The position numbers were made by a program, and so were the translations under genes. A stretch of DNA of 64,000 bases, from assembly GCA_022661535.1 (NCBI GenBank), contig JAKULF010000001.1, positions 4,030,001 to 4,094,000 on the forward strand, read 5' to 3'. The notes under the pieces are model-generated. The model ran no database searches, was not told the DNA's origin, and was given only the letters and a program-made list of their open reading frames with translations. The stretch comes from Eutypa lata (lineage: Eukaryota; Ascomycota; Sordariomycetes; Xylariales; Diatrypaceae). Positions 1 through 64,000 of the stretch are shown piece after piece (the stretch's first letter is position 1; each line of letters begins with the position of its first letter).

Positions 1-484
1 CCAAGACGAGGGAAAGGGATAGCCTCAAATTAGGAGAGCTTCCAGTTCACTCCGGAACTTTCGCACCACACAACCAAAAAGGCCTCCTGTGTTGCTGAGT
101 TGACGAAGACTTTTAACCAGTGACCCCTTCTTGGCGCCTCTAGTGGTTATGTCTGCCCTTTCGAGGGATTGCTTTGGAATGGGTGCCTGTACTCCACACC
201 TTGTTCCTGGACGCCTATTCGATATCCATCTCGGCTCACGAGCCATGTCTCACTACTTTGTCCCCGACAACGAGGCTAGTACTTTTTATAGAGCATGCCT
301 ACATTCTTCGGGCCACGATGGTAGTCGCCCTGGCATCGCTTCTGAATTCCCGCTTCGCATCTCCGCCTAGCATCGCATCCACACCAGTGAACACAAAATG
401 CCGGCTCCCCCAGCTTCTATTTATTTCTTTCCTTCACGATGAATTTCGTGAGAGTCCTTTTTGCTTCTGTCACACAACTGCAAA
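1..484. other. Upstream region of the aspartic protease
   Basis: I see no convincing gene here. The open frames present are short, overlap on both strands and show no signal peptide, domain or splice pattern. The stretch presumably holds the promoter and 5' leader of the protease that starts at 485. Confidence 0.5.
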
Positions 485-3400
485 ATGACGCTCTCGAGAT
501 TACTAGCATATTGGTTAACAGCTTCGGCGTTGCTCTGTGCAAGCAGCTATGCTCAGGACCCGCGAGATGGCCCCCTAGGTGAGGTGGTCGATGTGACGTC
601 GTCGTTCTCTGAGGACCCTATTAAGCTCTTGTCACTCCCGCTGTGGCGAGTTGATCATTTTGGAGTCGGCACCCCCAGCGTCGCGAAGCGCTTTTTCAAG
701 ACCGACGTTCTCGGGGTATTTGGCGCTGCCTACCTGACGCAATGTATGCCCCTTCTCCCCTCCTACCGTGATGGATACACAAACACATTGTGAGAAGATT
801 TTTCTGACATAGCATAGTAACAATCGGAACGGGAAGTGGACGGCAAAACGTCAGCGTGCTCTTGGATACTGGCTCCTTCGAGCTCTGGGTCAACCCAGAC
901 TGCGCCTCGTCGAACGTGCCCAGTCTCTGCCAGGACTTCGGACACTATGACCCTGCGCTGTCATCCACGTCCGTGAACCTGAACAAGCCGTACTCGATCT
1001 CGTACGGCTCAGGTAGCACGTCGGGAACCTACTATACGGATGATATACAGATCAACAGTGAGTAGGATCTTGTTTGTTCTCTCGCGATAAGTAAGCAAAA
1101 CATTGCAATGCATGCTGACATGCCACAATAAAGGTGTGCAAATCAGTGATCAACAGTTCGGCGTTGCGAACCAGTCGGATATCGTATGGTTCGGTATCAT
1201 GGGTCTCGCTCACGGCATGGGTAACGGCTTTATTAAGTATCCCACCATCATCGACTCCCTAGCCGCGCAGAATTACACGGAGAGCAAGCTCTTTAGCTTG
1301 GACTTAGGCGGTCAGGTTCCTCCTGGAAGTAAGTTGCAGAGTTCCTCCTTCTGACCTGCTCCTATCATTGGGTATCTCTTTGCATGAATACTCATCGTGC
1401 TGACTGACTCTACCTAGTCGCTACCACGGGCCAAATGGTCTTCGGAGGTGTCGATAGGAACAAGTACGCGGGCAGACTACGCAAAGTCCCGACAGACCCG
1501 TCTGATCCGTAAGTGTCATCGTATTCCTTGAATCCATCTTCTTTTCGCTTCTTACCCTCACCAACACCTTCACCCTATCATACCTGATTATAGGCTCTAG
1601 CAGCCTACCTCGTGGACCAATCTACTCACATCCTACAAAAAAAAAAAACAGACACTACACCATCACCCTAACGGGTCTCTCGCACCGCGCTCCCAGTTCC
1701 TCATCCACCCAACCCATCGTCGACGCATCCCTACCCCTCCGCGTCGTCGTCGACTCCGGCACGACGCTCTCCCTGCTGCCCGAGAACCTCGTGCGCGCCA
1801 TCGCCGCCTTGTTCCCGGGAGCCGCCCCGGACGGAAACGGCGGCTACACCGTGTCGTGCGACTACCAGCAGCGCGACGGGAGCGTCGAGTTCCTCTTCGG
1901 TCAGGTCAACATCAGCGTCACCTACCGCGACTTCGTCTGGAATAGCGGTGGGAACTGCTTCCTGGGCGTCTGGTACACGCCTAACGTCAATGTGTGGATT
2001 TTGGGGGATACGTTTTTGAGGGGTGCTTATGGTGAGTTCTTTTGCGTCTTTTTTTCCTTGCCTTTTCTTTCACTCCGTGCGGGTTGTGTTGTATTATAGC
2101 CGATACTAAAATTATGTAATCAAACACAGTTGCGTTCGACCAAGACAACAACGCCCTCTACATGGCGAACTACCTATCCTGCGGCTCGGGGCCGAGCCTC
2201 GTCCCTGTCCCCGGGGGTCTAGACGCGGCGGCTAATATCCCCGGCGCGTGCCAGGTCGCCGTTCCAGGAACGACTCCGATTCCGAGCACCAGGACGCTAC
2301 CCGGTGCCTCGACCGTTTCCACCATAAGCCCTATTGACCCCGCGCCCACGACCGCCGGCCCCGTGCAGTCCCAAACTACTACATCGCCTACCCCCACCCC
2401 AATAACGTCACCACTGTCACCATCGCTATCACCATCTCTGTCACCATCGCCATCTCTGTCACCATTTCCATCACCGTCACCGTCATCACCATCGTCACCG
2501 TCACCACCATCTAGCAGCCCCACTAGTCCCGGAAGCACGGCTACCTCCCCCTCAGCCCTGACTCCGTCCCCGAGCGCAGATGACGATAACAACGGCAGAC
2601 TACCCACCTCTGACGGTGCTAGCGCACAGAGAACCACGGCAACAGTGCAGGCTACCTATACGTACACAAGTACGGTGACGGAGCAAGTCATCTCAACAAT
2701 AGGACCACAGCCGTGTCCGGACCAAGCAGGTGATACGCCCTGCAGTAGCGGTGGTCCCGCGCAGCTTGTCACCAGCTTCCGGACATACATCACGACCATA
2801 TGCAGCACTGCTGATGCCAGCGCCGCTGAGCAGCAGCCCACGGGACAGCCGATCATGACCATCGCTGCTGCTACAACTGCTCCCGCGAGCAATCCTCCCG
2901 TTGCTGCAGCAGGTAATGGTGGTGGTTCTGGAGAGGACGATGATGATGATGTCGTTCCAACGACTGCTGAGGCCAAAGCTAAAATCCAAACCATCGAGGT
3001 CGTCACCGAGCACTGCTCGACGAAAACCTATACCGTCACGGCGTGCGATGGCACACTTGATGACGACGACGACGACGGTGAGGACTGCACCGTCGGCATG
3101 ATGAAGACGCGCGTTGTCACCCTGCAGGCTCTGCAGACTATCGTCGTCACCGCCGTACCGGACGCGGTGGCTCAAGAAGGCGGAGGCGCGGTTCCGGTCT
3201 CGTTGCCCGTGCCCATGCCCACCCTATCACCCATGACTACGGAGTTGACGCAAGCGATGGCGACGGCGCCGGCCGTGGAGGTGGTGGCGGTCGAGACGGT
3301 GAGGGGCGGCACCGCCGAAGTTGAAGCAGAAACAGAGGCATTGACGACTATTTGGAGCACGGTCGTGGTCTCCCCCTCTCCCGCTGTTGGAGTTGGGGCT

Positions 3401-3643
3401 GTGAGTGCTGCTGCTGGTGGGTACAGCTGGTCTGTGTCTAATGGTAGTAGTACTGCTGGTGTTGTTAATGGTGTTGCGTGCGGTGCTACTTGTGGTGGTG
3501 TGAGTGTTGTGCCGACTGGCGGCGTGGCTGTTGTTGCTGGGGCTGAGGGGAGGAGGAGAGGGTTGCTGGGTTTGGATGGGAGGATGGCGTTGCTTGGGTA
3601 TGGGATTGTGTTGGGTGCAGTGGTGTTGGGGTGGTCGTTGTGA
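485..3643 (+). CDS. Secreted GPI-anchored aspartic endopeptidase (yapsin/OpsB-like)
   Basis: Pepsin-family (A1) aspartic protease, expected to cleave proteins at the cell surface. Six exons close in one frame: 485-743, 818-1057, 1134-1328, 1418-1508, 1652-2031 and 2130-3643 (892 residues). An N-terminal hydrophobic signal ends near SSYAQ. The first catalytic motif D-T-G-S is at about residue 103, followed by F-E-L-W-V-N-P; the second, D-S-G-T-T, is at about 296. After the catalytic domain comes a tail of about 480 residues rich in Ser, Pro, Thr and Ala with Asp runs. It ends in a hydrophobic segment typical of a GPI-anchor signal. The catalytic domain is of normal size and the tail is unusually long. 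A stretch of T-C-A-C-C-A repeats encodes a Ser/Pro block at about 2400-2510. The family call is firm; the substrate is unknown. Confidence 0.9.
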
Positions 3644-4200
3644 CTGTGATGTTGCCTTTTTTTGTGGTTAGGGGTTGGTTCAAGAGGGTTTGATAGGTTG
3701 GGTGGTGGTTTGCATGATCTTAATTGTAATACTTTGTTGGCTAGCTAGCTAGCTGTAAGATGGATGGATGGTTGGTTACGTTTTAATATTCATGACATAG
3801 AACAACAGCATACATAGGTAAGCATCGGAAGGCATGTTTTGGAAAGGGAAAACGTAGATAGATATAGATAGGGTAGATATCTAGGTAATAAGTATCCATG
3901 TTTGTTTCTGCAATATATGGACTTGGTGATAGATAGGTAGCCACGATTGATGCAGGCGTAGGGTCAATTCATCCTGGGATTGCCTCAGTTGTGAAGGAAT
4001 TTTAACAGACTACCTACATAGGTTGTAGGAATAGGTGATATCACGATGGCAAGTAATGATAGATAGATAATCCAATAGAATAAATGGTAGTGAAGATGCG
4101 AGATGGGGGTGATTAGGGAGGAAACCAACCAAGAAGAATTGTGAAAATAAAAAACAAAATAGCAAAGAAAAAAAGAAAAAGCAAAAGCAAATTCAAAAAA
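3644..4200. other. Intergenic, AT-rich
   Basis: No gene seen. It contains short simple repeats (GCTA, GATG and GATA runs) and an A-rich stretch near 4140-4200. Confidence 0.5.
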
Positions 4201-4242
4201 TAAATGCAACATGCTGAATTGAACTGGTGACCTCCAGGGGGC

Positions 4243-4340
4243 AAAAAAGCTCCTACCGGGTGACTTCTTAAACCACGGTAGTACGAAAAACCCCTTTGGA
4301 TTTTTCTAACCATCAAGTTAACCACTCGGCATCCGCTTCT
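4243..4340 (-). pseudogene. tRNA-Ser-like relic with T-run terminator
   Basis: On the minus strand a D-arm-like stretch (TGCCGAGTGGTTAA, near 4315-4330) is followed by an anticodon-loop-like TTAGAAA (AGA, Ser). A variable-arm-like GGGGTTTTTC and a degenerate T-arm come next, then a run of six T (4243-4248) as in Pol III terminators. The acceptor ends do not pair, one base of the usual TGGCCGAG is missing and the stems are broken. I read it as a decayed tRNA-Ser or a SINE-like derivative. A second T-arm-like stretch (AGTTCAATTC) lies just beyond the T-run. Confidence 0.3.
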
Positions 4341-5669
4341 CTGTAGCATGGCCCTCCACGGAGACTAATGGCTCTGGTTAAAAGAATTCCTTTTTATTTT
4401 GACTTATATGGTCAACCTACCTACGTACATACATACAATACAGGTCATGTGGTCTGTGATGGTTGCCTGGGACATCCGCACCCGCATCCTCTCCTTTGTT
4501 GCGTGTGCGTACCTACATACACAATACATACCTACTTACCATTGCACCGCACACAGTCTGCATGTATCATGCATATCTGTTTGCATGGACAATGGATGCT
4601 TTGGTGACTCAATTGAGGCTATTCAACTCATTGACTGCTACTGATTACTTGTCAACGACAATCATTTCAGTGACTCCTTTCTCCCGGTCACACCCCCTAC
4701 ACTTTAGAACTAAGTCAATTTTCTCCATGACTGTAATACAAATTGGAACTACTATTATAATTAGATTACTACGTATTTAATTCTTACCGTACTATCTTTC
4801 TCCGTTGTGATAATGTGTAACTTCTGCTCTCAGCACGTATGAATTAATTTACTCCCCCTCGAGATTTGACTGCAAGACCTAGAAATTAACGGCCCATTGC
4901 AACGGAGAGGCCACCCTGTTATAAATGAATTAGCTCGTAACTTCAATGAAACTATCAGAATTAAAATTTTACAGTGCCATTGCAGGAAGGCTGCATTGCA
5001 CATGCATACCTCAGTCGATACAGTGAACCCCCTTTTCTAATCTGGGCTAGCTTCATAGATTTCTTTCGTGCCATATTTATGGCAATCCATCATATCCCAT
5101 TCCTAATTATTGTCTAAACTATCTTGCAAATACTTAAGCCCCTTACGTACGATATTTTTACGGCTAATATGTCGAAATAGAGAGTGGTTACCCGCAAAGG
5201 AGTGACCTAAACATCCTAGAATTTTGGTTATCCACAAGGACCACGTCTAGTATAGCCCTGTCTGTACCGTATATTCTTTTTCTTTTGGGATTTAACATTG
5301 CCAATTCATTTTTGATGTGTTCCCTCTTCCCATATACGTTCTATGTCACGGCAGTGATCCAGTATAGCGTATGGATGCTAGCCCATAAATATTTATGTTC
5401 TATTAAAGCTTCTATACGTTAACTTTATATTCTATCGCTGACTTATAATTCTACATCTTTCGATTTATGGAAGGAACATGGTGTATAAGCATCATCCCAC
5501 GTAAGGAGTAAATAGCAGGGTTTCGATGGTTATTGAAATAAGGCAATGTCCCTCTCACCCTAGCGTTGAAGTCACAAGGCTCGCTAATGTAGAAGTCAAA
5601 AGAAAATCACGGAACACGTCTAATGGTGACTACTTTTCCAAGTCAATACTCAAAGACTCTAGTGCCATG
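4341..5669. other. Gene-poor AT-rich spacer
   Basis: About 1.3 kb in which no gene is supported. Open frames near 4368-4780 are short, mutually overlapping and of low-complexity composition. Confidence 0.5.
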
Positions 5670-6500
5670 ATTAGGACCCCAAACCCTACAGACGGATACC
5701 CGATTCAAGTGACAAGCCTCTACCGCGTAAACGTGGCGACGAGCGAGACGACGCTGGTCAGCGCTACATAGTGGCACGGCCGCCAAGGCGATGCATGAGC
5801 TTCAATTCACTTGACGACTGTACGTATCGAACCTTCAAAATAACACGATGTACCTGATGTTTCGGCACTGGCTGGCCACCCATGTACGTACCTATAGATA
5901 TTCCACTATAGGTTGCAGAGCTACTATCTTTATTCACTTGTATCCTTTTGCTCCAGCGCAGGGGACATGGTGCTGTAGTGGCTAGTGGGTTGGGCTCGCC
6001 GTGACACCTGATCAAGACCGGGGGCATCGCGTCTTTCATAAGAGCTACTACGGGGCATCTATTGACGGCGGCATGTATATCGAGGCGAACCTAGCAATGT
6101 GCTCGGCCACGCACGGGCGACCGTAGCGGCCCGGCACGGCGACCCTGGCCTACCCAACGTTCGACTGGGCGTACGTGCCGGAGGATACCGGAGCCCTGGT
6201 CTCTTGGGTTTCGCGGCGAGCCCCTATCCAGACGTAACATACTTGACGTGGTTCAGCTGGCGCAACGGAACGTAGACAAACAACGACCTCGGCGTTGGGC
6301 CAATGTGGCGAGCTATAACGAGTGGGGCGCTATGCACGCGGCCGAGAACCACCTAACTAGACCATGTCCGCGAGCGGGAATCGCGACGGCTAGATAGATC
6401 TGGCGCTTCTCGCGGCCTACCTCGACGGGGCCGCCCCGCAGGCGGACGGCCCCTCCACCCGCTCTAACGATAGCGCCCGCTGCATCGTGGCCACTTGACT
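5670..6500 (+). pseudogene. Decayed DUF6923-type surface protein gene
   Basis: Pieces of one protein can be read in different frames, separated by stops and shifts. These are TDGYPIQVTSLYRVN with TSETTLV (near 5690-5770), then QNNTMYLM (near 5840), WAYVP-like and LTWFSW-like pieces, IWRF (near 6395), and DGPSTRSND with ARCIVAT (near 6440-6497). The order LYRVN, TTLV, IWRF, ARCI matches what I recall of fungal DUF6923 (adhesin-like, often GPI-anchored) proteins. The segment is GC-rich inside an AT-rich spacer, as expected for a former coding region. The family name is from memory. Confidence 0.45.
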
Positions 6501-7074
6501 CCTACCTGTCGTAGAACAAGATAGAGAGAGAGAGACAAGAGGAGCTAATGGTAGCCGATCAAGCCGCTTAAACGCGTGAAACTGGATCACGGCCTGGATA
6601 ACGGGGTAGAGGAGCGGGAATGCGACTGCATCTGGCTTCATCATTTCCTTGATGCGAGGCACGGAGTAACGTGACAAGCTAGGTAGTTGTTTAAGTTAGT
6701 TTATAGGTCGTGGGTTGAGTTGGGCCGAACATATGTATGTAGGTATGTGTTTGACATACCTAGGTAGGTACTGTAGCATTCCGATTCAGCACCGTTACAT
6801 TGACCGCCTCGTTTCACCCCACCCCACGCTCTTTGGACGGTATTCACATATCACTCACATGAGCGTTTGAGGAGCGGCGGGGAAACTTGGGTTAAGGGGT
6901 TGTGCGATCGAGACTACGTAGTTAGGATCCGATTAGTCAATGGCAACGACCGCTGCAGATCGATGGTTGCCGATTTGCTGTTTTAGGTAGCATTGCACAT
7001 GAGACATTTGCAACTCTTCTGTTTCCCCCTTTTTCTCGTGTGATTGATTGTTGAACAACGCAGACATGCAAGAT

Positions 7075-7101
7075 AACGAACGAACGAACGAACGAACGAA
7101 C
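7075..7101. repeat. AACG tetranucleotide microsatellite
   Basis: Perfect tandem AACG units (six to seven copies) in the spacer. No function inferred. Confidence 0.85.
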
Positions 7102-8756
7102 CCCGTATCTTAGGCTGCTTAGTTAGGGTAGCATCACAAATAATCGAGATAGAAGCGATCGTAACGTATCAGAGTATTCGTGGAGTATTATATGTGTATA
7201 TATAGGTAGGTAACCAGGTATGTGTGTGATTGCTGGTGCAGCATCGCATAATCTCGCCCTTCTCTTAGCTCGGACCCTGGAAAAGGCAAAATGATGAAAC
7301 GAAACTTCGCCATAATTACTTACCTAAGTTAAGTATTTACCCCACCATCAAGCGGTGCCTAAGTCACAGTACCTAAGTTTTTACGTCGCCAGTAATGAGG
7401 CATATGCCATCATATGTAAGTACTTGAAAGGGGAGATTTTACGTTTTATTCTAGAATACCTCCATACATATTTTACCGGGCACTTGACAGGTCTGAAATT
7501 AGGTTCTATCATGCTCATCTATGGTCTGTTGGAGTTGGGCTCCAGGGGCCCGGAGTGCCCGATGTCTAAAATAACAATGCTTCCCAGCATGCTAGCGTTA
7601 GCAAATCTGCAGCCCCACGCTCGAGCCCCATGCCAGTGCTTCCAAAATTCTCATCACCGTGAATATACCAAGAAGATCTCCTTTATAGTGCTGATTACCA
7701 TTACACTAGTTGATACTAGAAATAGTCGTTCAGCTGTCACTTTCCAAAGCTAAGCGAACTAGCTCGATGGCTATATTTATAGGAAACAGCTAACTAAGGG
7801 ACGGGCTTGTTGTATAGTCGTGACTAGCTAGAGAGTAATTACTGAAGATACATTCTGTAACTACATATCGTTTGGGCCTCAACTCCTGAAGATATATAGA
7901 TATCCCATTAATGGTAGCATTGCACCTATCTAGCCTCTGGTCTAGTAAAGACACACTCGGTTAGTTATCATGATTCTGAACCATGTCCACGCTCATACCC
8001 CCCATATTCAGTATAGCTACATGTATGTATGTATGTGCCTAGATAAATAAGCTATTAGTTAGAGCTGTTAAGGTTAAGGGAGTGTACCCGCTTTCCACGA
8101 GGTCCAATTAGCATGCTGACTTTACAACCCTGGCCAATTAAATCCTATTATGCGGGTGCCTATTCTGGGAGCTTCACCGTAAATTCCCTTAGAAGCTAAG
8201 ACAAACTGACAACTTCAAATACATTGGAACACAAGAAAAACCATTGACCTCTAACATTCCTCCCTTACATTTCGATTCTCCCTTTTTTCTCTTCTTCTTG
8301 TGTTTTTTTCTTTCTCCACGATAACTACTTGAGCATCGAGCTCCTTGGTTGTTAGTTGGATGGACGGTATTAAGGGCAGAACAACGAACGAATCAATCAT
8401 ACGCGCAAAGCTCGACCCCTCGCCTACCTAGCCACTCTTTATCACATCGCTAGCATTCCAATCCTTCGAAGCTACGATACACGATACATAACACCTCCGT
8501 CTTTAGATACCCCGCCGGTCTTCGTTCGTCTGTCTCTCCCTCCCTCTCGTACGCACACATACAAGCACAACGAATACGTATCCTATGAAACTTCACTCGA
8601 GTTCATTTAGTCTACGCCTTTCACGAAAACTTGACGAAATATCCTCGCGTGGATCCTTGAGATTGGTCTATTAGACTAAGCTACTAGCAACTGTGCTTCA
8701 ACTTGGTTTTGCTCGACGTAGAACGACTCCCTTTGGTGATAAGACGTCTGCTGTCC

Positions 8757-8824
8757 GAGCAGGCAGGCAGACAGGCAGACAGCGGCAGCAGTAGCAGCAG
8801 ATCTAACATAGCAGAATAGATAAA

Positions 8825-8852
<28 letters not shown>
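8757..8852. repeat. CAGG/CAGA simple repeats in the 5' leader
   Basis: Runs of GCAGGCAGACA-type units and about six GACA units just upstream of the Ras-like start codon, followed by a poly-A run (8880-8895). They probably lie in the 5' untranslated region. Confidence 0.7.
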
Positions 8853-8855
<3 letters not shown>

Positions 8856-8895
8856 TACCAGAGAAGCACAGAACCAGGCAAAAAAAAAAAAAAAA

Positions 8896-9795
8896 ATGCA
8901 CAACGGAATGCCCACGAACTCACAACCACCCGTGCCCATATCCATCACGATCTGCGGCGACGGCGGGTGCGGTAAATCCTCCATCACCCTGCGGCTCGTG
9001 CGATCGCAATGGACGTCCGAGTACGACCCGACCATCGAGGACAGCTACAGCATCACGCGGCGCATCGACGGGATGACGTACCACCTGAGCCTGACGGACA
9101 CCGCCGGCCAGGAGGAGTACCGGGGGATGTGGGCGTCGTCGAACCTCGGCGCCGACGCCTTCCTGCTCGTCTACGACATCACGTCGCGCGACAGCCTCGA
9201 CGCCCTGCAGTACTTCAACGACCTGATCGACATGGAGGCCGAGACGCGGCTGGACAACGCGGCGCGCGCTCACCGGGCCGGCCTATCGCCCTCGAATAAT
9301 AGCAATAATAACAACCACCGACAGCACCACTCGGGGGCCGGCTCCGGCGCCCGCACTATCCCCCCCGTCAAGATCATCGCCGGCAACAAGTGCGACCTGC
9401 AGGAGTCGAGGCAGGTCCCGGCCTCGCAGGGCCTCGACTGGGCCCGCAAGCGCGGCTGCGGGTTCATGGAGACGAGCGCCCGCCTCGAGGTCAACATCGA
9501 GGAGACGTTCGCGCTGATAGTGCGGCGCGTCGCCGAGGGCAGGCGCCTCGCCGAGATGGGCGTCCTCGACAACACCGAGATGGACCGCCGCGGCGTCACG
9601 AAGCCCCTGACGCCCATTGGGACCGGGCGCCACCATGGCCGTGGTGGTGGGAGGGACGGGAGCGGCGGCGGGGATGGCGATGACGATATGGAGAAGCGCG
9701 GGGTTGGGCTGAGGGGGCCTAGGCTGGGTGATGGGCAGAGGCTCGGTGGTGGGAGGGGCATAGATGGCTTTTGGAGGAACTTGAGGTGTTGGTAA
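8896..9795 (+). CDS. Ras-family small GTPase with Asn/His-rich insert
   Basis: Intron-free, 299 residues. G1 loop G-D-G-G-C-G-K-S-S at residues 21-29, switch I Y-D-P-T-I-E-D-S-Y at 43-51 with Thr46, G3 D-T-A-G-Q-E-E-Y at 68-75, then G4 N-K-C-D and G5 E-T-S-A, so all nucleotide-binding motifs are present. It should act as a membrane-associated GTP switch. It departs from typical Ras in two ways. A low-complexity insert (Ser, Asn, His, Gly) of about 30 residues sits before the N-K-C-D motif. A Gly/Arg/Asp-rich tail ends in R-C-W, so there is no C-terminal CaaX prenylation box. The start at 8896 directly follows the poly-A run. Confidence 0.9.
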   Translation: MHNGMPTNSQPPVPISITICGDGGCGKSSITLRLVRSQWTSEYDPTIEDSYSITRRIDGMTYHLSLTDTAGQEEYRGMWASSNLGADAFLLVYDITSRDSLDALQYFNDLIDMEAETRLDNAARAHRAGLSPSNNSNNNNHRQHHSGAGSGARTIPPVKIIAGNKCDLQESRQVPASQGLDWARKRGCGFMETSARLEVNIEETFALIVRRVAEGRRLAEMGVLDNTEMDRRGVTKPLTPIGTGRHHGRGGGRDGSGGGDGDDDMEKRGVGLRGPRLGDGQRLGGGRGIDGFWRNLRCW

Positions 9796-11109
9796 TGTGT
9801 CTGTCTCCTGTCAAGGGTTCGGGACACGTTGTCTTCTCTCGTAAAATAGGGTCTATCCGAGTCTTCCTGCACACGTTGCGGGACAATGCGGAAAAGAGAG
9901 CGGTGGTGGTTAAACGCATGAGGGCAGTAGGGGGGTTTTCCCCCTCTTTTCCCTGCTCGACACAAGTAGGGAGGAAAAAGGGGTATTGATGACGCTCACG
10001 AACGATGATTGTTTGTTTGTTTGTTGAAAGGCACTGCGAATGATTTTTTTTGGGGGAGGTGCCCGCCTCTGGTGGAACACACACATATATATATCTCTTA
10101 GTACCTTGGATCAGGCGACTAAGGATTATCGAAGGAGAACGAGACTGAGGCGGGGGCCACAGGTGGAAAGGCTTGTCGTTTTTGGCCTGCTCTTGAAGAC
10201 AGATTTATCACATATATATCCGAGGTTGCAACCGGGGGGGGGGGAGGGAGGAAAGGGGGCAGGCAGGCAGGCAGGGCGTTACGGTAACAGGGAGGCGAGG
10301 CTTTTGGTTTCATATCCTCCTTCCCCCCTTTGTGGGGTTTAGCAAGCAAGTACGCGAGAGAAGAGCAGAGTGTATAGCGTTTTTTCCAAGACGGGTGGTC
10401 CGAGAAGCCACCCGATGAAGTTTTCTAGTGCCATAAGTTAATATATCCCAATTGCATTTTTGTTCACCTCATGTCATCGCTGTGATGATTTTTTTCTTGG
10501 TTCCAATTTTCAAAACCTTGGCCCGGTGGCTACTGTGACTGATAGCACACGTAGGGATGGCACATATCTACTCTACAAATGTCTGCTATATGCTGGATTA
10601 GGAAAAGGGAACGAGTCTATGGAGTGGTCCAATATCCGGACTGCAAGTCTGCATAGTATGGAATGCCGTGGACATCTCCCATGGTAACAACTAGTTAAGG
10701 CATCTAACCTGTTATCATTGCCATACCTTACCAGTAATCTCCACAACTGCGCCTCTTGGAAGAAGGATGTCTATAGCGCGACCGGTTTCTAGTTCCGTAA
10801 TAAGGTACTTTTCCCTTACTGGGTGCTTAATGAGGAAATATACCCTGCTTTGCAAGAAAAGTTATACACCCCAACAACCTTCGGACATTCGTAGTTCCCC
10901 TTTCCACTCCCTCTTCCTCATTATAACATCCCTAAGTTGGAAGGCTTTGCCCAGGGGGCTAGATTACAAGTACAAACCATTAGCATCTCTCAATATCATA
11001 TCATCTAGAAGAAACACGGCCTTTTCTACGTAATTTTGTTGGTATGTGCATTTGTGTTTATTTCAAATAACCCCTTTTCATTAGCCAACTACCTACACTG
11101 TGAAATTGT
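9796..11109. other. Intergenic between convergent genes
   Basis: No gene supported. It holds short simple repeats (TTTG near 10010, GGCA near 10258-10276) and the 3' ends of the flanking convergent genes. Confidence 0.5.
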
Positions 11110-12975
11110 TCATACTGGGTATCCCTTCTGCGGCGTCCTGGAATTCACGAAGTCGACCAGGTCGAAGAAGCTCTTCTTGTACCTCCTCTCCTGGGTCGTC
11201 CGATTGACGGTCTGGATGCCGAAATGCTGGTCATAGTGACCGAACTCCCAGTTGTCGGCAAAGCTCCAGGCGAAGGCCCCGGCGACGTGCACGCCGTCCT
11301 CCCAGATGGCCTTGAGCACCTCGCTCATGTAGCTCAAATAATAAGTGCTGCGCGGCGAATCGTACAGCTGGTCCTCGAGCTGGTCCTTGTCCGCCTCCCC
11401 GAACACCGGGTACCCGAACTCCGTGATCACCACCGGCTTGCGCCACGTGTTCCACAGGTAGTTGAGGTACGACCGCAGGTACGTCGGCGTGATGTACACG
11501 TACGTCGCGGACCGGTACCCGATGTTCCACCCGTTCGCCGTCACCTGCTCCTGGACGACGCAGTACGGGAACAGCGGGTCCGACGCGTTGGCCGCGCACG
11601 CCGCGATGCCGTAGTCGGGCGGCGACACCACCGTGGCCGTGTAGGGGTCGATGCCGAGGAAGTCGGCCGTCCCGTTCAGGTACGCGAGGTCCTCCTCGCT
11701 CAGGGGCACGTAGTCCGGGACGGTCATCTTGAAGGCGTCCGGGTAGTCCTCGCCGAGGAAGAGGGGGTTCGCGAAGGTCGCCAGCTGGAACTCGTTGAAG
11801 TGGTTCGCGGCGCGCACGTGGCTCTGGTTCCCGGGGTCCTTCGGCACCCCGAAGTTGTCGTTGAACTTGAGCGCCACCTGGCCCGTGGCCCCGATCTCCT
11901 CGTGGTAGAAGTGCCAGAGGCGCGCGTGCGCCTTGATCACCGTGTCGACGCTCCTCCCGTTGTGCGAGTAGAGGAGCGGCTCGTTGAAGGTGAAGAAGAC
12001 CGGCACGCGGTCCGCGAAGTGCGTCATGACCACCTTGCCGTAGTGCACGAAGGCGTCCGCGAAGGTCTCGTTCTGGTACGCCCCGTTGGTGTAGCCGATC
12101 AGCGCGTCCAGCCCGACATCCGACAGGTTGCCGTAGAACTGCAGCGGCGTGTCGAAGTGGATCAGCGTCACGGTCGGCACCATGCCCTTCTCCAGCACGA
12201 ACTCGATCAGGTCCTCGTAGTGGGCCAGGCCCTGCGCGTTGACCGGGGACCCCTCGAACACGAACGGCAGGATCCGCGTCCACGGGATCGAGAACGAGTA
12301 GTACTTGACCCCCATCGACGCCAGCCTCTCGATGTCCTGCTTGTACAGGTAGTAGTTCTCGTTCGTCACGTAGTCGTTGTCGGGGCTGAAGTTGCCCGCC
12401 TCCATCAGAGTCGGGGTTCGACCCTCGTCCGCGATCGCCCCCTCGATCTGCGCCGCCGAGCCCGCGACGCCAAATTGGAAACCCTCGGGGAAAGTGTAGC
12501 AGTCCGTGGGCCCGAAGTAATCGGACGGCGGGAGGACCAGCTCGCTCGTCGGCACCGGCGTCGGCGACACGGTGGTCGAGTAAAGCCCCCTGAATGTGAA
12601 GTTAGGCAGGGAGGCGCGCTCCCAGAGCGAAGACCAGGCCGCTTGACCGTACGGATCTGCGGTATCTGTTGCCTTGGCGGTGGCGTTGGGATACCAGTTG
12701 CCCCATGTGGTCGTTTTCAAGTCGGGGACAAGGTGGCTCAGAGACTCGTACGGCGGCGCATAAGTGGTTGTCTCCGGATCGGGCGTGACGGATGTCGCCG
12801 TCCGGATAGTCTCGGTCTGAGTGAAGGAGAACTGGGAGAAAGAATAGACCGGAGTAGCCGTGACTGGGCCGTTCTTGACGCTGCATTGAGGTCGAGGGCT
12901 GGGGCCATCAGTTGGCAAGTAAACCTGCTGGGCTAGTGCTACGGCACCGCAGCCTAACAAGGCAAACAACGACAT
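11110..12975 (-). CDS. Secreted glycoside hydrolase family 1 (beta-glucosidase-like)
   Basis: 621 residues, no intron. I start at the ATG at 12975; the same frame runs open to 13077 but begins there with TTG, and the ATG-initiated form opens with a signal-like MSLFALLGCG. A linker rich in Thr, Ser and Pro (about residues 20-150) precedes the GH1 barrel. The acid/base motif T-F-N-E-P has Glu at about 332, and the nucleophile motif I-T-E-F-G has Glu at about 519 (canonical I-T-E-N-G, so Asn is replaced by Phe). The C-terminal W-S-F-x-D-N-W-E-F-G motif of GH1 glucosidases is present. It should release beta-linked glucose from oligosaccharides outside the cell. A very long open frame on the opposite strand is a composition artefact. 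Confidence 0.9.
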   Translation of the reverse strand: MSLFALLGCGAVALAQQVYLPTDGPSPRPQCSVKNGPVTATPVYSFSQFSFTQTETIRTATSVTPDPETTTYAPPYESLSHLVPDLKTTTWGNWYPNATAKATDTADPYGQAAWSSLWERASLPNFTFRGLYSTTVSPTPVPTSELVLPPSDYFGPTDCYTFPEGFQFGVAGSAAQIEGAIADEGRTPTLMEAGNFSPDNDYVTNENYYLYKQDIERLASMGVKYYSFSIPWTRILPFVFEGSPVNAQGLAHYEDLIEFVLEKGMVPTVTLIHFDTPLQFYGNLSDVGLDALIGYTNGAYQNETFADAFVHYGKVVMTHFADRVPVFFTFNEPLLYSHNGRSVDTVIKAHARLWHFYHEEIGATGQVALKFNDNFGVPKDPGNQSHVRAANHFNEFQLATFANPLFLGEDYPDAFKMTVPDYVPLSEEDLAYLNGTADFLGIDPYTATVVSPPDYGIAACAANASDPLFPYCVVQEQVTANGWNIGYRSATYVYITPTYLRSYLNYLWNTWRKPVVITEFGYPVFGEADKDQLEDQLYDSPRSTYYLSYMSEVLKAIWEDGVHVAGAFAWSFADNWEFGHYDQHFGIQTVNRTTQERRYKKSFFDLVDFVNSRTPQKGYPV

Positions 12976-14337
12976 GGCGGAGATTATTCTGCGACTTGTC
13001 TGCAGCCTGGGGAGATCTGGGTTGTAGCCGGAAGAATGTATTCGTCCATCGACTGGCAGCGCAGTCTTTATATTCAACCGGGAGGCATCCTAATGTAGGT
13101 CCTCGGTCGAGCGGGGTAGGTCGCTCCGAGATCTTCACCTTGGACCGCCATATTGCTCTCTAGCTAGTAAATTGGACTGGCGTAAAGTCGGATGAGGCCA
13201 AAAAACTAGAGCATAGCTAGCCCCCGTCGCTGCCGACGTTGGTTGGCGGTGTAATGACGGCAAGCGTCCGGTTAGTGTCCGATTACCGCCAACAAAATGC
13301 AAGCGGTAGCCAAGTCTTTCCGAGGGCATCTAACTCTCTTGCGGAATATTAAGCGGTAGTTTGCGATGCGATGATGAACCGAGAGAAGCGTTTTATATCC
13401 TCGGCAGATCGCGAGGATTGAAATGGTATTAGTCGCGGTCCTTCTCCGGCGGCGCCATCGCAGCCGAAGGGGAAAACGTGGAGAAAACGTGGAGATTGGA
13501 GAAGACTAGGGCGTAGGGGCATAGGGCAGGTAGGGGTTAGGGGGAACGAACCGGCTTTAGGGGGAAAGCTACGAAGTATATGCGGGGGAGTTGTGGGGAG
13601 AATACGCGGAAAATGAATTCCTCAGAGCGGAATTTGAATTTTTGTGAAATGCTTAGATTGCTAATTACGTACATACCTTCATAGGTAGTAAGAATTAGAG
13701 CTACTCTCCGCTTTAGCTTCAATTGGAGCTTCTATATATCATTGTAAATCCAGGTTGCGGTATCGCTGTTGTATTCGTACGAAGCATTACATAAGACAGT
13801 CAGTCGTGTTCTCTCTCTCTCTCGTAGACTTAACGTTATACGATGGATGATCGTTGACCATTCAAATGGAACTGATCCCCCTTCTACAGTCTGACCCGTG
13901 ATTCCAGGGCTTGACATACTCACTTAGACCCGACAGACTATAATACTTTACTATGATAGCATACATATCTACCTTCCCTTTACTCAGTAGAATTTGACGA
14001 TTGTCCATCCTCTAATGTAGCCCCCTAATGATCCGAAATTGAAAAGGAGTAATAACTTCTTCCTAGTGGGCATTATGTAAGTACTTAGTCATTAAGTATT
14101 AAAGAGAGGCATCGCGTCTCTAACAATGGTTTCAACTACCTACTTAGGTACTATAATCATCCCTGCTCACCAAAAGACATTGTCCCATCGTAAAAGTCGG
14201 TTTGATTGGACCACACATTCAACCAACCAGTTCCACTTTTCTATGCAACCCCTATTCATAACTTCAATCACATTTGACATCTCCAGTATACCTATGTACC
14301 ACCTCTACGACTAGAATCCACCCCCGCACCAACCAGC
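12976..14337. other. Divergent intergenic region
   Basis: Spacer between the GH1 and dehydrogenase promoters. It contains a short direct repeat (GGAGAAAACGT twice near 13480) and a CT run near 13808. No gene supported. Confidence 0.5.
13066..13073 (-). promoter_or_regulatory. TATA-like box upstream of the GH1 gene
   Basis: ATATAAAG on the minus strand, about 95 bases before the chosen GH1 start codon. It also supports the ATG at 12975 over the longer frame, which would start inside this box. Confidence 0.4.
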
Positions 14338-15280
14338 ATGCCCCAAAAGAACATACTCATCACCGGCTGCGGCCCGAACGGGATCGGCGGCGCCCTAGCG
14401 AAGGAGTTCCAATTCCGGGGCCACCGCGTCTTTGCATCGGGGCTCTCGAAGCCCCTCCTCTCCAGCTTCGACGCGCTAGGGATGGAGACGCTGGTGATGG
14501 ACGTCACGTCGCAAGAATCAATCGACGCCGCGGTAATACACGTGCGAGAGGCGACGGGCGGGAAGTTGCACGTGCTCATCAACAATGCCGGCGTGCTGCA
14601 CATCGCGCCCTTCGCGGATACGGCGGTGGCGGACGCGGCGCGCGTTTTCGATATCAACGTGCTGGGAACATTTGCCGTCACCAAGGCATTCCTGCCGCTG
14701 CTATTACGTACCGCGGCCGCGACAGATAGTAGTGGGAGTGGAAGCGGAGATGCTGTCGTCGCGAACTTGGGGAGTGTCAACACGATCCTGCGTCCGCCGT
14801 TTCTCGCCGCGTACAACGCGTCTAAGGCGGCGGTAGACGTGCTAGGTGCCACGCTGCGAACGGAGCTTGCACCCCTGGGCGTCCGCGTCGTCACACTGAA
14901 AACGGGGAGCGTGCGAACTGATCTCTTTGGTAACGCGCCGCCGACTGTGCTGCCGGAAGGGAGCCTGTACGCGCCCCTAAGGGCGTTCATTGAGGGTCGC
15001 AAGATGTTGGAGAGTGCCTCGTATATGGAGGTAGACCAGTATGCGAGGAATGTGGTGAGCGAGCTCTTGAGACCTTCAGTCAAGCGGGTCATTTGGCAGG
15101 GCGGCTTGACGACGATAGCTTGGCTGTTGAGTTGGTTCGGCTGGGATGGCTTACTGGTAAGTGAAGTGGAGTATCTGCACGAAGAATTCGAAGGGTCTAA
15201 TGGTAATATATGCTTACATTTGCTAGGACTACTTTCTCATTAAAGGGCATCACCTAGATGTGTTGCGGAAGTCAAGATAG
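14338..15280 (+). CDS. Short-chain dehydrogenase/reductase (AYR1-like)
   Basis: Two exons, 14338-15156 and 15227-15280, separated by a 70-nt intron, give 290 residues; reading through the intron would give a longer, less likely tail. The Rossmann motif T-G-C-G-P-N-G-I-G lies at residues 9-17, N-N-A-G at about 82, and the catalytic Y-N-A-S-K at about 160 with an upstream Ser in N-L-G-S-V-N. The pattern is like NADP-dependent 1-acyl-dihydroxyacetone-phosphate reductases and related fungal SDRs. A hydrophobic stretch near the C-terminus (W-L-L-S-W-F-G-W) may attach it to a membrane. The exact substrate cannot be read from sequence. Confidence 0.85.
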
Positions 15281-16175
15281 CCTGTTGAATCTGGCGATGA
15301 TCCAAGGCAGTGGTTATCATTGGCATCCCATAGGCATACTAATTGTAAAACACTACTTGCATCTCATAGGAAAGTTGCCAGGCACAAACATGTGATCGCT
15401 ACTGTCTGTTATTGCTGAAATCTTAGGTTACCAATTGCCTAGGTATTCTAGAGCTTCCGGTCCACTAGGGTGTTGTTACTTCATAGTCGACAGAACACCG
15501 TCTTCTATTTACAGATACTACTACGGCAGATATTTCCCCAGACATTTCCCCTTCTTTCCATAAGAAAGGTATACTGCATATTCTACGTTATTATCACTAT
15601 TGCGAAGACGGCAGTCTTCATCAGAAAATCCAAGTATATCGGACCCATGGAAAGGAGTAGCTAGGGAAAGAAGAAAAAGCGATAAGTCAGATCCATAAAA
15701 TTAATATATTAAAGGAGTGATATAAGGAAGATGATGACCGTAGATAAAGCTAAATGACCTTAACACTTAAAAAAATATCCTGTCTTTTTTTCCTTCTTTC
15801 ATTGTGTCTGTTAAATTTCTCAGTTTCCTGGACTGTAAGTCCATTGGAGGAAGTAATGGAAGGAGTGAATGAAGAGAAAGAGTGATCTAAAACGATTACC
15901 CAAGTGCCAAATAAAACGAGGGGAAAGGAACAGAGACAAAGAGAAAGATAAAAGGAGTAGGAGAGGCAAGCAAAAAGAATTAGGGAGAGGGGGAGAGGGA
16001 GAGAGGGGGGGGGGGGGGCATAAATGGCTTATCAACCCATCCCTTAGTTAACCCCTTAAGTAAAATCCCCCGTTCCCCACCAAAACCCAAGAGTGATGAT
16101 CATATTAGGTTCAAAATTCCGCATGGAATAAAGCTATTTCTCTTTACCACCGGCCTTCTTGCTTTTTGAACCCTT
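15281..16175. other. Intergenic with purine-rich tract
   Basis: No gene supported. A G/A-rich stretch (about 15865-16018) ends in a run of G and gives a misleading open frame of Lys, Arg and Glu. Confidence 0.5.
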
Positions 16176-17561
16176 TTATTGAGCTGCTGAACGCACGGGG
16201 AGATCTATCCTTTGATGCTCCTGTCCCTCCTGATGCCGCGATTTGGATCGGGTATTCTGTGATGGTCCGCCACTGCCCGTACTCTCTGAAGAACGGAAAT
16301 CAGTGCCTTCCCTCCGCCCAAGTGTAGTCTTAGTGCCCGACCCACTACTTTGGGAATTCGAAGAGCTGCTAGTAGGTTGTCCATCCCCCCGATTAGCAAT
16401 GCTCGCCGGAGGGCCCCCAGGACCCGAAGGACCAGTCAATGGACCTGATCCGAAAAAGGACATTAAGAACAAATAAAACAGACCCAGGCGAACGGTTAAC
16501 ACCTTCTCCCCGTGGTTTTCCCACGGAATTGACCGATATTTAATTGTACAGTTACCAACAGACCCATGGGAACTTGAGGGACGAGGTGGCCTAGCATTAT
16601 CTTCGCTCGCTGCGGACTCCGCGTATGTTACTTTCTTATTCGAAGTGCGTTGGGGTCTGTTGGTCTTAGATTCTCCGATGGAGTTGGGCCCTGGGTCGGT
16701 GTCGGGTTCTTCGGTCTCATTATCACTTTGACTGGGGTTGGGGTCTTGAATGGTATCTATGGTTGGGCTAGGATTATCAAACGTGACTTGCATGACCAGG
16801 AGTTCCTTGTCTGTGATGATGAAACCATATTCATGAGGCCCCTTAGGTGCTTCCTGACAGTAACGTAAGACTTGACGCACTGGATACCACATGTGTGCCT
16901 CGAAATTCAGCACGTCGAGTCGAGAACTGTGAAAGGCAATGCTTTGCTTGGTATCTCCGTATACTTTGGGTATTAACTTGTTGTAACTACAAGATAATTC
17001 CCAATCAGGTTTCAAATTTCCAGTGCCCAACTTGCCAAATCCGTGTCTTTGATAACGAAAGGTTGGGTCTTGCGAAGTCGTGTCTTCCATGACAGGGCGT
17101 CCCGGGGCAGTTTCTTTCGGGGGAGCCTCTATTTTGCCAATCTTGCTTTCGAGTGCTGCTATACAGTAATCTTTACCAAGGTAATCGGTAATGACTGTCC
17201 AAATCGCATCCATAGAGACCTCAACGTCAAGCATGATATATTGGCGGATAATATTGTGCTCCAACATGTCTTCATTCTGGCATTCTGACACCCAGTGTGT
17301 CAGTGCAGGTTGTTGATGCTTTCTCCATAGCGAAGCTGGTAAACGAGCATGAATAATACGTTCGTATTTCTTTCCTAACTCCTCAGGGTTGAATTCAGTC
17401 CATTCTTGAAATCCCGGCAGATTCTTTGGCACTGGGTATAAGTGTAGTTTGTCGCGACTAGGGGCAGAATTTGTAGTTGATTCCGAGAAGTTCTTAACCT
17501 CAGGGTTCGGTTTTGTCAATTCTTTGGAAATGGTTGTATATGTTTCCTCAGGTTGAGCCAT
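16176..17561 (-). CDS. Fungal conserved protein, PD-(D/E)XK-nuclease-like
   Basis: 461 residues, no intron. The central part has L-K-P-D-W (Asp186), then V-Y-G-D-T-K (Asp203, Lys205), P-V-R-Q-V-L-R-Y-C and E-Y-G-F-I-I-T-D. This order of P-D-W, G-D-x-K, a helix with Gln, and Y-G-F-I-T-D is familiar from a large group of fungal proteins of the PD-(D/E)XK nuclease-like fold. Nuclease activity is not shown here. A conserved-looking Y-R-S-I-P-W with L-T-V-R-L-G-L-F-Y-L-F-L follows, then a disordered Ser/Gly-rich tail. It lies head to head with the kinase-like gene at 18352, about 790 bp apart. The fold assignment is inference. Confidence 0.65.
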   Translation of the reverse strand: MAQPEETYTTISKELTKPNPEVKNFSESTTNSAPSRDKLHLYPVPKNLPGFQEWTEFNPEELGKKYERIIHARLPASLWRKHQQPALTHWVSECQNEDMLEHNIIRQYIMLDVEVSMDAIWTVITDYLGKDYCIAALESKIGKIEAPPKETAPGRPVMEDTTSQDPTFRYQRHGFGKLGTGNLKPDWELSCSYNKLIPKVYGDTKQSIAFHSSRLDVLNFEAHMWYPVRQVLRYCQEAPKGPHEYGFIITDKELLVMQVTFDNPSPTIDTIQDPNPSQSDNETEEPDTDPGPNSIGESKTNRPQRTSNKKVTYAESAASEDNARPPRPSSSHGSVGNCTIKYRSIPWENHGEKVLTVRLGLFYLFLMSFFGSGPLTGPSGPGGPPASIANRGDGQPTSSSSNSQSSGSGTKTTLGRREGTDFRSSESTGSGGPSQNTRSKSRHQEGQEHQRIDLPVRSAAQ

Positions 17562-18351
17562 GATGGTCTAAGGTAAAAAGCTTTTCAATTATATCCGATG
17601 TAGCTAATAAAGACCTAGAATTGGTTCGATTAATCCATCTAATACTACATCTAGATGAAGGCTTCCTCTAGACTTTATAGCCGAATGCCATGATGGCATT
17701 CTACCATTTTACCAGTTCGCATACAGTTTGAACTGCAGCTAACATAATGTTATGACAATAAAAGTTGTCGAGATAGATGGAAACGTGCCAACCGAAGACC
17801 CGAACAGCCAGCAGCATCAAAGAGTTTTCGGCCCAACAACATGATAATTATGGTAGGATGATAAAGAAAATTCAACTGCAAATATATAACATGTAGCAGT
17901 TACCATTATAGATTTAAAGGCACCAAAGCTTTTACCCTGCGTAGAGCATTTTCACAGTTCCGAATGCGGTCCAACAGTTCTAGTGATCAAAGTAATAGGA
18001 GTAACACCTGTCGGCGAACATTAAATGTATCCATATTTTCTTCTTTCCCCCTTTGTCTAGAGAGAATATATTTCTAGTATTCGATGTTGTAACTTGAACT
18101 CAGCATTCCGGAAGCTTGGACCCTATGTAGATCGGGATGGAATTTGGTGGATCCCTCAAACCAACGAACTACATACCTGTAGGTAATTGAGTTAGTTATT
18201 ATTAATAAGTCGGTAACCAGCCACCTGAGCAACCAACTTATCCTTGCACAAAGAACGCACTTCATCCATAACACCTGATATGAATTTGAGCAGTCCCTTC
18301 AATTCACCGAAGTTTTATATCATCGCATTTAGCAGAAAATAATAAGCCGCA
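17562..18351. promoter_or_regulatory. Divergent promoter region of the nuclease-like and kinase-like genes
   Basis: AT-rich 790-bp spacer between two outward-reading genes, presumably holding both promoters. No specific site recognised and no gene inside. Confidence 0.4.
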
Positions 18352-19302
18352 ATGCCATCTCCCCCAGACTTACCTTTTATTTCCTTGGAGGAAAAGATAG
18401 GCGATCCACCTCTATCATGGGAGCATTTTAAAGCACCAAAGCTGCGATGGCTTCGTGCAGGTGAATTCTTTATAGATGAATATCTCGGCAGCGGATTGGA
18501 TGGAATGGTTTTTAAGGCCACATTCGAAAATCTCGGTGTGGTCGCTTTAAAGATCGTGAGTTCTAATATTTTACTAATAGGGATCATCTCGTTGATATTA
18601 ACCTGTTTGTAGTTTCATGATAGAGAGAAGAAGGAACCTGACGGAATCTATAACTACCACTGGGCCTTTGAGAGAGAATGCATTAATGCCGCCCTCCTCG
18701 AAATGATTGTGACCAGCATAAAGCGCTCCAGGTCAAATGAACGTTACATCTACCTTCACCCGAGGCCCACCACACGATCTCATGCGATGCAGAACCTGAA
18801 GGCTTTTTCCGATGAAGGTAGCATGTCAAGATCAGGCGCCCCACCAGAGAATTCACAGCCTTTCACAGAGGATGTGGCGATCAACGGCTGCCTAGGCTGG
18901 TTAGAGGTCAGGATGAAGGACATCATGAGAGACATACGATCGTTGCGCCAAAGGCAAACCATTGACTGCGACGACCTCCCCACCTCTAAAAGGGCTTTTG
19001 CTATCGTTTATCCGTTCGTCCCTAAAGAGACTCTGGAAAAGGAGACGATGATCTCACAGGCGAATTTCTTCCATCTCGTCGGATTCAACATTCATGACGT
19101 CAGAGAACCCAACTGGCGGGGAAAGGGGACACTCATCGACTTCTCGGATCTTATTTCTCCTTTCGAGCGTGATCATTGGGACAATCATTTTTACGCAACG
19201 CACTATAATGACATCTCCGCGTCCGTGCAAACAGCGCTTGACAATGCGGAAGCAGACAGATGGCTAATGCGGGCTTTAGGGAGGGCTGGCAGAGCTGAAT
19301 AA
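18352..19302 (+). CDS. Degenerate protein-kinase-like fungal protein
   Basis: Two exons, 18352-18555 and 18613-19302, separated by a 57-nt intron, give 297 residues. The N-terminal part looks like a kinase N-lobe: glycine loop G-S-G-L-D-G-M-V-F at about 46-54 and V-V-A-L-K with Lys67. The rest lacks a clear catalytic H-R-D. A C-terminal piece H-D-V-R-E-P-N-W-R-G-K-G with L-I-D-F-S-D-L resembles the W-R-G and D-F-S/G signature of a family of short fungal kinase-like proteins. It is probably a pseudokinase or a binding protein. Confidence 0.6.
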
Positions 19303-20276
19303 TACGTATCCTCACGCATTGAATCTTTAATTCTCCCAGAAAGGATTTACATGTATTGAAGGGGCTGAACCCCATGAGTTCGGGAATATGATGTATTCTA
19401 TTAATTATTTGACACTATGTAGAGGTTGGCTAAACTATCGAGGAAAGCACGTCTGCGTATTTGACTTATCTCACCTTCTTAACGAATACTTGATGGCAAT
19501 AGTGAACTATATGCGACTCAGCTCATATACAAATTTGAGATTGGTCCATTTAATACCTGATACTTCGCCTTATATAGCTTGAGGGTTGCTTACTCAAAAT
19601 TTACTTAATCCAGTGAGGTACACTGAGAGGAGATTCTTCCTGTGAATAGCTTAGCCCGTGACATAGATGAGCGCCACGCAATCCACTTATGTTGAACTAT
19701 TGACGAAAAAAGAGGATGCCATCCGACGAGTGGTGACAAGGTATCACCCGCAATAGTTCTCTGTAAGGGCTGGGGCGCTGAAGCAGCCTGAAATGGCAAC
19801 TAGCTTATGTTACGATAAGATGATTGAGTCAGACAGGAATATATTTTGAAAGTTTACGGGATTGGATATTTTAGCGATATGAAATTGAACACATGAAATG
19901 ATTGGATGTACGTTGGCTGAGAAATGGGACACATAATTTATATTTGTTCCGCTCGTGAGTTAACTGCCAGACGTCCACGATGGTTACTATAAGCTAGTTT
20001 ATGCGCTCATCCCATATTGTGCCACCTTAACTTCACAGCACCCCTTCGAAATTATCTCTGGTGGCTAAACCCCCCTCCCCCTCTGCAACTTCGTGAAAAC
20101 TTGTATCGTCCGATGACCCCGTGGTATGAAGAAAACACCGTGATCAGGTTTCCATGATCAATCAAGTATATGGGTTTAAAGACGTCTTGGCTGCGGTCGA
20201 CAGACTTGGAGATGAAAACCTGATCTTGAGTATCTCAGGAAGGGCGTTAAACGACAACGATTTTTTAGACGTAGTC
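19303..20276. other. Intergenic
   Basis: No gene supported; only short open frames without features. Confidence 0.5.
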
Positions 20277-20531
20277 CTACTGCTCCTCTTCATCCAGCTG
20301 AGGGAAGTCGCAGTCGGACTGACCACCACAGCAGTCGCGGAAGTACCTGAGGTGCTCCGAAATCGAGCTTGCTTGGCAATCGTCACCGCGTTGGACAACG
20401 CCACCGAGCTGGCCGCAGCAATATATCGTTAGGACGTCTTCCCTGTTGCCGTCCACAAAGCATTTGCAAGCCAGAACTGGAGTGAGCAGTAGGGCTGGAA
20501 CAGCGACGGCCATGATGCGATGGAGTTGCAT
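20277..20531 (-). CDS. Small secreted cysteine-rich protein (effector-like)
   Basis: 84 residues, no intron. A signal peptide of about 21 residues (V-P-A-L-L-L-T-P-V-L-A) is followed by a mature chain of about 63 residues with eight cysteines at about 22, 24, 38, 39, 52, 67, 68 and 74, in the pattern C-x-C, CC, C, CC, C. An even number of cysteines in a short secreted chain suggests four disulfides. The A-C-K-C-F and C-C-G-G start and end resemble small secreted proteins of plant-associated ascomycetes. The function is unknown. It stands alone in a gene-poor region, as many effector candidates do. An open frame on the other strand (20154-20432) is its shadow. Confidence 0.7.
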   Translation of the reverse strand: MQLHRIMAVAVPALLLTPVLACKCFVDGNREDVLTIYCCGQLGGVVQRGDDCQASSISEHLRYFRDCCGGQSDCDFPQLDEEEQ

Positions 20532-23260
20532 TCTCGCGAGTAGTGAATATTGGCGGTGGATAGATAAAGTATTCTGAAGAGGTTTCTACAGTTGAGAAAG
20601 AAGGGTTTGGTTTAGACAGAACAAACAGGATAACATGCATCCGCTTGATGGCTTTCTTATATAGACAGGCTTGGCCTTGGTAGGGGATTGGAGTTCTTGA
20701 GTAAAGCACTACGAACTCATAAGCGCCCGCAGGACTTGATACGACGGAAAATCATTGACACAGAAGGTAACACTGACGATATCTACAGTGACTTCAAACA
20801 CGCCGTAGATCGAAATTTGTATGATATATCTCTAAATATTCCAAGTTTTCGTTTCCGAGAAGTGAATCATGTCGCAAAAGTAGGATGCTCCGCAAAATCT
20901 TACATACATGTGTACGACCATAGTATATCAGGCATACAATAAGTTGAGTGACTACTAAGACTTCAGAAAGGAACTTAGGCCTCGTAGCAGTAAGAAAGTC
21001 TATTCAGATGAGTAGCAGCAGACCCTCAACGTATTGCATCCTGTTATGATTGGTTAAATATCCCGATGATGATGTGCTTCATGTTGGGCAACATATGTTT
21101 TAACTAATAAAACTGGTCGCCTTGTGTGTTGTGGTCGCACCTTGTGTAGATTTATCATTTCGAAGGCACGCACTTGCGATTTTTGTATTGTACAAGTTTC
21201 ATAATCGACTTATATTTCAAGCAGAGCTATGTTTGTTGCACCTCACACAACATCTTCGCCTGGATCAATCAACATCATATATAATACTAAGCACCGACCA
21301 TATTTCACCCATTAGCCAGCATATTCCCTATACGTTGCAGAAGATCTGCGATATAATGGTTATTAGGATGTTTTATGGTCAATATTAGAAGGTCATCGTG
21401 CATGCAATGTTTTACGATAATATCTAGTTGTCTGCTGGTGATTCAATATTGCCACAGCCTACAAGTTTAGTTCTCAATGCCAATTTCGAATGGAAAAGAG
21501 AAGTAGGGTTCGTTGTAGAGGTTCAGATAATATTCCAAGTTATTTTAAATCATATTAATAGTGAACAGCGTGCCGTGTTAACGTTAATCTGATTGTAGGG
21601 GATGATTGGTAATACAGGCTCCAGAAGAAGGAGATATGGAAAGCTTTGTATACAGGGTGATCTCTTTAGAGGCAGGCTATCCCGCGTTACAGAACGGCGT
21701 AAGAAATTATATTATGGATAAGGGTGTATATAACTATATATAAGGAAACAACTTAACAGATGGTCCACCTTAAAAGAGCATTATTATCAAGTTGTTGCAG
21801 TCCTTGGTTCTGTCTTGTTGTACCGAAGTGTCGAACATTTCCTTTTCTTTCGCTCACGACAGCTCCACGCAACTCGATGTATTCCCACTTGTACAGATAC
21901 CCTGTTGGGGACCCTTCCGACGTAGTCTCTCCGAACCATCTGTAATTTCTACGATGGGGTTTATCGCGTTGCTACTCTATATTATAGGTATTGTGTGTAA
22001 AACCCTTAATTTGGACTTCTGCCTAGGCCGCAGGTGCTCAGTATTAACTTGAATAACCACCGGTGCACAAAAAAAAAGGCACTCTCAAAGAACCAGTTAA
22101 ACGTGATCCATAATATTCATTGCGTCGGTTATCGGTTGCCGAGCTGATCATCGTAGTTCACCCTTTAAGTAAGCCTGAAGGTAATGCTGGTGTGCAACCT
22201 CGCCCCCCTTTGCGTGACTGCAGTTGGGAAGAAAAAAAAGGACCTACCGAGGAACTTCTTTCTATGCTACCAGTATGTATAATATGACCTGGATGTTGAA
22301 GAATAATATACTATTATAAATCAAAGTCCCGGCGTTATCATGACCGTTACATATGTTGAAAGCTCCCGGTTGTATGATCCCTTGGGCACATTTGTAGCAA
22401 TGTATAAGCTCACAGAGGGTTTAAAATTGACAGTGAAATTTAAAGAGATTTAGCTAGATAGCTATCTACTCGTAAGTAATGATAATTATGAAAATTGGTT
22501 TCTTCCATTGTCCCCCCCCTCCCCTTATCAAAAGTTCTCGGCGGGCACTTTGATTCCCGTAGAAGAGTTGCACAGTACTTGATATCACTTAATGTACATA
22601 CTTTATAGCCCCATGGCTTCGTCTAGATATACTACGTATGATATAAATATCTTCCAGGGCATCGCTGCCATGCTAATTTTTCAAATGACCTTTCTTAACC
22701 ATCTTAGCTCTGCAGCTTGGCAGCTATCGCATGGCCGTATAATAAGTTTCTCCTCCAAGTCTGGACGGAAATAGTACGGCTGCAACCAATGTCTATTGAC
22801 CGACTTGAGCTCGGCAACCAGATTATACCAACACCACGATCGCTAGCGTCGCAAATGTGAGATACTAGTCCCTGCTGGCCTCGACCATTTGCGGAGTACC
22901 CCGCATACAGGAACCACCCGCTACTACGTAATTATACTAGCCAGTCCACCTGAGTCCAGCAGAACAGCATCATCGGTTGGAAAAATGACCGAATCTGGGG
23001 ATAACGTGGGGAAGCCGTGCGGAGAAGTAAAACCACCATTTCACAGCTTCCCATTGGACGATGTTATCGTCAACGTGGGATCCGGCATTTAGAGCGAGCT
23101 CGACGGCATGCTCTGGTTTCCAATTCAGGGATAAAGACGATCGACAGCTCTCTTTCCATCCCCTTCCTCACTTTTTGTTCGTTGAGATAGACAGGCGTTG
23201 ACGCGGATTTTTTCTTTTTACTATATCTATCCTCAAAGCTGTCGTCTGCTAGTCCTCATC
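20532..23260. other. Gene-poor spacer
   Basis: 2.7 kb with no gene I can support. Short open frames near 20688-20942, 21122-21388, 21760-22052 and 22889-23092 lack signal peptides, domains or plausible splice partners. The last 150 bases are C/T-rich and probably the promoter of the MFS gene. Confidence 0.5.
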
Positions 23261-25149
23261 ATGACGGAGAAACCAGTACCTGTGGAACACCTCGAAAACG
23301 ACCAAGTTGCGGTTTGTTCTGACCTCAATGATGGCCCTACGACGAGACACGATGTAGCTGACTTGTCGCAGGAGCATGTGGAGCCATCATCAGAAACCAG
23401 CAACAATTGCGAGTTTGATGAAAAGCGCAATAAACGCTTCAACCGACGTCTTGATATCCGACTCCTCCCGCTATGTTGCTGGCTTTACCTCCTGAACTTC
23501 CTCGACAGGGGCAACATTGGCAACGCGAGGATTCTCAACAACGAGACGGGGGATGATTTGATGACCCGAACTGGGACGACATCCCAAGGCTATGCCATCA
23601 CCTTGACACTATTCTCTGTGGCCTATGCCGTATTCGAAGTTCCGTCTAATTGGGTCATGAAGCATCACGTGCGACCATCGGTCTGGCTAGCTATTCTGCT
23701 GTACGTCGAATATTGCAATTCAATACCCGTCTTGCTTCATTTTAGGCTTTGGTCTTTTACCTAGGGAACTCACTGGATGTCCGGTTCTTCCAATCAAAGC
23801 TGAATTCCCCTTCTCGTGAAATACTAACGCATCGTTCTATAGTGGCTGCTGGGGAGCTCTAACAGTTGGGTTTGCTGGAGTTCAGAATTACCCTACAGTC
23901 TTGGCATTGCGATTATTGATTGGTGTTGTAAGTGGCTAGTTGGCGGTTGAAGTCCGTTGCGCTGTTAATTATCTTGTCTCTTTTGTTTTGGACCATGCCC
24001 TCCATGCATTTTATAAAGTATACTCCTGCTAACTTGAACAGTTCGAAGCTGGTTTCTTTCCAGGTGGGTAATATCATGACGTATCAATGCTGTCCTGAGA
24101 ACTAAACCCTCCCGTAGGCATCGTCTACGTCATTACTATCTGGTACCGCCATAATGAGCGAGCAGTCCGTATCGCATTAGTGATTGCTTTTTGCAATCTT
24201 GCCGGAGCTTTTGGAGGCACAATCGCATATGGCATTGGACATGTGAACGGGGCAGCTGGATTACAAGGCTTCCGCTGGTTGTTCATCATCGAGGGCATTA
24301 TCACAATCTTGAGCGTGCTACCGACGCTTCTCATTCTTCCAGACTATCCGTCTCGCGCCAAGTGGTTGAGCGAGTCGGACAGGCAGTTTGCAGAGGACCG
24401 GCTCAAGGAACGAGGTGGTGGGTATAACCGCGATCACGCTACTCGAAAGGAGATACTGGAAACTTTCTTCAGCCCGCGGATGCTCGCTCATTACTGTGCC
24501 TACGTAAGCTAGGCTTCATCCAAAGCTACACATGCTAATGTTACTTGCTGATTATCATACCGCGTAGATTGCGAACGTAGTCCTCCAGGGGTCCTTCACG
24601 TTCTTTGCACCCACCATCGTGGCGGGTCTCGGCTACCAATCCGTGCAAGCCCAGCTGATGACCGTCCCACCGTGGGTCGTCGGCTTCGTCGTCGCCATCG
24701 TGCTCTCCTACTCTGCGGACCACTTTGACGCGCGAGGCTGGCACATCGCGGGGCTCTCGGTAGCGGGCGGCGTCGGGTGGCTGACGGCCGGCTTGCTGCC
24801 CCCCGATGCCTACGTACAGCGCTATGGCTGCCTATGTCTCGCAGCGGCGGGCGCGTTCCCCTGCGCCCCGGCCATGACCAACTGGGTGACGTGCAACACG
24901 CCGAGTCTGCTGACCATCCCGTTCGCCATCGCCCTTCATAACTCCTGCGCCGGTATTGGCCAGATCATCGCCCAGTGGATATGGAAGGCGGACGAGGCGG
25001 ACGAGGGATACCCCACAGGGAACTTTGTGTGCGCCGCTTGCTGCTTCTTCGTTGCTATTGTGGCTACAGGCTTGAGGCTCTGGTACGGGAGGATGAATAG
25101 GGTTGGAGCTCTTGATGCCCGGGGCGAGAAACGCATTTGGTCGTACTAA
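23261..25149 (+). CDS. MFS transporter of the allantoate permease (Dal5) family
   Basis: Five exons, 23261-23700, 23843-23927, 24042-24063, 24118-24503 and 24568-25149, join in frame to 504 residues; the third exon is only 22 nt. Cytosolic N-terminus, then L-L-P-L-C-C-W-L-Y-L-L-N-F-L-D-R-G-N-I-G-N-A-R, the typical first helix and D-R-x-N-I-G-N motif of anion:cation symporters. The central loop has the P-D-Y-P pattern. About 12 membrane helices are expected. The family imports carboxylates such as allantoate, nicotinate or related organic anions; the substrate here is unknown. Confidence 0.88.
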
Positions 25150-26007
25150 GCCTGACTCGGGCGAGATCGAAAATACATTTTACGTGTCATGTAGCTTTTT
25201 GGTCAAAGCCTGTTTTCCAATACTTGCATTGTATTTATTTAGCGTCATTAAAGTACGTAGTGTGATAGTTAGCCCTCATTGAATTCTAGGATATTTGCTT
25301 ATTATGGCGGATAAATAGCCGTTCTTGGTTAACTAATGGGTTGGTCTGATTTAGAGCTCTCCTACTAACTAAGCCCGCTTCATGTTTATGTGCGACATCC
25401 CCAATCCCCCAGTCCTATGTCGAAATGACTATAGCAATCAATTGATAGAATGCTTGCAATCCCAACCATGAGATAAAAAGAGGTCTGAAGGCACCATCGG
25501 AAAGAATACCGAACGAATGACCCCTGCCCCTTTCTCCATATTCTGTTTACGTCAGTGTGCGGGGGAAGCTAAGTAACGCTAACAGAGGCGGGGTATGTAA
25601 GTAAGCACTTTTGGTACCTATGTAGATGGAAGATTAATCCAAATTCATCGCTGAATAGGTAGCCACAGGCTCCGTCTATTTACTTGTGGTTTGATTTAGT
25701 ATCAGCTCCAAGCCAAGAAATACTCAAATATTGCTAATAACTTACCTAAGATAATGGTATAGTTCATCTGTGATAATTACATCAAGAGGTTCGTTAAAAC
25801 CGGACTTTTGCCGATCGCTTGCGCTAGTACTTCGTAATTACCTAACTTTTTTCATATTTCGGCTAAACGTCTCGACCGTCACAACCTCTTACCAGCATTC
25901 CGCCCTGCCCTACCCAGCTGGGCGGTTCCTAGCCCTGACAGCAGTTAATTACCGGCAGAGTGTTTTGGGTTCAGTGTAACCCTAGATATCCGGTAAAATC
26001 TACCCCG
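25150..26007. other. Intergenic
   Basis: No gene supported. TACCTA/TAGGTA motifs typical of these spacers occur near 25600-25660. Confidence 0.5.
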
Positions 26008-27799
26008 ATGGCTTGGCCTTATAAGTTCCTAGAGCTTGACAAAGCTGCAAAGCAATCACGTCGCCAGGCCCTTAATCACGCCGCGTTCCTTGCCCACGTT
26101 TCCGTCTTGATTGTGTTAGCGGCTTTCCTCCTTTATAGAATCGGAGTGTTGCTGGCCAAGAAGTTAAGCCCCAATCGCACTTTGTACGCTGCCGTTCCGG
26201 GGTCACCGACTTTGAAGCGACAGAGACAGACTGCTTCTGGATTATTGGTAGTTGCCGCGAGGAAAGCCGCTTGGTGGCTTGAGGATGACGTATGGTTCTT
26301 AGGGGGAAACTGGGGTCAACGAGCCGAATTTATCTTTGGTTCGATCTGGACCCTATGGCTCCTTTTCCTATGTGTGAACGGGACCGGCAAAGGTGAGTCT
26401 ACTTACCCCTTGAACCAGTGGCTGGATCCAAGGAGGTCCAACTAATTTGCATCCAGATTATCTTCACTTGACCAAGCAATTTGGGGCAGTCGCAGTATCC
26501 CAATTGCCAATCCAATATGTGCTAGCATTGAAGAAGTTCGCACCTGTTGCATTGGTTTGTGGCTCATCTCACGAAGTAATCAATCGATGGCATCGTGTCC
26601 TGGGTCGCGTGATATATTTCCTCCTGTGTCTGCATGCTGCTTTCTATCTTAACTACTTCTACCAGATGGGCATCCTCAGTCGGCGCATTCTTGATCTCGT
26701 GCCGGCTCTTGGGATTACCGCGTTCATTGGTATAATAATGCTTAATACCACAGCGCTTTATGCTGTGAGGAAATATTCTTACCGCGTATTCTTCATTACT
26801 CATCTCATTGTCGCTTTTGCGCTCCCGCCAATAGTCTTCTTTCACCACCGCACTACGATTTTCTATGTTGCCGAAGCTCTCGTGCTTTTCATCATCGACC
26901 TTGCAGTACGCAAGATTGACACAATTGCTGTCGATGCCAGTATAGCCCCGATTCCTGGGTCTGACCTGATAAAGATCGTAGCCGCTGTTACATCGCAACG
27001 GATAACTCGCTTTCGCGAGAGTCCGGGCACCTATGTGTACTTAAGCATACCCGCAGCTTCTCGCCCAATCTCCAATTCCATCTCGGCAGCTCCCTATCTT
27101 TTCGAATTCATGTTTAACCCATTTACAGTTGCATCAGTCGCTGATGATCAAGCGGAGTTGACTCTCATCGCTCGGTGCCGTGATGGACCGATGACCAGAA
27201 ACCTATGTAGACTTGCCCATGACAATGCCGTTGGCGCGAGATTTCCTGTTTCAATGGAAGGGCCTTACGGACACGCAGCTCAACTTCCGAACTTAGCTGG
27301 AACAGAATTTGACCGGCTTTTGCTTGTCGCCGGTGGAGTCGGAGCATCATTCATTCTACCCCTTTACAAATCAGTCGTGAGCGATAATCCGGAGGCCCAT
27401 GTCTACATGATATGGGCTGTCCGCGACGCGAGCGACGCCACCTGGCCCGTCAATATAGGCGCGGAGAAGAGCATTCTTGACGATGATCGGGTCCAGCTAT
27501 TTCTCACCGGGAATACATCTGAGGAAGGAAGTGATGCCGGAACCTCTAGTACCGGGGAAAGTGAGATTGAAATGACGCGGGTGTCTAGAACAGAGGCTAA
27601 ACACTCCTCGGATCATAATCGGAGCAGACCTGACCTACAAAAGATCGTGGATGACGTTTTTAGGCAAGGGGCAGAAGAAAGGGTGGCTGTGCTAGTCTGC
27701 GGTCCGGAAGGGATGGCGCGCGAATTGAGAAAACACGTGGGCGTGTGGGTTCGAAAAGGTAGAAAGGTGTTCTGGCATAACGAGAACTTCGCGTGGTGA
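26008..27799 (+). CDS. Ferric-reductase-like transmembrane oxidoreductase (FRE/NOX type)
   Basis: Two exons, 26008-26392 and 26457-27799, give 575 residues. The N-terminal half holds hydrophobic helices with His residues in N-R-W-H-R, L-H-A and I-T-H-L, the heme-ligand pattern of ferric reductases. An FAD-binding region follows (P-G-T-Y-V-Y-L and F-E-F-M-F-N-P-F-T-V-A-S, a form of the H-P-F-T motif with Asn for His). Then come an NADPH-site L-L-V-A-G-G-V-G-A-S and a C-terminal V-C-G-P-E-G-M. It should move electrons from NADPH across the membrane, reducing ferric iron or another metal outside. It follows the MFS gene in the same direction. The metal substrate is inferred from the family only. 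Confidence 0.87.
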
Positions 27800-29383
27800 T
27801 TCTCGTTCTTCAATAATAAACTTGGCAGCTAGGCAGTATTTTCATTCAGTCAGGCTATGCTAGTTACGGTCCCGGAGCTACCGGATCATTGCCAAGCGGC
27901 TTACTCAACCCTAGAGGTCTTTGTATGATGATGTCCCAGCTTTGCACTGGACGATCATGTAATTATTGAGGTAGTGCATACGGAAAGTACAGACTTCTGA
28001 CTTGTTATGTATGTCCTTTACGCGTACACCCAAACCTCGTAGCACTTCCCGTTGCCAAACAAACCAAGGATAACTGTGTCATCACTACTATTAGATACTA
28101 TCATATATCTTGGTAGGATAACGTTTGCTGTGCCCCCAATCCTTCCAGAACCTAATCCTAACCTTAATTCATCGCACCCTTAAAAGCTTTAACCTTAATC
28201 TTAATCGTGCTGCCCGTTATGAGGTAAATTTCAGTGAGGCGATGTCGTGAATGGTGCATCGGAACGCCGCTAGCAATAGCTTCGGACGTCTTGTGTCAAC
28301 TACACCCGGGCTAACCCGACACAGCCCACCCGGCAAAATCCACAAATTCCTGTTTATCGCATCGTCGGTTTCCATTCTTCCACCTCTCTGCAGGGATCTA
28401 GAGGCTACACATCTGCTTTCCCGGCATCTTGAGACGATGGCAGCGCTAACGTGGCCCCGCTCCTTACATACATCAGTCAATTACCGTTCACGCAGCGGCC
28501 TGGCCCTTGCATGACAGATGGGGCTGATCACCCAGATATGATTAGATATGATAGCTGTCGATTATTAAGCTTTCCGTTATCGCTCGCCTGTGGAACCATC
28601 GTAGGCTTTTGACAGGTTTCGCCCATGCGACTGACTATGCCTAATCTCTAGCGTACATTATGTAGATGAGGTAACCACCTGCTCAATATGGCATCTACCG
28701 AGTGGCCAAGGTGCGCCCGACTTCTTATTCGCCGGAACTAAATTGATTAGGAGGCTCAGTCATCCAAAACTTGGGCTCAACGGAGTATGGTGTAACGGCC
28801 ATGTGATTCCAAATGAAGCTATGGTCCCGCCGTCAATAAGTAATATGATCTTATGTTTCATATAAGCAGGTAGGATTTTTTTCTTCTTTCTTCTCCCAAG
28901 AGCCGCCCACACTGGTGAGCCCTGGTACTGGTAACTATTGGTCTTCTGCTGACACCAGGCACGGGCATGGTTGAGCTCATCCATCCTGGCCCTCCATGCC
29001 ATGCCAAGTGATCGGTGGTTATTTATGGGTGCGCTCGCGTTGTTTAAACCCTTTGGACCCCTGTGATGCGTACCAGGTACTCTATATGAACCAGGAAGGT
29101 GGATTGTTCTACAAGACCACATAATCTTAATATCGCATTCCCTGACAGCCTGAACTACAGGTAGGCAAGAAAACATTACTCGTGAGCTAGCGGATCACTC
29201 GTTTGGTAAGCTATTTGTCACGATGGCTAGATCTCTGGTGCTTCTTGGCATGCCGCTGCTCCTACCTGTTTCCTAGAGTATATATGTCCCTAAGCCCTTC
29301 TCCCGGGACTGTTTCATTACCTATAACCCTTCATTCCCTTGGTCTTGAGCGTCAGTCGTTAAAACGTCATTCCTTCAGTCGAA
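27800..29383. other. Intergenic
   Basis: 1.6 kb with no supported gene. Open frames at 28217-28514 and 28760-29176 are opposed or featureless. Confidence 0.5.
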
Positions 29384-30958
29384 ATGCGGTCATCACTCTT
29401 TGCTATTTCTCTCCTCGGTGGAGCGTTCGCTGCGCGGCCATGGATCAATGAACCGGACACTGGTATCGAGGAGATCTTCGGCGATGTGGCGGATGGCGAA
29501 TTGATCCCACTCGATGGCATTGTTGGACTTCACGACTTCGAATGGGCTGCGAGGAAGTACATGTCTACCGCCAACTATACTTACTATCGCAACGGAGCGG
29601 CCGGTGAATGGTCCTACCGTAACAACCTCGAATCATTTGGAATGCATCCGTTCCGGGCCCGAGTCATGCGGGATATCACGAATGTTGAGTCCACCTTCAA
29701 GTACGTTTTTGCCAAGGCATGTATTATGACTCCATAGGCTTACCCGATTTCCAGTACCACGATCCTCGGCCACAACACCTCGGCGCCCTTCTTCATATCG
29801 CCTTGCTCTCGCGGCGCATACGGAAACCCGGTTGACAAGGAGCGGGGTTTGATTGAGGGTGCTGCCCAGGGTGGAATCTTGTACATGGTACGTCCTGCGT
29901 GACTCGTTTAGACTCGTTTAGACTCGTAGCTTGGGACTTGGCGCTGACGCGGTGTTGCTGCCAGGCTGCTTTCTACGCCGACCTAACGATGGAGGAAATC
30001 GGCGAGCTTAAGGCGGAGAACCAGACCATCTTCCGCCAAGTCTACCTAAACCAGAACGATACCGCAACCCAGGAGGTCTTCGACAAAGCCAAGGCCGCGG
30101 GCGCTACCGCAATCATCTATACCGTGGACAGTCCCGCTAACGGTGTGAGACACCGCGCTGCACGCTTCGGTGTCGGTTCGGCGTGAGTACCAACCTACTT
30201 TTTGATTTCTAGATTGACAGTTTGCTAATTAGAACTACAGTGACTCCTCGTACTCGTACATCACTGTAAGAACCAACGACCACTAGGCAGTACCCCATGA
30301 TTTAGACCCCACCGCTGACATTGCCAATCTAGTGGGACGAGTACAAGCGCCTGAAGACGCTGACGGACCTCCCGATCGTCATCAAGGGGATCCAGACGGT
30401 GGAGGACGCGCAGGAGGCCGTGGCCCAGGGCGTCGACGCCATCTACCTGTCGAACCACGGCGGGCGCCAGACGGACGGCGTGCGGGCGCCGCTCGAGGTC
30501 GCGCTCGAGATCCACCAGGAGGCGCCCGAGGTCTTCGGCCAGATCGAGGTCTACGCCGACGGCGGCGTGCGCTACGGCGGCGACGTGCTGCGGCTCCTCG
30601 CCCTCGGCGTCCGCGCCGTCGGCCTCGGCCGCCCCTTCATGTACGCCAACGTCTACGGCGCTGCCGGCGTCAAGAAGGCGATTGACCTGCTGCGGTCCGA
30701 GCTCGCTTGGGATGCGGGTAACACGGGCGTTGCCGATTTGAGCGAGATTGATCCTAAGATTGTGAGTTGAACCTTGAGGGGCCTGAGAGTCACTCCCTGC
30801 GTCCCATTCCGTGCCAAGTTATTCCGTCACCTCTCGTCGTATCATATTATGCCATATAATGTCTTACCGACATCGATACACCGTGGAGTTATTCATCGGC
30901 TAACCAGACTTCGTTTTATCAGGTTCAATGGTCGCCCCTCGCATTTGGAGGCCAGTAA
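29384..30958 (+). CDS. Secreted FMN-dependent alpha-hydroxy-acid oxidase/dehydrogenase
   Basis: Six exons, 29384-29700, 29755-29887, 29965-30182, 30241-30265 (25 nt), 30333-30761 and 30923-30958, give 385 residues. Without the last intron the frame stops at 30770. Signal peptide MRSSLFAISLLGGAFA. The FMN fold is seen in P-F-F-I-S-P-C-S, Y-T-V-D-S-P, I-V-I-K-G-I (Lys249) and S-N-H-G-G-R-Q with catalytic His273 and Arg276, then Y-A-D-G-G-V and G-L-G-R-P-F. The family oxidises L-lactate, glycolate, mandelate or similar acids with FMN; secreted fungal members are known as lactate-oxidase-like. No cytochrome b5 domain is present. The fifth exon is far richer in G and C than the earlier ones. Confidence 0.87.
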
Positions 30959-31454
30959 AAAAAAGGAGATGCAATAGAACAGGCGCATTTTATCGGCCCT
31001 AGATTGGTCATCGTCGCTACATGAGTCAATGTAGATGGCTTTCACTTCTTTTGTCTATAATAGGGGTTATGAGATATCTTTTTGTTAGAATGAATAGAAA
31101 TGAATATAAAAGTGATTCTTATTTCACCCACTCTTGTCCTTGCGGTGAAAATAATCGTGACCTGCTAACACACGCAGATAATAATAACTAAGTAATTAGA
31201 AACCATCAGCTTCATTTTTCCTTCAACTACTGTTTGTTATTTTTGCTTTCCCTAGTATCGTACCAAGATGCCTAATGTTGTAATACAGCCAAGGAATGGC
31301 GCCATTTGACAGTCGGGTTATCACCAATCAGGGCCATTTGGATCTCACAGGGTTCCACAGGTATCATGAGCATTACTTACTCCCTTAACATAAATCAGTG
31401 TTAATTATTTCTGTCGACTAGGAACACATTGAAGATTTCAACAGAACTTGGAAG
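30959..31454. other. Intergenic
   Basis: About 500 bases, no gene seen; presumed terminator of the oxidase and promoter of the chromate transporter. Confidence 0.5.
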
Positions 31455-33185
31455 ATGCGCGACATGTTTCGAGAGACGCAGCGTGCGCGAGAGACGCTGA
31501 TGGCGAATTGGCACTCGGGTTTGACCTCTTTCGGCGGGCCTCCGGTTCATTTCAAAATAGTTAGTTGCTGTCTGTGCAAGCGTATCAGCTGTTACTGATG
31601 CATAGTTTTACTCTGACATTATGATAGTTTCACAGCAAATTTGTTAAGAACCTAGAATGGATAGATGAACAGTTGGTACGATTAAGTCGTTATCCACTCA
31701 TTCGGTTAGGGAAGCTTAATGGCGTTAATGATTCGTTATGATTAGTACCATGAGCTGTTCAGCATTTCTCAGGCCCTCCCTGGTCCCGCCAGCACGAAGA
31801 TGCTCTATTGTATCAACTTGCTCAGGAATGGGGTTCCGGCAGCTATCATTTCGTTCTTATTGTGGAGGTATGTAATGCCTCACGGGCAAAGGATATCAAT
31901 CGGTTTCATTTTCTTAAAAAAAAGACTCTGGCTAAAGTGAATATCGAATGCATACAGTCTGCCCGGAGCGCTGGGAATGTACGGGCTCTCGATAGGCATC
32001 TCGAACATCCAGGAGACATTGCCACGTGCGGTATATGCTATTCTTTCGGGTCTTAACGCCGCGACTGTTGGCGTAATTGCACTTGCCGCCGTCGAGCTGT
32101 CTACCAAGACGGTCACGGATGAGTTCTCGAGAATCGTCTTGTTTCTTAGTGCTTGTGCTGCGTTGATGTACAGCGCTCTGTGGTACCTGCCAACTCTCAT
32201 AGCTCTGAGTGGTTGTGCGACGGTCATCTTTGATTATCGCTGGCTCCACGGCCCTGTCAAGGCCGCCATTAGCTTGATCACTCGAAAGCGCAACAGAAGC
32301 ACCACTGTTGAATCTGGCAGCAGATCAAACGAACTGTCAGTAGATCTTCCAGAATCTGCCACTGGAATCTCGAGACGGGTCGTTTCAAGATCGGGCCGTA
32401 ACGCGGAAAATGGAACCCGACCTTCCTCCCTGCATGATCAACAACAGCAGAACGGCGCCGAGGATCAAGAGCAAGAGCGGCGCATCATACCAGCAGACTA
32501 CCCCCTGAAGCTCCACTGGAAGTCCGGATCCATCATCATCGCATCCTTCCTCGCCTTGTTCGCCGTAGTGATCACTCTCAAGGCCGTGCTACCCGCGCCC
32601 CCGATCCTATACAGCCTATTCGCAAACCTCTACCTAGCCGGCACGATCATCGTCGGCGGCGGGCCGGTCGTGATCCCGCTGCTGCGCGAGTACATCGTGG
32701 TGGAGGGGTGGGTGAGCCCGCGGGACTTCCTGATCGGGCTAGCCGTCGCGCAGGCGTTTCCCGGGCCCAACTTCAACTTCGCCGTCTTCCTCGGCAGTCT
32801 GACCGCCGTCAACAGCGGCCATCCCTCGGCCGCCGGCGCCGCCATCGCCTTCCTGGGCATCTTCCTACCGGGCATGCTGCTCGTGCAGGGCACGATGGGC
32901 GTCTGGGCCGCGGTGCGCGGCCGGCGCTGGGTTCGCTCCGTGATCAGAGGGGTGAGCGCCGGCGCTGTTGGGTTTATCTACACGGCCGTGTACCGCATTT
33001 GGCAGATCGGATATATCGACGAGGGCTTTGAGACTGGTAGGAGTTTGGGCGATGACCCGTGGTGGGTCGTGGTCACGGCTACTGCGTTCGTGGGATGCCG
33101 ATACTTTGGATTCTCACCACCTGTGGCTATTGGGCTGGGTGCTGTGATGGGGTTGATTAGGTATGGGATTGTCAGTAGGGGCTGA
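31455..33185 (+). CDS. Chromate ion transporter (CHR/ChrA family)
   Basis: Four exons, 31455-31559, 31628-31675, 31746-31867 and 31958-33185, give 500 residues. It holds two CHR halves. The first starts with G-L-T-S-F-G-G-P-P (residues 22-30), followed by Q-A-L-P-G-P. The second has A-G-T-I-I-V-G-G-G-P-V-V-I-P-L and A-Q-A-F-P-G-P-N-F-N. A charged linker (residues about 190-260) separates them. The doubled G-G-x-P and P-G-P motifs define the family, which exports chromate in bacteria and resistant fungi or acts in sulfate-like anion exchange. The second half is markedly GC-rich. It may share an oxyanion/metal-stress role with the neighbouring reductase, which is inference. Confidence 0.88.
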
Positions 33186-34042
33186 GACATTGTGCACTAG
33201 TTGAGGGTTTATATATTTCTTTCAATTAAGAGAACTACTAGCCCTGTTCAAGCTGTCTTAGAGGGTCTCATGGTGTTACAAAATCACCCGAGGGAAGTCC
33301 CTGCCTGTCATAAGAAATGTAAATACACCCATAACCCCGAAAGCCATCAAATCGTAAGCCTAGGGTTTAAAATGAGGTTTAATATACATCTTTCCAGTCA
33401 GCCTCGGATCGACACATACGGCTGCATCCCAATCCTAACAATGGATCCTTGGTTATCTATGAGGAACTATGACTCAGTTTAGTACGCTCACATCGAAAGT
33501 ATCGCAAAATGATTCTGCTTATGGAGCAGCCGTGTCTCTTGTGGGTGAGGTGAAACCTGATTTCGCCAATGGAAACTAGCCAATCATCGCATCGATCAAA
33601 GCTACGAAACGCGCGGACTAAGATCAGGCGTGTGGTTGTACTGCAGGATTGCATCTGCACGCTCTATTGGAGAACTTGACACTGCCACCACTAGATCCCA
33701 ATAGAAACCTGCAGTAATCTATCACAGTCGTCAGGTCCGGCACTCCGGCACTCCGACTATGGAACAAAAATGTGGACAGTCATATTTTCGCCTCTTTGTT
33801 ATGAGACAGTGGACGCCAAAACTGATATCAAGCCCTGAAGGAGTTTCTAGCCAACTAAATATAGGATGCTATGAACTGTATGACGAGTGCTCTTCTACCT
33901 TCAGAAGAACCTGACTAGTGAGGCTGAGAGTGCATATATACTCTGGGCTATTGTAACTTTAACTAAAGGCTTCAGGGCAAACTTGATTATTACAACTTCC
34001 CCTTCATCATTATCGTAAACCAGATCATTACCCATTATCAGT
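33186..34042. other. Intergenic
   Basis: No gene supported; only short featureless frames. Confidence 0.5.
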
Positions 34043-35641
34043 ATGAGGGATATAAACGCATCCAGCCTTACGAAACCCCAAGGGGTAGCACCTCCATTAG
34101 GAGCAACGCCACGCAGCCTCCAGGACCCTCCCTCACTGGCTCCTTTAGCGCAGAGCCTTATGATCGTGACTTTGGTAATCATGTTCTTCTTTCTTGCCTT
34201 GCGTCTGTATATTCGGTTAAGAGTAACGCATTCTTTTGGTCTAGATGATTGTAAGCCTTCCCCCGATTGATTAAACATGACAAGTTACGCGCTAATGCAA
34301 TGGACCTTAGTCTTATGTATGATGTCGGCCGTAAGTAATCGATTTATACTAACTAATATACGGAATGTTCATTAACATAGTTTACAAGGCCATGATAACT
34401 GTCTATTGGGGTACTATGTTTTATGGTATATGCCAACCGGTTTTCTTTTCATTTGATTCAACCGCGTGGCCAGTATTGCTGATCGTAATAGCTGGCAACC
34501 CGTGGGATAACGAGCAGTGGATCACGCTGGCGACTCAAATGGTTGTCGCTACTATTAAGGTAATGGTACTAAGCCGTATTCTTTCTTCGAAATTCTCTAA
34601 AAATGACCTAGGCATCACTTTGGTCGATATGTACATACTGTGTAGCGGCAATCTTTCTCAAATCATCGCTAGCCGCCCTATATCTCCGGATCTTTCAACC
34701 ATCCAAAGGGGCAAGGGGTATTATATATATTTCTATCGTACCCATTTTGATATTCTACACCGTCGTCCTATTCGTCAGTATAGCAAAGTGCGTCCCAACA
34801 TTGGCGGAAGGGTCCAATGCGGAAACTAGCCCGGAAGACAACGACGTGTCGCATATATCCGATACACTTGAGATAACACAGGCCCGTACCGCGGCTGTAG
34901 ACATGTTAAGAGACATAGGTATTGCCATAAGTATTTTCAGTGTTATCACTGATTTCTACTTCCTCATCTTGCCAGCAGGCTTAATCCTTAACATTCAGCT
35001 TCCACCAAAGCGAAAACTGGGAATAAGCCTCATATTTCTCACAGGATTATTGTACGTGACGGTAGCCCATGAAACGTTTGGTGGGATTGTAGCTGACAAA
35101 AAGTAATAGGGCTTGTGCGTTTGCTATCGCAGGTACGATATGTCGCTTCAAATTATTTGATGGGGGTGACACCGTTTGGTTAGGAACTGTGACTCTGGGC
35201 TTGGGGTAAGTGTACTGATGAATCTGCCAGCTAAGAATATAGCTAATTATGTGAACGTGGAGTGTCGCGGAGATCAATCTTGCGATAGCATGTAGTTGCA
35301 TGCCCGTATGTTTTGCGGTGCTGCGGCGACTAGCAGTGGAAAAGGCATGGGGCTACTTCGTAGGGTTTGTCTCAATCAAAAGGACCGGGGGCGGTGGTTC
35401 TCTCATCAAGCGGCATTGTCATGAACTGGGGAACATTCCAGAAGAATACCTACCGAAAATCCCAAAGGCTACAATTACAGGATTGCGATCGTTCATACGG
35501 AAGGCACACCGTTCAAGGTCTAAATCGCCCATCGAACTATCTACGTACGCTAAACTCGCCTCAGTCGCCTCGATAGATGAGCATTATCACTCCTATTTAA
35601 AGGATTCCCGGGCTCTAGCAATTCCAAAACCTGTCTTGTAA
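34043..35641 (+). CDS. Fungal rhodopsin-domain (Pth11/SAT4-like) membrane protein, 5' splicing uncertain
   Basis: A model with exons 34043-34250, 34381-34559, 34612-35051, 35110-35205 and 35263-35641 closes in frame to 433 residues. Family hallmarks are a first helix followed by F-G-L-D-D, then A-I-F-L-K-S-S-L-A-A-L-Y-L-R-I-F, P-P-K-R-K-L-G, F-L-T-G-L-L-A and V-A-E-I-N-L-A-I-A-C-S-C-M-P. These are multi-helix plasma-membrane proteins, some with receptor roles. The first intron in this model (130 nt) swallows a stretch at 34286-34330 that reads like a normal second helix (Y-A-L-M-Q-W-T-L-V-L-C-M-M-S-A) but cannot be joined in frame on either side. The gene may therefore have lost a helix or be starting to decay. 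Confidence 0.65.
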
Positions 35642-36165
35642 CTAAGGGACGAACCACCTCTCCCTTCAGTTACACCAAAGGAGTTACATGGGCTTTCATA
35701 ACACGTTCATAACATGGAGGAATTCATGAAAGTCTTCTGAAACCTTTACGGATGGCTTGTCCCTCGAGGTGGTTTATCTTTAACACGGATTCCCATCGCT
35801 GTAGGAAATGGCGTGTTTTATAGAAAATATATTCTGAAATTATCCTTCACATTGATGTAGGCACAACGACTATTATGACAAAATCTATGATATGAGGATA
35901 TCTATGAAATCTTATATCGGCATGTAGTCACCAGCTAAACTTGGAAAGTTCGACGAGTGCTTCCTTACTATTGACCATATGCAAAACATCTTCATTTTAC
36001 ATTCAGATAACACTGCTACCTTCCTAACATTGAGCGTTGCAATATAGATATACTTCTCGCTGCCGAGCCCCCCCACCCTGAAAATTGGAACTAACGTGTG
36101 TGCATAACTTACATAGTTCCTGGGAGCTTTTCGAGCCCTGCAATGCGATTAGTTTAACAGACTCA
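35642..36165. other. Intergenic between convergent genes
   Basis: No gene seen. Confidence 0.5.
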
Positions 36166-37541
36166 CTACTGTATCAAAGATGATGTCAAAGTCGACTTAC
36201 ACCCATCAACAGGCTCATCGACCTTGTTTTGCACAGCACACTTGTTGGCGTCATCGAAGCTTTGGGTGGTCAGTTCGGTGCAAGTGGCACCAAAGCAATT
36301 GGCGTCAATAGCTCTCTGCAGTGCATCATCCTTCCAACCGAACATGTAGTCCCCATGTTGACCGTAGCCAGTGCTACAGAAAATTCCGATTTAGTATCAC
36401 GAAAGGGTTGGAATACTCTACAATGCCCAACTTACTTGTCACCAAAGCTAAGATAAAATGGCTGAGAACCATCCTCGGGCCATACTTCGGGGTCGTTAAA
36501 AGGAGCCGTGTCCCAGATGACCTCATACATCAATTGCGGAAGTTTGACAGGATGGGTGTCAGGACAAGGCCCGTTGGACTCAAAGGTCCCTTCAGCAGGG
36601 TAGGAGACATGGGTTGCGTGATCAGGGCTGTCGAGATTCTCCCCATCCCAGCAGCTAGAGATACACCTGTTAGGTCCAAGCCTAATGTGGGATACAGACA
36701 GCTTACGTTGGGAATCTAACAGTCGTGCGGATTCCACCCGGGCAGGCCTTGTTAGGTAGCTCAACGGTGTCGACGGATGGATCCGAGCAGGGCGCATAGT
36801 CGTCACCCCCAAAGTTTGGGGCGTTGTAGCATCTGAAGCAGGAACCATTCCATTTGGTGATACCACCAGGCGCTCTCTGTGCAGCATCTCCAGCAATCAT
36901 TCGGAACCCCTATTGACAATATCAGAACCACTATAGCAGGTGGCGAAGAATGTAAAGTTATTGAAATGTACCGGTTTGAACGCAGTAGCTTTCGAATCAT
37001 CGTATGGGCCTGTATAGTACACTGTCATACCTCCAACCTCGCCATCTAGGAATCGGTTCGGAACCTGTTTCACACGCATGTAAGTCCCGTTGCGCGCCTG
37101 GAAGTATAAGTTCGCCGTCCAGTAGTTCGAGAGGTCTTCGCTGAAGCTGCACGTGGTGCAGTTTGCAAGTTGAGAAACATCAGACTCGGGAATGGCTTCG
37201 GCAAATGCATTCTATGGCCTTTTAGTCAGCGAGGCACACGGACGTGAAAGGTCAGCGACTCTACGAACCCCTCCAACCACCTAAACATAAGTTAGTATGT
37301 GACCTGATTAGGGGGGTGACGTATAATTCTCTACGTGCCTGATGGACATGCGGCGAAGGAATTTCACCGGGTGTCACGAGTCTGCGATTCGTCAATAGAG
37401 TGAGCACTCATAGCCATGTATGACGACTGCTCACGGATCGAGCCGCTCAACTACAACCGTTGAGCATCCAAAACGCAACACAGCACCGGCCTGAATGCTA
37501 GGCGTAAGAAGCCCAACAGCGGTAAGAAACCTTAGTTGCAT
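36166..37541 (-). CDS. Secreted DUF1996 domain protein
   Basis: Seven exons on the minus strand: 37541-37435, 37381-37339, 37280-37269, 37211-36972, 36909-36707, 36654-36436 and 36373-36166 (343 residues). Signal peptide M-Q-L-R-F-L-T-A-V-G-L-L-T-P-S. Domain landmarks are S-P-H-V-H, A-N-L-Y-F-Q-A-R-N-G-T-Y, M-I-A-G-D, L-P-N-K-A-C-P-G-G-I-R, C-W-D-G-E-N-L-D-S-P-D-H, T-H-P-V-K-L-P-Q-L-M-Y-E-V and G-Q-H-G-D-Y. DUF1996 is a secreted fungal domain without assigned activity. The second intron uses a GC donor (CAG|GCACGT), the third exon is 12 nt, and the C-terminal end could differ if a further short intron is used after V-D-G. Confidence 0.85.
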
Positions 37542-38830
37542 ATTTGTTTTGATAGACCTTTTATTGCTGGTTCTCACAAGACTTCTACAACCTGGAGTAA
37601 AAGGACAGTGTGCTGATAAAACGAAGAAGTTAGGATTGCCATTTTAAATGTTCGTAATAACTACGTCTTGGTCGGCAGTCGGGTCCCAGGACTATTTCCA
37701 TAGTTGACCCTACGGTTCACAACTCCCGGGGGATAAATAATGATTTAAGAATAATGATGCAATGTGATAATCTTCAAGGAGTAACGTTATTAACCACACA
37801 TTGAAAGCTTCCTCTTACCGGCTTGAACCTACTATATTTTTTAATCTCTGATTGGACCGGGTATTATTCGAACTTATAGTGATGACAATCAAAACTGCAC
37901 CACAGCGAATCACAACAAGCATTGTTTCGGCAGTCGGATAGTTACGTGCGACAAGGCAAACATGACTAACAAATATTTCGTGAGTATCTATAAATAAATC
38001 CCGGATGAACTAGAACTCATTCAAATCGTGGTAACAGCTAGTTGACTATATTCAACCTATGGGGTTGGCGTGTTGGACTGCCTCCTAATTGATAGTACGT
38101 TGACCAGGGTAACCTAGGATAAAAGAACAGGTAAATCACCATTTCTTTCCTAAGCAAATACACAGTAGCTATCTGAGTGGTATATTCAGATCTTGAGTTT
38201 GAGGAGGCTTCAACGTAATTGCATAAAGCAGTACCTAGTTATCATGGTATATACAGTCTCGTTCATAGAGTAATGCCAGCCACCAACTACCTTCGTAAAA
38301 TCCCCCGGTTAAGGAATATGGGACGTGTCTGTAGCTGAACTGTTTTTGTTTTGCTTTTTACCTAGCTACATCTAACTAAGAGCCACATGGAGCTATTCGT
38401 AACAATTCTCTTGGTCGCCTGTCGCAGGGAGAGCACTGACTACTGTGCTTCGCTAGACAATTACGAGCAGTCAGGGGAGGGCACATGACAGTGAGTTTAG
38501 GAGGTTGCGTACTTTTGACTGCTTTAAAAATTCATGTGTGTCATTTCATAGCATTTCTAGAATGTCACAATTGGAGCTACCAAGTTACGACCTCGTAGGA
38601 CTATCTTAGGTTAATGAATCTTTAATATTCCCTAGATATTAACAGTTCTATCCTAAAAGCTCAATAGCTAAATAATAACATAATAGCTTTCACCAGAAAC
38701 AACTTTTGACCAATATAGAAGATTGTGGTAACAAGTTCTTTGACGCATTCATCAATCCATGTATGCGAACATGACAATTATTCTTGCCCTAGAGAATAAA
38801 CAAAGTCATAATCACAGGAGGGGCCACATC
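37542..38830. other. Intergenic
   Basis: 1.3 kb, AT-rich, no gene supported. Confidence 0.5.
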
Positions 38831-39509
38831 CTAACTAAATATCTCTCTTAAGAGAAACTTCAATAGTCCCTGACACTTTGCCTTCTCTTTCGGGAAAACC
38901 TTCTTTGTTGATATTGTGTATTTCTGAAGCTCCTCCAAGTTCGAGAATGTTTTGACCTTCTCTCCTGTTCGTTCGCAATCCACAAAATCGACAAGGTTGA
39001 CGTGGAGACGTGAAACTTTCTAGCGATGTAGAGAATGTTAATATACTTATTTCGACTAACAAGAGCGGAGGTAGTCAATTACACACCTGGCAGCAATCCT
39101 TGACTTGATCAGGGATGGGTGAGATTTGAAGAGCCTTGCAAAGCTTCTGCCACGACCACAGTGCATTTGGATCCGTTCCGTAGATAGTTCCAAACTCCTT
39201 GATCATGGCCTCTTTGAAGTCACGCTTGGCCTGGCGTTCTTGGGGACTTTTTTTCTTCCATTTATGGAATCGACATAGTGCTCTGAACTCGTCCCAAACC
39301 GGTGCAGTTGGGTCATGATTAACATAAGAGTGCTTCGCGAAGAATGCATAAATTGGCCCTCGATCTTGCTTCTTGCCGGTGGTACTGTAGTTGCAACTAT
39401 TGTACAAATTGGACTTGGTCGATCTCGAACGGATCTGGTGAAATCTGCTGTGTATTCCAACTGTGAAAAATAGAGATCTTCTAAGTTCAACGCAAATTTT
39501 CTTCATCAT
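38831..39509 (-). CDS. Conserved fungal hypothetical protein
   Basis: Two exons, 39509-39087 and 39019-38831, give 203 residues. The first exon has a basic N-terminus, then A-F-F-A-K-H-S-Y-V-N-H-D-P-T-A-P-V-W-D-E-F and Y-G-T-D-P-N-A-L-W-S-W-Q-K-L-C. The second has H-V-N-L-V-D-F-V-D-C and ends G-L-L-K-F-L-L-R-E-I-F. The pattern Y/F-x-x-F-x-Y, W-D-E-F, Y-G-T-D, W-Q-x-L-C, H-V-N-L-V-D is one I associate with a widespread family of short fungal proteins of unknown role. The frame closes exactly across the 67-nt intron, which supports a live gene. Confidence 0.65.
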
Positions 39510-40250
39510 TGTAGATGAAAGAGTTAATACGTATGGCGTGTTATAATGATGAGATAAAAAGTAAAAGTTAAATATCTCGTCGAGGTCTTAATAATCAAAT
39601 ATTTATGAAGAGCTCTTTATGAATTGTTGGCCCTATGCCGTTTGCTATACAAGTAGGCTCCCGATATTCTACCCATTTCCGTTTACAATTATTTATATAA
39701 TAAGTATTATGTTTTTATTTTATTTAATAAACTTTTTTTTTAACTAAAGATTAACTTATTAAACCCAAGTTTAAAAGCCTCTTTTAACATATTATTAAAA
39801 TTTATTAATATCGCAATTAAATAAGTTATCATCATTAACCAGGTTTTGATAAATCAAATGTCCAAATGTTTAATAATACGTTTCCTTTAACGACATTGTT
39901 CTATCGCTTGTACACTTCGTTTCACACCTTTTGGAAGATTTCCACCAACAGCACCGAATCTGATAGCCTATATTATCATTCCTCAATCATAGTTTTTAAT
40001 CTCGGCATTAGGCTTATTAGATTCGGTAAAAGATCGGGCGCCCAAACGTTATTTGTTTGGACGCTTATTATGGCTTATATATTCCTACAAGGCTTTAGTG
40101 CCTCGGTCCTCATCTCTTATCATAAAGAGTTAATCAGGGATCGTCATTATAGTTATGGCAACCCTCGCAAATAATACAGTCAGTCATCGTTTAATATATA
40201 GTCTTCATGATACAAAACGTCAGTAGTATCACTATCTTAACAAACAATTA
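39510..40250. other. AT-rich block, RIP-like
   Basis: About 39600-39860 is almost only A and T and lacks coding signal, as expected for an old RIP-mutated repeat. An open frame at 39866-40174 follows it; it has no recognisable domain, and I do not call it a gene. Confidence 0.5.
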
Positions 40251-40540
40251 CTAGGAGGGCGTAGCAGATAAACGTATCATTAGTCGTACGGAACACAGAG
40301 TTACCATCCCGCCATCCTGGTTCGGAATCAAGGTGTAATTACCAACCCTGAATTCTTGCTTCCCGTCGGTCTGCGCGTCATGTATATCGTAGCTGAATGA
40401 CGTGACATTATACGGACCACAGGCTGACGAACGCATGCCGAATACTGGGAATGTAACGTACCTAACATAATTATCTGCGGGCACTAAAGTTACCGGTGAG
40501 TCTGTGTACCGAAAAATGGGGGTAAAGGGTATAGCAGATC
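40251..40540 (-). pseudogene. Unrecognised gene fragment
   Basis: The minus strand reads openly from a plausible acceptor (T-T-G-C-A-G, near 40540) to a stop at 40251. It encodes about 95 residues with P-A-D-N-Y-V-R-Y-V-T-F-P-V-F-G, C-G-P-Y-N-V-T-S-F-S-Y and E-F-R-V-G-N-Y-T. The composition and glycosylation-like N-x-S/T sites look like a piece of a secreted protein. No good start exon is visible upstream. I do not recognise the family. Confidence 0.3.
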
Positions 40541-42260
40541 TGCAAGGTAAACAGAAGTTGTGTGATTAGTGACATTTTACGTAAGTACCCGTAGTTTCTG
40601 TCACTTATGATATGGTCTTCTTTAAACTAAACTGTGGGGGTTCAAGGGGTTCTGACATTATGAACAAATATGCAAATTGACATGAAGATTGTGATGTGCA
40701 TTCACGCCTTACACTACGCTATGATATCTATACTATATATATTGTTTTTGTGTTCAAGGTACGGGCATTCATTAAGGTCTAGTGAGTTTATCTTAAAGAA
40801 AATTAGATCACAGCACAATTACGGAGGGGGGGGTTGTAAGGTCGGGGTGGCAGCACAGGACTATAATGGTCGATACCCCCTGTCCCTCTCCCGACCCAGA
40901 ACAAACTTCGATAACCCTTTCAATAAGGTACATCCCGAAGGTTCCTATTTAAAGTTAGTAAACCGGGTAGAAGTCAATATGTCCACGAGCGGCCCCTCAA
41001 ATGCAACATCCCGATCTCAATAAGATAGGTAGCATTGCAAATAAAGAAAAAGAGGGGTCATTTGCCTAGATCGTGTAGAACTTAAAGCCGGGAACTGAAT
41101 TATTTTCCTGTATACGGAAGAAAATTAAGAGAGCGCTGGAGCAAAAAGAAATGTTATTAATTGATAATATCATAATAGCTATCCTCATTAGGCGGGAGTA
41201 CAAAAGTAGGGCGTGGACGCTTTAGTCTAAGGCGATTACTACAGGACATCTTCCAGTGATATTATATGTTAGTTAAGTGCATCGTCTCCACATGCTTATA
41301 TAATGATTATGACTTCCTATAACGACTTATGTCTAGGGCTATGAGGGATTGACTCTAGGATACATTGTCACCTTCATTCCATTCGACGAGTAATGGGTTT
41401 AGTAGAAGCAGGGGATTATAAAAACAATTATAGAAAAGAGCAAATATAGGCCTTGCCACCTGATCACCTCCGCTGATACCAGATGCATCTACCCGGTTTC
41501 AAGCTTAATTTTCGGAACAGGGACGCACATTCAAGGTGAGTTAGACGAGAGGATACTCTTGAGATACTTAGACGTAGTTCCCTCGGATTCTTATCACCCA
41601 TCTTATCGAGGTACATCGAAACCTAGGAGTCATTGCCTTTAGGGTGAAGACCTCCCTAAACATTGCTATTATCACTGGCACGCGAACCGCTCAAAGAAAA
41701 TTATACATCTCCGAAGTTGCTAACTGGGGTGTTACTATTATGAAACGAAATCAGGATTTGAGAACTGCATGGCGGAAACGATTGGGTAATAGCTTGCGAT
41801 ATATAGCGCTGCAACCACGACAGCGTAGCCTTTAAGGTCCAGTGACTATAAACATCCCACCTAGTTGGTCGTGTCGCGATGGTGTGAAGCTGTCTGGCTT
41901 GCTGCAAATGCAACCTTCTCCGCATCTCGAGATAACGACATCCTTGGTATTGGCCTCATCCTGTTGCCTACTTGACAGATATGTACGTGGCGTTCACATA
42001 CAGGGTTTTGTACATTGACAGGTCAACGTTGTGGTATTAAATATGTCGTCGCGGGTGCCACACCCGGGCCAAGAAACGGTATGAACATAAGAGGCATATA
42101 TAACCCACACCCTATGAATAAAGTTTACTTGATCTAGGTCTTAAGTGACTTCTTTCATGTTCTTCGACAGCATATGTACTCATCATTGACCTAATTTTAA
42201 GTTACAACGTAGTTCACCACGTATCCCTCTCGGCGGCACAAATCAAAGACGTTCTACGAG
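40541..42260. other. Intergenic
   Basis: 1.7 kb with no supported gene. The last 200 bases upstream of the P450 contain TATA-like stretches (TATATAACCC near 42096). Confidence 0.5.
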
Positions 42261-43942
42261 ATGGGGGGCATTCTTGCATTCCCTATCAGCTTCAGCGTTT
42301 GGCTGGCCGTACTATATGCCATCGCGCGCCTTACCCAATTCTCACTGCGCTCGCTTCCAGGGAAACACTACCCTCCAGGACCACGCTCCTTCCCATTTAT
42401 CGGGAATGTGCTTCACTTTGCAAGCGATAAACCCTTCCTCCAATTTACCAAGCTAGGCAAAAAGTACGGCGAGATTGTCGGCCTCAAGGCAGGCCCTGCC
42501 AATATAGTTATCATAAACAGCGTAAATCTCGTCCGCGAGCTCCTTGAGAAACGGGGGCGCATCTACTCTGGTCGCCCTTTCGACTATATCCCCAAGGAGC
42601 ATGTCGTCCGTGACTCCAAACACATCGTCTTCCTCCAGAACGATGACTATCTACGGCAATGGCGCACGGCGGTCCGCTACATCCTCGGTTCCAGTGCTGC
42701 TGAGCATGTCTTACCATTGCAGGAGGCCGCTGCCGCTGATCTGATGATGAACCTGGTGGAGAACCCAGCTAACTTTCTCGAACAGTTTCGGGTCTGGGCT
42801 CTCATTGTACCGATGCGCACCATATGCGGCGACCGGACAGCCAGGAAGAACCGCGAGCTCCAGAATTGGTTCTTCGACGTTCAAGAAAAGTGGCTGAGCT
42901 TGCTCACTCCCGGAACAACGCCCCCTGTTGAGATCTTCCCAATCATGAAATACATGCCAGAGTCCCTCTCTGGATGGAAGCGGACCGCTAGATCCCTACG
43001 TAAGAACCAGACTGGCTTTTACTACATGATGCTTGACAAAGCGAAGAGGGAGTTTGAAGAGAACTCTGCGTCATCGGACCCGACTGCTAAAACGTACGAG
43101 TCATTAATGGCAAAGGTTCTAAGGGAACAGCAGGATGGCAAGAAGGAGTTTGACACTGACGGGCTTGCGTATCTCGGAGGTGGATTGTTCGATGCTGCTA
43201 TCGACACAACATACTCCTCCGCTCTGACCTTCATGATGGCCTTAGCTGCGAACCCAGACATCACGAAGCGGGCCCAGGCAGAAGTCGATGCTCTACACGG
43301 CTCTGATTTTCCTCCACGAGTCGAAGATATGGGGAGTTTGCCCTATCTCAAGGCCTGCTATCTCGAGGTACGTAAAGTCTTGCCATTGCCCAAATAAATA
43401 CCAACACACTAGTGTCACCGACTCACTAATAATGATGGTGTCAGATGTTACGATGGAGACCAGTTGTTCCGACCTTGCTACCCCACCTCCTAGAGACCGA
43501 CGACACCGTGGGAGGCTACCACTTGGAAAAGGGAACGGTGCTTATCCAAAACACGTGGGGCATAAACCATGACCCGGAAGTCTTCGAGAATCCGGAGGAG
43601 TTCAACCCCGACCGTTTCGTAGACAATCCCTACGGAACCAAGATGAGCGCGGACGAAGCAAGAGCTGCGGGGCGGAAGCAGACCTATATCTTTGGCGTCG
43701 GTCGCCGCAAGTGCCCCGGTGACGTCTTCGCACAGAACAGCGTCTTGTTGGCCATGGCTAAGCTTGTGTGGGGATTCAACATGATCCCAACAGCGCCGAT
43801 TGATACCGATGTAGAGACGGGCTTTCACGATGGCCTGGTGATATCGCCGGAGAATCTAAAGGTCGATTTTGTTCCACGGTCGGACGAGCATCGTTTGGCT
43901 CTTGTGAATGATTTTCAGAGACTGACTCACTTGCTTGAGTAG
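42261..43942 (+). CDS. Cytochrome P450 monooxygenase (OMST-oxidoreductase/CYP type)
   Basis: Two exons, 42261-43367 and 43445-43942, give 534 residues. An N-terminal membrane anchor precedes P-P-G-P-R-S-F-P-F-I-G-N. The I-helix reads D-A-A-I-D-T-T. The E-x-x-R motif is split by the intron (Glu369 at the exon end, Arg372 after it). The heme loop F-G-V-G-R-R-K-C-P-G-D has Cys459 as ligand. The layout resembles fungal secondary-metabolite P450s annotated as O-methylsterigmatocystin oxidoreductase-like. It lies 3.2 kb from the RiPP precursor, with a decayed membrane gene in between, so it may or may not belong to that cluster. Confidence 0.9.
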
Positions 43943-45495
43943 TTGAGGGCTACAAATGAAGACAAGGGAGATTAATTAAGTCGGAAGGAGTGTACACCAT
44001 TGATTTCTTTAAATAACTCTTTTTACCTTTATGCAATTTATGAAAATAAATTCGGACAGCCATAATGCAGGTATAGGTCAGATATTGCCAGAACGCTTGG
44101 TTCTATATTCGTATCTAAGTCAAACATCTTAGGCTAGATATAGCCTCATACACCTTACTGCTTGCTGTCTTGCCATTGATGTCTTGGCTCCTTAGAGCCC
44201 CTTTGACCTCGTTTGCCCCTTTTAGGAAACCTTGCATTACTTTGACAATACTACATAAAAATAAAATAAATTAATACGCTCAGCAGATAGGGTAAATGTA
44301 GTGCTCTGAGCGATGAAGGTGGGTGCTCTGCACCCAGGGCTTTGGGATTGTATGCAAATGGGCTGCTCCGCAGTCACCAGCAACCTACATAGTTACATAC
44401 TTAGTCAACAATGATAGCTGCAGTCATTACATACCACACAGCAATACACAATAAATGCGCCCCGAAATCTAACGTATTAATTTAATTGAATATATTTAAT
44501 CTTGGTGTATAGAAAATGTTCAATAATTAAAAGACCTTAACAATATAGACTATCAGTGATATAATAAAGCAAAGATGCTTCTTGTGCGTTTTCTCGTTTA
44601 TTAATTGTCTCTTTATTTTTAAAATATGCTGCTATAGCGAACTTAACAGGGAAACCCCTATCCATATCAAGCGAGGATAAGCAAGGGTACAAACATGGGC
44701 ATTCACCCTGATCTTTCTCTGGCATATCCTAAGCCTAAGAAAATTAAACGAAAAAGAAGGTGAAAGTTTCGTAACGTGCCCGCCTAGGACCCTACTACTA
44801 CATAAGATCTAAATGGTCCAACACTAGATGGTCTGGGGTGCCGTCCTCACTTGAGCGAATGTCGCTGCTAACGTTAATAACTTGGACTTGGGTTTAGTTC
44901 GAGTTTCTGAAAGCTGATGACCGCCCTGTTAATTTCCGGTGCTGTGGTGGACTTTTCCCCGCAGCATTGGGTTGTCTGTTGCCGGGCGTTACGGCTACGA
45001 GTGCGGACAGCCTTGCCCCTCGTAGACCTGCGTAGGTGAGCAATTAAGTTTGACATAACTTAGGCTGGCCGTCAGAGCTTAGGATTGAAACTCCGGCGAT
45101 GAGAACACGCTTGTAGAATCTGCTAGTGCTACTCTCATTCTGTCAAGTCTCACTTCACGAGCGAGATGTGTGGACTTGGGGCTTACTTCCAGACTTCGCC
45201 CCACTCCTCCGATACTACTCGTTCTATCGAAAGATAGCGTAAAGGGTAACTAGATCATGTGTGGGGTGACGCTTGGGACTCATTAGGAGAGGAAAGGTGT
45301 GCTGAAATACATAAATAATGAGCTTGATTGAGTATGACGATAGATAGTGTATAGGTAGGAGGAACGTCTGCTTATATACACAATCAGCCAAGCTGGAATA
45401 ATCGCGGTGAGTCTCTCGAAGACTTCGACTGGCGTTGGTATTGTCAGGTATTTCAGTATTTAGTCGCGCGTGCTATGTGCCATAATATACAAAGC
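43943..45495. other. Intergenic with MITE-like relic
   Basis: No gene supported. It contains the repeat copy described at 44065-44250. Confidence 0.5.
44065..44250 (+). mobile_element. MITE-like element, copy A
   Basis: This stretch matches the reverse complement of 58371-58588. Shared pieces include GCAGG-GTCAG-TATTGCCAG, TTGGTTCTRTATTYGTATCT, TATAGCCT and GTCTTGCCATTRATG. It ends in CCCCTTTTAGGAAACCTTG and ACAA followed by TA. The left terminus is degraded. It carries no coding capacity, as expected for a non-autonomous DNA transposon. Confidence 0.6.
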
Positions 45496-46310
45496 CTAGA
45501 AAGCAACAGCAGCTCTGCCTTTTTCCGTGATGATATCTAGGAACGTCCTGATATACCCCCTGGTGGCAGATGGATACTGCCCTTCACACATATCACAGCC
45601 GCAGATTGTTTTATTAGCGATTGCCAGCATCCCTGTCACCTCGACGATCCAGGGAAAGCTCAGGCGTATAGGTTCTTCCTCGAATGTACGGACACCAAAA
45701 ATGTGGTCTGTTAGGTCTGTGGTATCTTCCAAAACGAAGATACCCTTTTGATCCAAGTCCTCAACATTGGGGTCTGCGCCTAGGAAAGCACGTATACTCG
45801 CTGAATCCAAAGCTTTGAAGTCGCGTCTTATAACGGGTTCGACGGGGCTCCTTTTGGTGGTTAAATTGACATGGAAAATCATGACGTTGAAGACATGGTA
45901 GGATAGCGTCATGTTGACAATGCGGTCCTGGCTGAAGTCTAGGACTCGCCACTCTCCCTGAGTCTTATTCTGAGGAAGTTCTATGGAGTTGTTTTACAGA
46001 GACTCCCACGTATCGACATCAAAATTGGTGCTGAAAAAAAAAAAAGAAAAAGAAAAAAAAAGAAAAGAAAGAAATACAGCCGTAGCTACGGGGGTCCAGG
46101 GGTTCATGTCCAGCCAAAATAGCTATTTGGTAAATGGCACCTAAGAGGCATGGTCGGCGGGCACTTGCCTGAATCGCATTGAGTCGGGTATGTTAATTCA
46201 ACGTTCTTCAGAGTCTCTTTGTAAAAATTTTGATCTAGGATCGAAAACGCTACTGACTCCACCTGACATGACTGATAGGTAGCATACACGCAGTCCGAGA
46301 GCTCATCACA
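45496..46310 (-). pseudogene. Decayed fungal membrane-protein gene (possibly DUF3176-like)
   Basis: Two readable pieces on the minus strand. One spans about 46310-46150 (D-C-V-Y-A-T-Y-Q-S-C, then T-Y-P-T-Q-C-D-S-G-K-C). The other, about 45980-45496, begins after an acceptor near 45982 and reads L-D-F-S-Q-D-R-I-V-N-M-T-L-S-Y-H and later C-G-C-D-M-C-E-G. Between them lies a poly-purine tract (46031-46074). The C-terminal membrane helices and the N-terminus are missing. The C-x-S-G-x-C and extracellular style recall DUF3176-type fungal membrane proteins, but this is a weak match. Confidence 0.3.
46031..46074. repeat. A/G-rich low-complexity tract
   Basis: Almost only A with scattered G. It interrupts the gene relic around it. 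Confidence 0.8.
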
Positions 46311-47128
46311 AACTATGGACCTCTATAGCTGCGGATAGTCGTTCTACCTTCAACGAAGAGGAGAATAGGATGGCGTTTCACTCTAGTGTCGTTGATTCTA
46401 GCCTGGTTTAGACCGGCCGAGTAACATGTATACGCTTTCACAAACGGAAGAAAGTCCCGAAGAGATACGCCCAATATCTCACTCTTAACTGGAGCGTTCG
46501 GGCCCTTTACAGGATACTGTTGCTACGCATTTGGGAAGCCAATTAATTATAAAGATCCGATAAGAGAATAGTTAATAGAAACTACATCAGATATTTCCCA
46601 GAAAGAGCAATATGACTAACAATACTTCCGGATGACGAAGGTGCTGCAATGGTCTTTTGCCCATGAGCTGAAAAGGAAACACTCTACATCCGACGTTAAT
46701 ATTTCTGAGGACAGATAGGGGTGCAGCATTGGGGAGACACGGAACGTCGTTCTAAGACTATTGCGGTTACTAGCGAACAGCTGTGGTACGAGCGACTTGC
46801 CCAGGTCCAGGCCTGGCCCATCGTTTGGAAGTTCATGCTCATGATTCCCTACATAGATAGTATAAGTGAATGGAACAGATAAAAACAGAGAGTATCTGAC
46901 AGGTGGTAAGTTCTCTTTGAAACTTGCGCCGAACGAATAAGCTAGTCGATCAAATGTTTGCTAAGCTTTAAAGAGTCACGTGGATTTTAAAATACAGTGT
47001 GATAATGAAATCATAGATTCACTCATAAAACTATAAACCTAGACACAACATCCTGATGATTACTCCACGGAACGCTCACATTCCCTATATTTACTCCCCA
47101 GAGCGCTCACACTTCCTATATGATTCCT
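46311..47128. other. Intergenic downstream of the RiPP precursor
   Basis: No gene supported. A short direct repeat of about 20 bases (CTCACAYTTCCTATAT-like) near 47075-47120 precedes the precursor stop codon. Confidence 0.4.
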
Positions 47129-47378
47129 TTAGTAGTCGGGGTAGATGACCTTTGCGTCTTCGTCAGAGCTGGAGACGGTTGCCTCGCGGCGGTAGTCGGG
47201 GTAGATAACTTTTGCATCTTCGTCAGAGCTAGAGACGGCTGCTTCACGACCTGAGCAGTTGGACATTAGTCAGAAGGTTACGTATGAAGGATATCAAGAT
47301 TAACGTACCGCTGATTGGAGGCGCGGGAGCGCACAGAGCGCAAGTAGCAAGGATGGCGAGAGAGAGTATGAACCGCAT
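47129..47378 (-). CDS. Dikaritin-type RiPP precursor peptide, two repeats
   Basis: Two exons, 47378-47309 and 47250-47129 (58-nt intron), give 63 residues. A signal peptide M-R-F-I-L-S-L-A-I-L-A-T-C-A-L-C-A and a short A-P-P-I-S-G linker lead into two 20-residue repeats. Each repeat reads R-E-(A/T)-V-S-S-S-D-E-D-A followed by K-V-I-Y-P-D-Y; the second is preceded by Arg-Arg, a Kex2 site, and the last Tyr is followed by the stop. This is the layout of ustiloxin/asperipin-type precursors: secreted, repetitive, acidic spacer, short Tyr-containing core at each repeat end. Three UstYa-like genes lie next to it. The core boundary (V-I-Y-P-D-Y or one residue longer) is inferred. The two repeats differ at 9 of 60 bases but hardly at protein level. 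Confidence 0.85.
47132..47251 (-). repeat. Tandem 60-bp coding repeat of the precursor
   Basis: Two adjacent 60-bp units, 47132-47191 and 47192-47251, differing at nine positions. Seven of these are silent or leave the core unchanged, and the codons for I-Y-P-D-Y are identical. Each unit encodes one spacer plus one core. Confidence 0.9.
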
Positions 47379-48535
47379 CGTCGACTGAGGCGTAAGAGTA
47401 CAAATAGACTCTATAATATCTTAGAGGAATGTACAAATGTTGTTGAAGTAGTCGAATTATGAGATTCACGTAGTTATCAAACTTAAATTCCACGCAAGCA
47501 AGCACATAGCAAAGAAACCAGAACCGTCCAAGAATTCGTCTCCCATCTACCCTTTAAGGCCTACTACGCCTACTGCGATCCTTACAATACCTCCTCTGCT
47601 CATACATGCGCCTGTATGTCTTGGGCGAATTTGTTATGCTCACCGCTATCGAAGAATCTATGCTGATGGGCAATCGTCACAGTCCCATTAAGCAGCACGA
47701 CATAAGACGGCCCAATGCAACGCAAGACGGCACAAAGATATGAACAATGGCGAATGGTGAAGAGCCAATATAATGGAACATAATGCAATATTGAATGCCA
47801 GGCATCATCTTTGGAGGATTCCGGCTGGGGTAAATGTGATGGCACCCGATACCACTGCAGTCATTCCCGGCCTGCTGTTGGTTCGCGGATTGTAGCTGCA
47901 TTCGGCAACCGCGCCCAGGACGTATTCGACGGAAGCGTGACACTAGTGCAGCAACGATAATTGAAAAAACTCATCTTTGATGATATCATTATGAACCGAA
48001 ATAAAAAAGGGCCTGGAATCTTGGGCAAAGGTTAATTAAGCAGTTAAAAGTCTACGTATATTTCTCCAAATTTATTTGGTCTACTTCGTATGAAATGGTG
48101 AATTAAGTCCCTTAGGATAAGTACCGTTTTGGTGGGCTATCATAGAAAAGTGTCACGTTTCCGTTAGTAAATACGTCCTGCCTTATCCCCCCGACGCTCA
48201 ATTCGCTCCCCGGGCACCTCCCGAGATCGAGGTGTACGGAGCCGGGGGTTTGTGTAATGTGGAGAGATTACTATGATGTAACCTCGCAGCCAAGCCAATC
48301 ACGATAGTAGACGACTGAACCAATAAACTTTAAAGTAAGCTCACTATCTTTAATATGTGGCTGGACGGCACTTGAAGAGTGGTCAAATCCTTTTGGATGG
48401 TGTTACAGGTATGCAGTCAGGGATCAATCACCGGCTGCACATTTCGTTTACGCCCTTTCACACCTTACCACACATTCCGCTGCAGAATTGTCATCCCTGA
48501 GCCTTGTACTATGTACATACTCACTTCACCCCCCC
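47379..48535. other. Intergenic between precursor and first UstYa-like gene
   Basis: No supported gene; minus-strand open frames at 47600-47943 have no features. It includes an inverted repeat at 48208-48247 and presumably the precursor promoter (a TATTATAG stretch lies just upstream of the start). Confidence 0.45.
48208..48247. promoter_or_regulatory. GC-rich dyad-symmetric element
   Basis: CCCCGG and CACCTC on the left mirror GAGGTG and CCGGGG on the right around a short centre, in otherwise AT-rich DNA. It could be a binding site for a dimeric regulator, a hairpin at the 3' end of the UstYa-like transcript, or a transposon end. Confidence 0.3.
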
Positions 48536-49534
48536 TTAGCCTCCGCCTTGGCCATCCAACCCTTCCCAGTATCGTGGCAAGGAATCAATGTCCCTCGGCC
48601 TCTCCTGGAACCAATCCTGCGCATACCCAAAGTACTTCCGCATAGGACCAAGAAAATGGCTACCCCGCGGGCAGTATCTGAACCGCTCGATAACGGCGTT
48701 GACGCCCTGCGTCTCGTTGATGTACGCGAAGCACGCCGTGTTCTCGTTGGCCCATTCCGTCAGGCGGTCCCAGCTACGGCACATACGCGTCTGGCCGAGC
48801 CCCGTGGTGATATTGGACGTTGTCGATGTGTAGAAGGGGGTGTCATCGGCTTCGCAAATGATGTTTTGCATCAGGTGATCCATGCAGTGCACCAAGTGAA
48901 TGTACGAGTCTAGCTGCGGGCGATCGTAGTTGTAGAGGACGATGGAGCGGCGAACCTTGCGCTGAGGAGATGAGTTTAGTAAACTTCGTATGAGGCGGGG
49001 TGGGAGGTAGAACATGTTTACCATGCAGTGTAGGCTGTGATGGCCGTTCAGCAGATAGATCTGGCGGCCTTCGTCCCAGAAGAAAGGTGCCGATTCTGGT
49101 AGATTGTGTGCGTCTGCCCATTCTCTGTCTAGGCTGATCTCGCCCGCGCTTGAGTCCATGCTTTCCCATGCGATTGCTCGCTGTTCTTCAGTGGTGCTCC
49201 CTGAGCCAAAGGGAGAATGTGAGTTGTACTTAGTTGGGACATCTCGAGGTAGGTGAGCTATAGGTAGAAGTCAGTATCTCAACAGAGAAAAGAATATCGG
49301 CCGGGCCGGATCGGAGAGGGGGTTACTACAGTATGGTGAAACATCTTGCTGTGCATCTGTTCTTCGCAAACTATTGACTACAAGACCAATGTTTAATAAT
49401 ATCGAGACAATGAGCAGAGTAATGACAAACGTCAATGCTTTAGATGATCCATGTTTGGGTCGCGAAAACAACTCCGCGTTGGTGTTCAGCGGTTCAGTCT
49501 CTTCTGGGAAACACGCCTCACTTTGGTCCTTCAT
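48536..49534 (-). CDS. UstYa-like oxidase 1 (DUF3328)
   Basis: Three exons, 49534-49330, 49257-49022 and 48961-48536, give 288 residues. A short cytosolic N-terminus precedes one membrane helix (A-L-T-F-V-I-T-L-L-I-V-S-I-L-L-N-I-G). The luminal part carries the two family motifs H-S-L-H-C (142-146) and H-L-V-H-C (169-173), the first followed by an intron that otherwise would break the usual spacing. DUF3328 proteins of the UstYa/UstYb type, copper-dependent in studied cases, oxidatively cyclise dikaritin cores, often by Tyr ether cross-links. The C-terminal part is longer and less typical (C-P-R-G, Y-A-Q-D-W-F). Same strand as the precursor, 1.2 kb upstream of it. Confidence 0.85.
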
Positions 49535-49842
49535 GGCCAGACTGTGCACAAGAGTTTGGGGGAGGGAGGGGGTGGAGGAGTAAAAAAGATCACTAAGGGG
49601 GCATTGACAAAGGAAAGATCGAAATTATGCCTACTAAGAGGGTACAAATCTCTGGATAATCCTTAGTCGGAAACTTAACGGGCATACAAGCGGGTGACAG
49701 GGGTCGACTGGGGTGCACCGATTTGTAAGTCTGCCACCCCATCTACAGCAATCACCACAGCCGTTACTGGCAAGGTTTAAACGTTCAAGTTAACACATTA
49801 TTCTATGCTTGGTCGTGTATGTCTTTGACTACACGCTCGTAT

Positions 49843-50755
49843 CTACATGCCATCTGGCTCTAGATTTGGATTCGTCAACAATACCATATCGGCGTCACTG
49901 ACCCTACGCGATTCTACCTTTTCCATCAGGTCCTCCCAGTCCACACAGACATGTTCGGGCGACTCCAACTTGAGCATGGGCTCTCGTCTATCCGCCGCCC
50001 AGTGGAAGGTCATTAGAGATGTGTCTGCGCGACACATCAAAGCCTGTCGGATCAGGTCCAGGCAATGATCTGGAAAGTAAAATTAGTCGGACCCGGGGAG
50101 CAAGCAATGGCAACTCTACTGTACTCACCAATATGTAAGAGCCAGTGTGGCGTCTCCTCAGGGCCGACTTCTGGATGATAGTGGTCACGGTAGATCCACT
50201 GGCGGAGATATTTCTGGAGCATGTTGGTGATAAACGTTCAGGTTGGGGGAGGAATAGTCGGGCAGTAGCTACTTACTACGCAATGCAACTGGTGACTCAC
50301 GTCCATCCAGACCAAAGAGCCCTGCCCGTTGGGCAGCTGAACCGAACTTTGGTTCAAGGACGTAAGCTCTCTGTCAGATGCGCGGATGTTGACGTGATCG
50401 AGCAATTTAGTCCATGCTCGATCGATATCTTTGCTAGGCGGGCCTGCGTATGGGCTCTCTCCGGAGAGAACAAAACTTTGCAGGCGGAGTGCAAGAGGCT
50501 CACCGTTCAAGACTGGACAGCTCGATTAGAAAAGAAATGCAGAGAAGGTGAAGAATGCTCACTTAGTGTGTTTAGGCGTGCACTACTACTGTGCAATGGG
50601 TATGCAAACAAGACGACTACGGTAAGGCAAACATAGAGAATGAAGAAAACTGTGTGCAAGAGTAGAGTCTGTCGGGGCCAATTCTTGTACAATGCCGCAT
50701 CATCGTCGTGATGCCGCAGAAAGTGCTCGTTCTCTCCGTTGTCACTGCTGTCCAT
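49843..50755 (-). CDS. UstYa-like oxidase 2 (DUF3328)
   Basis: Four exons, 50755-50563, 50512-50277, 50213-50129 and 50069-49843, give 246 residues. One membrane helix (V-F-F-I-L-Y-V-C-L-T-V-V-V-L-F) is followed by E-S-P-Y-A-G-P-P, D-x-x-W, and the two catalytic motifs H-Q-L-H-C (138-142) and H-I-D-H-C (170-174). The typical tail L-I-R-Q-A-L-M-C-R-A-D-T-S-L and H-V-C-V-D-W completes the family pattern. It is the most canonical of the three and probably performs a macrocyclising oxidation of the precursor core. It shares a short divergent promoter with the third copy. Confidence 0.9.
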
Positions 50756-51066
50756 CAGGGAACATTTGAAGATACAGGCAATATACAATGTAGTTGATTG
50801 GGAAACCATCGAATCTTTGGGTTGCCTTTTTCAAGTGTGGCCTTCGTGCTTTTCGCCCCCACCCCCACCCCCCATCATTGACTACTAACGTCTAACATAT
50901 CTTACCTTGGTCAGTTTTGGCCGGCAAGGATTCCAACCATCCGTGCATGCCGCTCCTATGCTACCATCAACAAGGATGAATGGTATTTATACCAGGTTGT
51001 TATCTCGTACATCTGTAGGATATCGACAACCGTCCCTCGACGCTTTCACAGTCTTCGCTCCCGAAA
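50756..51066. promoter_or_regulatory. Divergent promoter between UstYa-like genes 2 and 3
   Basis: 311 bp separate the two start codons. A C-rich run lies near the minus-strand gene and TATTTATA at about 50984-50991 lies some 76 bp before the plus-strand start. Such a shared promoter should switch both halves of the cluster on together. Confidence 0.5.
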
Positions 51067-51935
51067 ATGAACTTACTTGCTTGGCTTACTCCCATACGAT
51101 ACGATTACAACCTCTTGCCGGGCGACAATGACGGCAAAGGCTCGTCCACGCAGACTTCGACTACACACTCGTTCCGCGAATGGTTGGCCAAGACGGCACT
51201 GGTCTGCCTGCTTGTAATTTTCAGTTTTTTTGCGGGCAGGCTTTCGATGAGTGTGCCAAAAACTGAAGGAGCGAAGGCGTTCGGACGTGAGTCTAGCCAA
51301 GACACCTCCCTTGCCAGACCCACGGAACCCGGAGTGCTGACATAAAACTACCTTAGTCGAGACTAGAGACCAGTTGTTCCAATACAACCGTACTTTTGGA
51401 GAAGCCCCCTCCAATGCAACCGATGCTGCATGGGAGTCGTTGTTCCCTCAGCACGGTGGATTTTTCGTACATCCCAAAGTAGCACCGAACCGTTCCGCCT
51501 TTTCCGTCTTCCATCAGATGCATTGCCTGGTAGGTTTGATTTGTTCACCTAGCGCCAAGTTGCCAACAACACCGTTACACAACTGACGCTACGTAGGATG
51601 AGCTGCGGCATGGGTTCTACGTGCTCCACGAACAGGTCATAACGTACTCAGAAATGATCGACGGTCATCAAGAGAGGGATCAGAGCCACCGGGTAGAGCG
51701 GGGGAAGCAGGCACATTCGCTGGGTCACATTCGCCATTGCATCGACTTGTTACGGCAGAGCCTGATGTGTAACGCTGACCTGACAATAGAGCTGAAGAAC
51801 GAGGAGTTGGGAGGAGTGACTGGATTTGGCACGGTACATCGCTGCGTCGACTGGCCGGGTCTGTTGAAATGGATCCAGCCATACGAGGGAACTGATGCTC
51901 CCCCTATCCCCCAGGAGCATGACCACACAGGCTGA
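51067..51935 (+). CDS. UstYa-like oxidase 3 (DUF3328)
   Basis: Three exons, 51067-51286, 51357-51529 and 51597-51935, give 243 residues. One membrane helix (T-A-L-V-C-L-L-V-I-F-S-F-F-A-G) is followed by A-W-E-S-L-F, V-H-P, and the motifs H-Q-M-H-C (126-130) and H-I-R-H-C (175-179), then I-D-L-L-R-Q-S-L-M-C-N-A-D and H-R-C-V-D-W. Both motif sites are intact, so it should be an active oxidase. Three divergent copies suggest successive or alternative cross-links on the core. Confidence 0.9.
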
Positions 51936-52061
51936 GATGAAATCTTGTCCAAGCCCGTTTCACTCAATAGGTAGTGTACTTCATAGTTAGCTAGTACAGT
52001 ACAGAATCAATAGGAGCAGCACATTACAAAACACTACACCCGTGTCTTATGTAAGATCAGA

Positions 52062-53501
52062 ATGGCGACATTTGACACCACGAGCGTATCCGAATTAGAA
52101 CGGCTAGCTCAAGATATCGCGTCCAAAACGCAGGAGTTCATGACAGTTCTGCGCAGGAATGGCTGCGCACTGCCGTCGCATGACCCGGGCACTCCCAGGA
52201 ACGATGCCCTCCCGCTGGAAGCAACTACTTTGCAAAGCACATTGATGGAGCTCACAACAGAGCTACAGACTCTTGTCCAAGGTCCAAGATTGCACGTACA
52301 CAACCAGATCCTAGCAGTAAGCAGCCCTTCCTTTGCCTGCTCTGGCAGCTGTAACGGTTGATAAAACGACGACTGACGACACTTAAAGCATGTCAACTTG
52401 GTCAATCTACACGCCATTTACCAATTCAAACTCCCGAGCGTGGTGCCCGTGGAGGGCAGCATCAGTTACGCAGAGCTGGCCGAAAACGTGGAAGTAAGCG
52501 AGGATGTGGTTCGCCGCATTGCACGATATGCCATCACAAAGCACATTTTCCGCGAAGTCGACGGCGGCGACAGGCTCGCACACTCGGCTACGTCGAAGAT
52601 GCTCGCCGAGTCGCCAATGATGATGGAATGGATTGGAATGGTCTGCGAAGAGATGTGGCCTGCCGCAACGCAGGCGGTTCCAGCCCTAGTAAAGTGGCCC
52701 AAGTCGCAAGAGCCGCAACACTCGGTAAGTTGACAAGATGCGTTGCACTTAGGGAGGTCTCGGCTCATACAGAAACTATAGGGATTTGCACTCGCGCATG
52801 ACCTGCAGACTCACGTCTTCGACATGCTTGTGGATCAGCCTGAGCGGGCGGCGCGCTTCGCCAACGCCATGGTCTACTTCAACTCTAACGCGGACCTTGC
52901 GCCGCACCACCTGTGCGATGCCTTTGACTGGGAATCCGTTTCGCAGGTCGTCGACATCGGCGGGTCATCGGGCTCCACCGCGGTGGCTCTCGCCACACGC
53001 CTGCCGCGGGTGAGCATCATCATCCAGGATCAGGCGGTTCTAGAGGACCAGGCGCGGCAGTCGATCCCGCCGGCGCTGGCCGACCGAGTCTCCTTCATGG
53101 CACACGACTTCTTCCAGGAGCAGCTGGTGCGCGACGCCGACGTCTACCACTTCCGCTGGATCTTCCACGACTGGCCGGACCAGTACTGCCTGAAGCTCCT
53201 GCGGGCGCTGGTACCGGCGCTGAAGCCGGGCGCCAGGGTCGTCGTGTCGGACTTTGTTGTGCCCGAGTCCGGGACGGCTTCACGGTACAAGGAGGGACTC
53301 GTGCGGGGCTTTGACCTGGCCATGATGGAACTGTTCAACGCCCGCGAGAGGGAGCGGCGGGACTGGCAGCGGTTATTTGGCGAAGCGGATTCCTCGTTCA
53401 GATTTGAAGGCGTCAAGACTGTGCCTGGCGCCGATCTAGCCTTCATTTCGGCCACCTGGCAGCCGTTAAATAGAATGTTTAAAAGAACCTTATTAAATTA
53501 A
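52062..53501 (+). CDS. S-adenosylmethionine-dependent O-methyltransferase
   Basis: Three exons, 52062-52316, 52389-52724 and 52782-53501, give 436 residues. An N-terminal dimerisation/helix-turn-helix region (about 85-190) precedes the SAM site V-V-D-I-G-G-S-S-G (253-261) and the catalytic F-R-W-I-F-H-D-W-P-D with His326. This is the class II plant-like O-methyltransferase type common in fungal secondary-metabolite clusters. It lies 127 bp after UstYa-like gene 3 on the same strand. It probably methylates a hydroxyl (Tyr phenol or an introduced OH) or, less typically, a carboxyl of the peptide. Confidence 0.9.
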
Positions 53502-53890
53502 GGGGTTAATTAATACAAACGTTTTACATATAATTATTAATTTAAAATCAACTTATATTTATAATATATAAAAACTAATTAAAAATAAATAACTTAAAAT
53601 TAATTTAAATAATAATAAATATTCTTTTTAATTAATATATAAATTTATTAATTTTAAAATTAAATTTAAGTTATTATAAATTTATAACGGTTTTTATGTG
53701 TTTAATTAACTTAAACTTAATGCAGCATAAAATACCTGCAGACAAGCTACGGCGGCCTGAGATCTGAGGCAGCTCGGGTGGTACGTAAGGGACATTCCGA
53801 GGTCGTTTATTTCCAACCTGTCGTTTAATCAGACCTCCCACTCCGCAAGCACACTCAAGCTGCCATCCCTCCGACCACATTAAAGCCACT
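53502..53890. other. AT-only block between methyltransferase and P450
   Basis: About 53510-53720 is almost purely A and T, RIP-like. The remaining 150 bp before the P450 return to normal composition and should hold its promoter. Confidence 0.5.
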
Positions 53891-55519
53891 ATGACTGCCA
53901 TGTCGCTGCTGGCGCTGCTGGCGTCTTCTTTCGCAGCTTTTGCTGCCTACCGCCTGTACGTAACCTATACACTACGACTGACGGCCCAACAGCATGGATG
54001 CCAGCCCGCAGCCCGCTACAAGCATAAGGATCCCGTATTCGGTCTGGATGTCTTCCTGCGAACCGGAGATGCCATCGCCAAGAACCAGTTCCTGGTCGAA
54101 CACCAGCGGCGATACGATACATATGGCCATACGTTTGAAGCCCTGAACTTCGGTTCGCGTGCCATATCCTCTATCCACCCAGAAAACCTACGGGCAGTCT
54201 TCTCTAAAGATGCTGCAGACTGGGGCGTTCAGCCTCTACGACTACACAATATGAGCCCATTCTGCGGCACGGGATTCATCACGACCGACGGCGCTGACTG
54301 GAAGGTCTCCCACGACCTGCTCAAGCCCGGCTTTCACAGGTCCAACATTTCTGATTTCGGGTCCCTTGAAGAGCACCTGCGTATCCTACTACAACAGGTC
54401 CCAAAGGATGGCTCTAAGTTTGATTTACAGCCATATATCTTAAGACTAGTCTGTCTTACCAATCCTCTCCGACACTCTCAACGCACTAACATATGCGCTC
54501 TAGTATCTTGATTTGAACACGCTCTTTCTGTTCGGAGAACCTATTGGGATGCTTTCAGGCACCCCTCCATCACATGCAGAGGGCTTTTTGGATGCATTCC
54601 AGGCTGGCTTTCAGGGTTGCGGAATACGCATCGCCCTGGGACCTCTGAACTTCTTGATGCCAAAGGGCGCCTGGCTCAAGGCATGCGACAAGGTTCATAA
54701 ATTCGCCAATGTGTATGTCGATAGAGCTATCGAGTACCGTAACAAAATCAACTCGGACGAACCTAGCCAAGACAAAGCAAAGCGGCGTACTCTGCTTTTC
54801 AACATGGCACAAGCGACGGCCGATAGGACTGTTCTGCGGAACCAAGCAGTGCAGGCCATGATGGCAGCAACCGAGACAACCGCTTCTCTGGTCAGCCATG
54901 TCATCCGGAACTTGGCCAGTCACCCTACAATAGCTGCCCAAGTGCGAGCTGAAGTCCTGGCCGTGAGCGACAAGCCGCTGGATTTCGATGAGTTACCGCA
55001 GATCAAGTCCCTACAACATGTTATCACTGAGAGTATGCCTGCTAATATTTGGCTCTATACTGAACGCTATCGCTAACTTAATGACCAGCTCTTCGTCTAT
55101 ATCCTGTATTTCCGCAGAATAATCGTGTTGCTTTGAAAGATACAATTTTACCTACCGGAGGAGGCTCAGATGGCACTGCTCCAGTGTTCGCGGCAGCCGG
55201 CACTCTATTCGATACTTGCTTCGCTACGCTCCACCGCGACCCGAACATTTGGGGTCCTAATGCTAATGAGTTTTGTCCCTCCCGCTGGGAAAGCAATTTT
55301 AGCCCTCCCCCATTCACATTCATGCCATTTGGAGCTGGGCCTCGGCAGTGCTTGGCACAACAAAAGGCGACTATGGAGGTATCGTACATAGTATCACGGA
55401 TATTGCAGGAGTTTAGTGACATCAAAAGCGAGGAGGAGAAGCCCTATCAGGCACAGGTAGCTCTAACGGCAAAGAGTGCTCATGGGTGTCTTGTATCGCT
55501 TATCCCAGCTACGAGATAA
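53891..55519 (+). CDS. Cytochrome P450 monooxygenase (CYP52-like layout)
   Basis: Three exons, 53891-54448, 54504-55032 and 55089-55519, give 505 residues. N-terminal membrane helix, then a C-G-T-G-F-I-T-T-D-G-A-D-W-K style C-helix region, an I-helix M-A-A-T-E-T-T, and E-T-L-R (Glu362-Arg365, split by the second intron). R-L-Y-P-V-F-P-Q-N-N-R and the heme loop F-G-A-G-P-R-Q-C-L-A-Q with Cys450 follow. The helix motifs recall CYP52/alkane-hydroxylase relatives, found also in fungal peptide and terpene clusters. Same strand as the methyltransferase; likely a tailoring hydroxylase of the cluster. Confidence 0.88.
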
Positions 55520-56867
55520 ATTTTATAGTGTGACGGGGTTGAAAGCTTGCAGCTACTAGTAACTGGTGGGTTCTTAGGGTGGTAGTTTAGAAGTTGATCA
55601 GTTCCTTGCGTTTCTATAGCTCATCTAGTTTGAAAAAGGAGCCTGTAGTAGATTCTCGTGATGGCATCGGCAACTTGAACCACACATTCTTTTAGAAAAA
55701 TTGACTTCTGCCATTTCACCTTTCAAACGCTCTGATTAGTTTTATTTTATTTTTAGTTTTGTCACTGCCATTCATCGGCGAAATATTTGACGTTACATGT
55801 AATTTACATCTCGTCAATGTTAAATGGTGATGTGATTGATTAGGAAACCGGAATTTTTCAATGCAGCCTCCAACGAAGGAGTCCCAGTAGTAAGCAGTTC
55901 CCCAATTCGAGTCAACCAGGGGCGGCCCGGTCCGTCCCATCCCAAGGTGGCCCCAGAAAAGGAGGGTTAATCGCAAGTCGTCTATTGGGTAGTTACATAG
56001 GTATGTATCTAGCCTGGCTAGAGTAGTAGTCAGAAATGAACGCCATCGTAACGAACCCAAGACATGTTCCATGCATATACGCCACCAGGACTTCCGTAAC
56101 ACGGGTGACTATAATCTCGACTGGTCTTATATGCGTGTTTCCCACTTAAATCTGACGGTCTGCGCTAATGCCGCCTGGGGGGTTGCAACGGCTCCCAATA
56201 TGCATAAGCTCGGAGTTCACCCGGCCGATAAAATCATGTAAATGCACGCTGGTTCCCAATAACTCCTTATCCTCCGATTAAGAAATGTCGAACCTGGTTA
56301 GGCAACTACTTGCCAAGGTCGAGAACTTATGCCTGAAACCTGTATATGTACATATACTTGTACACGAGTAAGCACCTGCGGAGCAATCCCTGGTTGACGC
56401 GCGCATTCCATGGCTTGTACGGTGTGGTATTGCCGAATGTGATGGTGTCACAGCAGCGGCTTGCCTGCACCTCTGGTAATGAGCAAGTTGAAGGTGTGTA
56501 TCCCCCAGAGACCGGATAGGCAGGTGGCATTGGCCTGCGAAATAGCAATATCTGTTGGCTTACTCTACTATACCACACAAGAGTGCGACGCAGATCATTC
56601 CTGATCCTTTCTGCCACGGATATGTGGCTTAGTTAGGCGATTGGCGACCCTGCAATCTAGCCCTTGTGTATGTGTGCCGGTGGGTGTGGCCGTGGCTTTC
56701 TCATGATAAGAATTGTGTATCGCTTGTCTCGCTTTTGATGATGGCGTCTCGTTTCTTCATCTTCGTCTTTTTCCGTCTTCCTCGTCGTTGCTGCCACCGC
56801 TAGCTATCGGTCGCTTTGAGTGGCTCCGTTTCCGCACATACAGACATACACGCCCTTCTTCGATAGC
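55520..56867. other. Intergenic
   Basis: 1.3 kb without a supported gene; minus-strand frames at 55716-56102 and 56327-56617 have no features. Confidence 0.45.
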
Positions 56868-58266
56868 ATGTACTCGTCTTACTCGGTTGCGGCCGCGGTG
56901 TGTAGCTGCGTGTTCCCGACCCTTGCTATTATTGCTGTGGGACTAAGGCTGAAGGCGCGCCTTCTGCAAAAACTGAAGTTGGGACTGGACGACTGGCTTA
57001 CGATTGCTGCGCTGGTAAGAATCGTATCCTATTTAGATCATAAGACATATGATACTAATTGTTCTTGCTATTTGGCAGGCGCTTGCTATCTCATACTGCT
57101 GCCTTGTTCTCTATGGCTCGTTCAACGCGGGTATCGGACAGGATCTGAGGTTTGTGTTGGCCCCTGAAAATTGGGCTTGCGCTGACCGCATGGTAGTACG
57201 ATTACCCCAGATGAGTATGCCAACTACCAAAAAGTCAGTCAACATCCACGAGGGAAGACAAGCTTAAACTAATCATACGAAACAGCACTTATATTTTGGC
57301 GTCATCGTTGCACATTTGTCCTACGGCTTCGTCAAGCTCGCCGTATTGCAGTTCTACAAGCGCATATTCGCAGTTCCGAACTTCCATCTATACGCGAACA
57401 TCACAATTGTCGTCGTAATCCTGTTCATGATAGCCGCCACGTTTGTAGGTCAATCTCAGAGGCCTTTTTCTCGTATTGCTATCACACGCTTACTTCCCGC
57501 CCTATAGACCCAGATATTTTCTGCTTGGCCCATCTATTACTGGTGGACACTAGGCAAGACTTATACTATCAACTACGGCGCGTTCCTTACCTCGTTTACG
57601 GCCATCGATCTCGTCCTTGACATCGTCATCTTGTGTCTTCCAGTACCGGTCATTCATAGCCTCAATATGAATAGGAACCGGAAGTTCCTGCTGCTGGGTG
57701 TCTTCTGGATGGGCTTTTTGTAAGATTATTAGTGTGTTACAATGGAGAAGGGTAAATTAATGTGAATCATAGCTGCGTCGTTGCAACTTCTGTTCGACTT
57801 TATTTCGGATACAAGCTGAGCGAAGCTGGATCTGGGCGGCCCGTGTCCGACCAAGAGTTCTCCTGTAAGCATCAGCCACCCTTTCCCCCAACATCCAGCT
57901 CAACGGAACCACATTTACTGACTGATACCAGACGTCTCCGTCAACAACGTAATCTGGGCTCAAGTGGAAAGCTGCTGCTCTGTCATCGCCGGTTGCTTGC
58001 CCACCTATGGCCCTCTTATACGCTCCTCGTCTTTCTCCGAGTTCGTCTCTAGCGTATTTAAGTCGCTTCTCAAGTCATTGAAACGTAAGAGCACCACTTG
58101 GTCCAGTAAACGCGACCAGACGGATGCATGGTACCCGCTTTCGGAGAACCATGGCAATTCTGCTACTGTCGGGAACAGTAGTAAGGTTGTTCTAACTGAA
58201 GATGATGGCATCCACGTTCAGCGGAGCCTGGATATAAATGTTCAAAGACATAATACACAAGTTTAA
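56868..58266 (+). CDS. Pth11-like rhodopsin-domain integral membrane protein
   Basis: Six exons, 56868-57014, 57079-57192, 57286-57444, 57514-57719, 57773-57864 and 57932-58266, give 350 residues. Family landmarks are K-L-G-L-D-D-W-L-T-I-A-A-L, V-K-L-A-V-L-Q-F-Y-K-R-I-F, A-I-D-L-V-L-D-I-V-I-L-C-L-P-V-P and W-A-Q-V-E-S-C-C-S-V-I-A-G-C-L-P-T-Y-G-P. Seven helices are expected. Such proteins sit in the plasma membrane and some act in sensing. A hydrophilic Ser/Lys-rich tail follows. Start chosen at the first ATG before the first helix. Its place beside the cluster may be chance. Confidence 0.8.
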
Positions 58267-58999
58267 GAATAAATAACGATTTAGACTTATATTTATAATA
58301 ATTCAAATATTGTATTTTGATTTTAGTTAAACGTTTACTAATTATATACAAATAATATAATATAATTTTTTATTAGCCTCCAAGAGAATGAAAGGGTCAA
58401 AGGGGGCCAAAGGGGCCGCGAACATTAATGGCAAGACAACAGCGAGATATAGCAGGCTATATTTAGCTTACGATCTTAACTTAGATACAAATACAGAACC
58501 AAGCTTCCTGGCAATACCTGACCTGCACCTTTGACCCCCTTGACCCCTTTTGACCCTTTCAGGAAACCTTGGAACCACGTTAACAATAAATCCTACTATC
58601 CTGGATGCTGTCATTTTCATATCAATTTGATTTAAGCTATTGTAATTTAAGCTTTTATTTTCCTTCTTTCTTTTTCAATGTTTAAGCGTTTTAATTATGG
58701 TAGCTTAAGAATTAAAGTAAATAATACTTTAGGATTTTTGTTTTTGCCAAGACCAGATTCCAATTGATAAAAGGAGACGCGTCAATAACCAACCTGTATA
58801 ATGGACAAACAGGACAGTTACTTGACAGGAACAAATGACTTAGGTCTCTATAAAGAACAGAGCGATAATTATGTTTCGATCAATACTTGCTCAGATGCTG
58901 GTTTGTTAGAACAGGGTCCAAGTTAAGCATTCCATGACATTTCCCAACCAAAGTGGCAAACCCATCATCAGGGGCTTTCTCACTAGTGACTGGAAGGAG
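58267..58999. other. AT-rich spacer with MITE-like copy B
   Basis: No gene. 58270-58370 is AT-only, then the repeat at 58371-58588, then more AT-rich DNA. Confidence 0.5.
58371..58588 (-). mobile_element. MITE-like element, copy B, with terminal inverted repeats
   Basis: About 218 bp. The left end holds GAAAGGGTCAAAGGGGG, mirrored at the right end by CCCCTTTTGACCCTTTC. Beyond this the right end reads AGGAAACCTTGGAACC and GTTAACAA followed by TA, a possible TA target site. The interior matches copy A near 44.1 kb in opposite orientation. Non-coding, so a non-autonomous (Tc1/mariner- or Fot1-like) miniature element is the likely origin. Confidence 0.65.
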
Positions 59000-60305
59000 A
59001 AAAATGCATCTAGATTGAATGCTGACTCATAGCAGAGTGTCGACTATGATGGGATGCGCGCAGAATCACCAACCCCACAGGTGGAATCAGACTTAGTCCA
59101 GGTGACAGCCAGGAGAGTTCTAATACAACCATGTTGCAAAAGGAGCTTTGGGAGACCCAAAGGGGTGCATAATGGAAAAGCCAAGGGCAAGGGGAAGCCA
59201 CTTGTGCCGCCCCGGGCGTAGAGTACGAGGCAGAAGAAGAGCCTAGATGGGCGAACACTCGCAACAAGTATCGGCCCTTCCGATGAAGATGTCAGTGGAC
59301 AACCGGACATCCGGTGCCTTGACCCAACGCTATTAATGGCACCTCATGGCCTGTTAATACGACAGATCCTTCATAAGATTGAGGTCGACGATACTCTGTG
59401 CTTGAAAATGCGATGGTACGTAGCGAGACACGTCAAAAAGAATTTCAAAAAGAGCATAGCCCTAGGTACGCTGGAATATAATTCCTAGTATCGTAACAAG
59501 GCGGCACACTTCCTACAGCACCGATTAATGCCGACACATTCACTTAACCAAGATGGGACTGTGCCAAAAATGGGAGGTGGAGCGTTCAGCGAACTCGATT
59601 TCGAAGCAACAAGAGCAACAAATAGTTTCCCAAAGGATCAGCCGGGTTGAGAAGATAGTGACTTTACCGAAGTCCTGCAGATGGCCGACGAAACAGAAGA
59701 TTGGAGCAAGTTGGTAACGGAGGCCGATGTCGACGATGTCCTCCGGCAGGCAGGTGCAGACCTCAATGCATTTAACAATGCACCCATGAGAACCGATAGG
59801 TCTCCTACACCACCGTAGGTAGCTTCGGATCATGCCCTCTTAGCTGCAAGCATCGCCCAGATAAAACCCGGTAAAAGACCACGGAACGGTGAAGTGGCGC
59901 CCAAATAGATATCTAGGCCCCTGATTCCTAGAACTAGCGGTACAAGCAAGATAGGTCGGCCTAGAGAAGCTGCTAAGGCCGCTGCTGCCAACATACCTGC
60001 GACTACAGCTACCGCCACAGGGGGAACAGCGAGCCATGCCGATGCAGTGATCCAGTCTCTTCTTAATGACGTGAATGTTCTCCAACCCACCGCGGCCGAG
60101 CTGGAGAGAATGCGCCACTCGTTTCGAGATGACTTGCGGAGGGAAATGGACACCTATGTTCAGGGGTCAGATTGCCGAGTTCCGTGCCAAAGCAATGACC
60201 GAGATGCTCAAGAAGCAAGCCACATTCCGCGCGGTCCTCGCTGCCGACCACGAGTCATTCCAGATTGATACGTTTGCTAAACTACGGAGATTGCAAAGGT
60301 CGTGA
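59000..60305 (+). pseudogene. Decayed conserved fungal gene(s), coiled-coil type
   Basis: Coding-like pieces in shifting plus-strand frames. These include D-S-D-F-T-E-V-L-Q-M-A-D-E-T-E-D-W and E-A-D-V-D-D-V-L-R-Q-A-G (near 59660-59770), and S-G-T-S-K-I-G-R-P-R-E-A-A-K-A (near 59930). L-L-N-D-V-N-V-L and A-E-L-E-R-M-R-H-S-F-R-D-D-L-R-R-E (near 60060-60145) come next, and after a one-frame jump E-M-L-K-K-Q-A-T-F-R-A-V-L-A-A-D-H-E to a stop at 60305. Stops separate the pieces. The acidic helical composition suggests a coiled coil; I do not recognise the family. 59000-59400 contains further coding-like relics. Confidence 0.35.
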
Positions 60306-60816
60306 TTCTATCATGAACGTCTAGCTCTTCCCATATGACTCCCATATGTTGCTATGCATGCAACTTGATTGCTATCAAAACAAGTATTCATAGATAGCTA
60401 TTTATAAATACTTTTACTTTCCGATCCCTAGCAAACAATATTACATAAACATTCCAAACACCTCCCCGAATTAGTGAATCATCATTCTCGTAGGCAGGAA
60501 AATTAGATATGCTTTCCGTTTGACTTTTTTATATATACTGTACTTTCTATAAATACGTACGCGTGTCCCCATGTCTCCAACATGACTTCAGTAGTTCGAG
60601 ATAGAAACCCTTCCAGAGACAGACCACCAAGACTTTCGCTCAGCCCAAACTCAAATAATCAACCTCCTTATTCTATCACCAAGTAGTTGCTATTCAAACC
60701 TCGGCAGACGCTATATTTTGGGGTGGAACGACGATATCTCAACGTTATTGCTTCACCATTTGTCCACCTCCTACACAAACTTTCCCCGAGAGAGACATAA
60801 AAATACCACAGCAACC
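60306..60816. other. Intergenic
   Basis: About 500 bp, AT-rich, no gene seen; probable promoter of the following small gene. Confidence 0.45.
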
Positions 60817-61029
60817 ATGTGCGACTGGGAGGAATTTCTTTTCGTATGCCAACATTCAGTTCTCCGGTTGAAGTCATACTGCCATTTTGCGCGCAACGAC
60901 CCCAACCACCAGTGCATGGGCGTCAAGGTCCTACGGGAAAGTTGGCTCCAAGAGGGCCTGCTTTGCGAGCCTTGCGTCCAAAACGGGTGCTTTTTGCGTG
61001 AAGGAAAGATCTACCAGCACAGAAGTTAA
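60817..61029 (+). CDS. Small conserved Cys-rich fungal protein
   Basis: 70 residues, no intron. It starts M-C-D-W-E-E-F and has Cys at about 2, 11, 22, 33, 50, 53 and 58, with His in Q-H-S-V and C-H-F-A-R. The later C-x-x-C pair (C-E-P-C) with the earlier C/H pairs suggests a small zinc-binding module. The pattern of C-D-W-E-E-F, R-L-K-S-Y-C-H and C-x-x-C is one I associate with short fungal proteins of unknown function. The frame continues upstream but has no better start. It is not secreted. Confidence 0.6.
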   Translation: MCDWEEFLFVCQHSVLRLKSYCHFARNDPNHQCMGVKVLRESWLQEGLLCEPCVQNGCFLREGKIYQHRS

Positions 61030-61586
61030 ATGCACCAGCAACATGGAGGCTAAGGAAAAGGTTTTGAGAGTTTGGGGTGCTTTCCCTGGTGAAAAGGGGC
61101 AAATGTTATTCAGGTTCAGGGGGTGTGGGAATTGAATTAGAATGTTATGTTACACAAACACACAGACAAGTTCAACATCATCGGTACTGATCGGAGTGCA
61201 TATTTGCAGCCGATTGTCGTTGCTTCGATCAATCAGGAGTTGGTGTTGGAGGACCCACCTGCAAGCCGAGACCGAAACTAGGCCCGGGCCGGACTGACTA
61301 GCCGGTAGCACTAAGTTGTTTAGATAGGCATGCAGGAATAAAAGTTTTTTCGTTTTTTTCGCCGTTGGAACATCTGACTCTAGAGTCAGACTTACTTGAG
61401 TTCCAACCGGTGACACAGTAATACATTCTAGAGAAGGTCCCAATCGTTACTGGGCCACCCAGTATCTTTCATCTGAAGAGTGGGATTAGAACCATTCTTT
61501 TTGGTACAAAATAATATCATTATTAAATTTTTTCCTTTCATATAGTGCACAGTGTATAGGTACACATCACAATTCTCACAAGCAAA
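61030..61586. other. Intergenic
   Basis: No gene seen; the last 100 bases precede the MATE start codon. Confidence 0.45.
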
Positions 61587-63161
61587 ATGGGGTCTCACGG
61601 TGCTCCCCACGAGCCAGGATGGGGCAGCTTGTCCGCTACAGCCGCTACGGAGACTTCACCGCTACTGCGCTATATCGAGCCGGAACCGGAACCGGAGCAG
61701 GATCTCGACTTAGAGCCATCAAAGTCTCACATCATCACCAACCAAGTCACAGATGATGATGATGACGACGACGATGACGGTGGGGATAACGACAATTGGT
61801 GGTCAGAACTCCGCCTCCTAGCCCGGTACTCCCTCCCCCTCATCGCCACCTACCTGCTCCAATACTCACACAGCGTAATCACGACCTTCGTGGCGGGGCA
61901 CCTCGACGCCGACGCCCTCGCCGCGGCCAGTGTGGGCATGACCACGATGAACATCGTGGGGTACGCGACGATCGAGGGCATGGCGACGGCCCTCGACACC
62001 CTGTGCGCGCAGGCCTACGGGTCGGGCAACCAGCACGGCGTCGGGCTGCACGTGCAGCGCATGCTCGTGTTCATGGCCCTGTGCTGCGTCCCCATCGCGG
62101 CCGTGTGGCTGTTCTCCCCGCAGATCCTCGGCCTCTTCATACGGCAGCAGCACCTGGCGGCCATGGCGGGGGCCTTCCTGCGCTGGAGCATCGTCGGGCT
62201 CCCGGGCTACGCCGCCTTCGAGGCCCTCAAGCGCTTCCTGCAGGCGCAGGGCGACTTCCGCGCCGCGGTCTTCGTCCTCGTCGTCTGCACGCCCGCCAAC
62301 ATCGCCCTCAGCTGGCTCTTCGCCTTCAGCCTGGACATGGGGCTCGAGGGCGCGGCGCTCGGCGCCGCCCTGACCAACGACCTGCGCCCGGTCCTGCTCC
62401 TGCTGTACCTGGTCGTGGTGCCGGCGGGCCGCCGGTCCGTCGCCCGCGGATGGGGCGGTTTCGCGTCGCGCGGGGCCCTCTTCTCGTCGTCCTCCTGGGG
62501 CCCGATGGTGCGCCTCTCGGTCGCCGGGTCGGCCGTCAACCTCGGCGAGTGGGCCGCCTTCGAGATCGTCGCCTTCAGCACCTCGTACCTGAGCACGCGC
62601 CACCTCGCCGCCCAGTCCGTGCTCACGACGGCGTCCATCGTCGCCTGGCACGTGCCCTTCAGTGTCAGCGTGGCGGCGAGCACGCGCGTGGGCCACCTTG
62701 TCGGCGCGGGCCGGCTCGCCACCGCGCGCCGCGCCTCCGCCCTGTACGCCGTCGTGTTCCTCGTCGTGGGCTGCGTGGACGGGGCCGCGATCTACGCGCT
62801 TCGGAACACGCTCGCGAGCTTCTTCTCCGATGACGACGTCGTCAGGAGCATTGCTGTCGCGGCTACGCTGGCCGTTGCCGTGTTCCAGGTCATCGATGCC
62901 GTTATCTGCGGCACGAATGGGGTTTTGCGCGGGCTCGGGAGACAGGGCGTTGCGGCCTGGGTTGTGTTCGCCGTCAATTACCTCGCTGCGGTGCCCCTCG
63001 CTATATGGCTTGAGTTGGGCCCGCCAGGGTGGGGGCTGAATGGTGTTTGGATTGGTATTGGGAGTGGGATGGTGCTTATTGCTGTTATCGAGTGTGTTTA
63101 TATGAAAGCGCTGCGGTGGCAGGATTGCGTTGATGTGGTGAAGTTGAGAGAGGGGCTGTAA
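61587..63161 (+). CDS. MATE-family efflux transporter
   Basis: 524 residues, no intron. A cytosolic N-terminus of about 70 residues with an Asp run precedes 12 expected helices. MATE landmarks are L-P-L-I-A-T-Y-L-L-Q-Y, G-H-L-D-A-D-A-L-A-A-A-S, T-L-C-A-Q-A-Y-G-S-G (about 136-145), R-W-S-I-V-G-L-P-G and the mirrored V-G-H-L-V-G-A-G in the second half. It exports organic compounds by cation antiport at the vacuolar or plasma membrane. It is strongly GC-rich compared with its surroundings. As the only pump near the RiPP genes it is a candidate exporter or self-protection gene, which is inference. Confidence 0.92.
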   Translation: MGSHGAPHEPGWGSLSATAATETSPLLRYIEPEPEPEQDLDLEPSKSHIITNQVTDDDDDDDDDGGDNDNWWSELRLLARYSLPLIATYLLQYSHSVITTFVAGHLDADALAAASVGMTTMNIVGYATIEGMATALDTLCAQAYGSGNQHGVGLHVQRMLVFMALCCVPIAAVWLFSPQILGLFIRQQHLAAMAGAFLRWSIVGLPGYAAFEALKRFLQAQGDFRAAVFVLVVCTPANIALSWLFAFSLDMGLEGAALGAALTNDLRPVLLLLYLVVVPAGRRSVARGWGGFASRGALFSSSSWGPMVRLSVAGSAVNLGEWAAFEIVAFSTSYLSTRHLAAQSVLTTASIVAWHVPFSVSVAASTRVGHLVGAGRLATARRASALYAVVFLVVGCVDGAAIYALRNTLASFFSDDDVVRSIAVAATLAVAVFQVIDAVICGTNGVLRGLGRQGVAAWVVFAVNYLAAVPLAIWLELGPPGWGLNGVWIGIGSGMVLIAVIECVYMKALRWQDCVDVVKLREGL

Positions 63162-63618
63162 GGTTATAGATAAGGAGCTTGTTACTTAATTGCATGATGT
63201 AATAGATGGGAATACAGGATAGATGAAATAAGGAGATTGTTAAATCTTGCTAGAGATAGATAGAATTACGAGATTACACTATTATATTTTATTCATGATT
63301 TGACAAATAATACCCCTTTAGATTATATCTTTATAATACATTCTTGCAGCTTGTTTATAAAACGGTAAAATATTATTGTTTTAATTAAGTATTTTACTTT
63401 AAGATATAGTTATATTTAATGTTTATTATATTTATTATTTATTTAATTAAATAAATTTATTATAACAACATATTTTTTATATAAATATTTAAGTTTTATT
63501 TAATATTATAATTTATATATTTTAAAAGTTTTACTCTTATAACCTGCAAGTCTCAATGACCGGCGAAGCCCGAGGCTTCATTTTACCAATGCCAATGCCT
63601 GTTCCGGGCATCGTATTC
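63162..63618. other. AT-only block, RIP-like
   Basis: 63270-63540 is nearly pure A/T. No gene. Confidence 0.6.
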
Positions 63619-64000
63619 TCAATCAAGAAGCTGCCGCGTGAATACGCCTTGCGGATCCCAATGCTTCTTCAACGACTTCAGCCTTTCTACCTTGCCCTCA
63701 CCTCTAAAGCGCAGCCCAATTGGCCCCGTGCGAGTGCCGTTCTGAAAGTCGGCGTACTCAGACCGATCTGGTCCGCGCATGATTTCGATTGACTTGTCAT
63801 TGGACTCATCAACCTTCTGCCGATTGGCGGAATCGGTATGCCAGATAAGATTATTCCTATGTTCGTTGCAATTAATGGTTGTACACAGGGTTAGAAAGAA
63901 AATATACCTACTGCCAATATCTAATATCGTGTAAAGACATGGCGGAATCGAAATCGGGCGTTTTCGGAAACCGCGCGTCCCACTGGAAGTTAAAGGCCGT
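63619..64000 (-). CDS. 3' end of a probable FAD-linked (berberine-bridge-like) oxidase, cut by the window edge
   Basis: On the minus strand an exon enters at 64000, ends at 63912, and joins after a 55-nt intron to 63856-63619, ending at a stop. The first piece has W-D-A-R-F-P-K-T-P-D-F-D. The last ends E-R-L-K-S-L-K-K-H-W-D-P-Q-G-V-F-T-R-Q-L-L-D. That L-K-x-x-x-D-P-x-x-V-F ending is the usual C-terminus of berberine-bridge-type FAD oxidases. The FAD-binding part lies outside the window. It points toward the MATE gene, with an AT-only block between. Confidence 0.5.
   Translation of the reverse strand, partial: RPLTSSGTRGFRKRPISIPPCLYTILDIGSRYIFFLTLCTTINCNEHRNNLIWHTDSANRQKVDESNDKSIEIMRGPDRSEYADFQNGTRTGPIGLRFRGEGKVERLKSLKKHWDPQGVFTRQLLD

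Follow-up and report, generated by a model that had tools for sequence, protein, structure and literature searches.

In the ustiloxin B cluster (ust), the precursor UstA begins with a signal-like segment and carries 16 repeats, the cores of which are flanked by ED and KR. The cluster also encodes two UstYa-type proteins, a methyltransferase, a P450, a tyrosinase, two flavin monooxygenases and a PLP enzyme (PMC6514808). The phomopsin cluster (phom), whose product is a hexapeptide, has a signal-like precursor with eight repeats and KR, five UstYa-type genes (PMC7329392), a tyrosinase and an S41 peptidase; phomopsins and ustiloxins alike are reported to contain EDYxI (PMC6339444). The four-gene asperipin-2a cluster (apr) combines a Tyr-rich hexapeptide core with a single UstYa-type gene, a transporter gene and a reductase gene, and it contains no tyrosinase (PMC6514808). 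Its ether between a Tyr oxygen and a beta-carbon is made by the dicopper site of UstY enzymes (PMC12186524). In the four-gene epichloecyclin cluster (gigA), the secreted repeat precursor has cores that differ between strains, the peptide contains Tyr and Lys, and the neighbors of the precursor gene include a UstYa-type gene and kexB (PMC6514808; PMC7317419). Finally, lichen RiPP clan R1 contains UstYa homologs with two HxxHC motifs and an O-methyltransferase, but a search of the lichen clusters revealed no repeated motif that was conserved (PMC12048977).

The window, i.e., the whole stretch of DNA analyzed in this study, comprised 64,000 nt of Eutypa lata (JAKULF010000001.1 of GCA_022661535.1, 4,030,001–4,094,000), and positions are counted from its start. 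It probably contains a dikaritin-like RiPP cluster whose core was absent from the main texts searched. The features identified were as follows.

47129..47378, minus strand: precursor gene, 63 aa (exons 47378–47309 and 47250–47129; nine independent homologs)
47192..47212, minus strand: core copy 1, KVIYPDY followed by RR (positions derived from the spliced model)
47132..47152, minus strand: core copy 2, KVIYPDY, C-terminal (positions derived from the spliced model)
48536..49534, minus strand: UstYa-1, 308 aa (exons 49534–49330 and 49257–48536; PF11807, E 1.3e-20; HSLHC/HLVHC)
49843..50755, minus strand: UstYa-2, 246 aa, four exons (PF11807, E 1.1e-43; HQLHC/HIDHC)
51067..51935, plus strand: UstYa-3, 243 aa, three exons (PF11807, E 1.7e-23; HQMHC/HIRHC; 55 homologs)
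52062..53501, plus strand: PF00891 methyltransferase-fold protein, 436 aa, three exons (E 2.2e-30)
53891..55519, plus strand: cytochrome P450, 505 aa, three exons (PF00067, E 3.4e-51)
56868..58266, plus strand: PF20684 (Fung_rhodopsin) membrane protein, about 350 aa, about seven exons (E 5.5e-46)
61560–63158: MATE gene, candidate transporter

The first-pass annotation had placed a precursor, three UstYa genes with two HxxHC motifs each and a P450 between the stop codons of the precursor (47129) and the P450 (55519). The spliced models, all of which were open in the versions chosen, and the domain matches confirmed these genes. In a search for a common promoter element, no 8-mer was shared by at least four of the six upstream stretches.

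Similar to UstA, the window precursor has a signal-like start and repeated cores with acidic and dibasic flanks, DED and RR being the counterparts of ED and KR, and the window resembles ust in having UstYa-type proteins and a P450, with the PF00891 protein corresponding to the methyltransferase by fold. Different from ust, it has only two repeats, another core and no EDYxI, and none of the tyrosinase, flavin monooxygenases and PLP enzyme was seen adjoining the cluster. The signal-like start, the repeats and several UstYa-type genes are also shared with phom, whose hexapeptide product was counted as a further likeness. The repeats of the window precursor (DEDAKVIYPDY), however, lack EDYxI, and membership in the ustiloxin/phomopsin subgroup was therefore rejected. 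With apr, the window shares a Tyr-rich core, a UstYa-type candidate cyclase and the lack of a nearby tyrosinase, but it differs in its core and in having three UstYa proteins, the PF00891 protein and the P450 where apr has a lone UstYa-type gene with a reductase and a transporter, so that the likeness to the asperipin gene set had been overstated (PMC6514808). Compared to gigA, the window has the secreted repeat precursor, Tyr and Lys and the UstYa-type neighbor in common and contains no kexin, but a P450 and the PF00891 protein. Likewise, the UstYa proteins with two HxxHC motifs and, by fold, the PF00891 protein have counterparts in clan R1, but for the conserved repeat none was found there.

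In its broad sense, a dikaritin cluster contains one or more UstYa/DUF3328 proteins and a signal-like precursor with repeated cores between dibasic sites, and its product carries an oxidative cross-link between side chains. The locus has three such proteins and such a precursor, its signal being judged by eye, and a cross-linked product is predicted from them. The strict gene set, as cited in PMC12048977, adds a tyrosinase, a methyltransferase and a transporter/peptidase. None of the 23 tyrosinase matches listed for the genome was on the contig of the window, and an exon-by-exon search returned no S41 peptidase at E ≤ 0.001. The MATE gene is a candidate transporter, and the PF00891 protein is a methyltransferase candidate by fold. 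With no tyrosinase close by and neither an S41 peptidase nor EDYxI, the locus fits the broad, UstYa-based definition and not the strict one. Of the first interpretation, the precursor layout and the three UstYa genes were supported, whereas the likeness to the gene set of ustiloxin, phomopsin and asperipin pathways had been overstated.

The two exons of the precursor gene are separated by a 58-bp GT...AG intron. The precursor consists of a signal-like N-terminus and two near-identical repeats that both end in KVIYPDY, are separated by RR and contain two Tyr per core, and the second core forms the C-terminus. Among the open frames of at least 30 aa on both strands of the window, scanned in six frames, its repeats were the only exact, non-overlapping 12-aa repeats with at least seven different residues. 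A looser scan for 6-aa repeats plus dibasic sites gave one match in the window and two in 20 triplet-shuffled windows. The base differences between the repeats were synonymous in six of seven cases (P = 0.0007 if all base changes are equally likely; P = 0.007 for transitions only). A genome search for a second copy of the gene matched nothing beyond the two exons described here.

Nine other predicted proteins, six of them from named fungi of at least four named genera, share this precursor, and three cores were found in five of the nine. When the window precursor and its fragment P0008 were excluded, 19 of 23 cores were exactly KVIYPDY, each of the other four differed by one change, and RR occupied all 14 internal junctions. 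The sequence further upstream and the spacers drift, while the core and RR are kept. Given these homologs and the mostly silent differences between the repeats, comparison of the sequences indicates that the precursor gene is real. The frame is short and holds just two repeats, as might be expected of a spurious frame with a repeat arisen by chance, but homologs with the same layout, silent repeat differences and an open spliced model all contradict this explanation, which is extremely improbable and was rejected.

Neither VIYPDY nor KVIYPDY was found in a search of main-text literature, although supplements such as Table S2 of PMC7329392 might include the family. The shorter string IYPDY was found solely in a signal-detection paper and was taken as a chance string. 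A ustiloxin-like RiPP cluster is reported for Hypomontagnella species, H. rubiginosum and H. pulicicidum (PMC8403587, Fig. S3 of which might hold the family). The kind of cluster is well known. The core had been called unfamiliar, and neither the core itself nor a characterized cluster with it was found in the main texts searched.

All three UstYa proteins match PF11807 above the cut-off and contain exactly two HxxHC motifs. UstYa-1 has an alternative donor site 3 bases further in, and the first donor of UstYa-2 is uncertain, giving 246 or 237 aa. In the aligned UstYa-3 relatives, 45 of 47 had two HxxHC motifs and two had one, and the His and Cys columns were invariant or at least 90% conserved. 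A PDB sequence search for the UstYa fold gave a best match of only E 0.32. For P0011, the relative from A. maeteangense, AlphaFold2 gave a model with a mean pLDDT of 75.7 and a pTM of 0.61, but no PDB entry matched this model at E ≤ 0.001 (lowest E value, 2.5). The UstYa proteins of the window may contain a copper site, an idea drawn by analogy from PMC12186524 rather than from structure.

The P450 had 62 homologs at E ≤ 1e-80 and was 80–89% identical to its 17 closest relatives. In the eight species named in both searches, UstYa-3 and the P450 were on equally long contigs in five, in two of which their locus tags were two apart, and on contigs of different length in three. The precursor and UstYa-3 could be compared in two species. 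Their contigs were equally long in A. maeteangense and differed in length in Nemania sp. FL0916 (22649 and 176623, respectively). The match lists for UstYa-3 and the P450, which hold one representative per 90% cluster, lack the names of the other four and of all six named precursor species, respectively. Because annotation frequently overlooks short precursors, fewer matches are to be expected for the precursor. Conceivably, UstYa-3, the PF00891 protein and the P450 serve another pathway, e.g., a non-ribosomal or polyketide one, to which the precursor, a secreted repeat peptide, does not belong. The wider distribution of the enzyme block, the Nemania contigs and the UstYa-type proteins of non-RiPP pathways (PMC12048977) are consistent with this. 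However, no NRPS, PKS or terpene cyclase was among the 20 long open frames scanned in the window, the precursor is laid out like known dikaritin precursors, with ED and dibasic motifs, and holds two Tyr per core, and the A. maeteangense contigs as well as the overlooking of short precursors also argue against such a separation, which is unlikely.

The closest solved relatives of the PF00891 protein were 7bqj and HpiI, known as pericyclases, and an NCBIfam search gave only matches far under the cut-off. Of the O-methyltransferase named originally, the methyltransferase fold stood, but the name was rejected as a statement of fact.

Next to the P450, the PF20684 gene occupies an equivalent place in a Pleosporales fungus, where the second half of the fused P450 record P0089 matches it. 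It lies beyond 47129..55519 but is likely a member of the cluster. The conserved unit is larger than first read and extends to about 58.3 kb. In the PF20684 protein, six hydropathy segments exceed the threshold, and the genome contains at least 156 PF20684 matches. The modified peptide might act like a hormone in signaling among the fungi of this group, with the PF20684 protein as its receptor or sensor. A fixed, cross-linked signal across several genera would amount to a peptide-hormone circuit assembled from machinery of the mycotoxin type. It would account for the constancy of the core despite drifting spacers and for the receptor-like gene that travels with the P450, and some Kex2-processed repeat peptides are speculated to be hormones (PMC6339444). 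On the other hand, mating-factor and pheromone precursors are almost never beside UstYa-type genes, with three exceptions (PMC7329392), and PF20684 genes are numerous in the genome. Moreover, 327 Pth11-like receptors from 212 species are already known in biosynthetic clusters (PMC12842992, which does not mention PF20684), so adjacency of the PF20684 gene proves no ligand. Both the signaling role and the circuit are improbable.

For the dikaritin-like reading, a pathway can be proposed from the gene content. The precursor would enter the secretory path, where a Kex2-type protease would cut after RR and the basic residues would be trimmed, yielding peptides that end in DEDAKVIYPDY. The UstYa oxidases would then cross-link the core, in the simplest case by a bond between the phenol oxygen of a Tyr and the beta-carbon of a different residue in the core, with a loss of 2 H for one ring and 4 H for two. 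The acidic DED stretch may serve in enzyme recognition before its removal, and the P450 and the PF00891 protein would tailor the cross-linked core. The predicted product is a cyclic peptide of about 6–9 residues that holds VIYPDY. Computed [M+H]+ values are 769.3767 for VIYPDY (767.3610 at -2H, 765.3454 at -4H and 779.3610 at -4H+CH2) and 897.4716 for KVIYPDY (895.4560, 893.4403 and 907.4560, respectively). Defense or competition is the default guess for its role.

Cores of this class are reportedly highly diverse, yet of 838 precursor types, nearly 200 are shared by two or more genera (PMC7329392). Given a core that is near-unchanged in at least four named genera and a P450 that is 80–89% identical among its closest relatives, the fungi with this core likely share one testable product. 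The system with three UstYa proteins, no nearby tyrosinase and a possible receptor gene is also open to study. The published survey of Kex2-processed repeat proteins required three or more tandem repeats, each 8 aa or longer and lying between Kex2 sites (PMC7329392). As the window precursor has two, other two-repeat clusters may have been missed by this filter. The same genome encodes two additional repeat precursors, located beside UstYa genes in two of the four further UstYa stretches examined, in line with the dikaritin-like reading.

The window covers C6:4030001-4094000 in a genome of 54.5 Mb and 29 contigs, and its nearest homologs indicate Xylariales or close relatives. Gene models of the candidate cluster:
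47378-47129, minus strand: precursor gene, 63 residues in two exons, with a signal-like start and two repeats
49534-48536, minus strand: UstYa-1, open model, PF11807 supported by Pfam
50755-49843, minus strand: UstYa-2, open model, PF11807 supported by Pfam
51067-51935, plus strand: UstYa-3, open model, PF11807 supported by Pfam
52062-53501, plus strand: PF00891 protein, open model, Pfam match
53891-55519, plus strand: P450, open model, Pfam match
56868-58266: PF20684 gene, about 350 residues, open spliced model, PF20684 E 5.5e-46

The first-pass annotation had proposed three UstYa-like genes with two HxxHC motifs each and a repetitive precursor. The open models and Pfam confirmed the former, with exactly two motifs in each UstYa model; the two-repeat precursor model and nine independent relatives confirmed the latter. 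UstYa-2 and UstYa-3 were 25.7% identical over 210 residues, and UstYa-1 matched both well only around its own second motif. The three are distant paralogs.

In the window precursor, RR separates the repeats, and both finish in DEDAKVIYPDY, each core having two Tyr and two beta-branched residues. Silent changes account for six of the seven base differences between repeats 1 and 2. Two 31-bp direct repeats directly after the stop codon (47060-47121) differ from the coding repeats. The precursor search matched ten proteins, of which P0008, the window's own product minus its first exon, was left out. Six of the nine remaining relatives were from Xylaria cubensis, X. castorea, Annulohypoxylon stygium, A. 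maeteangense, Nemania sp. FL0916 and Trichothecium roseum. The raw count of 27 cores in 11 sequences included the window twice; without it, 23 cores in nine proteins remained. The core was exactly KVIYPDY in 19 of these and changed at one position in the other four (KIIYPDY, KFIYPDY, KVIYPDS and KVVYPDY). The four residues directly ahead of the core read DED followed by A, S or T in 19/23 and D-x-D-A in 4/23, and the sequence farther upstream drifted. Moreover, RR started all 14 internal junctions, and every relative (n = 9) ended with its final core.

PMC6514808 describes ED and KR on either side of the UstA cores and gives Kex2 as the probable protease that releases the repeats ahead of cyclisation; the window precursor is built in the same way, with DED and RR in these places. 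For asperipin-2a, PMC12186524 states that the Tyr-O to C-beta ether is made with oxygen at the dicopper site of UstY enzymes. Here, Kex2 would free the repeats, the UstYa proteins would cross-link the core, the P450 and PF00891 protein would tailor the peptide, and the acidic segment would be taken off.

The claimed O-methyltransferase held as to its PF00891 fold, but its nearest solved structures were 7bqj and HpiI (7bqo), followed by 8pha and LepI; HpiI and LepI are pericyclases of this fold. It would thus be premature to name the protein a methyltransferase. It has H-D-W where aligned 7bqj and HpiI have H-K-E and LepI has R-D-F, and this retention mildly favours methyl transfer. Before its lichen clan, according to PMC12048977, O-methyltransferases were unreported in dikaritin clusters. 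Between this gene and the P450, 53502-53720 is strongly A+T-rich and includes an imperfect 26-bp repeat (53530-53620).

UstYa-3 had 55 homologs, with identities of 74% in A. maeteangense and Seiridium cardinale, 70% in Nemania sp. FL0916, and 58–72% in Stachybotrys and five Dothideomycetes, three of which covered 64–71% of the query. The P450 search scored the 7999 candidates with most words in common and gave at least 62 homologs at E<=1e-80. Their identities were 80–89% in the first 17 matches listed, 76% in Stachybotrys, 64–74% in six Dothideomycetes and 46–47% in two lichen fungi. Eight species were named in both lists, and in five the two genes were on contigs of equal printed size: Stachybotrys elegans (2138361), Pleosporales sp. 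CAS-2024a (190162), Lentithecium fluviatile (2054010), Melanomma pulvis-pyrius (31621) and Psora testacea (15055). Because the printed size is that of the longest contig within a 90% cluster, this equality is good but indirect evidence of linkage. Sizes were unequal in Bimuria, Pseudovirgaria and Lachnellula willkommii. In the Pleosporales sp. CAS-2024a and Psora records the locus tags were two apart, leaving space for one intervening gene, as in the window. Support for precursor-UstYa linkage is thinner: two of the six named precursor species were also among the UstYa-3 homologs, with equal contig sizes in A. maeteangense (1963375) and different ones in Nemania (22649 and 176623).

P0089, a Pleosporales record from the P450 search, is annotated as a fusion with a PF20684 domain, and its second half aligned to 57076-58257 (42% over 398 columns, introns counted in). 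The same site beside the P450 in both argues for the PF20684 gene as a probable cluster member; the span would then reach beyond the proposed 47129-55519. The genome has at least 156 PF20684 matches, including a fragment far from the cluster (34612-35064, plus strand; C6:4064612-4065064). The window protein has six hydropathy segments above the cut. With its conserved core and possible receptor gene, the cluster is solid and testable. That the cross-linked core is a signal received by this membrane protein is nevertheless improbable, since the PMC7329392 survey hardly ever places a UstYa gene next to a pheromone-type precursor. Another P450 (PF00067; 42213-43939, plus strand), which spans two open frames about 3 kb to the left of the precursor, is a candidate member. 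A MATE-family transporter (PF01554; 61560-63158, plus strand), about 3 kb past the PF20684 gene, may also belong and could be an export gene.

The core was unfamiliar, as claimed: KVIYPDY was found in no relevant paper in a literature search of main texts. A survey that required at least three repeats (PMC7329392) counts 7878 repeat proteins processed by Kex2 across 1461 strains; 1758 of them are near UstYa-type genes, in 838 types, nearly 200 of which occur in more than one genus. Thus, a UstYa-linked repeat precursor, even a cross-genus one, is an already known kind. The proposed dikaritin gene set fits the broad definition but not the strict one: the genome search gave no tyrosinase on the window's contig, and the S41 peptidase search gave no match; the EDYxI motif (PMC6339444) was also absent from the window precursor. 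On its predicted genes, the cluster is classed among the broadly defined dikaritins.

Two further repeat precursors were observed in this genome. The second, dikaritin-like, is on another contig (C2:3452500-3462400, ORF from about 3091 of that stretch, plus strand); KR sites bound its repeats, its cores include VDYNTLG and IDYNRLG, and a UstYa gene is within about 2 kb. The third (C6:2194401-2204300, ORF from about 3246 of that stretch, minus strand) has long repeats (VEEVDAGLFTSLDGVWASYGYDE) followed by KKKR, with one word occurring six times, and sits amid several UstYa matches at 2.187-2.201 Mb of C6.
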